Shown: piece by piece, positions 1 through 44,643 of the stretch
How positions within the stretch are numbered: the stretch's first letter is position 1
Layout of the letters: each line of letters starts with the position of its first letter
Assembly: GCA_937967405.1 (NCBI GenBank)
Contig: CALCJV010000017.1
Location: 1-44,643, forward strand
Direction: 5' to 3'
Length of the DNA: 44,643 nucleotides
Origin: an uncultured Chloroflexales bacterium
Lineage (GTDB): Bacteria > Chloroflexota > Chloroflexia > Chloroflexales > Chloroflexaceae
Made by a program: the position numbers and the translations under genes
Notes under the pieces: model-generated
The model's database searches: none
What the model was told of the DNA's origin: nothing
The model's input: the letters and a program-made list of their open reading frames with translations, nothing else

Positions 1-1
1 G

Positions 2-136
2 GCCCTGCTGATTGCTGCGCTGTGTGCGCGGGGGCGCAGCCAAATCTTCAACATCCAGCAGATTGATCGCGGTTACGAGCGGATCGAGGAACGCCTCGCT
101 AGCTTGGGCGCACGCATCGAGCGTGTGGGTGAGTAG
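2..136 (+). CDS. murA: MurA C-terminal end (UDP-GlcNAc 1-carboxyvinyltransferase), cut by window edge
   Basis: Frame 2 is open from the first base to TAG at 134-136 and gives 44 residues containing [20 protein letters not shown]. This matches the strongly conserved C-terminal helix and tail of MurA (family pattern [21 protein letters not shown]). MurA transfers enolpyruvate from PEP to UDP-GlcNAc, the first committed step of cytosolic peptidoglycan precursor synthesis. Only the tail is visible, so the active-site Cys cannot be checked. The gene converges on the histidine kinase downstream, with a hairpin between them. Confidence 0.85.
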
Positions 137-221
137 CGTGATTAGGGGCACGGTATCGGGTTTCATGATTCAAATGATAGCGAGTATGCGGATGATGTGG
201 CCTGAGTCGGCCCAGCACCAC

Positions 222-241
222 ATGCCGAACATGCTCGGCAT
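222..241. terminator. Hairpin between convergent murA and histidine kinase genes
   Basis: A 7-bp perfect stem (ATGCCGA / TCGGCAT) with a 6-nt loop lies between the two convergent stop codons. On the + strand it is followed by ATTAT, only a weak T run. It probably terminates murA and may act on both strands. It rests on base pairing alone. Confidence 0.4.
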
Positions 242-261
242 ATTATCCCTGACCCCGATCC

Positions 262-1779
262 CTACTCCGGCGCGTGGGTGAGTTCGGAGATGACGGGCAG
301 CTTAATGGTAAACGTTGTGCCTTTCCCGACCTCACTTTCGACACTAATCTCGCCCGCGTGCTGGGTTACGATATGCGCGGTGATAGCTAGCCCTAGCCCC
401 GTGCCCTGTGGCTTGGTGGTGTAGAACGGCTCGAAGAGGTGTTCGAGATGGGCCGGCTCAATGCCTGTACCCGTATCGGAGATGCGGATTAGCACACCCA
501 AGTGCCCGCCGTTGTTTGTGCCGGTGGTCTCGGTCGCAACGTGGAGCGTGCCGCCGCTGGCCATTGCATCACAGGCATTCAGCACAATGTTGAGGAACAC
601 CTGCCGCAGCTGATCGGCGTGGGCCATCAAGGGTGGAAGGGTTGGGTCAAAGCTGGTGGTGACGTTGATCTGCCCATGCCGCAGATAGGTTCGCACAAAA
701 TCTACCGTGTCATGAAGCAGGCTATTCACGCTGGTTTCGGCCAATTCCGAACGCTGCGGGCGATAGAAATCACGCATGCGCGTAATGATGCGTGAGATGC
801 GCCCCAGCTCGCCCTGTGCAATTTCCAGAAAACGACGCTGCGGCAGATCGGTGGGCAAATCTTGTTCGAGCAGATACAAGCTGTTGCGAGCGGCATACAG
901 GGGATTGTTGATCTCGTGGGCCACCGAGGCGGCCAGTTCGCCAATCGCTGCCAGCTTCGCGCTCTGCAACAGTTGGGCCTGCGCCGTATCCAGCTGGGAT
1001 TGGGCTTGGCGGTGCATCTGCCGCTCACGGGCGAGGTCTGTTTCGAGTGTGGCTGAGCGTTCGCGTTGGCTAATATCATCAATGGCCACGGCGGCCAGAT
1101 CTGCGAGAGCTTGGATGAAGGGCAGATCATTGGGGTGGAAGCCGGGGCTGTTTACATCGCAGCAGACCACCAGTGCCCCAATCCGTTCTGCATCGGTGCG
1201 GAGCGGTGCAATGAGAACACTACGTGGGCGATTTGCACCGGACAGTTCGGGCAAGTCAAGGAGGGTATCAAGCTTGAGCTGATGCACCACCATGCGTAGC
1301 TCACTCGTATCCATCAGCATGGCACGCGGCGCAAGAAAAGCGTGGCTCGTGATCGGGTGATTGTGCAGCAGGGTTAGCTCAACCTCCTCGTGCTGATGTC
1401 TGAAGCTCCGCACCACGATGTGTTGCTTGTTGCGGGTCAAGAACATCAGAGCACGACTGTGCCCCTGAAACAGGGTGGTGGCCTCGCGGACTACCAGATT
1501 CAAGAGCGGACTGATCTCGTGCGTCACTAACAGATTCGCACTGATCGCCAATAACGTATTCAAGCGGTCATACGAAGATTGCTCGCCATCCACACGCCCC
1601 GCCGCCAATTCGCTCTCTAGTTCGGCAATGCGAAGATTAGCGGCAGCTTCTCGGCGTGTTAGTACAGCGATACGTTCTTCCAATTCGGCAATGCGCGAAT
1701 GGATACAATCCGGTGATAACGACACGGCCGACATCTCTGTCGCGCCTGCACCGTTAGGCTGATGCGTGTCTGCGTGCAT
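262..1779 (-). CDS. Soluble GAF-domain sensor histidine kinase
   Basis: A 505-aa cytoplasmic kinase with no membrane segment. An N-terminal coiled coil (about 26-64) precedes a GAF-like sensor domain (about 75-235), a second coiled coil (about 238-275), the HisKA dimerisation helix with phospho-acceptor H288 in SVAHEINNPL, and a C-terminal HATPase with the N box (NIVLNACDAM), G1 (DTGTGI) and G2 (GTGLGLAI). It should autophosphorylate and pass phosphate to a response regulator, most simply the one encoded divergently next door. The ATG at 1779 is preceded by GAGGAG. The ligand of the GAF domain cannot be read from sequence. Confidence 0.93.
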   Translation of the reverse strand: MHADTHQPNGAGATEMSAVSLSPDCIHSRIAELEERIAVLTRREAAANLRIAELESELAAGRVDGEQSSYDRLNTLLAISANLLVTHEISPLLNLVVREATTLFQGHSRALMFLTRNKQHIVVRSFRHQHEEVELTLLHNHPITSHAFLAPRAMLMDTSELRMVVHQLKLDTLLDLPELSGANRPRSVLIAPLRTDAERIGALVVCCDVNSPGFHPNDLPFIQALADLAAVAIDDISQRERSATLETDLARERQMHRQAQSQLDTAQAQLLQSAKLAAIGELAASVAHEINNPLYAARNSLYLLEQDLPTDLPQRRFLEIAQGELGRISRIITRMRDFYRPQRSELAETSVNSLLHDTVDFVRTYLRHGQINVTTSFDPTLPPLMAHADQLRQVFLNIVLNACDAMASGGTLHVATETTGTNNGGHLGVLIRISDTGTGIEPAHLEHLFEPFYTTKPQGTGLGLAITAHIVTQHAGEISVESEVGKGTTFTIKLPVISELTHAPE

Positions 1780-1844
1780 AGCGGCGGTCTCCTCTCTAAC
1801 ACGCGAGCGGCTTTATTGCAGCAATTAGCTTAGGTCTATTATAC

Positions 1845-1873
1845 ATTATACTAGTGAAAACTTTGCAAACCAA
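1845..1873 (-). promoter_or_regulatory. Putative promoter of the histidine kinase
   Basis: Read on the minus strand, TATAAT (1845-1850) lies 17 bp from TTGGTT (1868-1873), which matches only the TTG of the -35 consensus. It sits in the 220-bp gap shared by the divergent kinase and regulator genes. This is a weak call. Confidence 0.35.
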
Positions 1874-1999
1874 CTAATATGGGGTATGATATGAGCTACA
1901 GAAGCAAGCAAAGCAACGGAACCGCACTTGGCGGCTAACGGGGGTCGCCGACGTAGTTCTTCACCCGCCCCCGTGTGCCGTATGGTAGGAGAGGTACTG

Positions 2000-2800
2000 A
2001 TGACTCAGACACACATTCTTATTGTAGATGATGAAGCCAATATTCGCCTGACCCTGAGCACGCTGCTGACTCGCGCTGGCTATGACGTGACCACCGCCGG
2101 CAGCGGCGAAGAGGCCCTTGAGCTACTGCGCCAGCAACACTATGCGCTGCTCCTTGTAGACTTGAAGATGCCCGGCATGGACGGCATGCAAGTGGTGGAG
2201 CAGGCCCGCACGATTACTCCCGACACTACCATTATTGTGCTAACTGGGCACGGCTCGCTTGAGTCGGCGATGGATGGGATCCGCTACCAGATTTTCGATT
2301 ACCTGCTCAAAACCACCGATCCAGCTTTTGTGGTGCAGCGCGTCAAGGCCGGGCTAGAGGACTACCACCGCCGCCGCCGCCAGCTAGATTTGATCGAAAC
2401 CGTAACCGCCGCCGCCCAAGAGCTACGCCGCCAAGCTGCAACCGACGCAGGTGAGGCGGCATCCGCGAGTGCGCCCTTCGCGGAGGGCACAGAGCGCATA
2501 ATGAACATTGGGCAGTTGCAAATTGATACGTGGCGGCAAGCGGCAACCTTCGCCGGGCAGCTGTTGCCGCTCACCCCTACTGAGTTCCGCGTGCTGCTGT
2601 GTATGGCCGAGCAGGCGGGCAAGATGCAAACCTACGCCCAGATTGTCCGCTGCGCGCAGGGCTATGATACGTCGGAGTTAGAGGCGAGTGAACTGATCAA
2701 GCCACATATCTACCACCTGCGCCAAAAGCTCGAACCTGATCCTACCTCGCCACGCTATCTGCTCAATGTCCGTGGCAAAGGCTACATGTTGCAGATGTAG
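2000..2800 (+). CDS. OmpR/PhoB-type response regulator
   Basis: 266 aa from the ATG at 2000, chosen over an upstream in-frame ATG at 1928 because AGGAGAGG lies just before it and the receiver domain begins at once (ILIVDDEANIR). Receiver domain about 1-120 has acidic D10/D11, phospho-acceptor D54 (LLVDLKMPGMDG) and K in DYLLK. After a linker, residues about 175-266 form an OmpR-type winged helix ending in KPHIYHLRQKLE and LLNVRGKGYML. It is encoded divergently from the kinase at 262-1779, its likely partner. The usual Pro after the receiver Lys is replaced by Thr (LLKTTDP). Confidence 0.93.
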   Translation: MTQTHILIVDDEANIRLTLSTLLTRAGYDVTTAGSGEEALELLRQQHYALLLVDLKMPGMDGMQVVEQARTITPDTTIIVLTGHGSLESAMDGIRYQIFDYLLKTTDPAFVVQRVKAGLEDYHRRRRQLDLIETVTAAAQELRRQAATDAGEAASASAPFAEGTERIMNIGQLQIDTWRQAATFAGQLLPLTPTEFRVLLCMAEQAGKMQTYAQIVRCAQGYDTSELEASELIKPHIYHLRQKLEPDPTSPRYLLNVRGKGYMLQM

Positions 2801-2804
2801 GGTG

Positions 2805-2831
2805 GCCGCGTGCGGGCGGCTGCGGCGCGGC
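2805..2831. terminator. Weak hairpin between convergent genes
   Basis: GCCGCG (2805-2810) can pair with CGCGGC (2826-2831) across a 15-nt GC-rich loop, immediately after the regulator stop codon and before the stop of the convergent membrane protein gene. There is no T tract. Confidence 0.25.
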
Positions 2832-2841
2832 AGTTGTTGCC

Positions 2842-5250
2842 TCAGCCCTGCTTCACCGTCACGATGCGGGTGAGCCACAGGTTCACGGCGGCAACCAGCA
2901 GATAGGCGTAGTAGAGCAGGATCAGCCCCCGCGCCCACCAGCCGCGTTGCCAGAACTGTTCTAACACTGCCCCGCTAGCGAGCATCAGCATGGGGATCGC
3001 TACAAAGAAATGTTTGTCTACCATCGAGACAACATAGGCCAGCGGCAGGAAGATCAGCATGATCGTGACCCAGCCAGCAACAGCAGCCCACAGGATCACG
3101 GCGGCGGGGGGCGCGGGCGGCTGAAGGGCTAGCTCTGCGCGTGGGTTGAGTTGGAAGCGTTGCAGCCAGCCCCACGCGAGATACAGCAAGCCCAGCAGGA
3201 TCGGGATGACCAAGCCATACGTGGTCAGGCGGGTATGGCGCATAATGTAATCATTGAGGGTGTCGGTGGTTTTGCCACTTGCCTCTAGATGGGCGGTGCT
3301 TGAAAACGCCCCAACAAAGTAGGGCACAGTGCGCTCAATCATCAGGGGCACGTACTGTGCATAGTAGATCAGCATGGCCAGCGCAACGGCTAGTGCAGTG
3401 GCATACCAGAGCGGGCGTAGGCTCGCCCGTAGTGCGGTTTGGCGGCTGTGCCCCGACGCGAGCCACACAAAGCCACTGAATAGCACCAGAAAGGCTCCCA
3501 TGAATACTCCCGCAACAGTGTAGATCAGGAATGCGCCGAGCAGCAGCCCAGTCAGCACGAGGAATGGGAGGCGTTCGTGCAGGCGGGGCCACAGCGCGAT
3601 GGCCCACAGCGTGGCGGCGAGGCTCCACCACAAGCCCATTGTGGTCGGTGCGTTGCCCCACGAGTGCAGCAGGAAGTTGACTGGTAGCACGGCGAGCAAG
3701 CCCGCCGCCAGCAAGCCGCCGCGTTGGCCTATGCCCGCCCGCACTGCGACTAAGCCGATCATCAGGATGCGGGAGGTATCTACCAGCGCACTCACCATGT
3801 TGTTGGTGAATTCAAGCCGGAAGGGGAGTAGACTATAGCTTGTGGCAAGCATATGGAACCACGGCGAGTAGGGGATCACTGGGCGTTCGCTGCCCCATTC
3901 AGCCACAGGCATGGTGGATTCGTTGAGCGGGCTATTTGTGCCATACACCAACGGCAGCTGCCCCTGTAGAATCCAGCGTACCCGCTCCATATGCCAGTGT
4001 ACGTCAATCGCAATAAAATAGGGATAGAGCATGCCCGTTGCCTTAAGCCAGTAGCTCCCGAAGAACAGCAGCAGTAGCGCATCGCCAAACTGCGGCGAGG
4101 GGCTGAGGCGTAGTACCAACGGGCGCACGATCAGCAACAAGCACAGGCTCCACACGGCCAGCACGGCCAAGCCGGGCGACATAACGCTGATCGGGAAGCG
4201 GGCGTAGGTCAACGCGGCCGCTAGCACCACCAAGCCCACCAGCGCAATCCCACTGGCGAGCCAGCGCATCGGGGGGGCTTGGTGCGGCAAGAGGCCCACC
4301 AGCAAGATCGCTAGCACGGCATACAGCCCCAAGGCCATGCCCATGCCAGAGAGCAGGATCAGCGGCGGCGGGAACAGCGCACGCGGCGGGCTGATCGGGG
4401 CCAGCTGCACATTGGCGAGGAACACCCCCAGCGGGCGCGGATCGGTGTAGGTGTTGGCTTGCAGCGTTAGCTCTAGGTTGCCACTGCCCATGAGCGCAGC
4501 GGGCACGAGCAAGCGCACGCGGCGCAGCTGGTTGCTGTCGGGCAGCGATGCGAGTGGCACGCCGTTTGCTGCAATCTGGGCATTGACTGGCTCACCGTTG
4601 GGGTGGGCGGTGATGAGATCAAGTGCAACTTGCCACGCGCCGCGTCCCAAGCCCGGAAACACCAGCCGACTTTCGTCTCTGCTCCAGCGATAAGTGCGGG
4701 CTGGCGCAACTGCCACCTGCTGTACCACCGCCGGATCAGGCTCTTGCCCTCCGGTCAGCGCGGGCCGCAGGCGCAGGTGCAGTTCGGGGGCAGCGGCTTG
4801 TTCGGCAGGTACAAACGCTGTGAAGCGGTGCGAGCTGCTGCGCGGCATGCTCACGGGAATATCATTGACACTCAGCGCAACCAGACCAAGCGGGCGATCA
4901 GGTAGATTGGGATCGGCTTGCACCTCAATCAAGATGTGGCTGTGGTAGCCGCCGGGCAGTACCAACACGCCTGTTTCGCTATCCCACGCAAACACCTGCG
5001 CTGGGGCGGCGGCATCCAATTCGCGGGCGTGGAAGTTCTGCACAAAGATCGAGTCGTAATAGTTGCCCAGATCAACCCCCACTGTTGGGCGCACGCTGTA
5101 GGCAAGGGTCAGCAGCACGAGGGTAAGCAGGGTGAGTATGGTGGGCGGCACAAACGGCGGCACGTGCCACGCCTGCCGTAGGTGCAGGGCGGGTCGGGGC
5201 AGCGTGGGGGGGGGCAGTGTCGCCCGTTCGGGGCGCGTGGCGTGAGCCAT
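2842..5250 (-). CDS. Large polytopic membrane protein, GT-C glycosyltransferase-like
   Basis: 802 aa. One N-terminal membrane helix (about 32-52) is followed by a roughly 240-residue extracytoplasmic beta-rich region, then about ten or more hydrophobic helices from residue 295 to the end. The first large loop after the helices resume has YFIAIDVHWHMERVRWILQG and PYSPWFHML, resembling the acidic loop 1 of GT-C enzymes that use polyprenyl-phosphate sugars. A role in envelope glycan or protein glycosylation is inference; donor and acceptor are unknown. The start ATG at 5250 has a modest GAAAGG upstream. It is divergent from marR and could instead be an uncharacterised membrane protein of similar topology. 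Confidence 0.65.
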   Translation of the reverse strand: MAHATRPERATLPPPTLPRPALHLRQAWHVPPFVPPTILTLLTLVLLTLAYSVRPTVGVDLGNYYDSIFVQNFHARELDAAAPAQVFAWDSETGVLVLPGGYHSHILIEVQADPNLPDRPLGLVALSVNDIPVSMPRSSSHRFTAFVPAEQAAAPELHLRLRPALTGGQEPDPAVVQQVAVAPARTYRWSRDESRLVFPGLGRGAWQVALDLITAHPNGEPVNAQIAANGVPLASLPDSNQLRRVRLLVPAALMGSGNLELTLQANTYTDPRPLGVFLANVQLAPISPPRALFPPPLILLSGMGMALGLYAVLAILLVGLLPHQAPPMRWLASGIALVGLVVLAAALTYARFPISVMSPGLAVLAVWSLCLLLIVRPLVLRLSPSPQFGDALLLLFFGSYWLKATGMLYPYFIAIDVHWHMERVRWILQGQLPLVYGTNSPLNESTMPVAEWGSERPVIPYSPWFHMLATSYSLLPFRLEFTNNMVSALVDTSRILMIGLVAVRAGIGQRGGLLAAGLLAVLPVNFLLHSWGNAPTTMGLWWSLAATLWAIALWPRLHERLPFLVLTGLLLGAFLIYTVAGVFMGAFLVLFSGFVWLASGHSRQTALRASLRPLWYATALAVALAMLIYYAQYVPLMIERTVPYFVGAFSSTAHLEASGKTTDTLNDYIMRHTRLTTYGLVIPILLGLLYLAWGWLQRFQLNPRAELALQPPAPPAAVILWAAVAGWVTIMLIFLPLAYVVSMVDKHFFVAIPMLMLASGAVLEQFWQRGWWARGLILLYYAYLLVAAVNLWLTRIVTVKQG

Positions 5251-5412
5251 AGCGAAGCGGCGTACCTTTCATGCTTAATGTGGTGGTGGCAGCGCGGTGT
5301 GTCGGTGCGTCTGCCAATTCAGGCATTAGTGTAGCACGGCTTGGGTGCAGCGGCAACTGGGCCACAACGCCGTTAGTGATAAGTCCACCATACCAAATGT
5401 CGCACACCGCGC

Positions 5413-5441
5413 TTGACATATGTATGTATCACGCATATACT
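5413..5441 (+). promoter_or_regulatory. Strong sigma70-type promoter of marR, predicting a leaderless mRNA
   Basis: A perfect TTGACA (5413-5418), a 17-bp spacer and TATACT (5436-5441). With usual geometry the start point falls at about 5448, the A of the marR ATG, and no Shine-Dalgarno sequence precedes that ATG. ATATG (5418-5422) and CATAT (5434-5438) form a short inverted repeat inside the spacer, a possible operator for autorepression. Confidence 0.75.
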
Positions 5442-5447
5442 GTGGGT

Positions 5448-5975
5448 ATGGAACAGCTACCACCCACACCGGAATACACCCGCATGCTGAATCTGCTTGG
5501 GGCACTGGTGCTTGCCCTCAGCGATGACCTGCATGCTGCAACTGCAGCCCAAGCTGGGCATGCTGCGGTTGCACCGGCGGCGTTGGTGCTCCTGAGTACC
5601 AATGCCGGACAGTCTATTGAATGGCTCAGCCAGACCCTCAATCGCTCCCACTCAGCGACAGTCCGCCTTGTAGATCGGCTGGAGCAAGCCCAGCTCCTCA
5701 CCCGCCATACCGGAACCGATGGGCGCAGTGTCGCGCTGCACTTGACCGATACCGGCACGACAACCGTACAGGCCCTGCTAGCAGCGCGGCAGCAGGTCTT
5801 GGCGCAGGCCGTGCGGGGCTTCTCCGCCGCCCAACAAGCGCAACTCACCCTGCTCCTCGAAGCCGCCCTTGCCAATCTCGTCGTGAATGAACGCCACGCC
5901 GATCAAATCTGCCGCCTGTGCGACGAGTCCGTATGCCCACTGGCGACGTGTCCAGTTACCCCCAGTGAGGCATAA
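5448..5975 (+). CDS. MarR-family transcriptional regulator with Cys-rich tail
   Basis: 175 aa. The core has the MarR winged helix (SIEWLSQTLNRSHSATVRLVDRLEQAQLLTR, about 56-87) with the wing GTDGRSVALHLTDTG. The tail ICRLCDESVCPLATCPV carries four cysteines, a pattern found in some MarR proteins that could bind metal or sense oxidants. The ATG at 5448 is chosen because an earlier in-frame ATG at 5424 lies inside the promoter. It is followed after 22 bp by an MFS transporter gene on the same strand, a common regulator-exporter arrangement. Ligand unknown. Confidence 0.9.
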   Translation: MEQLPPTPEYTRMLNLLGALVLALSDDLHAATAAQAGHAAVAPAALVLLSTNAGQSIEWLSQTLNRSHSATVRLVDRLEQAQLLTRHTGTDGRSVALHLTDTGTTTVQALLAARQQVLAQAVRGFSAAQQAQLTLLLEAALANLVVNERHADQICRLCDESVCPLATCPVTPSEA

Positions 5976-5997
5976 GCCAGAAAGGCCTCCGCCGCGT

Positions 5998-7200
5998 ATG
6001 CCCAATTGGAAGCCGACTCTTGTGCGCTTGCTATCGGGCTACTTCTTCGCTGCAATCGCTTACTACATGATTCCCGCCCTAATCGTCTTAAACTTGACTG
6101 CCCGCAATACCGAGCCAGCCTTGATCGGCTTGCTCGCGGCATGCCAACCGGTGGGGCTATTGCTGGCACTGGTGCTCGTCGAGCCGCTCATTGCCCGCTA
6201 TGACGCATACGCAACCTTCATCGGCGCGTTCTGGCTGGCACTCGGCGCAAGCCTGAGCTTCCTGCTGAGTGAGGCGTTACTGCTCTGGGCGGCAGCCGTC
6301 ATCCTAATTGGGGTCGCATCGGGCATCTACTATGTGATTGCGGAGAGCTGGGTTGCGCTGCTGTGCCCGCCAGAGCAACGTGGGCAGATCGTCAGTATCT
6401 TTGAAACGATCATCGGCGCAACGTCGCTGCTGGCTCCATTGATCCTGCTGCTGACGGGCACAAGCGGCTGGCTGCCGTTTGTGGTTGCAGCAATCCTAAC
6501 CGGCATCGGCTTGCGTATCTTCGCACCCATGCAGCCGCCGTCGGGCTTGCACCCCACCGCCGACTCCGCTGCGCTGGCTGGGCCACAACGTCTGGTGCAC
6601 ACGCTCCGCCAGATCGGCCCAATGGTGCTTGCCGCCGCTCTGCTTGGGGGGCTGTATGAAGCGGGGATTCCGGCCGTGTTGCCCCCATTCAGTGTGCAGG
6701 TGGGGTTCTCGCTTGCATTGGCAACGTTGCTGGTGGCAGTGATTGGCGTGGGTAGCCTGCTCCAAATCCCCATCGGCTACCTCGCGGATCGGCTGGCGTG
6801 GCCACGCCTGATGCTTGCTGCAACCGTGCTACTGGTGGTTGCCTCGCTGCTGTTGCCCCTTGCGCTGCGGTTTCCGGCGGTGCTGTGGCTGTTGGGTTTC
6901 GTGTGGGGCATGCTTGGCGGCGGCTTGTATACGCTTGCGATGATTCGGATCGGGGCGACCTTACGCGGGATGCAACTCGTGCAGGGCACAACCGTAATCT
7001 TCTTTGCCTACATCATCGGCAGTATCATTGGGCCTGTGCTGGGTGGGATCGGCTTGAGCTTTGCGCCAACCTATGGGCTGAGTATCGTGTTTGGGGGCGT
7101 GGGGCTAGCCGGATTGGGCGTGATGGTACGAGCGAATACGCAGTATATGCGCCGCAAACGTAGGCGACCAATCGCCGTGCCCAAACCGCCAGAAGGGTGA
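5998..7200 (+). CDS. MFS transporter, probable drug or metabolite exporter
   Basis: 400 aa with about 12 hydrophobic helices throughout and a basic C-terminal tail (MRRKRRRP). The start ATG at 5998 (MPNWKPTL) is preceded by AGAAAGG and lies 22 bp after the marR stop; a longer frame starting inside marR is less likely. The central basic loop between helices 6 and 7 is typical of the family. Pairing with marR suggests an exporter induced when its substrate releases the repressor; the substrate cannot be deduced. Confidence 0.88.
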   Translation: MPNWKPTLVRLLSGYFFAAIAYYMIPALIVLNLTARNTEPALIGLLAACQPVGLLLALVLVEPLIARYDAYATFIGAFWLALGASLSFLLSEALLLWAAAVILIGVASGIYYVIAESWVALLCPPEQRGQIVSIFETIIGATSLLAPLILLLTGTSGWLPFVVAAILTGIGLRIFAPMQPPSGLHPTADSAALAGPQRLVHTLRQIGPMVLAAALLGGLYEAGIPAVLPPFSVQVGFSLALATLLVAVIGVGSLLQIPIGYLADRLAWPRLMLAATVLLVVASLLLPLALRFPAVLWLLGFVWGMLGGGLYTLAMIRIGATLRGMQLVQGTTVIFFAYIIGSIIGPVLGGIGLSFAPTYGLSIVFGGVGLAGLGVMVRANTQYMRRKRRRPIAVPKPPEG

Positions 7201-7201
7201 G

Positions 7202-7243
7202 CGGGCAGGAATACAGGGGGCAGGATGCTTGCCCGGCCCCCTG
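7202..7243. terminator. Bidirectional terminator-like hairpin between MFS and EF-G-like genes
   Basis: CAGGGGGC (7214-7221) pairs perfectly with GCCCCCTG (7236-7243). An alternative overlapping stem pairs CGGGCA (7202-7207) with TGCCCG (7230-7235). It lies between two convergent stop codons only about 50 bp apart, which supports transcription termination from both sides. Confidence 0.55.
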
Positions 7244-7251
7244 CTCTTGGA

Positions 7252-9354
7252 TTACACCGTCTGCAACTCCTGCTGGTGCGCTGCGATGAGTTGTTGGGCA
7301 ATATGCGTGGGTACATCTTCATAGCTCTCGAAGCGCATTGTGAAACTACCGCGCCCGTGTGTCATCGCCCGCAGGTCGGTATCGTAGCGTTGGCACTCCG
7401 CAAGCGGAACCTGCGCCGTCACCACCGTGCGCCCCGCGCCAGACGGGAGCATCCCCAGCACGCGCCCGCGCCGCGTACTTATGTCGCTCATCACATCGCC
7501 CGCATACTGATCGGGCACATCAATCTCAAGCGTGTAGTACGGCTCTAAGATCACGGGCATCGCCTGCTGCACGGCAATCTTAAAGGCTTGGGCTCCGGCA
7601 ATCTTAAAGGCGATCTCCTTCGAGTCTACGGGATGCTCTTTGCCATCAATCACTGATACACGCACATCCACGATGGGGCTACCAACGAGCACGCCCTCCG
7701 CCATGGCCTCGCGGATGCCCTTCTCGATAGCGGGCATAAAGCCCTTGCTAATCACGCCGCCTACAATCGCATTAATAAACTCCAGTGGATCGGTACGGCT
7801 TGGATCAGGTGGGAGCGGCTCCACGCGCAAGGTCACATCGGCAAATTGCCCCGCGCCGCCGCTCTGCTTCTTGTGGCGGTAGCTCGCTTCGGCACTCCCT
7901 CGAATCGTTTCGCGGTAAGGAATGCGGGCTAGCTCAATATCCACGCTCGTGTCGAATTTCCGCTTCATGCGCTCAGCGACAATCGCTAGATGCGACTCCC
8001 CCAAGCCAGAGAGTAACGTCTCACCGGTGACATCGTCGCGGCTGGTGTGCAGGGTCGGGTCTTCTTCGATCATCCGCTGCAACGCGCTGCTGAGCTTGTC
8101 CAGATCGCTGCGCCCATGCGGTTTGACGACCGCTGTGAAGGATGGCTGCGGGAACTGGATTGGGGTGATCTGGAGCGGCTGTTCCGGCGCACACAGCGTA
8201 TCGTTGGTGAGCGTATCTATCAGCTTCGTCGTGACTCCAATATCGCCTGCGCCAATGTGCTCAACGCTTTCCAGCTCTTTGCCGTGCGGGATGTAGAGGT
8301 GGGCGCAGCGTTCGTCTTTGCCGGTGCGGGCGTTGCGCGTGCCATTGTTGGTGTGTAGGGTGCCCTGATAGACGCGGAAGAAACTGATCTTGCCATACGG
8401 ATCGGCGAGGCTCTTAAAGACCAAGACCGCAAGGGGTGCAGCGCGGTCAGCGGTGAGTTCCACCGTTGTGCCCGTGTTCAGATCGGTGGCGTGGCGTGTG
8501 CGCTGGGCCGCAGGCGGCACCACTTCGATAATCGCCTTGAGCAGCTGGGCAATGCCAGTGACATCTAGCCCAGAGCCACACAGCACAGGGACAATCGTAT
8601 GTTGGGCAATGCCGAGCTGAAGTCCGCGCAGGCGTTCTTCGGGGCTGAGGGCATCCTCGCCATGTTCGAGATACTTCTCGATCAAGTCATCGCTCGTGGC
8701 AGCGATCTTGTCAAGCAGGGCTGTGCGCCACGCATGCATCTCGGCATCCTGCTCGCTGGGGACATGCTCCTCGCCAAAGCTGCCATCATGGGCTTGGGCA
8801 GTGGGGTAGGCGAGGCCTTGCCGCAGCGAGATCAGCCCGCGAAAGCTGCGGGCGATGCCGAGCGGGAGGTAGAGTGGGGTAGCGGCTTCATCGAGCAGCT
8901 CCCGAATCTGGTCTACACAGCGCAGGAAATTGGCATTCTCGCGGTCACACTTATTCACAAAAAAGATTACATTGACCCCCGCAGCGCGAGCGAGCTGCCA
9001 TGCCTGTTCAGTGCCCACCTCTACCCCAGCAGTCGCATCCACAACAATGATCGCCCCGTCTACAACGTGCATCGCGGCGACCATGTCGCCCGCGAAATCG
9101 GCGTAGCCGGGCACATCAATCAGGTTGATCTTGCGCTCCTTCCACTCAAGCGGCGTGACGGAGAGGTGAATGGACATCTGGCGGCGGTGTTCATCGGGGT
9201 CGTAATCACTCGTGGTTGTGCCGTCCTCTACCCGACCGGGGCGCGGAATGGCGCGAGCAGCGTAGAGCATGGCTTCAGTGAGGGTTGTCTTGCCGGAGCC
9301 AACGTGACCAAAGATGCCAACGTTGTAAATCCGTTCAGGTTCGTATTCTCGCAT
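7252..9354 (-). CDS. EF-G-like translational GTPase paralogue (FusA2 type)
   Basis: 700 aa with the full five-domain EF-G layout: G1 GHVGSGKT (16-23), G3 DVPGYADF (81-88), G4 NKCDRE, then domains II-V with the domain IV region YRHKKQSGGAGQFADV. Tyr84 replaces the GTPase His of the canonical DTPGHVDF, and the switch I RGITI-type element is changed to RQMSI. This resembles the EF-G-like paralogues known from mycobacteria (FusA2), which are not the main translocase. The ATG at 9354 (MREYEPERIYN) is chosen because GAGGAGG lies upstream of it; an upstream frame extension to 9381 would swallow that site. Confidence 0.88.
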   Translation of the reverse strand: MREYEPERIYNVGIFGHVGSGKTTLTEAMLYAARAIPRPGRVEDGTTTSDYDPDEHRRQMSIHLSVTPLEWKERKINLIDVPGYADFAGDMVAAMHVVDGAIIVVDATAGVEVGTEQAWQLARAAGVNVIFFVNKCDRENANFLRCVDQIRELLDEAATPLYLPLGIARSFRGLISLRQGLAYPTAQAHDGSFGEEHVPSEQDAEMHAWRTALLDKIAATSDDLIEKYLEHGEDALSPEERLRGLQLGIAQHTIVPVLCGSGLDVTGIAQLLKAIIEVVPPAAQRTRHATDLNTGTTVELTADRAAPLAVLVFKSLADPYGKISFFRVYQGTLHTNNGTRNARTGKDERCAHLYIPHGKELESVEHIGAGDIGVTTKLIDTLTNDTLCAPEQPLQITPIQFPQPSFTAVVKPHGRSDLDKLSSALQRMIEEDPTLHTSRDDVTGETLLSGLGESHLAIVAERMKRKFDTSVDIELARIPYRETIRGSAEASYRHKKQSGGAGQFADVTLRVEPLPPDPSRTDPLEFINAIVGGVISKGFMPAIEKGIREAMAEGVLVGSPIVDVRVSVIDGKEHPVDSKEIAFKIAGAQAFKIAVQQAMPVILEPYYTLEIDVPDQYAGDVMSDISTRRGRVLGMLPSGAGRTVVTAQVPLAECQRYDTDLRAMTHGRGSFTMRFESYEDVPTHIAQQLIAAHQQELQTV

Positions 9355-9429
9355 GGTGTGTCCTCCTCGACAACAAACCAACTATGAAAACCGCAAGGGG
9401 TGCGGTAGCTGAGGCTTTCGATGCTGCTT

Positions 9430-9457
9430 ATTATAATCACTTTTGGGTGAGCGTCAA
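9430..9457 (-). promoter_or_regulatory. Promoter of the EF-G-like gene
   Basis: On the minus strand TTGACG (9452-9457), a 16-bp spacer and a perfect TATAAT (9430-9435) lie about 75-100 bp upstream of the ATG at 9354, giving a leader of roughly 70 nt. Confidence 0.65.
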
Positions 9458-9486
9458 CGCAGTCGCGGAGCGCAAGCGCAGCTACC

Positions 9487-10626
9487 TCACTGCTGATCGA
9501 GGGCACTGATCACGCCGATCAGTAGCCGACTCACTGGATCAAGATTGGCAAAGTCTAGTCGTAGCATTGCCTCATCACGCGGGATGTACGGCTCTGGATC
9601 GGCGCGGGTGTGCAGCGCAAGGACGCGGTAGCCGCGCCGATGCAGCAGCGCGACAAAGCGGGCGGGGGCCACCGCCACTGTCGTGCCAAGCGGCACGGCT
9701 ACGCCCGGCGCAATTACGCGGAACAGCTCGCGCAGCAATGGATCGGCAGCGTGCTGGCCCAACAAGCCCGTCTGGGTGAGCTGCACGAGATCGCCCTCAC
9801 CAATGTGTGGCAGGCAGATCAGCAGCGTCTCACTCACATCGAAGGGATAGCGTTCCAGCAGATCGGTAATCCCGGCATCGTCGCTGGTGCTTGCGCCGAG
9901 CGCGACCATCCACACCTCGACTGAGGCTAGCTGCGGCAGCTGTGCGACGGTGGCCAGTGCCACTGCAAGGGCCCCCGAACTGCCGAACACGTCGCTAGTG
10001 CTGCTCTGGGCGGCGGGCGGTATCGCCATGATGCACAGCAACAGCACCGGCACGGTCAGCATCCAGAGCGGAGCCGCGCTCCACACCAAGCCGAGCAGGG
10101 CGGCATAGCAGAGCAGGCGCAGCCCGTGTGCGCCTAATCCTCGCCCGAACAGGGCTGCCGCGCCGTGTGTTGTCGGAGGTGTATCGAGTGGAGCCAGCAG
10201 CACCACCCGCCAGCGCGGTTGTTGCGGTGTACTGTCCGAGACCGAGTCGCGGCAGGCTTGGATCGCCACAATATTCTGGCTCGCGTGGCGCGGGGCAAGG
10301 GCTGGCAACGGCAGGGCAAACGCATCGAGCACAATTAAGAGGCTACCGTAGATCACCAGCAGCACCGCCGCCAGCACCGGCAGATCGAGCAGGCGCACCA
10401 GCACCGCCAGCAGGGCCGGCAGGGCATACACCAACCCTGTCCAGCCGACATGGGCGGTTGCCACGAATGTATCAGCACCGACAGCTAGCCCCGCCCGCCG
10501 CAGACGGCTATCCACATAGGCAGCGGCTTGCGCTTCGGCAACCGACGTAGGCAGACGCTGCCCAATCTGGAGCAGGTAGCGCATCACATCCAGCGGATCG
10601 TGGCGACGGTAGCGCGGCAGGGTCAC
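9487..10626 (-). CDS. Membrane protein related to M28 peptidases, catalytic residues apparently lost
   Basis: 379 aa. The N-terminus (RYLLQIGQRLPTS, then SQNIVAIQ) and a later EVWMVALG segment follow the layout of M28 aminopeptidases, but four hydrophobic helices are inserted (two at about 65-105, two at about 170-205). At the places where M28 enzymes carry the metal ligands (His-Tyr-Asp, an Asp before the GVA helix, and Glu-Glu) this protein has APLD, SSGAL and ASTSDD. I infer a non-catalytic M28-like fold facing one side of the membrane. Similarity is by eye, so the family call is moderate. Confidence 0.6.
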   Translation of the reverse strand: MTLPRYRRHDPLDVMRYLLQIGQRLPTSVAEAQAAAYVDSRLRRAGLAVGADTFVATAHVGWTGLVYALPALLAVLVRLLDLPVLAAVLLVIYGSLLIVLDAFALPLPALAPRHASQNIVAIQACRDSVSDSTPQQPRWRVVLLAPLDTPPTTHGAAALFGRGLGAHGLRLLCYAALLGLVWSAAPLWMLTVPVLLLCIMAIPPAAQSSTSDVFGSSGALAVALATVAQLPQLASVEVWMVALGASTSDDAGITDLLERYPFDVSETLLICLPHIGEGDLVQLTQTGLLGQHAADPLLRELFRVIAPGVAVPLGTTVAVAPARFVALLHRRGYRVLALHTRADPEPYIPRDEAMLRLDFANLDPVSRLLIGVISALDQQ

Positions 10627-10745
10627 GGCTCACTCACAATACACCTAAAGGCGCACTATACGGCTTCCTGCGGTGTATTGTACCGTATAATCAGCAGGGT
10701 GTTAGGGGGTGGTGGCGGGTGGTTGGGCAGACACGCGCTGGGCTG

Positions 10746-12726
10746 CTACTCTTCTGGCGTGGGCGTAGCTTCTTCATCCAGATCGAACTCCTCAGTCAGG
10801 GTGGGCGTAGGTTCGGGCGGCACAGGCGTAGCCGGTAGGCGGAATGGTCGCCCGCAATCCTCTTGACCGGGTACACACAGCTGCAAGGTCAGATCGTAGC
10901 GGATGAACTGATTGCCTACATCACCGACATTCTTGACTTGCACGTAGTAGAAGCCGTCGGTTTCGGGCACAAATTCGATCTGCGAGTCGAGTGTCTCGCC
11001 GCCCGGAATATCATCATTCACATCCAGAATCGTCACCCCGTCGCGGTCTACCAGCGTCAAGATCGTATCGGCTCCGGCTTGCACATTCACACTCGGATTG
11101 ACCGGATTGTTCTGGAAGTAGGGGCGCGTGTCGGTGTAGGCAAAGTAGCGTTTGCCCGCCTTGCCAAAGAAGACCACCCAATCGGCATCACCGGTGGGGC
11201 ATAGCCGCCGATCCAGTTGGCGTTCGTTTGAGGTAATCAGCTTGGCTTGCTCGGATAAGCCGTCTGGTTCAAACAGATCGGCACAAATCTCTTCCACCGT
11301 CTGTGGGGTGGGCCCAAAGCTCTCGTCACTCAACACGATGCGATAGGTCAAGTTAGTGCCGCCATTGCCGACTGTATCGCGCACGCGGATGTAGTAGATG
11401 TCGGTGGTGGGCGCACGCCACGATTGGATGCGCGGATTGATTGTAGGCTCACGCAGGAAGAAGTCATCATTAAAGGTAATTCGTCGCCCATCCTTGTCGA
11501 GCAGTTCCAGTGACAGATCGAGGCCCGGCGCAACATCCCGAATATCAATCGTGTAGACTTTGCCGGCCACGCCGCCAAAGAAGAGCCAATCTTCGTCGCC
11601 ACTCGGACAGATCGCCCGCCGGTCGCGGTTCTCGATCCGAATTGGGTCTTGCGGCTGGGGCAGATTGACAAGGATCAGCTTGGCACTGCCGCGATTGTTA
11701 TCCGGCTCGAAGTTATCCACACAGATTGGCCCCAGCGTTTCGGTGGGGCTAGGCGTGAGGGTCGGAGTTTCGGTGGGGGTGTTGGTCGGGGTGTTGGTTG
11801 GGGCAGCGGTGATGCGGAGTTCAAGCAGCAGCTGAGCCGCGTCATTCGTGCCGACCTGTGCAATGACTTTGGTGATGCTGGTGCTACCAACCCGCGCATC
11901 GCTGGGTAAGCGGATGGAGACATCGAAGTCGAAGCCCGCATTCGGATCAAGCGTAATGCCTTGTGTCTGCCCGCTAAACGACTGGGTACAGCCGACCGTG
12001 TCTACGCTACAGCGTACATTCGGATCGAAGACAAGGTTGAAGGTGGTACGCCCACTGCCCGCATTAACGACGCGCAGCTGGTAGGTGGTGACACTGCCCT
12101 GTGCGGCATCGCGCACGCGCTCGCCACTGCGTAGCTCAATCCGTAGGCTCGGCGCGGGCGGGTCGTTGACCGTGATTGCTAACGCTCCGGTAAAGGCTGA
12201 GCCATTGCTTGTCTGGGTGACGGTGGCAATGAGTTGCTGCGTGCCGAGCGTGGCATTTGTGCCGGCTGTGATGGTGACAATCACCTGTGACGATGCGTTG
12301 GGGGCAACATTATTGAGTTGGTTGGAGCTGGACGTAACGACCAGACCGGGGATACTTGCGAGAGCAATGGTAAATGTTTCGGTGGTTGTCCCCGTATTTC
12401 GCACCGTCAGGTTTGCGGTTACGGCTGCGCCACCCCGCGTCACCGTGATTGCGCTAGGGGTGAAGCTGACTTCCGCCTGCTCCAGATCAATCTGATCAAG
12501 ATTGGCTTGGCTCAGGCTGATTTGCCCCGCCATCGGAATGGGCAGTGTTGCGGTCAGCGTCGGGGTAGGTGCGTCAGTCGCATCGGGCGGAAGCACTTGG
12601 ATGTCATCACGCGGTAACGAGATCAAGGGGGCCGCAAAGACACTCTGGACATAGCTGGCGAGGATCACCCCTAGCATGAGCAGGATCGTGATGAATAAGT
12701 TGCGGCGGTGTGATGATGCGCGATTC
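10746..12726 (-). CDS. Secreted multidomain protein with NEW3/CARD-like and two PPC domains
   Basis: About 660 aa starting from GTG (12726-12728) after GAGAGGC. A signal peptide (about 1-33, NLFITILLMLGVILASYVQSVFAA) is followed by two beta-sandwich repeats of the NEW3/CARDB kind (about 85-190 and 195-310), a Thr/Pro linker built of TPTNTPTNTPTETP, and two PPC-like domains (about 335-470 and 480-620), each beginning C-x-D-x-FEPD and containing a CP-x-GD-x-DW motif. The tail is Pro/Glu rich. PPC domains normally accompany secreted peptidases, yet no catalytic domain is present, suggesting a surface-exposed binding or structural role. Function unknown. Confidence 0.8.
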
Positions 12727-12728
12727 AC

Positions 12729-13128
12729 CGGCTGCCTCTCGGCGATTTCAAATGGTGGTGGCTACCAATCGGATGGGATCGGACGGGATCGAATTGTGTG
12801 GCGATGCTCGTACTGCCTGTGATAGCCAAGCCTGCCCCTATTCGCATTATACCGTGAGCAGTCCAATCCTACAACTAGTACCTACGTCCCATTGTGCGGT
12901 ATAGCCCCTGAGCCGTCGGTAGATCACGGTTGGCTCTGCCCGCCGTGTGCCGCGTGGGCCCTTGCCCACTAACAGCACGCTACACTCACAACGCCTGCAC
13001 AGTACGGATAGTTCCCCGTCCGGTGGGAGATGATTTTTTCATTCCCCGAAATCTTAACCAGAGCCGTTCGTGTATAATAGGGCGAGTATCTGAGCACTGC
13101 TCAGTTAGTTAACATACAGGCGAAACCT
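12729..13128. other. 400-bp divergent intergenic region
   Basis: It separates the PPC-domain gene (minus) from the small membrane protein (plus). On the minus strand TATAAT (12846-12851) lies 17 bp from TTGTAG (12869-12874), a plausible promoter for the PPC gene. On the plus strand CGTGTATAATAGG (13069-13081) carries a perfect -10 with no good -35. No gene or RNA is recognisable. Confidence 0.5.
13073..13078 (+). promoter_or_regulatory. -10 element upstream of the 97-aa membrane protein gene
   Basis: A perfect TATAAT 51 bp upstream of the ATG at 13129, within the 13-mer CGTGTATAATAGG. The identical 13-mer occurs at 17378-17390 before the GH-A gene. No convincing -35 is present in either case. 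Confidence 0.5.
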
Positions 13129-13422
13129 ATGATCCGAGGCGCGGGGGCACTTGTCATTTTCTTCATGCTGTTACTGGTGATCTTTGCGGGAGTGGCAGTC
13201 GGCACAGCATATATGGCTCCCGCCCGCTTGTTCATCCCGCAGGAGCGTATGCTGGGCGTGTTGCGTGGGGGGGTCGTAAATGAGACTGAGAATAGCGTGC
13301 TTGGCGATTGTGGCGGTAGCCCGCCGCTTGCGGTGCCGCGCAACGAGCGTGTCGTCCAGTTTGCCGATGGCTCCTCATTGGTGATTGTAGTCTACAACAC
13401 GCCAGTGCTTTGTACTCCCTAG
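13129..13422 (+). CDS. Small membrane-anchored protein of unknown function
   Basis: 97 aa. One N-terminal hydrophobic helix (about 5-28, ALVIFFMLLLVIFAGVAVGT) acts as signal anchor, followed by an external region of about 65 residues with two cysteines (C61 and C95, near GDCGGSP and VLCTP) that could form a disulphide. It has a nearby -10 element and converges with the SH3-domain gene. Protein-like composition and the promoter support it as real. No family recognised. Confidence 0.6.
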   Translation: MIRGAGALVIFFMLLLVIFAGVAVGTAYMAPARLFIPQERMLGVLRGGVVNETENSVLGDCGGSPPLAVPRNERVVQFADGSSLVIVVYNTPVLCTP

Positions 13423-13474
13423 CAGTAGCTGCGCGTGCGCGGTTGGTGCATCGTGCATGGGAGCTTGCTTGGGG

Positions 13475-14173
13475 CTACGGCGTGGGCTGCAAGAAATCTA
13501 CTGCGACCCAGCCTTCTTCGCCGCTGGGGGCCCGAATCTTGCGCCAGATGTAGTCACTCCCGATGCTATCCTCACCAATCTGCACAACCCGCGCCCCGTC
13601 GGGCAGGGTCGCAATCACTGCGCTGCCCGTGCCCGGCTCAGCTCGCATCCGCAAGCCTAGCCCGCCCGTATTGACGACCACGAAGGCGGGCAAGGCAGGC
13701 GACGCGCCCCCACCCGCAGGCCCACCAGCGGTATTCGGCTCTGGCGTGACGGTGGGCAAGCCGACCGGAAAAGTCTGCCCCGGTATGGCAGGCGCATCTG
13801 ACGCAAAGGGGTTATTCTCCAGCCGCGCAGTTCCGCTCTGCCAGAGCAGGGCAATCAGCCCGATCAGCAACACCACGCCCACGCCCGCAAAAATCATCCA
13901 GCCACCCCGTTGCAGCCAGACGTAGAAGGCTTGCGGCGAGGAGAACGGCGATGCTGCCCGGCGGCTAGTCCGGACAGTGCGCTCGCGCCGCCAATCGCGG
14001 TTGTAATAGCTGTCGCGGCGATCATCATCGGGGGCGGCAGTGTGCGGGTGCGGCTCGCTCGGCATCCGTTCGGTAGGCGGCGCAGAGCGCGAGGTGCGGC
14101 TACGCGGCGGGCGTTTGCGACTCTCTTCCCATTTGCGCCGTGAGACTTCATCGAAATCGCTATCGCTACTCAT
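13475..14173 (-). CDS. Single-pass membrane protein with C-terminal bacterial SH3 domain
   Basis: 232 aa from the ATG at 14173, preceded by AGAGGA; a longer frame to 14251 lacks support. Residues 1-90 are very polar and rich in Arg, Ser and Asp, a cytoplasmic disordered arm. A membrane helix (about 108-128, GGWMIFAGVGVVLLIGLIALLW) follows, then a Pro/Gly linker and a C-terminal SH3b domain (about 170-229, LGLRMRAEPGTGSAVIATLP ... GEEGWVAVDFLQ). SH3b domains outside the membrane often bind peptidoglycan, so an envelope role is likely. Confidence 0.8.
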   Translation of the reverse strand: MSSDSDFDEVSRRKWEESRKRPPRSRTSRSAPPTERMPSEPHPHTAAPDDDRRDSYYNRDWRRERTVRTSRRAASPFSSPQAFYVWLQRGGWMIFAGVGVVLLIGLIALLWQSGTARLENNPFASDAPAIPGQTFPVGLPTVTPEPNTAGGPAGGGASPALPAFVVVNTGGLGLRMRAEPGTGSAVIATLPDGARVVQIGEDSIGSDYIWRKIRAPSGEEGWVAVDFLQPTP

Positions 14174-14427
14174 GGTGATCCTCTGCTGCATTTGGGTAAC
14201 AGTATCCCTTGCATGATACCACAACGCCCGCTGCGTTGCAGGGCTTGTCATCCCTCAACCGTACCTCCACCCAACGCGGCGGTGAAGCAAGGAGCGCATA
14301 GCTGCCCACCAGAGCAGGTGCGCCAGCCTGTAGCAGTTTGCATAGCGTATACCTGCGATGTGCGTGTATTTGGTTTTAGTGGAGCCGAGCTAATGGTGTA
14401 TCTGGTGCAGCTGGTGCAGCGCGTTGA

Positions 14428-15561
14428 TCACGGCTGGCCACTGAATTGCTGGATCACAATGCCAGCGATGTCCTGCGCGGCGCGGGGCTTGCCCACTGCA
14501 AGCGCACCCTTGCGGAGTTCATCGAGCCAGATCGGGTGGCGCAGGAGGTTATTCACGAGGATCGGCACCGTCTCGGACATCCGCACCTGCACCCCCGCCC
14601 CTTGACAGACGACATAATCGGCATTCCATTCTTCGTGCCCCAAAATCGGGTCAACCACAATCATCGGCGTACCGCGGGCGAGAATTTCACTCACGATTAG
14701 GCCACCCGCTTTCGTGATGACCACATCCGAAGCCGCTACCAGATCATCTACGAAATTGATGTAACCATACACCCGGATGTCCATCGTCACCCCCCGTTGC
14801 AGGCCGCGCACTTCATCAGCGAAGGTTTCATTGCGTCCAGCTACAAGGACGAGCGTCCCACGATGGTTGCTCTTGAGAATACCGGTTGCCATCCCGCGCA
14901 CGCGCTCATTCTGTATGCCGCCGGCAAAGAGCGTGATAATGAAGCCCTCTGGTTCCAGATTGTGCTGCACGCGCACCGCGCTTTTGTCCTTTGGGATGGC
15001 GATTTGCGGATCAACCGGAATGCCAGTAACGTGGATGATGTTGCTGGAGATACCGCGTTCGATCAGCTGTTCGCGCACCATGTCTGATGCAACAAAGTAG
15101 CCATCTATATCGGGGTAAATCCAGAAGGTATGCACCGCATGATCGGTGACAACACAGTAGAGCGGAATCCGTATCTCGCCTTTGCGCTTCTTTCGCAGCA
15201 ACAGGTTTAAGGGTAGGAAGTGGGTGCAGATGATAATTTCCGGCTTGAATGTCTCGAGCAGATCTTCGAGGTCTACAAGGCTGACCGTCTCCATCAGCTT
15301 GCGGAGATTGTTGGTCAGTTCGGCTAGCTCTTGGGTGCGGTCGGTCTGTTTGTAGAACATGCCCCACAGAAGCGGGGCATTATTGGTCACATCTGTGTAC
15401 GAGCGCGAATACGTTTTGCGGAAGAAGCTCGGCGTAAGATCGAGCGTATCTACTACGCCTACATCCCCCGGCTGGCGCATCTCGAAGGCTTTGTGTAGAG
15501 CTTTGGCGGCCATCTTGTGACCGGTTCCAACGGTCGCATGTAAGATAAGGACACGCGGCAT
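14428..15561 (-). CDS. MGDG-synthase/UgtP-type glycolipid glycosyltransferase (GT28)
   Basis: 377 aa. The N-terminus MPRVLILHATVGTGHKMAAKAL is the MGDG-synthase family signature, continuing to the acceptor-lipid domain (to about 170). The C-terminal GT28 half includes LVLVAGRNE, GYINFVDDLVAASDVVITKAGGLIVSEILARGTPMI and a conserved nucleotide-sugar pocket (DPILGHEEWNADY). It should transfer glucose or galactose from UDP-sugar to diacylglycerol at the cytoplasmic membrane. AAGGAG lies 6 nt before the ATG. Which sugar it uses cannot be read from sequence. The next gene upstream encodes a lipid-type flavoprotein reductase on the same strand, about 220 bp away. Confidence 0.87.
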   Translation of the reverse strand: MPRVLILHATVGTGHKMAAKALHKAFEMRQPGDVGVVDTLDLTPSFFRKTYSRSYTDVTNNAPLLWGMFYKQTDRTQELAELTNNLRKLMETVSLVDLEDLLETFKPEIIICTHFLPLNLLLRKKRKGEIRIPLYCVVTDHAVHTFWIYPDIDGYFVASDMVREQLIERGISSNIIHVTGIPVDPQIAIPKDKSAVRVQHNLEPEGFIITLFAGGIQNERVRGMATGILKSNHRGTLVLVAGRNETFADEVRGLQRGVTMDIRVYGYINFVDDLVAASDVVITKAGGLIVSEILARGTPMIVVDPILGHEEWNADYVVCQGAGVQVRMSETVPILVNNLLRHPIWLDELRKGALAVGKPRAAQDIAGIVIQQFSGQP

Positions 15562-15738
15562 AACAGCTCCTTACGTTGACTCGATGTCGTGGCGGGGTTG
15601 CACCACATGACAGGGGCAATAGGTCGGATCGCCGCGTTGCTGATACCGGCTTGTGCCTAATCGGTAGTATCGTAGCCTCTATCGTACCACGCCCGTGCGG
15701 GGCTGTAAAGAGCGTTTCAAGGCGAGTACAAAGGGTTA

Positions 15739-15764
15739 GGGGCGGGCTGGGCTGTCCCCGCCCC
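15739..15764 (-). terminator. Terminator-like hairpin after the FAD oxidoreductase gene
   Basis: An 8-bp perfect all-GC stem (GGGGCGGG / CCCGCCCC) with a 10-nt loop starts 19 nt past the stop codon of the minus-strand gene. In the direction of transcription it is followed by TAACCCTTT. Confidence 0.5.
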
Positions 15765-15782
15765 AAGCGTAGCCGCTTGCTC

Positions 15783-17168
15783 CTACGCCCCTGCTGGAGT
15801 CGGCATTGCGCTGCCACGCACGGGGGCTAGCTGGGCGGCTCGCGCTGGAAGCTCATACAGCAGCACATCCTCAACGAGGATGCGGGCAAGGTTGAGCGGG
15901 TGCAGAAACTCGCGCACTGGGGTGGCTCCATTGGCCATGCCAGCGTAGCGGGTTGCGAGTGACGGGCGACGGGCGATAGCTCGCAGCAGCAGCTCGCCAA
16001 TGTTGATGCCCCAATCCTGTACCTGCTCGATGGAGCCGCCCAGCTCATACAGATCGTAGTGCGGGCGGGTTTCCGCATCGCGCTGGGCCTGATACTGGGC
16101 CATTGTGCTGCACCAGTTCAGGCGTGCGCCGGGTGCATTCCAGCGGGCCCATGCCTGCGCCAGTAGCTCTGCGCCGCGCAAGGCATAGTTGATGCCCTGC
16201 CCCGTGATCGGGTCAATATAATGCCCGGCATCGCCCACCAATGCCCAGCCCGGCCCATATGATTGGCGGTAAAAGCTATCCACTGGGCCTTGCCCCATAA
16301 TCGGGGTGACCCGCTCGGCATTGCGCCCCCGCTCAGCTACTTCGGGGAAACTCTGCCAGACCTGCCGCATCACGCCTTCGGGGTCTTTGCGGGCTGTCTC
16401 AAATTCGGCCACCGGAATGCCCACCGAGACGACCGTTAAGCCGGCATCGGCATCGAACACCAGCACCCCGCGTCCCGCCGCTTTGAGGGAGGCATACACC
16501 ACCGCACTCGGTTCGTGCAATGGGGCGAAGTTGCGATAGTAGGCATAGTAGATGCACGAGGGGTTGGGATGCGCGGCGTAGATTTGTGCCCCCACCGCCC
16601 GCCCCACGAAGGTGCGCTTGCCATCCGCACCAATCACCGCCCGCGCATAGTAGGCTTGCTCGCCGCGCCCATGCTGCCGCCCGCGCACGCCGACCACGCG
16701 CCCGTGCGCCCAGAGCAAGCCCGTGACATTGAAGCCCTCGCGCACGGTGATGTTGGGGTAGCTGCGGATGCGGGCGAGCATGGCCCCGTCCATCACCTCC
16801 CGCCGGATCGAGTAGGCATAGTCGCGCCCGTGCGAGGCCGGCAGCCGTGCCACCAGATCGAACTGCTCCGTCCGCACGCCGTAGTAGCGGATCTGGGGCG
16901 CACCGATGGCTTCAATATCGGCGAGTACGCCAATCCGCTCCAGCACGGCCATGCTGTTGCCGTAGAAGATTGGGCACGAGACGGTCGGCGCGGGAAAGGT
17001 GCTCCGCTCGAGGAGGAGCACCTGTGCGCCCTGCTGGGCGAGGAGGGCGGCGGTAGCACAGCCGGCTACTCGTGCGCCCACAACAATCACGTCGAAGCTA
17101 TCATTGGGGGTATGCTCATGCTCTTGAGTGGTGGGCGTGTTCTGTCGTGTGATGTGCTTAATCGCCAT
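15783..17168 (-). CDS. FAD-dependent oxidoreductase of the geranylgeranyl reductase/hydroxylase superfamily
   Basis: 461 aa. After a polar lead of about 24 residues comes the dinucleotide-binding turn VIVVGARVAGCATAALLAQ (about 27-45) with acidic strand end LLLER. The conserved GD motif GWALVGDAGHYIDPITGQGIN lies near residue 305. This layout is shared by geranylgeranyl reductases, squalene-epoxidase-like and halogenase-like flavoproteins. A role in isoprenoid or lipid modification is plausible given the neighbouring glycolipid synthase, but the substrate is not determined. The start ATG at 17168 has AAAGGA about 11 nt upstream. Confidence 0.8.
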   Translation of the reverse strand: MAIKHITRQNTPTTQEHEHTPNDSFDVIVVGARVAGCATAALLAQQGAQVLLLERSTFPAPTVSCPIFYGNSMAVLERIGVLADIEAIGAPQIRYYGVRTEQFDLVARLPASHGRDYAYSIRREVMDGAMLARIRSYPNITVREGFNVTGLLWAHGRVVGVRGRQHGRGEQAYYARAVIGADGKRTFVGRAVGAQIYAAHPNPSCIYYAYYRNFAPLHEPSAVVYASLKAAGRGVLVFDADAGLTVVSVGIPVAEFETARKDPEGVMRQVWQSFPEVAERGRNAERVTPIMGQGPVDSFYRQSYGPGWALVGDAGHYIDPITGQGINYALRGAELLAQAWARWNAPGARLNWCSTMAQYQAQRDAETRPHYDLYELGGSIEQVQDWGINIGELLLRAIARRPSLATRYAGMANGATPVREFLHPLNLARILVEDVLLYELPARAAQLAPVRGSAMPTPAGA

Positions 17169-17381
17169 CGCAGACGTTATCCTTTGCTAGCTCAAAATTG
17201 AGAGTAGGTTATCTCCGTAGTCACTTCTTTCACTGTACCGAGAACACTGCGGCCCGTCAAGCACCATGCCATCCCCCCCGACTCCCTACCATAAGGAACT
17301 TTCGCGCCCTGCCGCACGTCATCCCTGCAAGGAGCATCCCACTGCCCGCCGTGCCGCAGCATTGGACAAGTGCGGGGCGTG

Positions 17382-17387
17382 TATAAT
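17382..17387 (+). promoter_or_regulatory. -10 element upstream of the GH-A hydrolase gene
   Basis: TATAAT inside CGTGTATAATAGG (17378-17390), 43 bp before the GTG start. TTGGAC at 17362-17367 would be a -35 only with a short 14-bp spacer, so the -10 carries most of the support. Confidence 0.5.
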
Positions 17388-17430
17388 AGGTATGGGGAAG
17401 CCGATCTGAAATGCCAAACGAGGAGTTGCT

Positions 17431-19206
17431 GTGTCGCACCGCCTGTTGAGCCTACTGCTTGTGCCGCTGGCTTTTCTGCTCACCTCATCCAATCTGGCTC
17501 CGCCCGCCCGCCCGCTCAATTGGGAACGCCCGCCTACGCCCGTTAGCGAGCCGACCTTCGGGCTGAATAGCCATCTCGCTACGCGCTACCCCGATCCGAC
17601 CAGCATGCACATTCCCGGCGCAGCCTTGACCGATCTTGGGGTACAGTGGGTGCGTGAGGATTTCCACTGGCATCGCATTCAGCCAGATCGGGACGTGTGG
17701 GATTGGAGCTTCAACGATGCCGCCGTGCGAGAGCTTGCCCGCCGCGACATCCAAATTTTGGGCGTGCTGGGGCCTTCGGTTGGCTGGGCCACCCCATACA
17801 CCGGCGATCAACGCCACGATGTTTCCTACTATGCCCCCGATCCCGATCTGTTTGAGGACTATGTGCGCGGGGTGGTGGCCCGCTATCGCCGCTACGTCAA
17901 GCACTGGGAGATTTGGAATGAGCCGGATCACACGCTCTTCTGGCAACCTGCCCCTGATCCTGTCGCCTATGCTCAGCTCCTGATGCGGGTTAGCCGCGTG
18001 ATTAAAGAGATAGACCCCGCAGCACAGGTCGTGATTGGAGGCTTCAATCCCTACGATCCGGCGTTTATCCGCACCGTTGCACAGCAGGGGGCGTGGCCCG
18101 CATTCGATATTCTTGCCATCCACCCCTACATAGATCCGGCGACACCCGAACAGGGCAATCTAGTGGCGGCTGTAGATACCCTGTACGCATTGATGTACCA
18201 GTATGGCAAAAAGCCGATCTGGGTGACTGAAATTGGCTGGGCTAGTGGCCCCGGTGATCGGGATGCGGTGGGCTACACCAATGAGCAGCAGCAGGCCCAC
18301 TACCTTGTGCGCTCGATGTTACTGCTCTGGTCGGCGGGAGTTGAGCGCATCTTTTGGTATATGCTCAAAGATGACCAGCATAACCCCTACGGCTTGGTGC
18401 GCTACGGCAATGGGCGCACCGACTTTGCACCGGAGCTGTATAAGCCGGCCTTCTTTGCGCTGCAAACGCTGCACCGCGAGCTACATGGGGCCCAGTTCGT
18501 CGAGCGGCGTGATCTGTTTGATGCTGCTATCGTGACCGATTTCAGCCAAGCTGCGGGCTGGGTGCGCCCATCCCAACCCAACGGCAGCCTGAGCTTCAGC
18601 GAGGCCCATGTTGCGCGGATTGACTACAACTTCAGCACCCGTGCGAATGATTACCTCGTGTTTGAGCTGGCGCAGCCGATCCCGCTCAAGGGCGATCCAT
18701 ATGCCATTGGGCTGTGGGTGTATGGCGACGGCAGCGAGCATCTCCTGCGGGTGTGGCTGCGCGATGCTGAGGGCGAGGTGCTGCAATACAAGGTTGGGGT
18801 CGTCGGCGAACCGGGCTGGCGGTTTATCAGCACCCCGCTTGGTGGCACGGTAGAGCCGGGCAACCGCGTAACGAGTGGCGGCAATGGACAACTCGATTAC
18901 CCGATCAGCCTACAGGCGATCCTCTTGGATGATGCCTATGATGCGTTTGTTGGCACAGGCACGATCTATCTTGATGATGTCAAAGCGATCTATGGGCGCG
19001 AGGTGTACGATCTGCGCTTCACTCGCGCAGGGCGGGCCCTTGATGTGATCTGGTCGCCCCCGCACACCCGCGTCACATTGGCTACCAGCGCAGCAACCGC
19101 CTATCTGCGCCGCCCAGATGGGAGCGTGCTCGATGCATCCGTGCGCGGGGATCGCATCCCGCTGACGGTGAGTGGCGAGCCAGTATTTCTGTGGCACACC
19201 CGCTAA
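17431..19206 (+). CDS. Secreted clan GH-A glycoside hydrolase
   Basis: 591 aa from a GTG start with CGAGGAG 5 nt upstream. A signal peptide (about 1-23, LLSLLLVPLAFLLTSSNLA) precedes a TIM-barrel domain (about 43-350) with acid/base E164 in WEIWNEPD and nucleophile E267 in WVTEIGW, the clan GH-A arrangement closest to GH39/GH5-like enzymes. A beta-rich region (about 375-525) looks like a carbohydrate-binding sandwich, ending in a small beta domain. It probably hydrolyses an external beta-linked glycan; substrate unknown. It converges with the OSBS/NSAR gene. Confidence 0.85.
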   Translation: MSHRLLSLLLVPLAFLLTSSNLAPPARPLNWERPPTPVSEPTFGLNSHLATRYPDPTSMHIPGAALTDLGVQWVREDFHWHRIQPDRDVWDWSFNDAAVRELARRDIQILGVLGPSVGWATPYTGDQRHDVSYYAPDPDLFEDYVRGVVARYRRYVKHWEIWNEPDHTLFWQPAPDPVAYAQLLMRVSRVIKEIDPAAQVVIGGFNPYDPAFIRTVAQQGAWPAFDILAIHPYIDPATPEQGNLVAAVDTLYALMYQYGKKPIWVTEIGWASGPGDRDAVGYTNEQQQAHYLVRSMLLLWSAGVERIFWYMLKDDQHNPYGLVRYGNGRTDFAPELYKPAFFALQTLHRELHGAQFVERRDLFDAAIVTDFSQAAGWVRPSQPNGSLSFSEAHVARIDYNFSTRANDYLVFELAQPIPLKGDPYAIGLWVYGDGSEHLLRVWLRDAEGEVLQYKVGVVGEPGWRFISTPLGGTVEPGNRVTSGGNGQLDYPISLQAILLDDAYDAFVGTGTIYLDDVKAIYGREVYDLRFTRAGRALDVIWSPPHTRVTLATSAATAYLRRPDGSVLDASVRGDRIPLTVSGEPVFLWHTR

Positions 19207-19211
19207 GTTGC

Positions 19212-19233
19212 CCATAGCGTGGCAGTGCTATGG
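19212..19233. terminator. Terminator-like hairpin between GH-A and OSBS/NSAR genes
   Basis: CCATAGC (19212-19218) pairs perfectly with GCTATGG (19227-19233) over an 8-nt loop, starting 6 nt after the GH-A stop codon. It is followed by CTCTCCC, so there is no T run. It sits between convergent genes. Confidence 0.45.
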
Positions 19234-19256
19234 CTCTCCCCCGCTCCTAGCACCGG

Positions 19257-20384
19257 TTACGCGCCCGATGCCCGCACCACGAGATGCTGTTGGCGCACTG
19301 CCGCGAGCCGCTTGGTATCGAGCGTTACGCCTAGCCCAACCGTATGTGGCACGGTGATCGTCGAGTCGGGATTGAGCGTGAAGTTGGGCCGGGCGACATC
19401 TTCGGCGAAATAGCGGGCGGATGCAGAGATGTCGCCGGGTAGCACAAAATTCGCCTTGCTAGCCAGTGCAAGGTTACCTGCTCGCCCGACGTTGGTTTCG
19501 AGCATGCCCCCGCACCACACCGGTATACCCTGCGCGGCGCAGAGATCGTGAATTGCTCCTGCTGCGGTGAAGCCGCCTACCCGCCCCACTTTGATGTTGA
19601 TCACGCGGCACGCCCCAAGCTGCAACGCCCAACGCGCATGATCCAGCGATTGGATGCTCTCGTCGAGGCAGATCGGCGTGTGCAATGCGCGTTGCAGCGT
19701 GGCGTGATCCACCAGATCATCGTGGTGCAGGGGTTGCTCAATCAATAGTAACTGGTACGCATCTAGCTCCTTGAACACCGCCGTATCAGCCAATGTGTAG
19801 GCCGAGTTAGCATCCACCTGTAGCCGCAGATCGGGGTAGCGTTCGCGCACCGCCCGCACCAGTTGCACATCGTGGCCCGGCTTGATCTTCAGCTTGACCC
19901 GCTGGTAGCCGCAAGCCACAAAGCTCTCCACCTGCTCTAGCAGGACCGCAATGGTTGGCTCTAGCCCTACGCTCACCCCAACCGGCACTGCCGCTCGCGT
20001 ACCACCAAGCAGCGTTGCGAGCGATACGCCTTGCGCCTGTGCCACCAGATCCCAGATCGCATTCTCTAGCGCGGCCCGCGCCATTGCGTGCCCACGCACC
20101 CGCGCCATCAATTCGGGCACCTCCTGCGGCGCACGGATCGGTTGCCCCACCACCATCTCGATCAGGTAATCACGCAGGATGTGCCACGCCGTTTGCACTG
20201 TCTCTGGCGCATACCACGGGCCACTGCCTGCAACACACTCGCCCCAGCCGATCAGCCCCGCACTCGCCACCGACACCAGAATACACGGGCGCACCGTTTC
20301 GCGCCCAAAGCTTGTCTCAAAGGGATGTACCAATGGCATCTCAATGAGATGCAGCTCAATCTGTTCAATAGTTAATGGCTGCAT
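19257..20384 (-). CDS. o-Succinylbenzoate synthase / N-succinylamino acid racemase (enolase superfamily)
   Basis: 375 aa with the full active site of the OSBS/NSAR branch: K164-x-K166 in VKLKIKPG, metal ligands D191 (QVDANSAY), E216 (LIEQPL) and D241 (CLDESI), and the second-face base K265 (NIKVGRVGG). OSBS makes o-succinylbenzoate for menaquinone; NSAR racemises N-succinylamino acids, and some members do both. The gene lies 9 bp after a GNAT acyltransferase gene on the same strand, the neighbour known from NSAR pathways that convert D- to L-amino acids. No other men genes are nearby, so an NSAR or dual role is favoured. Confidence 0.9.
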   Translation of the reverse strand: MQPLTIEQIELHLIEMPLVHPFETSFGRETVRPCILVSVASAGLIGWGECVAGSGPWYAPETVQTAWHILRDYLIEMVVGQPIRAPQEVPELMARVRGHAMARAALENAIWDLVAQAQGVSLATLLGGTRAAVPVGVSVGLEPTIAVLLEQVESFVACGYQRVKLKIKPGHDVQLVRAVRERYPDLRLQVDANSAYTLADTAVFKELDAYQLLLIEQPLHHDDLVDHATLQRALHTPICLDESIQSLDHARWALQLGACRVINIKVGRVGGFTAAGAIHDLCAAQGIPVWCGGMLETNVGRAGNLALASKANFVLPGDISASARYFAEDVARPNFTLNPDSTITVPHTVGLGVTLDTKRLAAVRQQHLVVRASGA

Positions 20385-20393
20385 GCACGCTTC

Positions 20394-21263
20394 CTACGCA
20401 TGTTCCAACACATAGTATCCAACTTCCCCATCGGCAAGCGCATCGGTGATCGTGTAGCCTGCCGCACATGCCCCCCCTAGTACAGCCCGAATGTGCAGTC
20501 GCCACGCAAGGGCCAGTTCGTGGTTCTCGGCACGGATGCGCTGCATCTGGGCGGGAATGGCTACCAGCAGCGTGGCAGCCTGTGGTGCAAGCGGGGCAGC
20601 ACACGGGCGCGGCAGCAGATCGGGGCCTGTGTCGGTCTCCGGCGGATTCAGCAGCACTGCCCCCGCCGTGCGATACTGCTGCACCAGCTGCGCCATTGGC
20701 AGGCGGGTGTGAATGCGAGCGATGCGTTGTAGCACCCGCGCTTGATCCAGCTCCCAGCGCACCAGCAGCCGGTCTGAGGGCAAAGCCATAGGCAGTCCAT
20801 TCCGCATCGGGCCGTAGAGATTGGGCAGGTACGTCGTACTGATCCCGCCGAGCAGATGAATGTTCAGCAGTGCGTTGCGCCGCTCTAGCGGGTCAAACGT
20901 CCACGTTATCAAATTGATCCCTTGCGCCAGTGCCAGATCGCGCTGATACAGCTTCATGCGCGTGCCAATGCCCTGCCCGCGATAGGTGGGGGCAACCGCT
21001 AGTTGGTGCGAACAGTGCTTGAACTGCCCATTGGCTTCACGCCCAATAAAGCTGAACAGATAGGCAATCATAGGCAGTGCATCACCGGCATCAGTTTGAT
21101 TTGTGGCAAATGCCCCCAACACGATCCCGCCATTCTTCTGCGCTGTGAGCAGCACATGGTCGGGGACAACGGACTGCACCGGCATGCCCCACTCATCGCG
21201 CTGGAACGCCTCAGCGAGCGCAAAATCGGCTAGGGTTGTCAACTCTCGGATGTGGCTGTTCAT
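20394..21263 (-). CDS. GNAT-family acyltransferase of the NSAR-associated type
   Basis: 289 aa. The acyl-CoA motif A is LAVAPTYRGQGIGTRMKLYQRDLAL (about 89-113), followed by WTFDPLERRNALLNIHLLGG, the pattern of COG3375-type GNAT proteins. In Geobacillus a GNAT protein in the NSAR cluster succinylates D-amino acids; by analogy this one may supply N-succinylamino acids to the downstream racemase. The desuccinylase expected in such a pathway is not in this window. The ATG at 21263 has CAGGAG upstream, and a minus-strand TATAAT (21291-21296) lies about 30 bp above it. It is the first gene of a two-gene operon. Confidence 0.85.
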   Translation of the reverse strand: MNSHIRELTTLADFALAEAFQRDEWGMPVQSVVPDHVLLTAQKNGGIVLGAFATNQTDAGDALPMIAYLFSFIGREANGQFKHCSHQLAVAPTYRGQGIGTRMKLYQRDLALAQGINLITWTFDPLERRNALLNIHLLGGISTTYLPNLYGPMRNGLPMALPSDRLLVRWELDQARVLQRIARIHTRLPMAQLVQQYRTAGAVLLNPPETDTGPDLLPRPCAAPLAPQAATLLVAIPAQMQRIRAENHELALAWRLHIRAVLGGACAAGYTITDALADGEVGYYVLEHA

Positions 21264-21470
21264 TGTGTCTGGCTCCTGTTCTTACTGTGTATTATACATG
21301 CGCCTTGCAGCTGCTATTGCCGTGTCTGCTAATCTACAGTACAATGAAAAGGAATAAGCTCAATCATTTGTATTATCGCAGTGTCGCCGAGAAAAATGTC
21401 CTGTATTCCTGATCGGGCCAAACCGAAACCAAAATCTTAACATGCTTACAAAACGTGAGGAGTTCTTCTT

Positions 21471-22493
21471 ATGCAACCAGCCCCAATGCTTGCTGCGATC
21501 TGTGCCAAAGCTCACGCTGGACAAGCCCTGTATTTCAACGAACTGCGCTTTTTGGCCCAGACGAGCCAACGCGACGAAGTGCAACAGATAGCTCGGCGCA
21601 TCCGCCACCAGTACGCCCAAGCGTCAATCCTAACGTATGCCGAGCATGCCGGGCAGCCGCTGCTTGCCCCGCGTAGCCACGCTCACGCTTGCACCTCCCT
21701 CGCGGCGGCACTTGAGCTGATCGCGTGGTTGCGGCTCAATCTGCCCGAGCGGGCCTGCGACTGCTTTAGCGTAGCAGATGTGATCGCCCTGCACGAGCAG
21801 ACGCGCCTCCCCACTGAGACGATTCTGCGCCACCTATATGATGCTGGGCAAATCTTCTTGCGTAGCGATGATGAAGCCACCCTCCGGCTTGCCCTGTGTA
21901 ACTCTGCTGCTTATCCTGATCAACAACACCCGATGGCTGCCTTATGGTTGCGGGTGCTGCGGGAAGCTCAGCAGATGGGGATGATAGCAAGTGCGGCGGT
22001 GCTGCTTGGAGCCGATGTTGCCGAAGCAACCTATCTCCACTGGCTCCAGCGGATTCGCATCATTCAGGATTACAGCCAGCGCACGGTGGGCAACGGTTTC
22101 CTGAGTGTGGTGTATGTGCTGCAAATGGCGCAGACGTGCTTGAGTGACACCGACTTGTACCGCATTGCGCTCACGCGCCTCTATCTGAATGCGATCCCGC
22201 ATCATCAGCTACGTGGCTATGGCGCACACAGTGTGCCCCCCGCCCATGTGGTACGGGCGGCACAGGCGGGCATTGATGATCTCGGTGAGCTAGGTCGTCG
22301 CCGAGCCGCCCTGCAAGTGGCATTGCAGCCTTATGGCTACCGCCTCCAGCAGCGCGATCTGTATTACCAACCGGTGAGTGGCCCATCTGAAGCGGCAGCT
22401 TGCTGGGCAATGGCGGTGCACGTGCCCCCCGCCCAGTATCGGATTGCATCGGGGCAACCAATCTATCACCCCGTGCCAGATATGTTAAACTAA
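21471..22493 (+). CDS. Hypothetical protein, 340 aa, with a winged-helix-like segment
   Basis: No family recognised. It is soluble, mostly alpha-helical and rich in Ala, Leu and Gln. Residues about 95-140 (CFSVADVIALHEQTRLPTETILRHLYDAG) look like a winged-helix or RecQ-C-terminal-like unit. The C-terminal part has PVSGPSEAAACWAMAVHVPP. GAGGAG lies about 7 nt before the ATG. A strong hairpin follows the stop codon and rel lies 129 bp downstream. Confidence 0.7.
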   Translation: MQPAPMLAAICAKAHAGQALYFNELRFLAQTSQRDEVQQIARRIRHQYAQASILTYAEHAGQPLLAPRSHAHACTSLAAALELIAWLRLNLPERACDCFSVADVIALHEQTRLPTETILRHLYDAGQIFLRSDDEATLRLALCNSAAYPDQQHPMAALWLRVLREAQQMGMIASAAVLLGADVAEATYLHWLQRIRIIQDYSQRTVGNGFLSVVYVLQMAQTCLSDTDLYRIALTRLYLNAIPHHQLRGYGAHSVPPAHVVRAAQAGIDDLGELGRRRAALQVALQPYGYRLQQRDLYYQPVSGPSEAAACWAMAVHVPPAQYRIASGQPIYHPVPDMLN

Positions 22494-22510
22494 GTGAAAG
22501 CAATCGTGCT

Positions 22511-22529
22511 CGCCCGCCAAACGCGGGCG
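22511..22529. terminator. GC-rich hairpin between the 340-aa gene and rel
   Basis: CGCCCGC (22511-22517) pairs with GCGGGCG (22523-22529) around a 5-nt loop, 18 nt after the stop codon. No T tract follows, so it may be a weak terminator or a processing or attenuation structure. Confidence 0.4.
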
Positions 22530-22622
22530 GCAAGCATTCAATTGCATATGCATAGGGATGCAGCTTGATGGCTCCCACGATGCTCGCCCGTGAACGTCGA
22601 ATCATCGTGAAAGGAATGAACA

Positions 22623-24977
22623 ATGAAAGAACCTGACCTCCAACGGACGATCAATGCTGATGCCCTGCCGCTGTTACGCTCCTCGCCTGCTGTACCCGCC
22701 GAGCCAAGCCGCTTTGTGCCCGCCCCGCGCTTGATTGATGCCCAAACCCCGCCCGAAGAACTCTATGATCCTGATGTGCTCAATGCCCCGACTGTGGATG
22801 CCTTGATTGGACGGTTGCAAGAATACTTGCCTGAGGCTGAGGTGACCCCCATCCGCAAAGCCTATGCCGTCGCGTTTGCCGCGCATCACGGGCAGAAGCG
22901 CAAGAGTGGTGAGGATTATATCAACCACCCAGTCGCTACGGCCGCAATCCTGATTGATATGCAGATGGATGTGAGCACCATTACTGCGGCGCTGCTGCAC
23001 GATGTGGTTGAGGACTCAGCTGTCACTCTTGAGCAGATTGAAGCCCTGTTTGGCAAAACCGTGGCCCGCCTTGTGGATGGCGTGACCAAGCTCTCGGTGC
23101 TCGAAATGCAGAGTAAAGAGGAAGCCCAAATCGGCTCTTACCGCAAGATGTTCATTGCAATGGCGGATGACCCACGAGTGGTGCTGATTAAGCTTGCAGA
23201 TCGCTTGCACAATATGCGGACAATTGAGGCAACCCCGCCGCACAAGCAGGTGCGGATTGCCCAAGAGACCATGGATATTTATGCGCCGCTTGCCCATCGG
23301 CTCGGTATTTGGCAGATCAAATCGGAACTGGAAGACTTGTCCTTTAAGGTGCTGAACCCGCAGAAATACCGCGAAATCAGCTTCCATCTCTCGGTGCGCC
23401 GCGAAGTGCGGGAGCGGATCGTGCAACGGGTGATCAGCCGCCTGAAGCAGGCCCTAGAGAAAGAGGGCATCAGCGGCGCGAAGATTACCGGGCGGCCCAA
23501 GCATATCTACTCGATCTTCCGCAAGATGGAGCGTAAAGGCGTGCCACTCGAGCAGATCTACGATCAGCTCGCGGTGCGTGTGATTGTCAACGAAGTTAGT
23601 GAGTGTTACCGTGTGTTAGGCATCGTGCATACTATGTGGACCCCGATGCTTGCCGAGTTTGATGACTACATCGCGGTGCCGAAAGAGAGTATGTACCGCT
23701 CGCTACACACTACTGTGCTTACGCCCGGCGGCACCCCCTGCGAGGTGCAGATTCGCACCCAAGAGATGCACGAGGTCGCTGAGCGCGGGATCGCTGCACA
23801 CTGGCGTTATAAAGAGGGCTTCCGCGAAAGCGGCAAGAATATTGATAAATCGTTCGAAGCAAAGCTGGCGTGGCTGCGCCAATTGCTCGAATGGCGGTAT
23901 GAACTGACCGATGCCCATGAGTTTCTCGATCATCTCAAAACCGATTTCCTCGAAGATCAGGTGTATGTCTTTACCCCCAAAGGTGAGATTATTGACTTGC
24001 CCGACGGCAGCACGCCTGTAGATTTTGCCTATCGCATCCACAGTGAGGTTGGCAATCGGTGTATCGGCGCACGGGTTAATGGTGCACAAGTCCCGCTTGA
24101 TCATCGCTTGAAAAACGGCGATGTGGTCAGCATTATGAAGAGCAAGTCGGAGCGGGGGCCGAGCCGTGACTGGCTCAACTTCGTCAAGTCGGCTAGTGCC
24201 CGCAATCACATCAAACGCTACTACCGCCGTCTCGAACGCACCGAGAATATCACTGCTGGACGCACCCTGCTTGAAAAAGAACTGAAGCGGCTAGTGCTGA
24301 CGATTGCCTTTGATGATATTGTCAGTGCCAACGCCCTGCGCTCCGTTGAGGAGCTGTTCCTTGCGATTGGCACAGGCGAAATCACCGCCCGCCAAGCGGT
24401 GCAGAAAGCCGCCGCGCTGCTCAAGAGTAGTGCCGATGATCTCTCCCAGATTCCCGAAACGACCAACACTCCGCGCCACCCGGCGTTGCCCAACCCGACC
24501 CAGACGGCAAACATACAGGTGCTTGGCACGACCAACCTGATGACGCGGCTGGCCCGCTGTTGCAATCCGGTGCAGGGCGATCACATCATGGGCTATATCA
24601 CCCGCGGACGTGGGATCACGATCCACCGCGCCAATTGTCATACGATCCTCAACGAGAAGGAGCGCGAACGGCTGGTAGAAGCCAACTGGAACGTGCCCGA
24701 ACAGGATAGCTGGATTGTCGCAGTGCGCGTTGAGTCGTGGGATCGCGTGGGGCTATGGCGCGATGTATCGGCGGTGGTGGCTGATGCGGGCATCAATATT
24801 GTTGAGTTGCAGCAGATTCCCTCCCCTGATAACCAACGGGCCGTGTTTGTGATGCATCTCCGCATCTCCACGCTTGATCAGCTCACGCGCCTGCTGGATA
24901 AGCTGCACCGCATTCCTAATGTGATCGAAGCTAGCCGCGATACGCGCACCTACCCCCCTGTGCGTCGCCCCTCGTAG
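22623..24977 (+). CDS. rel: Bifunctional (p)ppGpp synthetase/hydrolase Rel
   Basis: 784 aa with the long RSH layout. The HD hydrolase domain (about 75-230) keeps H102 and HDVVED (126-131), so the hydrolase looks intact. The synthetase domain (about 275-400) has GRPKHIYSIFRKMERKG and VPKESMYRSLHTTV. A TGS domain (about 430-500, VYVFTPKGEIIDLPDGSTPVDFAYRIHSEVG), a helical and zinc-finger region with RLARCCNPVQGD, and a C-terminal ACT domain (about 700-780) follow. It sets the stringent-response alarmone level. AAAGGA lies 7 nt before the ATG. Its stop codon overlaps the start of mutY, so the two are probably co-translated. Confidence 0.97.
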   Translation: MKEPDLQRTINADALPLLRSSPAVPAEPSRFVPAPRLIDAQTPPEELYDPDVLNAPTVDALIGRLQEYLPEAEVTPIRKAYAVAFAAHHGQKRKSGEDYINHPVATAAILIDMQMDVSTITAALLHDVVEDSAVTLEQIEALFGKTVARLVDGVTKLSVLEMQSKEEAQIGSYRKMFIAMADDPRVVLIKLADRLHNMRTIEATPPHKQVRIAQETMDIYAPLAHRLGIWQIKSELEDLSFKVLNPQKYREISFHLSVRREVRERIVQRVISRLKQALEKEGISGAKITGRPKHIYSIFRKMERKGVPLEQIYDQLAVRVIVNEVSECYRVLGIVHTMWTPMLAEFDDYIAVPKESMYRSLHTTVLTPGGTPCEVQIRTQEMHEVAERGIAAHWRYKEGFRESGKNIDKSFEAKLAWLRQLLEWRYELTDAHEFLDHLKTDFLEDQVYVFTPKGEIIDLPDGSTPVDFAYRIHSEVGNRCIGARVNGAQVPLDHRLKNGDVVSIMKSKSERGPSRDWLNFVKSASARNHIKRYYRRLERTENITAGRTLLEKELKRLVLTIAFDDIVSANALRSVEELFLAIGTGEITARQAVQKAAALLKSSADDLSQIPETTNTPRHPALPNPTQTANIQVLGTTNLMTRLARCCNPVQGDHIMGYITRGRGITIHRANCHTILNEKERERLVEANWNVPEQDSWIVAVRVESWDRVGLWRDVSAVVADAGINIVELQQIPSPDNQRAVFVMHLRISTLDQLTRLLDKLHRIPNVIEASRDTRTYPPVRRPS

Positions 24978-26008
24978 TGATGCGCCGTGCCGCAACAGAA
25001 TGGCAACTGCACATGACGCAGCCTGCCTCTGCCCCGCTTGCACCGGAGGCGAGCACGCTGCCGACGATGCAGCAGGCCCTGCTGGCGTGGTTTCGCCAAC
25101 ACGCCCGCGATCTGCCGTGGCGCACGACCCGCGACCCGTATCAGATTCTGGTCGCTGAGATGATGCTGCAACAGACACAAGTTGAGCGCGTGATCCCCAA
25201 ATATCACGCCTTTCTGGCTGCCTTCCCTACGCTCAACGACCTCGCTGAAGCGGCAACGGCCGACGTGATTCGGCTCTGGTCGGGCTTGGGCTACAATCGC
25301 CGCGCTGTCAATCTGCACCGGATTGCCCGCCTGATCGTGAGCAACTACGGCGGCGAGGTCCCGCGCAGCGTGGCCACCTTGCAGCAGCTGCCCGGCATCG
25401 GGGCCTATACGGCTGGCGCAATCGCCTGCTTTGCCTTTGAGCAGGATGTGGCCTTCCTCGATACCAATATCCGTCGCGTGATCCGTCGTGCTTGGGTGGC
25501 TCCAGAGGAGAGGCCCCCGCCTACCCCAGATCGGGTACTGCAACAGCTGGGCGCAGAACTGATTCCGGCTGGGCAGGGCTGGCACTGGAATCAAGCGATG
25601 ATGGAACTTGGTGCACTGCTCTGCACCGCCCGTGCACCCACCTGTTGGCAGTGCCCGCTTCAGCCCCACTGCCGCAGCTATGCTGAGTGGCGCACCCGCG
25701 ATGAGCAACTGTTTGCTTGTCCGGATGGAAGCACCTATCCTCGCGCTGATCAGCCGCCGCGCCGCCGCGCCGCCGAACGCCCAGAAACGCCGTTTGTCGG
25801 CTCGAATCGCTACTATCGCGGGCGTGTGGTCGAGCTGCTGCGGGCCTTACCGCCCGATACGCAGCTGCCCATTCCCCAGCTGGCCGTGCAACTCAAGCCC
25901 ACCTTCGCGGCCGATACTGAGCAGGCATGGCTCGAACGCCTGCTGCACGGTTTGCATCGCGATGGCTTGATCGTTGTGGCTGACGGTGCCGTGCGATTAC
26001 CCCGCTAA
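24977..26008 (+). CDS. mutY: A/G-specific adenine DNA glycosylase (MutY-like) lacking the NUDIX-type C-terminal domain
   Basis: 343 aa. The HhH-GPD core has catalytic E61 (VAEMMLQQTQVE), the hairpin LPGIGAYTAGAI (138-149), catalytic D162 (AFLDTNIRRV) and four Fe-S cysteines C216-x6-C223-x2-C226-x5-C232. It should remove adenine mispaired with 8-oxoguanine. The C-terminal about 80 residues (YYRGRVVELL ... WLERLLHGLHRDGLIVV) look like a small winged helix rather than the NUDIX-like 8-oxoG reader of E. coli MutY. Start: GTG at 24977 or the adjacent ATG at 24980, overlapping the rel stop; no Shine-Dalgarno sequence is seen, consistent with translational coupling. Confidence 0.9.
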   Translation: MMRRAATEWQLHMTQPASAPLAPEASTLPTMQQALLAWFRQHARDLPWRTTRDPYQILVAEMMLQQTQVERVIPKYHAFLAAFPTLNDLAEAATADVIRLWSGLGYNRRAVNLHRIARLIVSNYGGEVPRSVATLQQLPGIGAYTAGAIACFAFEQDVAFLDTNIRRVIRRAWVAPEERPPPTPDRVLQQLGAELIPAGQGWHWNQAMMELGALLCTARAPTCWQCPLQPHCRSYAEWRTRDEQLFACPDGSTYPRADQPPRRRAAERPETPFVGSNRYYRGRVVELLRALPPDTQLPIPQLAVQLKPTFAADTEQAWLERLLHGLHRDGLIVVADGAVRLPR

Positions 26009-26121
26009 ACCGATTCTATCTGTGGTACTATACACTATCATAAGGTTGATGAGAGCATAGGCAATCTGCGTGATGCTCAGTAACGGCCTGTCCTGTCACG
26101 CACATTCTTGGTGGTGCGCGG

Positions 26122-26150
26122 TTGACCAGCCGTACCGCCTGTGCTACAGT
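26122..26150 (+). promoter_or_regulatory. Promoter of the RlmI-like methyltransferase gene
   Basis: TTGACC (26122-26127), a 17-bp spacer and TACAGT (26145-26150) preceded by an extended TGC. It predicts transcription starting near 26157 and a leader of about 100 nt before the ATG at 26258. Confidence 0.6.
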
Positions 26151-26257
26151 GCTAGCTATACAAAAAATTGGAGTGGCTGTGGAATCGCGCTGAAACATGC
26201 CTTTGCATACCACACCCATACGTTAATATGTCTGAAATATGTCTAAGCGGAGAGAGC

Positions 26258-27457
26258 ATGCCGAGCCTACCACGTGCAACAGTTCTGCTGCAACAAGGCC
26301 GCGAACGCCCAGTGTTGGCCCATCACCCGTGGGTCTTTTCGGGAGCCATCGCCCGCGTCATTGGCCAGCCCGCCGATGGCGATGAGGTGGATGTGCAGAC
26401 GGTAGACGGTGAGTGGGTGGCACGCGGTACATGGAGTAGTGCCTCGCAGATTCGGGTGCGCTTATTTACATGGGATGATCGTGAGCATTTGGAGCCAGAC
26501 CTGATCCGCGCTCGTCTCGAACGGGCGTTGGCCCTGCGCCAGCAACTCCCCTTGACCCATCGCAGCAATGCGTATCGCGTCGTCTATGCTGAAGCGGATG
26601 GGCTGCCCGGCTTGATTGTAGATCGTTATGCGGATGATCTCGTGATCCAAATCCTTACGCAGGGCATGGCCGTGCGTCTTGAGCAGGTTCTTGAGCTGCT
26701 CGTGCAGATCTTTGCGCCGCGCAGCATCTACGAGCGGAGCGATGCCGAAGTGCGCCAGAAAGAGGGCCTCCCGCAGGAATCGGGGCTGCGCTGGGGTGTG
26801 CCTGCGCCTCCTGCAATCCAGTTTCGCACGCATGATTTGAGCTTCAGCATGGATTGGCGCGATGGGCAAAAGACGGGCTTTTACCTTGATCAGAGTGACA
26901 ACCGGCTGCGGGTGGCTAGCTATGCTGCAGGAGGTGAGCTGCTCGACTGCTTCTGTTATAGTGGGGGCTTCGCGGTGTATGCGGCACGCGCGGGCGCACT
27001 TCAGATCACCGCAGTAGATAGTAGCGCAGGTGCATTGGCACGGGTGGCTACCCATATGCAGCAGAATCACTTATATCCTGAACTAGAACTCATTGAGGCG
27101 GATGTATTTAAGCAGCTGCGCCAGTATCGGCTGGAAGAACGCGCCTTTGATGTGATCGTGCTGGATCCGCCCAAATTCGCGCATAGTCAACAACAGGTAG
27201 ATCGGGCTACCCGCGGCTACAAAGATATTAACATGAACGCGATGCGGCTGCTGCGGCAAGGCGGCATTTTGGCGACCTTTAGCTGTTCGGGGCTGCTTTC
27301 GGCCGATCTGTTCCAGAAGGTGGTGTTTGGAGCCGCGCTAGATGCGCGCCGCGAGGTGCAGATTCTGGAACGCCTGACGCAGGCGGCGGATCATCCTGTG
27401 CTATTATCGTTCCCAGAGAGTGAATACCTCAAAGGGTTTATTTGCCGGGTCTGGTAA
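26258..27457 (+). CDS. Class I rRNA methyltransferase, RlmI-like (23S rRNA m5C)
   Basis: 399 aa from the ATG at 26258 (MPSLPRATV), preceded by GGAGAGAG; in-frame codons from 26168 are not conserved-looking. An N-terminal PUA domain (about 1-75) with HPWVFSGAI leads to a Rossmann methyltransferase with DWRDGQKTGFYLDQSDNR, SAM loop LLDCFCYSGGFAVYAA, catalytic-type DPPKFA and a CSG motif (ATFSCSGLLS). This is the RlmI/RlmK architecture that methylates large-subunit rRNA. The precise target C1962 is inferred by homology. Confidence 0.9.
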   Translation: MPSLPRATVLLQQGRERPVLAHHPWVFSGAIARVIGQPADGDEVDVQTVDGEWVARGTWSSASQIRVRLFTWDDREHLEPDLIRARLERALALRQQLPLTHRSNAYRVVYAEADGLPGLIVDRYADDLVIQILTQGMAVRLEQVLELLVQIFAPRSIYERSDAEVRQKEGLPQESGLRWGVPAPPAIQFRTHDLSFSMDWRDGQKTGFYLDQSDNRLRVASYAAGGELLDCFCYSGGFAVYAARAGALQITAVDSSAGALARVATHMQQNHLYPELELIEADVFKQLRQYRLEERAFDVIVLDPPKFAHSQQQVDRATRGYKDINMNAMRLLRQGGILATFSCSGLLSADLFQKVVFGAALDARREVQILERLTQAADHPVLLSFPESEYLKGFICRVW

Positions 27458-27510
27458 ACGGGAGCACGTTCCCGGCTGTGCTGTATGTGTAAACATAACT
27501 GTACGCGCTT

Positions 27511-28713
27511 ATGAGTTACTCTATCTTGGATGATGGGCATATCTCTAGCCCGAAGGGGTATCGCGCTACTGGTATCTCGGCGGGCTTCAAGGAAGGCTCG
27601 CGGGCCCGTGATCTCGCGCTCGTGTATTCCGAGCTACCCGCCCGTGCCGCAGCCGTCTTTACAACGAGTACCACCAAAGCTGCGCCCGTCTTTTTCGATC
27701 AGGCGATTCTGGCTCGCAACCGTGATGCAATCCGAGCGGTGCTGATCAATTCGGGGCAAGCCAATGCGGGCACGGGCCAGCCGGGCTTGAACGATGCGGT
27801 TGAAACGGCTAAGCTCACCGCCGATGAACTCGAAATCCCCCGCGATAGTGTCCTGCTCATGTCGAGCGGCATTATTGGAGTGCCCTTGATGATGGACAAG
27901 ATGCGCGAAGGGATTATTCGGGCGATCTCAGAACTCGATAGTGGTGGCGGGCGGCGAGCTGCATTAGCCATGCTTACCACCGATACGCGCCCCAAAGAGC
28001 GGGCTTATACGGTGCAGCTGCGGGATGGACGCACGATTCGGATGGCCGGCATGGCCAAGGGCACCCGCATGGTGCATCCGCAGCTTGCTACGCTGCTCAC
28101 GGTGGTCACTTCCGATGTGCCGATTGACGTGCGCCTGTTGCAGCGTTCGCTTCAGCAGAGCGTGGCCCGTTCGTTCAGTCGGCTCACGATAGATGGCGAC
28201 ACCTCGCCCAATGATACGGTACTGGTTCTGGCCAATGGAGCTGCGGAAGGCTCGGCGATTGTCGAAGCGAGTTCGTGGGAGTATGGGGCGTGGCAAGAAG
28301 CCCTCGATGCGTTGCTCGCTGATCTGGCGCAGCAGATTGTGCGCGATGCTGCCAGCAGTGGCAAAATCATCCAAGTGCAGGTGCGCGGCGCACAGACTGA
28401 AGCCGCCGCCCGCCAGATTGCCCAAGTGGTCGCTCGTTCAGCCAGCGTGCGGCGGGCCTGCAAAGAGGGTAGCCCTGATTGGGGCACGCTGCTCGCGGCA
28501 ATTGGGGCCAGCAATGTTGATCTGTATCCTGATCTGCTTGATCTGTATGTTGGTGATATACTAGTTATGCAGGGTGGCTTGCCCGTTTCATTTGATCAGC
28601 AAGCCGCTGTGCAATACTTCTCGCATCAAGAGTTAGAGTTTATGATTGACCTGCATCTGGGCGCAGGTGCAGCGACGATTTGGACATGTACATGGCATGG
28701 TGAATTTGCATGA
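27511..28713 (+). CDS. argJ: ArgJ, ornithine acetyltransferase / N-acetylglutamate synthase, short C-terminus
   Basis: 400 aa. ArgJ moves the acetyl group from N-acetylornithine to glutamate, closing the arginine acetyl cycle. The self-cleavage site is at A193/T194 (MVHPQLATLLTVVTSD), with K183 in MAKG and the oxyanion SSGIIG at 118-123 (Ser where Thr is usual). DGDTSPNDTVLVLANG is intact. The protein ends WTCTWHGEFA, about seven residues earlier than usual, without the family's final INADY(R/T)T segment. Its TGA overlaps the ATG of the LON-domain gene (ATGA), indicating coupling. Confidence 0.92.
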   Translation: MSYSILDDGHISSPKGYRATGISAGFKEGSRARDLALVYSELPARAAAVFTTSTTKAAPVFFDQAILARNRDAIRAVLINSGQANAGTGQPGLNDAVETAKLTADELEIPRDSVLLMSSGIIGVPLMMDKMREGIIRAISELDSGGGRRAALAMLTTDTRPKERAYTVQLRDGRTIRMAGMAKGTRMVHPQLATLLTVVTSDVPIDVRLLQRSLQQSVARSFSRLTIDGDTSPNDTVLVLANGAAEGSAIVEASSWEYGAWQEALDALLADLAQQIVRDAASSGKIIQVQVRGAQTEAAARQIAQVVARSASVRRACKEGSPDWGTLLAAIGASNVDLYPDLLDLYVGDILVMQGGLPVSFDQQAAVQYFSHQELEFMIDLHLGAGAATIWTCTWHGEFA

Positions 28714-29363
28714 CACTACAAGAACTTCCGTTGTTTCCCTTAGGTACGGTGATGTTTCCGGGCGCAACGCTGACTTTGCATATCTTTGAGGAACGCTATC
28801 GGCTGATGATTGGTCAGTGCCTCGAACGCAGCACCCCCTTTGGGATCGTGCTGATCCGTGAGGGGCACGAAGTTGGGGTGGGTGGGGCAACTCCGCATGA
28901 GATTGGCACGCTCGTGACCATCAATGCGAGTGTGCGCCTTGAAGATGGCCGCCTCTTGATAGCGACGGTAGGGCAGCAACGCTTCCGCATTCGCAGTATT
29001 GTGCAGCAGATTCCGTACTTGACGGCAACGGTAGCGTTGCTGAATGAGACCCCCTCGCACCAAACGAGCCTTATGGCGCACGAGGTGCGCCGGATTCACG
29101 CGCAGTATTGGCAGGCGGTGGCGGCTGCGACTGGCGTGGCGCAGGAGGCAGAGGAGCTACCCGACGACAATCTGGAACTTTCGTATCACCTTGCCTATCG
29201 CCTCCAAGTCACGAATGAGCGCAAGCAACGCTGGCTGGCAAGCGATGCCACCATGCGCCTGCGTGAGATTGCGGCAATGCTGCGGGCGGAGATTGATCTC
29301 CTGCCGCGCAGCCAGCGCAACGACTTGTCGCGTATCTCTGATCTGCCGTGGTCGTGGAACTAA
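28710..29363 (+). CDS. LON substrate-binding (PUA-like) domain protein
   Basis: 217 aa. The whole protein matches the N-terminal domain of Lon protease alone (LPLFPLGTVMFPGATLTLHIFEERYRLMI, then PFGIVLIREG ... GTLVTINASVRLEDGRLLIATVGQQRFRI) with a helical C-terminus; no AAA+ or protease part. Stand-alone LON-domain proteins are common but poorly characterised. It overlaps argJ by 4 bp and precedes the YlxP gene by 39 bp, so the three form an operon. Confidence 0.87.
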   Translation: MTLQELPLFPLGTVMFPGATLTLHIFEERYRLMIGQCLERSTPFGIVLIREGHEVGVGGATPHEIGTLVTINASVRLEDGRLLIATVGQQRFRIRSIVQQIPYLTATVALLNETPSHQTSLMAHEVRRIHAQYWQAVAAATGVAQEAEELPDDNLELSYHLAYRLQVTNERKQRWLASDATMRLREIAAMLRAEIDLLPRSQRNDLSRISDLPWSWN

Positions 29364-29402
29364 GCCGCGCCAGCAAAACCATGCGGCAAGCGGGACAAAG
29401 CC

Positions 29403-29687
29403 ATGTTTATCGGGGCGTGTGAGCTAACGTTGCATCTGCCGTTGGCGCAATCGCTGAAAGATAAACGGCAGGTGATCAAATCATTGATGGCGCGGCTTCG
29501 CAATGAATTCAACATTGCGGTAGCCGAGGTGGATCAGCAGCAGGCATGGCAAGTCGCGGTGCTTGGGGTTGCCTGTGTTTCCTCTTCTCAGAAGTATGCC
29601 CACGAGCAGCTGGAAGCGGTGGTGCGGTTTGTGCAGACGCACCGGCCTGATCTCCCCTTAACCCAGTACGAGATTGAGATTCTGTAA
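29403..29687 (+). CDS. DUF503 / YlxP-like protein
   Basis: 94 aa, full length for the family. It has the ferredoxin-like pattern MFIGACELTLHLPLAQSLKDKRQVIKSLMARLRNEFNIAVAEV and then QVAVLGVACVSSS. In other bacteria YlxP lies near ribosome-maturation genes (infB, rbfA) and is thought to have a role there; here it sits between a LON-domain gene and a BchI-like gene, which says little about function. The stop is 5 bp before the next start. Confidence 0.88.
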   Translation: MFIGACELTLHLPLAQSLKDKRQVIKSLMARLRNEFNIAVAEVDQQQAWQVAVLGVACVSSSQKYAHEQLEAVVRFVQTHRPDLPLTQYEIEIL

Positions 29688-29692
29688 CGCCC

Positions 29693-30775
29693 ATGCACGC
29701 GGCTGATGAGATTCACCCATTCCCGCTGTTGGCGATTGTCGGCCAGCCCGAACTGAAAACCGCGCTGGTCATCACCCTAATCAATCCGCTGGTGGGCGGG
29801 GTGCTCCTTAGTGGGCCCTATGGCGTGGGCAAAACGACGGCCGTGCGGAGCCTGCTCGACGTGATGCCTGTTGTCGAGCGCGAACTGTGGCAGGATGATG
29901 GCACGATCCGCACCGTGCGCGAGCCGATGCGCCTGATCGAATTGCCCTTGAATGCGCGTCTTGAGGATGTGGTGGGCGGGATCAATGAGCGCGTAGCGAT
30001 TGAGCAGCAACGGGTCTTGCTGGAGGAGGGCATCCTCGCTCGGGCCCACCGCAATCTGCTTTATGTGGATGAGATCAATCTGCTAGAGCCGCATGTTATT
30101 GATGTTATTTTGGATGCGGCTGCACAGGGGCGCACGCTGGTGCGACGTGGGCCATTGGTGCGACTGTTTCCGGCACAGTTTGTGCTGGTTGGCTCGATGA
30201 ACCCCGAAGAGGGCCCATTGCGCCCGCAGATCATGGATCGGTTCGGCTTACGGGTGTGGGTTGCGCCTTTGAGCGATGCCCGCGAACGGCTCGAAGTATA
30301 TCGGCGGGCGCAGCTCTTCCGCGCTGATCCACAGGCCTTTCGCTCGGCCTATGCCGAACAGACCCAGCTCCTGCGCGAAGAGGTTGAGATTGCCCGCGAG
30401 ATTCTGCCGCATGTGCAGATTCCGCCGCTGCTTGAAACCCTTGCGCTCCAGCTTGTACAAGAGCTTCAGATACCCTCGCACCGCGCTGAAATTGCCCTGC
30501 TCGAAGCCGCCCGTGCCCGCGCTGCCGCCGATTTCCGTAGCGAAGTGGGGCAGGAGGACATCACCCGCATGGCAGCACTGGCCCTGCGCCAACGCCGCAG
30601 TACCACGATTGAAGCCTATGCGGCGCAGGTACAGCAGGAGAATGAGCAGGTGCAAGCCGCGCTGCACAAAGTTATGGCCCAGCATGCTCCGGCCTGCGCT
30701 CCAGCGCAGCCCGTCCGCAAGCGCAAGCAGTCGCGCAGCACAATGCGCCAGCTGGAGCAGGGCGGAGAGGGCTAG
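29693..30775 (+). CDS. BchI/ChlI-like AAA+ ATPase (magnesium chelatase subunit I homologue)
   Basis: 360 aa. Walker A GPYGVGKTT (41-49), Walker B LLYVDEIN (122-129), then IDVILDAAAQGRTLVRRGP, GSMNPEEGPLRPQIMDRFGLRV and a C-terminal helical lid, the BchI arrangement. BchI hexamers drive Mg2+ insertion into protoporphyrin IX with BchD and BchH; related ATPases serve cobaltochelatase. No D or H subunit lies nearby, and Walker A (PYGVGKTT) differs from the usual DRGTGKST, so this may be a second paralogue. The C-terminus ends in a basic Lys/Arg run. It is the last gene before the restriction-modification island. Confidence 0.8.
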   Translation: MHAADEIHPFPLLAIVGQPELKTALVITLINPLVGGVLLSGPYGVGKTTAVRSLLDVMPVVERELWQDDGTIRTVREPMRLIELPLNARLEDVVGGINERVAIEQQRVLLEEGILARAHRNLLYVDEINLLEPHVIDVILDAAAQGRTLVRRGPLVRLFPAQFVLVGSMNPEEGPLRPQIMDRFGLRVWVAPLSDARERLEVYRRAQLFRADPQAFRSAYAEQTQLLREEVEIAREILPHVQIPPLLETLALQLVQELQIPSHRAEIALLEAARARAAADFRSEVGQEDITRMAALALRQRRSTTIEAYAAQVQQENEQVQAALHKVMAQHAPACAPAQPVRKRKQSRSTMRQLEQGGEG

Positions 30776-30796
30776 AGGCGGGGGAAGGTATACTAT

Positions 30797-31837
30797 ATGC
30801 TCGCCTATCATGCATATCTAGATGAAACGCTGAAGCCCGCACCGCCGCATACGCCGCTGGTGCTTGACCTCTTTGCTGGATGTGGCGGTCTTGCGCTTGG
30901 CTTTGAGGCTTGTGGCTTTGCCACAGTAGGGTTTGAAAAGAACCCAGAAGCCTGTGCAACGTACAACCGCAATCTTGCTGGGCAATGCCATCACGTGAAC
31001 CTAACGTTAGATACACCACTCCCGCGAGCATCCATCATCATTGGTGGGCCACCATGCCAACCCTTCAGTGTTGGTGGTCATCAATTGGGCATCAATGATC
31101 CTCGCAATGGCATCCCGATCTTCTTACGTGCTGTCGAGCAAAATCAGCCCGACATCTGGATTCTCGAAAATGTACGTGGATTGTTGTATCGGAATCACTG
31201 GTATTTTCAGCACATCATCCAGCAAATGAGGGGTCTTGGCTACATTGTTGACTATCGCTTACTCAATGCAGCACGGTTCGGTGTTCCCCAAAGTCGTGAG
31301 CGGTTGTTTATTGTGGGCCATCGCGGACGATTTGCTTTTCCAGCATCAATTGGCCCTCAGGTTACGGTGGCAGATGCAATCGGTGACACGGCCCTGCTTG
31401 ATTTACCAGAGGCGAAATTCTTGACCCCATCTATGGATACCTACATTGCGAAGTACGAACGTGCTTCAAAATGTAGTCTTCCGCGTGACTTGCATCTCGA
31501 CAAAGTTGCACGCACGATAACATGTCGGAACCTTGCCGGAGCAACTGGCGATATGCTGCGAGTACGCTTGCCGGATGGACGGCGACGACGTTTGGTGGTG
31601 CGTGAAGGGGCATGGTTGCAGAGCTTTCCGGGCTGGTTTGAATTCAGCGGGTCTGAGACGGCACAATACAATCAGATCGGTAATGCTGTACCTCCTTTAT
31701 TGGCATACAGGCTCGCACAATCGGTACGAGCCTACTTGGACTCAACCTATCGTATTCCTGCTCATATCCTCAGTGAAGCTGCCTATGTTGATGGACATGC
31801 AACAGAAGCCGATCAAATGGAGTTTTCGTTTGAATAA
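30797..31837 (+). CDS. DNA (cytosine-5) methyltransferase of a type II restriction-modification island
   Basis: 346 aa with motif I DLFAGCGG (24-31), motif IV GGPPCQPFS (83-91, catalytic C87), motif VI ENV (124-126), motif VIII QSRERLF (165-171), motif IX RRLVVREGAWLQSFP and motif X QIGNAVPPLLA in the canonical order. It looks fully active. GGGGAAGG lies 8 nt before the ATG. The region between motifs VIII and IX, which sets target recognition, is short (about 60 residues). Base composition is more AT-rich than its neighbours, as is the adjoining endonuclease, pointing to acquisition as a unit. Confidence 0.93.
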   Translation: MLAYHAYLDETLKPAPPHTPLVLDLFAGCGGLALGFEACGFATVGFEKNPEACATYNRNLAGQCHHVNLTLDTPLPRASIIIGGPPCQPFSVGGHQLGINDPRNGIPIFLRAVEQNQPDIWILENVRGLLYRNHWYFQHIIQQMRGLGYIVDYRLLNAARFGVPQSRERLFIVGHRGRFAFPASIGPQVTVADAIGDTALLDLPEAKFLTPSMDTYIAKYERASKCSLPRDLHLDKVARTITCRNLAGATGDMLRVRLPDGRRRRLVVREGAWLQSFPGWFEFSGSETAQYNQIGNAVPPLLAYRLAQSVRAYLDSTYRIPAHILSEAAYVDGHATEADQMEFSFE

Positions 31838-31853
31838 TGGAGCGGTTTAGATT

Positions 31854-32840
31854 ATGTCGAAAGTGCAGCAATCTAAATCAATTCCAGTTCAGATGGTGAT
31901 CGAGCAGATGCTCAGCATCCTACACACACTCGGTCTACCACTTGCCGATCAAACGCGCCGACGGCGGGAGCGGCTCGCTATGGCAGTCTTAGCATTGGCA
32001 GATGTTCCGCATCCCGATAAGTGGCCGCAAGCTAAAAGTATCACAGACCAATACAGCCTCACTACCCGCAAAATTATTCAGTATTGGAATACCCACTTTG
32101 AAGAATAGATCTCTTCTGGTTCTTATGATGATGTTCGGCGGCGAGATCTCATTGTGCTGCTTCGAGTCGGCATTGTTGTGGCGAGCAAAGCACGTGCTGA
32201 CACAAATGATGGTACACGCGGATATGGTGTTACGGCGGGATTCGCCCAACTTTTGCACCAATTTGGAACCGTGCAATGGGAAGCAGCAATCGCAGCGTTT
32301 CGGGCTACGTTGCCTGACTATGCAAAGACGCTTGGTATTGAACGTAACTTGAACAAAACACCTGTGAGCCTACCTGATGGTCAGACTATCCAACTTAGGT
32401 CAGGCAAACATAATGAGTTACAACGCGCAATCATTGAGGATTTTCTTCCACGTTGGGGGTACGCTGCAAATATACTCTATGTTGGCGATGCAAATGATAA
32501 GGATTTATATGTAGCAAGACAAGAACTTGAGGATTTGGGAATATCTCTGCCTGATCGTGCCATACTCCCAGATGTGATTGCGTATTCACGTGATACCAGT
32601 CGGCTTTTCTTCATTGAAGCCGTTTATTCATCTGGGCCTATTTCCAACGAGCGTAGAATACAATTGCAGTCTCTCGTAAAAAACAGGGAGATAACTGTTG
32701 TATATGTAACGGCTTTTCTTGACTGGAATACGTTTCGGCGGTTTAGCCAACAGATTGGTTGGGAAACGGATGTCTGGATAGCAGCTGCTCCCGATCACAT
32801 CATTCATTTTGATGGTGAGCAGTATCTTCGCGGTAATTAA
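31854..32840 (+). pseudogene. BsuBI/PstI-family restriction endonuclease gene interrupted by an in-frame TAG
   Basis: One reading frame of 328 codons runs from ATG 31854 to TAA 32838-32840, broken only by TAG at codon 85 (32106-32108). Codons 1-84 give an N-terminal winged-helix-like part; immediately after the TAG, without a frame change, come ISSGSYDDVRRRDL and then LQRAIIEDFLPRWGY, LYVGDANDKDL, LPDVIAYS, FIEAVYSSGPIS and YVTAFLDWNTFRRF, diagnostic of the PstI/BsuBI endonucleases that cut CTGCAG. Total length equals PstI (about 326 aa). A single base change would restore it. A shorter product from GTG 32154 would miss the first 100 residues. Likely an inactivated gene; readthrough or a sequencing error remain possible. 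Confidence 0.85.
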
Positions 32841-32883
32841 TCTGACCTGTAGCTGATAATCTCCCCCACCCCGCCCCGCCGCG

Positions 32884-32892
32884 TGCTATACT
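32884..32892 (+). promoter_or_regulatory. Extended -10 upstream of the second GH-A gene
   Basis: TGC followed by TATACT (32887-32892) is an extended -10, about 130 bp before the ATG at 33025. No clear -35 is visible in the C-rich sequence above it. Confidence 0.4.
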
Positions 32893-33024
32893 ACCCCATG
32901 TGCGCGGGCTGCAAACTGCGCCGCCCGCTACGTTCAATCTGTAGGCAAGCCCATGTGCCGCTTGCCCAACCGTACCCGTCTACGCTGGATTGATCGACAC
33001 CTGTAACCATCGGAGATAATCCTC

Positions 33025-34758
33025 ATGTCCCGCACGATCCGCCCCCTTTTGATCCTGCTCGCGCTCCTGCTCGTGCTGAGCAGCGTGCCGACTGCCCTTG
33101 CCACGCCCGCCCCAGCTAGCGGGCCCGCCGCGCCTTACGCGGCAGCTGCGCCGCATGCCCAAGAGCTACCGCCCGGCGGCTTCCTCGAAGTCTCCGGCTC
33201 GCAGATCACGCGCTTTGGGCAGCCTGTCGCCCTGCGCGGGATCAACTACTACCCGCAAGGCAAGCCATGGAAAGCCATGTGGCAATATTGGGATGGGCCC
33301 CAAATGGAGCGCGAACTTACCCTAGCCAAACAACAACTCGGCATCAATGTTGTCCGCATCCTTGTGCCCTACGATTACGTCGGCAATGGGCGTGTGAATG
33401 AGAAGCTGCTGGCGCGTATGCGCGAGTTCTTGCAGATTGCGGGCAATCTCGATCTGCGTGTGAATGTCACCCTGTTTGATTTCTATGACGGCTTTCCCCG
33501 CCCCGGCACCCGCGAATTTGAGCGTGATCTGAACTACGTGCGCCTGCTTGTGGGCAACTTCATCGGCGATGAACGCATCTTCGCGTGGGATGTCCACAAC
33601 GAACCGGATCACTACGATGCGTGGGTCAAGCGCGGTGAGGCGCAGCAGGTGCTCTACTGGCTGGGCGCAATGGCCGATGAGATCAAGCGCATCGCCCCTT
33701 ACCACCTCGTCACCGTCGGGATGGGCAACTACGACAATCTGTGGCAGCCGGGCCCCGATGGGCGGCGCGTGATAGACTATAGCGATATTGTCAGTGTGCA
33801 TATCTACAATGCCGAAGATGCCCCCCGCCAACTCGATGAGCTACGCCAATACACCGATAAGCCAATCTTGCTGCAAGAGTTTGGCTGGCCTACCGGCGCA
33901 CCCTGCACCTATCCCGAATACAACGAGGATCAGCAGGTATGGGTCTACCGCACGATGCGTGAGGCCGTGGCTGGGCGTGTGGCGGGCGTGATTGCGTGGA
34001 GCTTGCGCGACTACGATCCGGGCCCACATCGGCGGTGGGACACCCGCGAGGAGCATTACGGCTTGGTTCGCCCCGACGGGAGCCTCAAGCCGGCTGCCTA
34101 CGAGTTTATGCAATACCCCGTCACGCCAATCCCCACCATCACCCGCACCAACTACCGCCTGCACCGTGAACGCTACAAGCTCAATGGGCGCAGAGACCCG
34201 TTGCAGACGGCCAGTGGCAAGTGGGTGAAGGATTGGTTCCGTGAGGCGTGGGAGCATATGGGCGGCATGGGCAGCTTGGGCTTGCCGCTCAGCGAAGCCT
34301 ACGAGCACCCGCGAGGTGGTGTGGTGCAGTATTTTCAAGCGGGCGCACTGCGCCTGAATGGCAGTGCCGTCTTTATGCCCGGCTTCGATAGCTGGCCCCT
34401 CCACTCGCAGATCATGGAAACAATCCGCCCGATCAATATTGGCGAACGCTACGTTGCCTTATACAAGCCCGACATTCCCCCGCCGCCGTCGCTGCCCACC
34501 CCACCCGACGAACGTTACTTCCCCGAAACAGGCTATAGCGTCAAGGGCAAGTTCCTTGAAAAGTACGATACCTTCAGTGGTCCGTGGCGGCTTGGCTTGC
34601 CGATCTCTGGCGAACTACAGGAGCAGGTTGGTGATGTTGTGCTCACGACCCAGTACTTCCAAAATGGGCGACTGGAGTTCAACCCGCAGTATAACGTGGT
34701 GATGTTTGGGCAGATTGGCTACGCCCTGTGGGAGCAGCAGTGCCGCTTCGAGTGGTAA
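33025..34758 (+). CDS. Secreted GH5-like (clan GH-A) glycoside hydrolase with LGFP-like tail
   Basis: 577 aa. Signal peptide about 1-27 (LLILLALLLVLSSVPTALA), a Pro/Ala linker, then a barrel (about 52-355) starting GGFLEVSGSQITRFGQPVALRGINYY with acid/base E193 (WDVHNEPD) and nucleophile E285 (LLQEFGWPTG). The C-terminal 190 residues carry two degenerate LGFP-like repeats (GSLGLPLSEAYE ... VQYFQAGALRLN and YFPETGYSVKGKFLE ... GLPISGE ... TQYFQNGRLEFN), typical of surface attachment or wall binding in this phylum. GGAG precedes the ATG at 33025. The native GC-rich composition resumes here after the restriction island. Confidence 0.87.
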   Translation: MSRTIRPLLILLALLLVLSSVPTALATPAPASGPAAPYAAAAPHAQELPPGGFLEVSGSQITRFGQPVALRGINYYPQGKPWKAMWQYWDGPQMERELTLAKQQLGINVVRILVPYDYVGNGRVNEKLLARMREFLQIAGNLDLRVNVTLFDFYDGFPRPGTREFERDLNYVRLLVGNFIGDERIFAWDVHNEPDHYDAWVKRGEAQQVLYWLGAMADEIKRIAPYHLVTVGMGNYDNLWQPGPDGRRVIDYSDIVSVHIYNAEDAPRQLDELRQYTDKPILLQEFGWPTGAPCTYPEYNEDQQVWVYRTMREAVAGRVAGVIAWSLRDYDPGPHRRWDTREEHYGLVRPDGSLKPAAYEFMQYPVTPIPTITRTNYRLHRERYKLNGRRDPLQTASGKWVKDWFREAWEHMGGMGSLGLPLSEAYEHPRGGVVQYFQAGALRLNGSAVFMPGFDSWPLHSQIMETIRPINIGERYVALYKPDIPPPPSLPTPPDERYFPETGYSVKGKFLEKYDTFSGPWRLGLPISGELQEQVGDVVLTTQYFQNGRLEFNPQYNVVMFGQIGYALWEQQCRFEW

Positions 34759-34773
34759 GTTGCGGTGGACATA

Positions 34774-34910
34774 AGGTGGCAGGTGTGCGGCAACACCGGA
34801 AAGCCTGCCACAAAGAACACGAAGGGCACGAAGCATCTGAAGCATAACGCACATAGTGGATTGCTGTATGCCCTTCGTGGTATGTCTTCCTTCCCTGATA
34901 CCCGCCACCT
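34774..34910. repeat. Intergenic inverted-repeat element with CACGAAGGGCA arms
   Basis: Within the 282-bp gap after the GH gene, CACGAAGGGCA (34818-34828) and TGCCCTTCGTG (34869-34879) form a perfect 11-bp inverted repeat, nested inside AGGTGGC (34774-34780) and GCCACCT (34904-34910). The surrounding sequence is low in coding character and contains short reiterations such as CACGAAG. It resembles a dispersed, non-coding palindromic unit, but only one copy is in the window. Confidence 0.5.
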
Positions 34911-34958
34911 GACACCAAGCACCTGCCCCCCGCCACCCTCGCGCCCGCCTAGAGGCGG

Positions 34959-34986
34959 TTGACGTGCGGAGGGGGCATGTTACACT
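34959..34986 (+). promoter_or_regulatory. Promoter of the PHP-domain gene
   Basis: TTGACG (34959-34964), a 16-bp spacer and TACACT (34981-34986), about 55 bp above the ATG at 35041. Confidence 0.6.
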
Positions 34987-35040
34987 GAATAGAGGGGATT
35001 ACCTGATAGTGGCCTGAGCAATTAAGGAGTGACCCAGCGC

Positions 35041-36099
35041 ATGGCTGAGCAGCAACGCTATACCTATGCAGGAGTTTTGCATATTCACACCACCTATTCC
35101 GATGGAACCGGCAGCGTGACTGATGTGCTCGATGCGGCGCATGAAGCCCGCCTTGACTGGATGATCATTACCGATCACGATACGCTGGCGGCCCGCCCCG
35201 CGCAGGGCTGGCACAACGACCTGCTCGTGCTCGTGGGGCACGAGATCACCCCGCCCCAGAACCACTTTCTCGCGCTCGATGTGGCGGAGGTGATTAACCG
35301 CGAACAGCCTACCCAAGCCTTTATTGATGAAACCTATGCCAAAGGTGGCTTCGGCATTATGGCCCACCCTGACGACCACTTGTTAGATCGGATGACTGGC
35401 GTGCATCCATGGGCCGATTGGGAAATCAACCGGCCTAGCAGTGGCGCACCCATTGGGATCGAAATCTGGAACCTGATGGCCGATTGGCGCAGCAACCGCG
35501 ACGTATTGCCGCGCCCCGAACAGTTCACCCACCCCGAACCAACCTTCAAAGGCCCAACCGCGAATGTCCTTGCGTGGTGGGATCAGCTCAATGGGCGCGG
35601 GCAACGCACCTTCGCTGTTGGTGGCCTTGATGCACACGCCTTCCATATCCATCATGCGGGCGAACGCTATGTCGTCTTTCCGTATTTCTGGTTGTTCCAA
35701 ACCTTGACCAACTATGTGCTGCTGGATGCACCCCTCAGCCGTGATTGGGCCACGGCCAGTCGGCAAGTCTATCGTGCGCTCCAGCAGGGGCAAAGCTATT
35801 TCGTCAATCGGCTGTATGGCCCACTGCCGCACAGTCCTTTCACCGCGCAGCAAGCCCAGCGCACCGCCCACATCGGCGATACGCTGGCTATTAGTGCGGG
35901 GCCGATCACCCTGCATGGCACGCTCACCGATCCCGCCCTCGCCGATATTGAGCTACGCTTGATCGGCAACGGCGAGGTACTGTACACCGCCATTGGCAGC
36001 CTACACTACATGCCCACCGCACCCGGCTGCTACCGTCTCGAAGGGCGGCGCACTGGTCAACACTGGCTCTATACCAACCCGATCTACATTACCGCCTGA
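35041..36099 (+). CDS. PHP-domain metal-dependent phosphoesterase-like protein
   Basis: 352 aa from the ATG at 35041; AAGGAG (35023-35028) is well placed for it and too close to a GTG at 35029. The PHP metal-ligand motifs are present: HIHTTYSDGTGS (near 14), ITDHDT (near 45), GHEIT, MAHPDDH (near 108) and GGLDAHAFHIH (near 200). After the PHP domain, residues about 270-350 form a small beta region. Stand-alone PHP proteins hydrolyse phosphoesters with two or three metals; the substrate is unknown. No polymerase domain is attached. Confidence 0.87.
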   Translation: MAEQQRYTYAGVLHIHTTYSDGTGSVTDVLDAAHEARLDWMIITDHDTLAARPAQGWHNDLLVLVGHEITPPQNHFLALDVAEVINREQPTQAFIDETYAKGGFGIMAHPDDHLLDRMTGVHPWADWEINRPSSGAPIGIEIWNLMADWRSNRDVLPRPEQFTHPEPTFKGPTANVLAWWDQLNGRGQRTFAVGGLDAHAFHIHHAGERYVVFPYFWLFQTLTNYVLLDAPLSRDWATASRQVYRALQQGQSYFVNRLYGPLPHSPFTAQQAQRTAHIGDTLAISAGPITLHGTLTDPALADIELRLIGNGEVLYTAIGSLHYMPTAPGCYRLEGRRTGQHWLYTNPIYITA

Positions 36100-36105
36100 T
36101 CTACC

Positions 36106-36135
36106 TTGACGCTAGTCTGACTCTCACAGTACAAT
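36106..36135 (+). promoter_or_regulatory. Promoter of rsfS
   Basis: TTGACG (36106-36111), an 18-bp spacer and TACAAT (36130-36135), starting just after the PHP gene stop codon. It predicts a leader of about 55 nt ending at the AAGGAGG site. Confidence 0.6.
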
Positions 36136-36182
36136 AAGGCAAATCTGGAACCAATGACGGTTGCACCGGTACTATCTCTATT

Positions 36183-36189
36183 AAGGAGG
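36183..36189 (+). promoter_or_regulatory. Ribosome binding site that places rsfS initiation at ATA
   Basis: A perfect AAGGAGG, 7 nt before ATA at 36197. The only in-frame codons between the upstream TAA (36182-36184) and ATA are GGA, GGT, TGC and ACT. The next ordinary start codon in frame is GTG at 36263, 74 nt away and inside the conserved domain. Confidence 0.75.
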
Positions 36190-36196
36190 TTGCACT

Positions 36197-36541
36197 ATAG
36201 ACATCGCACGTTTTGCCCATCGCATTGTCGAGCTTACGGAAGATAAACAAGCCCACGACATTGTGCTGCTCGATATTCGCAAGCAAAGCTCGCTGGCTGA
36301 CTATTTCGTGATCTGCTCAGTAGATAACGAACGCCAAATGAAAGCTATTGTGGATCATGTTGATGAACATATTCACCGCGAGTTTGATCGTCACCCGCGC
36401 ATCGAGGGTTTGTCTGGCACAGGATGGGTTGTGCTAGATTATGCCGACGTAATTGTGCACGTATTTAGTGTCGCCCAGCGCGAATTCTACCAATTAGAGC
36501 GACTCTGGCATCACGCGACCCCCGTTCTGGTGGTTCAATAA
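36197..36541 (+). CDS. rsfS: Ribosomal silencing factor RsfS, apparent ATA start codon
   Basis: 114 aa when started at ATA 36197. RsfS binds L14 on the 50S subunit and blocks subunit joining when nutrients are low. The family core is IVELTEDKQAHDIVLLDIRKQSSLADYFVICS followed by GTGWVVLDYADVIVHVFSVAQREFYQLERLW. The conserved N-terminal helix (IARFAHRIVELTEDKQAHDI) lies before the first ordinary start codon (GTG 36263), so a start there would lose about 22 residues of the domain. A perfect AAGGAGG is spaced for ATA. Either rare AUA initiation, or a change or error from ATG. Confidence 0.88.
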   Translation: MDIARFAHRIVELTEDKQAHDIVLLDIRKQSSLADYFVICSVDNERQMKAIVDHVDEHIHREFDRHPRIEGLSGTGWVVLDYADVIVHVFSVAQREFYQLERLWHHATPVLVVQ

Positions 36542-36565
36542 TAGTATGTGAAACGAGGAATCTCT

Positions 36566-36796
36566 ATGAACAACAAAAATCCTGCCCCTCTTGCCAATAC
36601 CGTTCAGGCTGCACCTGCGGCTGGATCAAATCCAGTGATGTTTATTACGGGCTTGACTGTCGGGAGCACCGTCGGCTTGGTGCTTGGCTCGCTGCTTACC
36701 TTCTGGTGGGGCTTGGCCGCATTGCGGGCCTTCCGCCGGGCCATGCGGCGCGTCCAGAACGGTGATCAGCCGATCCGCGAACTATTGATGCAGTAA
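36566..36796 (+). CDS. Small single-pass membrane protein of unknown function
   Basis: 76 aa from the ATG at 36566 (MNNKNPAP), preceded by ACGAGGAA; an upstream in-frame GTG at 36548 is less well placed. A polar N-terminus leads to one hydrophobic segment (about 25-53, VMFITGLTVGSTVGLVLGSLLTFWWGLAAL) and a basic C-terminal tail (RAFRRAMRRVQNGDQPIRELL). It lies 24 bp after rsfS and 6 bp before the SDR gene. No family recognised. Confidence 0.7.
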   Translation: MNNKNPAPLANTVQAAPAAGSNPVMFITGLTVGSTVGLVLGSLLTFWWGLAALRAFRRAMRRVQNGDQPIRELLMQ

Positions 36797-36802
36797 GGAG
36801 CC

Positions 36803-37531
36803 ATGCGCGTGACCCTGCCATTGGAAGGAAAAATTGCCTTGATTACGGGCGCAACGGGTGGCTTGGGCGGGGCTGTAGTCACCGCGCTGCACAACGACGG
36901 CGCAACCATCGTTGTGCCGCACCAATACGCGGGCGAACTAGACACCCTCCGCGAGCGGCAAGGGTTGCCTGCCGATGCTCGCTTGCATGGGGCGGTGGTC
37001 AACCTGCTTGATGCGGCTGCCGTTGAAACCTTCTGTAATGATGTCGCCGCAAGGCACGGTGGAATAGATATGCTGATCAACATTGCAGGCGGCTTTGCAG
37101 GAGGCAAGCCCGTCCACGCGACCGATTGGGAGGTGTGGCAGGGACAGCTCGACATCAATTTAAAGACAGCGGTGCTTACGAGCCGCTACGCCGTGCCGCA
37201 CATGATCGCCCGCGGCGGTGGGGCTGTTGTCAACATCGGCTCGCGGGCGGCGGTGCAGCCCAGCAAGAACCTCGCTGCCTACGCTGCCGCGAAGCGGGCG
37301 GTGCTCCATCTGACTGAAACCATGGCGGCTGAACTGCTTGAGCAGAATATTACTGTTAATGCGGTGCTACCCAGCACGATTGATACGCCCGGCAACCGTG
37401 CAGCCATGCCCAACGGTGACTTCGCCAAGTGGGTCAAGCCGGCTGAGATCGCCGCGGTGATCCGCTTTCTGGTGGGGCCTGATGCCCGCATCATCAGTGG
37501 TGCAGCGATTCCTGTCTATGGGCAATCTTAA
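36803..37531 (+). CDS. Short-chain dehydrogenase/reductase (SDR)
   Basis: 242 aa with the NAD(P) motif TGATGGLG (about 15-22), NIAGG, the active-site Ser in VVNIGSRAAVQPS and YAAAK as the Tyr-x3-Lys pair. The C-terminal part (NAVLPSTIDTPGNRAAMPNGDFAKWVKPAEIA) is typical of classical SDRs. The oxidoreductase substrate is not predictable. AAGGAG lies before the ATG at 36803, and the gene runs into the citrate synthase homologue after 10 bp. Confidence 0.9.
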   Translation: MRVTLPLEGKIALITGATGGLGGAVVTALHNDGATIVVPHQYAGELDTLRERQGLPADARLHGAVVNLLDAAAVETFCNDVAARHGGIDMLINIAGGFAGGKPVHATDWEVWQGQLDINLKTAVLTSRYAVPHMIARGGGAVVNIGSRAAVQPSKNLAAYAAAKRAVLHLTETMAAELLEQNITVNAVLPSTIDTPGNRAAMPNGDFAKWVKPAEIAAVIRFLVGPDARIISGAAIPVYGQS

Positions 37532-37541
37532 GCGAGCTGGT

Positions 37542-38708
37542 ATGGGCATAGTGCACCCAGAACAACCACTGGGCTTAGAGATTGACGGTACCCTGCTGGG
37601 GCAGACGCGCCTGAGCGAGGTGGATGGGGCCACCCGTCGCCTCGCCTACTGCGGCTACGACTTCCATACGCTCGCAAGCCACGCCACATGGGAAGAAGTC
37701 GTGCATCTGCTCTGGTACGACGAGCTACCCACGCCTGCCGAACTTGGGCAGCTGCGTGAACGCTTGGCGGCGGCCCGCACGCTCAGCCCCGATGAACTCG
37801 CCCTGCTGCGGGCTGTGCCCACCTACGGGCATGGGCTGGATGCGGTGCGGACGGCTCTGGCCCTGCTGGCCCAATTTCACGAGCTGCCAATCATGGAACC
37901 AGAGACGCTCCTAGAGCAGGCGATTACAGCAACCGCGCAGCTCCCGACCATTGTGGCAACGCTGATCCGGCTCCGCAATGGCAAGCCGCCGATCCCGCCT
38001 GACCCAACCCTTAGCCACGCAGCCAATTTTCTGTGGATGCTGCACGGCACGCTGCCTGATCCGGTGGCGGTGCAAGCCCTTGATACGTACATGGTTGTGC
38101 TCGCTGAAAATGGACTGAATATCTCGACCTTTGTGGCCGCTGTTGTTACTAGCACCCGCAACGATCTGGGCAGTGCCATCATTGCCGCGCTCTCGACGCT
38201 GAAAGGCTTGGCGCACGGCGGTGCCAACGAACACGCCATGCGCGTCTTTCTGGCGATGGGTGAGCCGGAGCAAGTACCGGCCGCGCTGGCCGCACTGGTT
38301 GCCAGCAAGCAACGCCTGATGGGCGTGGGGCATCGCATCTTCGAAGGTGAAGACCCGCGGGTGCGCCACCTACGGCTGCAATCGGCGGCCCTTGCCAACC
38401 GCCCATTTGCCGATCCGCACGCCAGCATGGCCCACGCCGTTGCCGAAGCGGTGGCAGCGCAGGTGCAGCAGCACCCGTTTTTTGTGCAGCGCAGGCTCCA
38501 TCCCAATGTCGAGTTTTATAGTGCGCCGTTGCTCTATCAGTTGGGGTTCCCGCTCGATTACTTCACGGTAGCGTTTGCCTGTGCGCGGATGCCCGGCTGG
38601 ATCGCCCACATCGCCGAACAGCTTACCCAACCGCGTCTGGTGCGCCCCGAAGCCCGCTATGTTGGGGCAGCAGCGCGTGAGTTTGTCCCCCTCGCGCAGC
38701 GTGGGTAG
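37542..38708 (+). CDS. Citrate synthase family protein with two active-site substitutions
   Basis: 388 aa from the ATG at 37542 (MGIVHPEQ), chosen because it begins 10 bp after the SDR stop; ATG 37518 overlaps the SDR. The family landmarks are present: GLAHGGANE with H225, MGVGHRIFEGEDPR with H264. But the catalytic Asp of NVDFYSG is E324 (NVEFYSA) and the oxaloacetate-binding His of the usual DH-x-x-NAST element appears as N190 (AENGLNISTF). It may be a citrate or 2-methylcitrate synthase of a divergent subfamily or a paralogue with changed chemistry. The lipoprotein gene overlaps its 3' end. Confidence 0.85.
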   Translation: MGIVHPEQPLGLEIDGTLLGQTRLSEVDGATRRLAYCGYDFHTLASHATWEEVVHLLWYDELPTPAELGQLRERLAAARTLSPDELALLRAVPTYGHGLDAVRTALALLAQFHELPIMEPETLLEQAITATAQLPTIVATLIRLRNGKPPIPPDPTLSHAANFLWMLHGTLPDPVAVQALDTYMVVLAENGLNISTFVAAVVTSTRNDLGSAIIAALSTLKGLAHGGANEHAMRVFLAMGEPEQVPAALAALVASKQRLMGVGHRIFEGEDPRVRHLRLQSAALANRPFADPHASMAHAVAEAVAAQVQQHPFFVQRRLHPNVEFYSAPLLYQLGFPLDYFTVAFACARMPGWIAHIAEQLTQPRLVRPEARYVGAAAREFVPLAQRG

Positions 38709-40113
38709 CCGCTGCACAAGGCCCACACGGAGCCTGCCGCACCTCTGCCATGTGGTGGGCGTGCTGCTTGTGATCGTGTGGCTCGGTGGCTGTGTCAGCT
38801 TTGACGTGCCGCTTTGGCAAGCTCCCGAACCGCCCCCCCGCCCGCCTGCTTTCTCGGCCCCTACCATCACTGCCGTGCCGCACCCCCCGTCCACCCCGCT
38901 CCCTACTACGGTGCTGCCTGTGCTGCCCCCACTCACCAATACGGGTGGCATTGCGCCACTGCCTGCACCTGCACCGTTGCGAATGGTGCTGTGGACCACC
39001 GAACGTGATGCCCAACTGGAGCTACTCCGCCACCACGCCACTACCTTTAGCAACCTAGCCGGAATTGAGCTTGAGGTGGTGCCGCAGTCGGCCACAGGCT
39101 TGCGTGCCAACGTACTGGCCGCACGGCTGGCCGATCAAGACGTGCCCGACCTGATCTGGGGTGACCAGCATGTGCTGGCCGAGCTACTCCTAGATCGGCA
39201 GCTTCAGCCTGCGCCGCTACCCACCACGCTCGATAGCTTTGCGCTGGCGGCACGGGTGGGGGCTACCGCCGATGGGCAGATCTGGGGCGTGCCGCTGCTC
39301 ATGCACCACACCATGCTGCTGCTGTACAACCGCCGCTTGAGCGACGTGCCGCCTGATACCAGCGATGACTTGATCCGTATGAGCCGTGAGATCGCCCCCA
39401 CCGCCGATGGCGATCCGCGTGGGTTGGTAGCGCGGTGGGCCGCCGCCCGCTGGCTGCTGCCCTTCTTGAACGGCTTTGGCGGTAGCCCCACCACTCCCGA
39501 TGGCATGCGCCCCACCCTCGATACGCCCGCAATGGCGAGTAGCCTTAATCTGCTGCGCGAACTGGCCCAAGCCGCCCCCCGTGACGATACCTTTGACGCA
39601 GGGCAAAGCCGCTTTCTCGCGGGCGACATCGGCTTCGTGCTGGAAGGCGATTGGGCCCTCGATCCCTACCTCCAGAGCGAGCTAGCCCCCGATCTCGGCA
39701 TTGCCCAGATGCCGGTGATTCCGGCTACCGGACGGATGGCGGCTGGTACGGTAGATACGCTCTACCTGATGGTCCTGAATGGCATTAGTGAGACCAAGCT
39801 TGCCCGCAGCCGCGAATTTGCTGCCTACCTAACGAGCACACAGGTGCAGGTAGACTTGGCCTACGGCATGCGCCGTGTCCCCGCCGTTCTTGCCGCCCAC
39901 ACCGCCGCTGAGCTGCGTGGCGATCCCGTGCTGACCCTGATTCTTGATCAAAGTGCACACGCTTTAGGCATGCCCCCTACTCGCGCCTATCGCTGTGCGA
40001 GTGTGGCCATAGATACCCAACTCCCGCTCATCATGAATGGGGACATGCCTGCCACCGAGATTGCCGCCGCCATGCAGCGTCAAGCGGAGCGGTGTGTTGC
40101 GGGCGGGCGTTAG
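38701..40113 (+). CDS. Extracellular solute-binding lipoprotein (family 1-like)
   Basis: 470 aa from a GTG at 38701 that overlaps the citrate synthase stop by 8 bp; GTG 38677 is an alternative and the start is the least certain part. The N-terminus has basic residues, a hydrophobic stretch HVVGVLLVIVWLGGC and a lipobox ending at C31. A Pro-rich linker follows, then a type 1 periplasmic-binding fold (VLWTTERDAQLELLRHHATTF ... VPDLIWGD ... IGFVLEGDWAL). It resembles sugar-type binding proteins. No permease or matching ATPase gene is adjacent. Confidence 0.8.
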   Translation: MGSRCTRPTRSLPHLCHVVGVLLVIVWLGGCVSFDVPLWQAPEPPPRPPAFSAPTITAVPHPPSTPLPTTVLPVLPPLTNTGGIAPLPAPAPLRMVLWTTERDAQLELLRHHATTFSNLAGIELEVVPQSATGLRANVLAARLADQDVPDLIWGDQHVLAELLLDRQLQPAPLPTTLDSFALAARVGATADGQIWGVPLLMHHTMLLLYNRRLSDVPPDTSDDLIRMSREIAPTADGDPRGLVARWAAARWLLPFLNGFGGSPTTPDGMRPTLDTPAMASSLNLLRELAQAAPRDDTFDAGQSRFLAGDIGFVLEGDWALDPYLQSELAPDLGIAQMPVIPATGRMAAGTVDTLYLMVLNGISETKLARSREFAAYLTSTQVQVDLAYGMRRVPAVLAAHTAAELRGDPVLTLILDQSAHALGMPPTRAYRCASVAIDTQLPLIMNGDMPATEIAAAMQRQAERCVAGGR

Positions 40114-40151
40114 GACAGTTTTAGGGCAATCGCACCAAACCACGCCGAACG

Positions 40152-40160
40152 TGGTATAAT
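40152..40160 (+). promoter_or_regulatory. Extended -10 promoter of the FmdB-type gene
   Basis: TGG followed by a perfect TATAAT (40155-40160) is an extended -10. The start point would be near 40167, giving about 73 nt of leader before the ATG at 40240, which has AAGGA upstream. Confidence 0.55.
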
Positions 40161-40239
40161 CGCATCACATAATCAAGGCTGGCTCAGCACTAGCCTCTAA
40201 CACCCGATACCCATAGCAACATATAGTAAGGATCAGTGT

Positions 40240-40482
40240 ATGCCAATGTATGAGTATTACTGCCAAGAATGCCGAACCCGCTTCGAGCAACTGCGCCCGC
40301 TCAGTGCCGCCGATACGGTTGCTGTGTGCCCCACCTGTCAGCACCCGCGTGTCCAGCGTGTCATCTCGTTAGTTGCCGCTTTTGCCCGCTCCAGCGATGC
40401 TGTCGCCCCCACAATGCTAGACATGCCGGCCACCAGTAGTGGCGGCTGCTGTAGCGGCGGTAGTTGTAGCTGTTCGCGTTAG
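40240..40482 (+). CDS. FmdB-family zinc-ribbon protein
   Basis: 80 aa. The start MPMYEYYCQECRTRFEQLRPL and then VCPTCQHPRVQRVIS give the paired CxxC zinc ribbon of FmdB/CxxC_CxxC_SSSS proteins. The tail SGGCCSGGSCSCSR is Cys/Ser/Gly rich, as is usual in the family. Members are suspected regulators but biochemistry is scarce. It has its own extended -10 promoter. Confidence 0.87.
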   Translation: MPMYEYYCQECRTRFEQLRPLSAADTVAVCPTCQHPRVQRVISLVAAFARSSDAVAPTMLDMPATSSGGCCSGGSCSCSR

Positions 40483-40556
40483 GCACGGCATCGCCCATGT
40501 TAGCGAAGAAAGGAGCCGGTGTGGTGCGGCTGCGGTGATAGCGACGGCACGCCCAC

Positions 40557-41543
40557 ATGATCTGTATGAATGTGATTATCTTGACTGCGGGACTAGGGAC
40601 GCGCCTGCGCCCCCACACCTACACCAAGCCTAAGCCACTCGTCAATGTCGCGGGCAAACCGATGTTGGGGCATATCCTTGATACCTTGCAACTCGTTGCG
40701 ATTGATCGGCTGATCTGCGTGACTGGCTACTTAGGTCATCGGATTCAGGAATTTGTCACCCAGAACTACAACTTCCCAACCACCTTCATCGAGCAGACCG
40801 AACTCTTGGGGCAAGCGCATGCCATTCACCTGACCCGCGAAGTGGGCAGTGGACCAACTTTAATCGTATTTGGCGATGGTATCTTCGATGCCAACCTAGA
40901 GCCGCTCAATCGCAAGCACGACGAAGGGGTGATCTACGTGCAGGAGATTGACGACCCGCGCCGCTTTGGGGTTGCGGTGGTTGAGGATGGCAAAATCACG
41001 CGCCTCGTAGAGAAGCCCGAACAGCCCATCTCCAACCTTGCGGTGATCGGCGTGTATTTTGTGCCTGAAGTGCGCCGCCTGTATGATGCGATCCAGACTA
41101 TGATTGACAACAACATTCGCACCAAAGGCGAATACTACCTTGCCGATGCGCTTCAAATTATGATTGATCGCGGCGAAGTGTTCCGTCCCGATCAAGTCAG
41201 TGTGTGGAAAGACTGCGGTAACCCGACGGCTCTGCTCGATACCAACCGCTACCTGCTCGAAAACGGGCGCAGCTACAACGGCTCGGTCAAACGTTCGATC
41301 ATTATCCCGCCCGTATACATCTCGGACAGTGCCCAGATCGAAAACTCGGTGATTGGGCCCCACGTCTCAGTGGCGGCGGGCGCACGCATCCGCGATTCGC
41401 GCATCACCGACTCGATCATCAATGCGGGCGCAACCATCAACACGGCGATCCTTTCGGGCAGCTTGATCGGCGATGATGCCTATGTCGAGGGCGAGTTCCA
41501 GCGGCTCAATGTGGGCGACTCGTCGATCCTCCGCTTTAGTTAG
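40557..41543 (+). CDS. Sugar-1-phosphate nucleotidyltransferase with C-terminal left-handed beta helix
   Basis: 328 aa from ATG 40557; ATG 40566 (MNVIILTAGLGTRLRP) is equally possible and matches the usual start of the family, with no clear Shine-Dalgarno sequence for either. The nucleotidyltransferase domain (to about 235) has LTAGLGTRLRPHTYTKPKPLVNVAGKP, VFGDGIFD and VEKPEQP. Hexapeptide repeats follow (ISDSAQIENSVIGPHVSVAAGARIRDSRITDSIIN). It activates a sugar phosphate such as glucose-1-P for cell-surface polysaccharide. Which nucleotide is used cannot be told from motifs alone. Confidence 0.88.
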   Translation: MICMNVIILTAGLGTRLRPHTYTKPKPLVNVAGKPMLGHILDTLQLVAIDRLICVTGYLGHRIQEFVTQNYNFPTTFIEQTELLGQAHAIHLTREVGSGPTLIVFGDGIFDANLEPLNRKHDEGVIYVQEIDDPRRFGVAVVEDGKITRLVEKPEQPISNLAVIGVYFVPEVRRLYDAIQTMIDNNIRTKGEYYLADALQIMIDRGEVFRPDQVSVWKDCGNPTALLDTNRYLLENGRSYNGSVKRSIIIPPVYISDSAQIENSVIGPHVSVAAGARIRDSRITDSIINAGATINTAILSGSLIGDDAYVEGEFQRLNVGDSSILRFS

Positions 41544-41557
41544 GTATACCCAACGAT

Positions 41558-42586
41558 ATGACGACACCACTCCTTGATGTACGCGATCTGCATACCTATT
41601 TCTACACCCGCGATGGTGTGGTCAAGTCGGTCAATGGGGTCTCATTTAGCGTGCAGCGGGGCGAGACGCTCGGCATTGTTGGCGAGAGCGGGTGTGGGAA
41701 GAGCGTCACCTCGCTCTCGATTATGCGGCTGGTGCCCAACCCGCCCGGCAAGATCGTGAGCGGGCAGATCATGTTCGATGGGCGCGACCTGCTCACGCTC
41801 AGCGAAGCCGAGATGCGGAAGGTGCGTGGCAACCGCATCGCCATGATCTTCCAAGACCCGATGACTTCGCTCAACCCTGTCCTCACGATTGGGCGGCAGA
41901 TCGTTGAATCGCTCGAACTGCACATGGGCATGACGAGCACCCAAGCCCAACGGCGGGCGGTGGAGCTGCTCAACTTGGTGGGCATCTCCAGTGGTGAACG
42001 CCGCCTGCGCGACTATCCGCACCAATTTAGCGGCGGCATGCGTCAGCGCGTGATGATTGCTATGGCCCTCTCGTGCAATCCCGAATTGCTGATTGCGGAT
42101 GAGCCAACGACGGCTCTTGATGTGACGATCCAAGCCCAGATTCTGGAACTGATCAACCGCCTCAAAGGTGAACTGGATACGGCCGTGCTCCTGATTACGC
42201 ATGATCTAGGGGTTGTCGCAGGCATGACTGAACGGCTCGTTGTGATGTATGCCGGGCGCATCGTGGAGCAGGGGCCCACTGCCGAACTGTTTGCCAACCC
42301 GCGTATGCCCTACACCATCGGGCTACTGCGTTCGATCCCGCGCCTCGATGGACAACGCGGACAACGCCTCACCCCGATTCGCGGGTTGCCGCCGCTGCTG
42401 GTCGGCTTGGGCGAACAGTGCGCCTTTAGCAGCCGGTGCGACTTTGTGCAGCCTATCTGTAGGCAACAAACCCCTCCCTTGCGGGATGTGGCGGCCAAGC
42501 ATCAGGCGGCGTGTCTCTTTGACATAGACCTCAACACCCCGCTGCCGGCTGCTACACTAGAGGAGATTACCGCCGATGCCGCCTAG
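41558..42586 (+). CDS. Oligopeptide/dipeptide ABC transporter ATPase, OppD/DppD type
   Basis: 342 aa. Walker A GESGCGKS (about 42-49), Q-loop [10 protein letters not shown], signature FSGGMRQRV, Walker [15 protein letters not shown] and switch His in [12 protein letters not shown]. The C-terminal extension with four cysteines ([17 protein letters not shown] ... ACLF) is the OppD/F tail that binds an iron-sulphur cluster in several members. The last codons overlap the OppF gene by 11 bp. The permeases and family 5 binding protein are not in the window. Confidence 0.92.
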
Positions 42587-43691
42587 CCCCATCCCCCATC
42601 CGCCCGCGCCACACAGCCCATCCGTGCCTGTGCCCGCAGCGCATGCCGCAGCCCCCGACGAACTGCTGCGGGTTGCCGATTTGCAGATGCACTTCCCGCT
42701 TGGCGGCGGCATGCTTGAACGCAACGCCGGTGTGGTTAAAGCGGTGGATGGGGTCTCGTTCAGCATCCGGCGCGGCGAGACGCTTGGCTTGGTGGGCGAG
42801 AGCGGCTGTGGCAAAAGCACCACTGGGCGGGCCATCTTGCGCCTGTATAAGCCTACCGGTGGGCAAGTCATCCTTGAAGGGCAGGATATAACCCGCATTG
42901 AGGGCAGTGCTCTGCGGAGCGTGCGGCGGCGCATGCAGATGATCTTCCAAGACCCGTATGCGAGCCTGAACCCACGCATGCCTGTTGGGGCGATCATTGC
43001 CGAGCCGATCCGCGTGCATCGCCTGCGCGAGAACGACACCGCCGTGCGCGAACGGGTGCAGGAGGTGATGGAATTAGTCGGGCTGAACCCATCGTTCATC
43101 AGCCGCTACCCGCACGAGTTTAGCGGCGGGCAACGCCAGCGCATCGGCATTGCGCGGGCCCTCGCCGCCGAGCCGTCATTCATTGTGTGCGATGAGCCAG
43201 TCAGTGCGTTGGATGTGAGCATTCAAGCCCAGATCATCAACCTGCTTGAAGAACTCCAGCACCGTTTAGGCTTAACCTACCTGTTTATCGCGCACGACTT
43301 GAGCGTCGTCAAGCATATCAGCAACCGCGTGGCGGTGATGTATTTGGGGCGAGTGATCGAGATTGCCGAGAGCCGCCAACTGTACGATGACCCACGCCAC
43401 CCCTACACCCGCGCCTTGCTTTCGGCCGTGCCCATCCCCGATCCGCAGGTGGAGCAGCACCGCCGCCGGATCATCCTTGAGGGCGACGTGCCTAGCCCAA
43501 TCAACCCGCCGAGCGGCTGTACTTTCCACCCGCGCTGCCCCATCGTCGCCGAACGCTGCCGCAGCGATGTGCCACCCCTACGGGCCCGCTCTGACCTGCA
43601 CGAGGTTGCCTGTTGGCGGAGCGACGAATCGCCTGCGCTGATGCCAATGACCGCGCAGGAAGCGGCGCAGAGCGAGCGGCCCGAATTCTAA
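42576..43691 (+). CDS. Oligopeptide/dipeptide ABC transporter ATPase, OppF/DppF type
   Basis: 371 aa. A Pro-rich N-terminal lead of about 30 residues precedes the ATPase: Walker [12 protein letters not shown] (about 73-83), Q-loop [10 protein letters not shown], signature [15 protein letters not shown], Walker [15 protein letters not shown] and switch H in [11 protein letters not shown]. The C-terminal cysteine tail ([15 protein letters not shown] ... ACW) is present. It forms a heterodimer with OppD, with which it overlaps. Both powered import of peptides or similar solutes is expected; the substrate depends on components elsewhere. Confidence 0.92.
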
Positions 43692-43711
43692 CCACACCAG
43701 ACGAGGGGCGT

Positions 43712-44643
43712 GTGCCGACAAACTATTCGACCCGTCCGACTCGCCTTGCGCGGCTTCAGCAGTGGCTGCGCTGGCTGCGCTACCCGATTACAGCGGGCTT
43801 GCTGGCCTACCTCATCTGGCACGCCCAGCCGGGCCTGATCTGGCACGCGCTACGGGAAACCGATCTGCGCTGGGTGGCAGTTGCGCTAGGGCTGCAATTT
43901 GCGGGGATTGTGCTGAGTGCGGCCAAGTGGGGTGTCATCTTGCAGGCTCGCGGGCATCGCCTGCCCCTGCGCTGGCTGGTCAATGCCTATCTGATGGGCC
44001 AGTTTGCCAACAACTTTCTCCCCTCTACGGTTGGCGGCGATGCGCTTCGGGCAATGCAGCTGCGCCAGCGCATTGGCAGCCTGAGCCAAGCGAGTGCCTC
44101 GATCTTCATTGAACGCCTAACCGGCTTCCTTGCGCTCAGTGCAATTGCCATGCTCGCGCTTGTGCTGCTCTGGCTGGGTGTCGGCGACGTACCCCTTACC
44201 ACCGCGCCGTTTTGGTTGCTGGTTGCGGTGGGCTTCACGCTCGCGGCCGTGGCCGCCGCAGGCGCAGCCATCTTTGCGCCCGTGTTCGTCGGTTGGCTTG
44301 GGCAGTGGCAACGTTTCCCCCGTTCAATGCTGGCTCCGCTCAAAAAGGTGGCCACGACCCTCGCGGAGTATTTCCCGCACGGGCGCAGTTTGGGGGTGGT
44401 GGTGGGGATGTCGCTGGCATTTCAGGCGTTGTGGGTCATCATTCACGCCGTTGGCGGGCTGGCACTCGGCATCAGTGCGCCCCTAATCTTGTATGCTCTG
44501 ATGGTTCCGCTCTCGGATATGCTCGGCTTGCTGCCGATCTTTCTCAACAATGTTGGCGCACGCGAGTTGGTCTTTACCGTTTACCTGCGCCAGATCGGGG
44601 TCAGCGAGGCGAGTGCGTTGGCCTTGGCGTTCCTGATGTTTGC
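43712..44643 (+). CDS. UPF0104/AglD2-type polytopic membrane protein (LPG-synthase TM-like), cut by window edge
   Basis: At least 310 residues from a GTG at 43712 (preceded by ACGAGGGG) running off the window. About seven hydrophobic helices are visible, with FANNFLPSTVGGDALRAMQLRQRIGS near residue 96-120, the hallmark of the lysylphosphatidylglycerol-synthase transmembrane (UPF0104) family, and DMLGLLPIFLNNVGARE in the second half. Stand-alone members often act in membrane-lipid or glycan flipping; no aminoacyl-transfer domain is in view. It starts 20 bp after OppF. Confidence 0.8.
   Translation, partial: MPTNYSTRPTRLARLQQWLRWLRYPITAGLLAYLIWHAQPGLIWHALRETDLRWVAVALGLQFAGIVLSAAKWGVILQARGHRLPLRWLVNAYLMGQFANNFLPSTVGGDALRAMQLRQRIGSLSQASASIFIERLTGFLALSAIAMLALVLLWLGVGDVPLTTAPFWLLVAVGFTLAAVAAAGAAIFAPVFVGWLGQWQRFPRSMLAPLKKVATTLAEYFPHGRSLGVVVGMSLAFQALWVIIHAVGGLALGISAPLILYALMVPLSDMLGLLPIFLNNVGARELVFTVYLRQIGVSEASALALAFLMF

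Follow-up and report, generated by a model that had tools for sequence, protein, structure and literature searches.

Two adjacent genes on the forward strand of the window (the whole stretch of 44,643 nucleotides analysed here, from a Chloroflexota draft genome of 159 contigs that is 88% complete) form a type II restriction-modification (R-M) operon, a C5-cytosine methyltransferase (MTase) followed by an endonuclease of the BsuBI/PstI family whose frame is broken by an amber codon. The features are:

30784-32868, no strand assigned: block missing from the same-genus genome G001, with foreign GC content and with its flanks on separate contigs there
30797-31837, + strand: C5-cytosine DNA methyltransferase of 346 aa, open frame, odd motif IX
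31854-32105, + strand: 5' part of the endonuclease gene, first half of the N-terminal helix-turn-helix (HTH) domain
32106-32108, + strand: in-frame amber stop, from translation
32109-32840, + strand: 3' part of the endonuclease gene, the remainder of the HTH domain and the entire catalytic domain

Translation of 31854-32840 gives 84 codons, the TAG, 243 open codons and a TAA; the frame has no indel and no second lesion, leaving the TAG as its only defect. The 84-aa piece ahead of the TAG matches PF17728 (profile positions 3-62, E 2.2e-7), and the match resumes in the same frame beyond it (positions 67-134, E 2.8e-10); on read-through the two become a single match (E 3.3e-24), with the PF06616 nuclease domain (profile positions 2-154, E 8.6e-52) lying downstream of the TAG. 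The 328-aa read-through protein scores 174 bits against PF06616 and 86 bits against PF17728, for both of which the curated Pfam cut-off is 27 bits, and it matches SdaI (PDB 2ixs, 323 aa) over residues 33-325 (1.1e-35). By its domains this is a member of the BsuBI/PstI family, and by its interrupted frame a disrupted one; it shares with the family, SdaI included, both full-length domains on read-through, and differs in having a TAG within the N-terminal domain and a partner methylase of the C5 class. An earlier note, made from the sequence alone, had described a PstI/BsuBI-family endonuclease split by one amber codon, with family sequence on either side in one frame and no indel, and had proposed alignment with PF06616 and the N-terminal domain as a check; the matches to both profiles bear this description out. 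Its statement that the total length equals that of PstI, which has 326 aa, is close rather than exact.

In all of the 78 other members aligned, the column of the TAG holds a sense codon -- for N, K, S, D, Q, T, A or R, mostly polar residues -- and none has a stop there. The residues downstream of this column are strongly conserved across these relatives, and the closest subfamily conserves the segment directly 3' of the TAG, ISSGSYDDxRRxDL, as the earlier note had supposed for the family. Alignment with relatives revealed no departure of the endonuclease from the strictly invariant columns, so that the TAG is all that indicates loss of function, a state that fits a recent stop.

The product of 30797-31837 matches PF00145 (E 6.8e-61), which places it in the C5-cytosine class, and is mostly 51-62% identical to the methyltransferases found at the same position in relatives. 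The partner methylases of PstI and BsuBI are of the N6-adenine type; since the partner here is a C5-cytosine methyltransferase, the pair does not strictly qualify as a PstI-type system. In an alignment of 70 methyltransferases (that of the window and 69 relatives), the window enzyme departs four times from otherwise invariant columns, at F106I, P237V, R273W and D279G; two is the maximum for any other enzyme, and 58 of the 70 have none. R273W and D279G both lie in motif IX (window positions 31592-31650) and replace an Arg and an Asp that M.HhaI and M.HaeIII have as well, while PPCQ, ENV and QxRxR are retained. The enzyme may still methylate, and relaxed constraint on it is reasonably inferred, if short of demonstration; the departures at invariant positions suggest that the entire operon may be decaying. 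The "intact methyltransferase" of the earlier note thus stands as regards the open reading frame, but not as regards these four positions, and the class is C5.

The wider family was searched for in genome contigs, where a scan with a single sequence found no endonuclease relatives; a query built by aligning the window protein with two relatives detected 80 loci, in Cyanobacteria, Bacteroidota, Verrucomicrobiota, Pseudomonadota, Chloroflexota and others. At most of the 80 a homologous C5 methylase adjoins the endonuclease, nearly always directly upstream, and several of those where none was seen are truncated by a contig end. A branch with full support (100/100 in a 34-sequence tree) groups the C5-linked endonucleases in one clade, apart from their N6-linked relatives; in L004, a Chloroflexota relative belonging to the other branch, the endonuclease is fused to an Eco57I-type N6 methyltransferase. 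The window system, with a C5 methyltransferase directly upstream and an endonuclease within the C5-linked clade, belongs to this branch, to whose other endonucleases (loci L038-L117) its own is mostly 40-48% identical. It resembles them in the pairing of methyltransferase and endonuclease and in falling within a single clade, but it is the most diverged member and has a stop; in their respective trees its two proteins have the longest end branches, of 1.22 and 1.03, where the medians are 0.39 and 0.47. AplI of Arthrospira probably uses a C5 methylase as well and belongs to the same branch. A review gives the specificity of this cyanobacterial system as CTGCAG (PMC5741684).

That R-M genes are frequently corrupted is well established (PMC4687349). 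Across the 80 loci all but a few of the C5-linked endonucleases are uninterrupted, the exceptions being L041 and L067, with in-frame TAA codons, and L105 and L113, with frameshifts; endonucleases are disrupted at 4 of the 80 loci and methyltransferases at about 2, which does not establish an excess. Among 41 genomes of the window's family, C5-type systems were found only in the window and in G024 (contig C965), and in both the endonuclease is crippled. The two are alike in having an open C5 methyltransferase (61% identical between them) beside the damaged gene, but the G024 endonuclease was truncated by a deletion, lacking about 107 N-terminal residues, and that of the window by a stop codon. 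At the cyanobacterial locus L041 (4657-5963) both genes have decayed, an 83-residue methylase remnant lying beside the TAA-interrupted endonuclease. In relatives from the same order (L008, L013, L014, L016, L017 and L019), BsuBI/PstI-family endonuclease genes contain in-frame stops or are fragmentary.

The break in L105 (Bacteroidota; 5252-5257), a one-base insertion at codons 85-86 followed by two stops, adjoins the position of the window's TAG. If codons 85-86 were a hot spot, or a site used deliberately to switch off restriction, a reversible or leaky break there would tune restriction; we regard this as scarcely credible. The chance that one of the four other lesions falls within a codon of 85 is about 4%, and L105 has no slippery sequence, so that the proximity is treated as coincidence and a shared switch point was rejected.

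The operon is foreign in composition, with a GC content of 47-51% against 57-64% for its neighbours and a GC3 of 0.41-0.46 against 0.61-0.74. In G001 the left flank (25202-30783) is conserved at 89% identity and the right flank (32869-34488) at 92%; they lie on different contigs, and the 2,085 bases that separate them in the window are missing. In the window's genome, contig C115 brings together the sequences found next to those flanks in G001, which puts the operon at the breakpoint of a rearrangement between the two genomes. On C115 the reciprocal junction (G000:C115:4554-4566) is clean. Short GGCGGGG/CCCCGCC inverted sequences are present at the joints of the rearrangement.

Palindromes were counted over window positions 1-44643 together with sampled contigs of the window's own genome (G000) and of G001. 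SdaI, which has the same fold as the window endonuclease, cuts CCTGCAGG. For CTGCAG the count in the window and sampled host contigs is 5, with 151 expected; in G001, which is without the operon, it is 0, with 120 expected. Many other palindromes are as strongly avoided in the host sample (CGATCG 0 against 178 expected, TGCGCA 1 against 311, GAGCTC 0 against 85), and the median ratio of observed to expected over all palindromes is 0.59 there and 0.49 in G001. Because G001 avoids CTGCAG equally without having the operon, the avoidance is uninformative on the operon and was dropped as a sign of its past activity; such avoidance can trace other or lost systems (PMC4687349).

The chief rival to loss of restriction, though an unlikely one, is that the TAG reflects an error in the consensus or the assembly, or an allele carried by a minority of a mixed population, with the gene intact in most cells. 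The draft state of the genome gives this some weight, as do the presence of exactly one lesion and the retention of all invariant endonuclease residues; PMC3488263 documents a high rate of false disruption calls, and cites one study in which resequencing did not confirm 109 of 138 frameshifts or stops called in draft genes. Against it, the gene is otherwise clean, the partner methyltransferase likewise shows signs of relaxed constraint, and the endonuclease has been disrupted independently in relatives. Consensus substitutions that happen to create a stop are, moreover, rare in well-covered assemblies.

A real TAG might still be read. Amber readthrough by a suppressor tRNA or recoding, the alternative named in the earlier note, would give full-length endonuclease, perhaps at a low and safe level, and the in-frame family sequence beyond the TAG and the retained invariant residues would suit it. 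However, an amber suppressor tRNA, which that note had proposed looking for, was not seen (no CTA anticodon among the 44 tRNA genes detected in the 88% complete genome), and RF1 is present. Among 158 long ORFs in a 293-kb sample, 74 (47%) end with TAG, which makes it the commonest stop, and in-frame continuation past it shows no excess relative to TAA. The neighbouring ATPase gene ends with a TAG at the same place in the window's genome and in G001, and no relative has a stop at the TAG column. With RF1, no CTA tRNA, frequent TAG stops and the ATPase TAG, readthrough is very unlikely in this 88% complete genome, and amber recoding was rejected on the tRNAs, RF1 and stop usage. It is similarly improbable that an active endonuclease forms from the 84-aa piece together with one of about 228 aa restarted at GTG 32154: this in-frame start would keep the catalytic domain whole, but the HTH domain is itself cut by the break, the restart loses 15 further residues of a conserved stretch, and no relative has such an arrangement as a stable design, the break in L105 being an insertion with two stops.

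The nonsense mutation is most likely real and recent. Most probably, the R-M operon was acquired horizontally and restriction was later lost through this one nonsense mutation in the N-terminal HTH domain of the endonuclease. Translation would stop after 84 residues, so that no enzyme joining the DNA-binding and catalytic domains would be made; the methyltransferase frame is open and its product perhaps still methylates, though the motif IX changes suggest a loss of function across the operon. Observed directly are the stop, the family homology, the type of operon, the foreign base composition and the block's absence from G001; that activity was lost, that this was recent and in which order things happened are inferred. 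The recent loss of restriction proposed in the earlier note is accordingly the best-supported reading, given the single lesion, the invariant residues kept, the sense codon in relatives and the lack of an amber tRNA; its "protective methylase kept" is unproven, in view of R273W, D279G, P237V and F106I.

The locus represents an ordinary kind of gene decay, of a sort known from R-M systems, and offers a snapshot of the decay of a type II system following horizontal transfer, in a lineage whose only other system found of the C5-linked branch is also crippled in its endonuclease. For annotation, the label of PstI system is best avoided in favour of a disrupted endonuclease beside a C5 methylase whose activity is uncertain.
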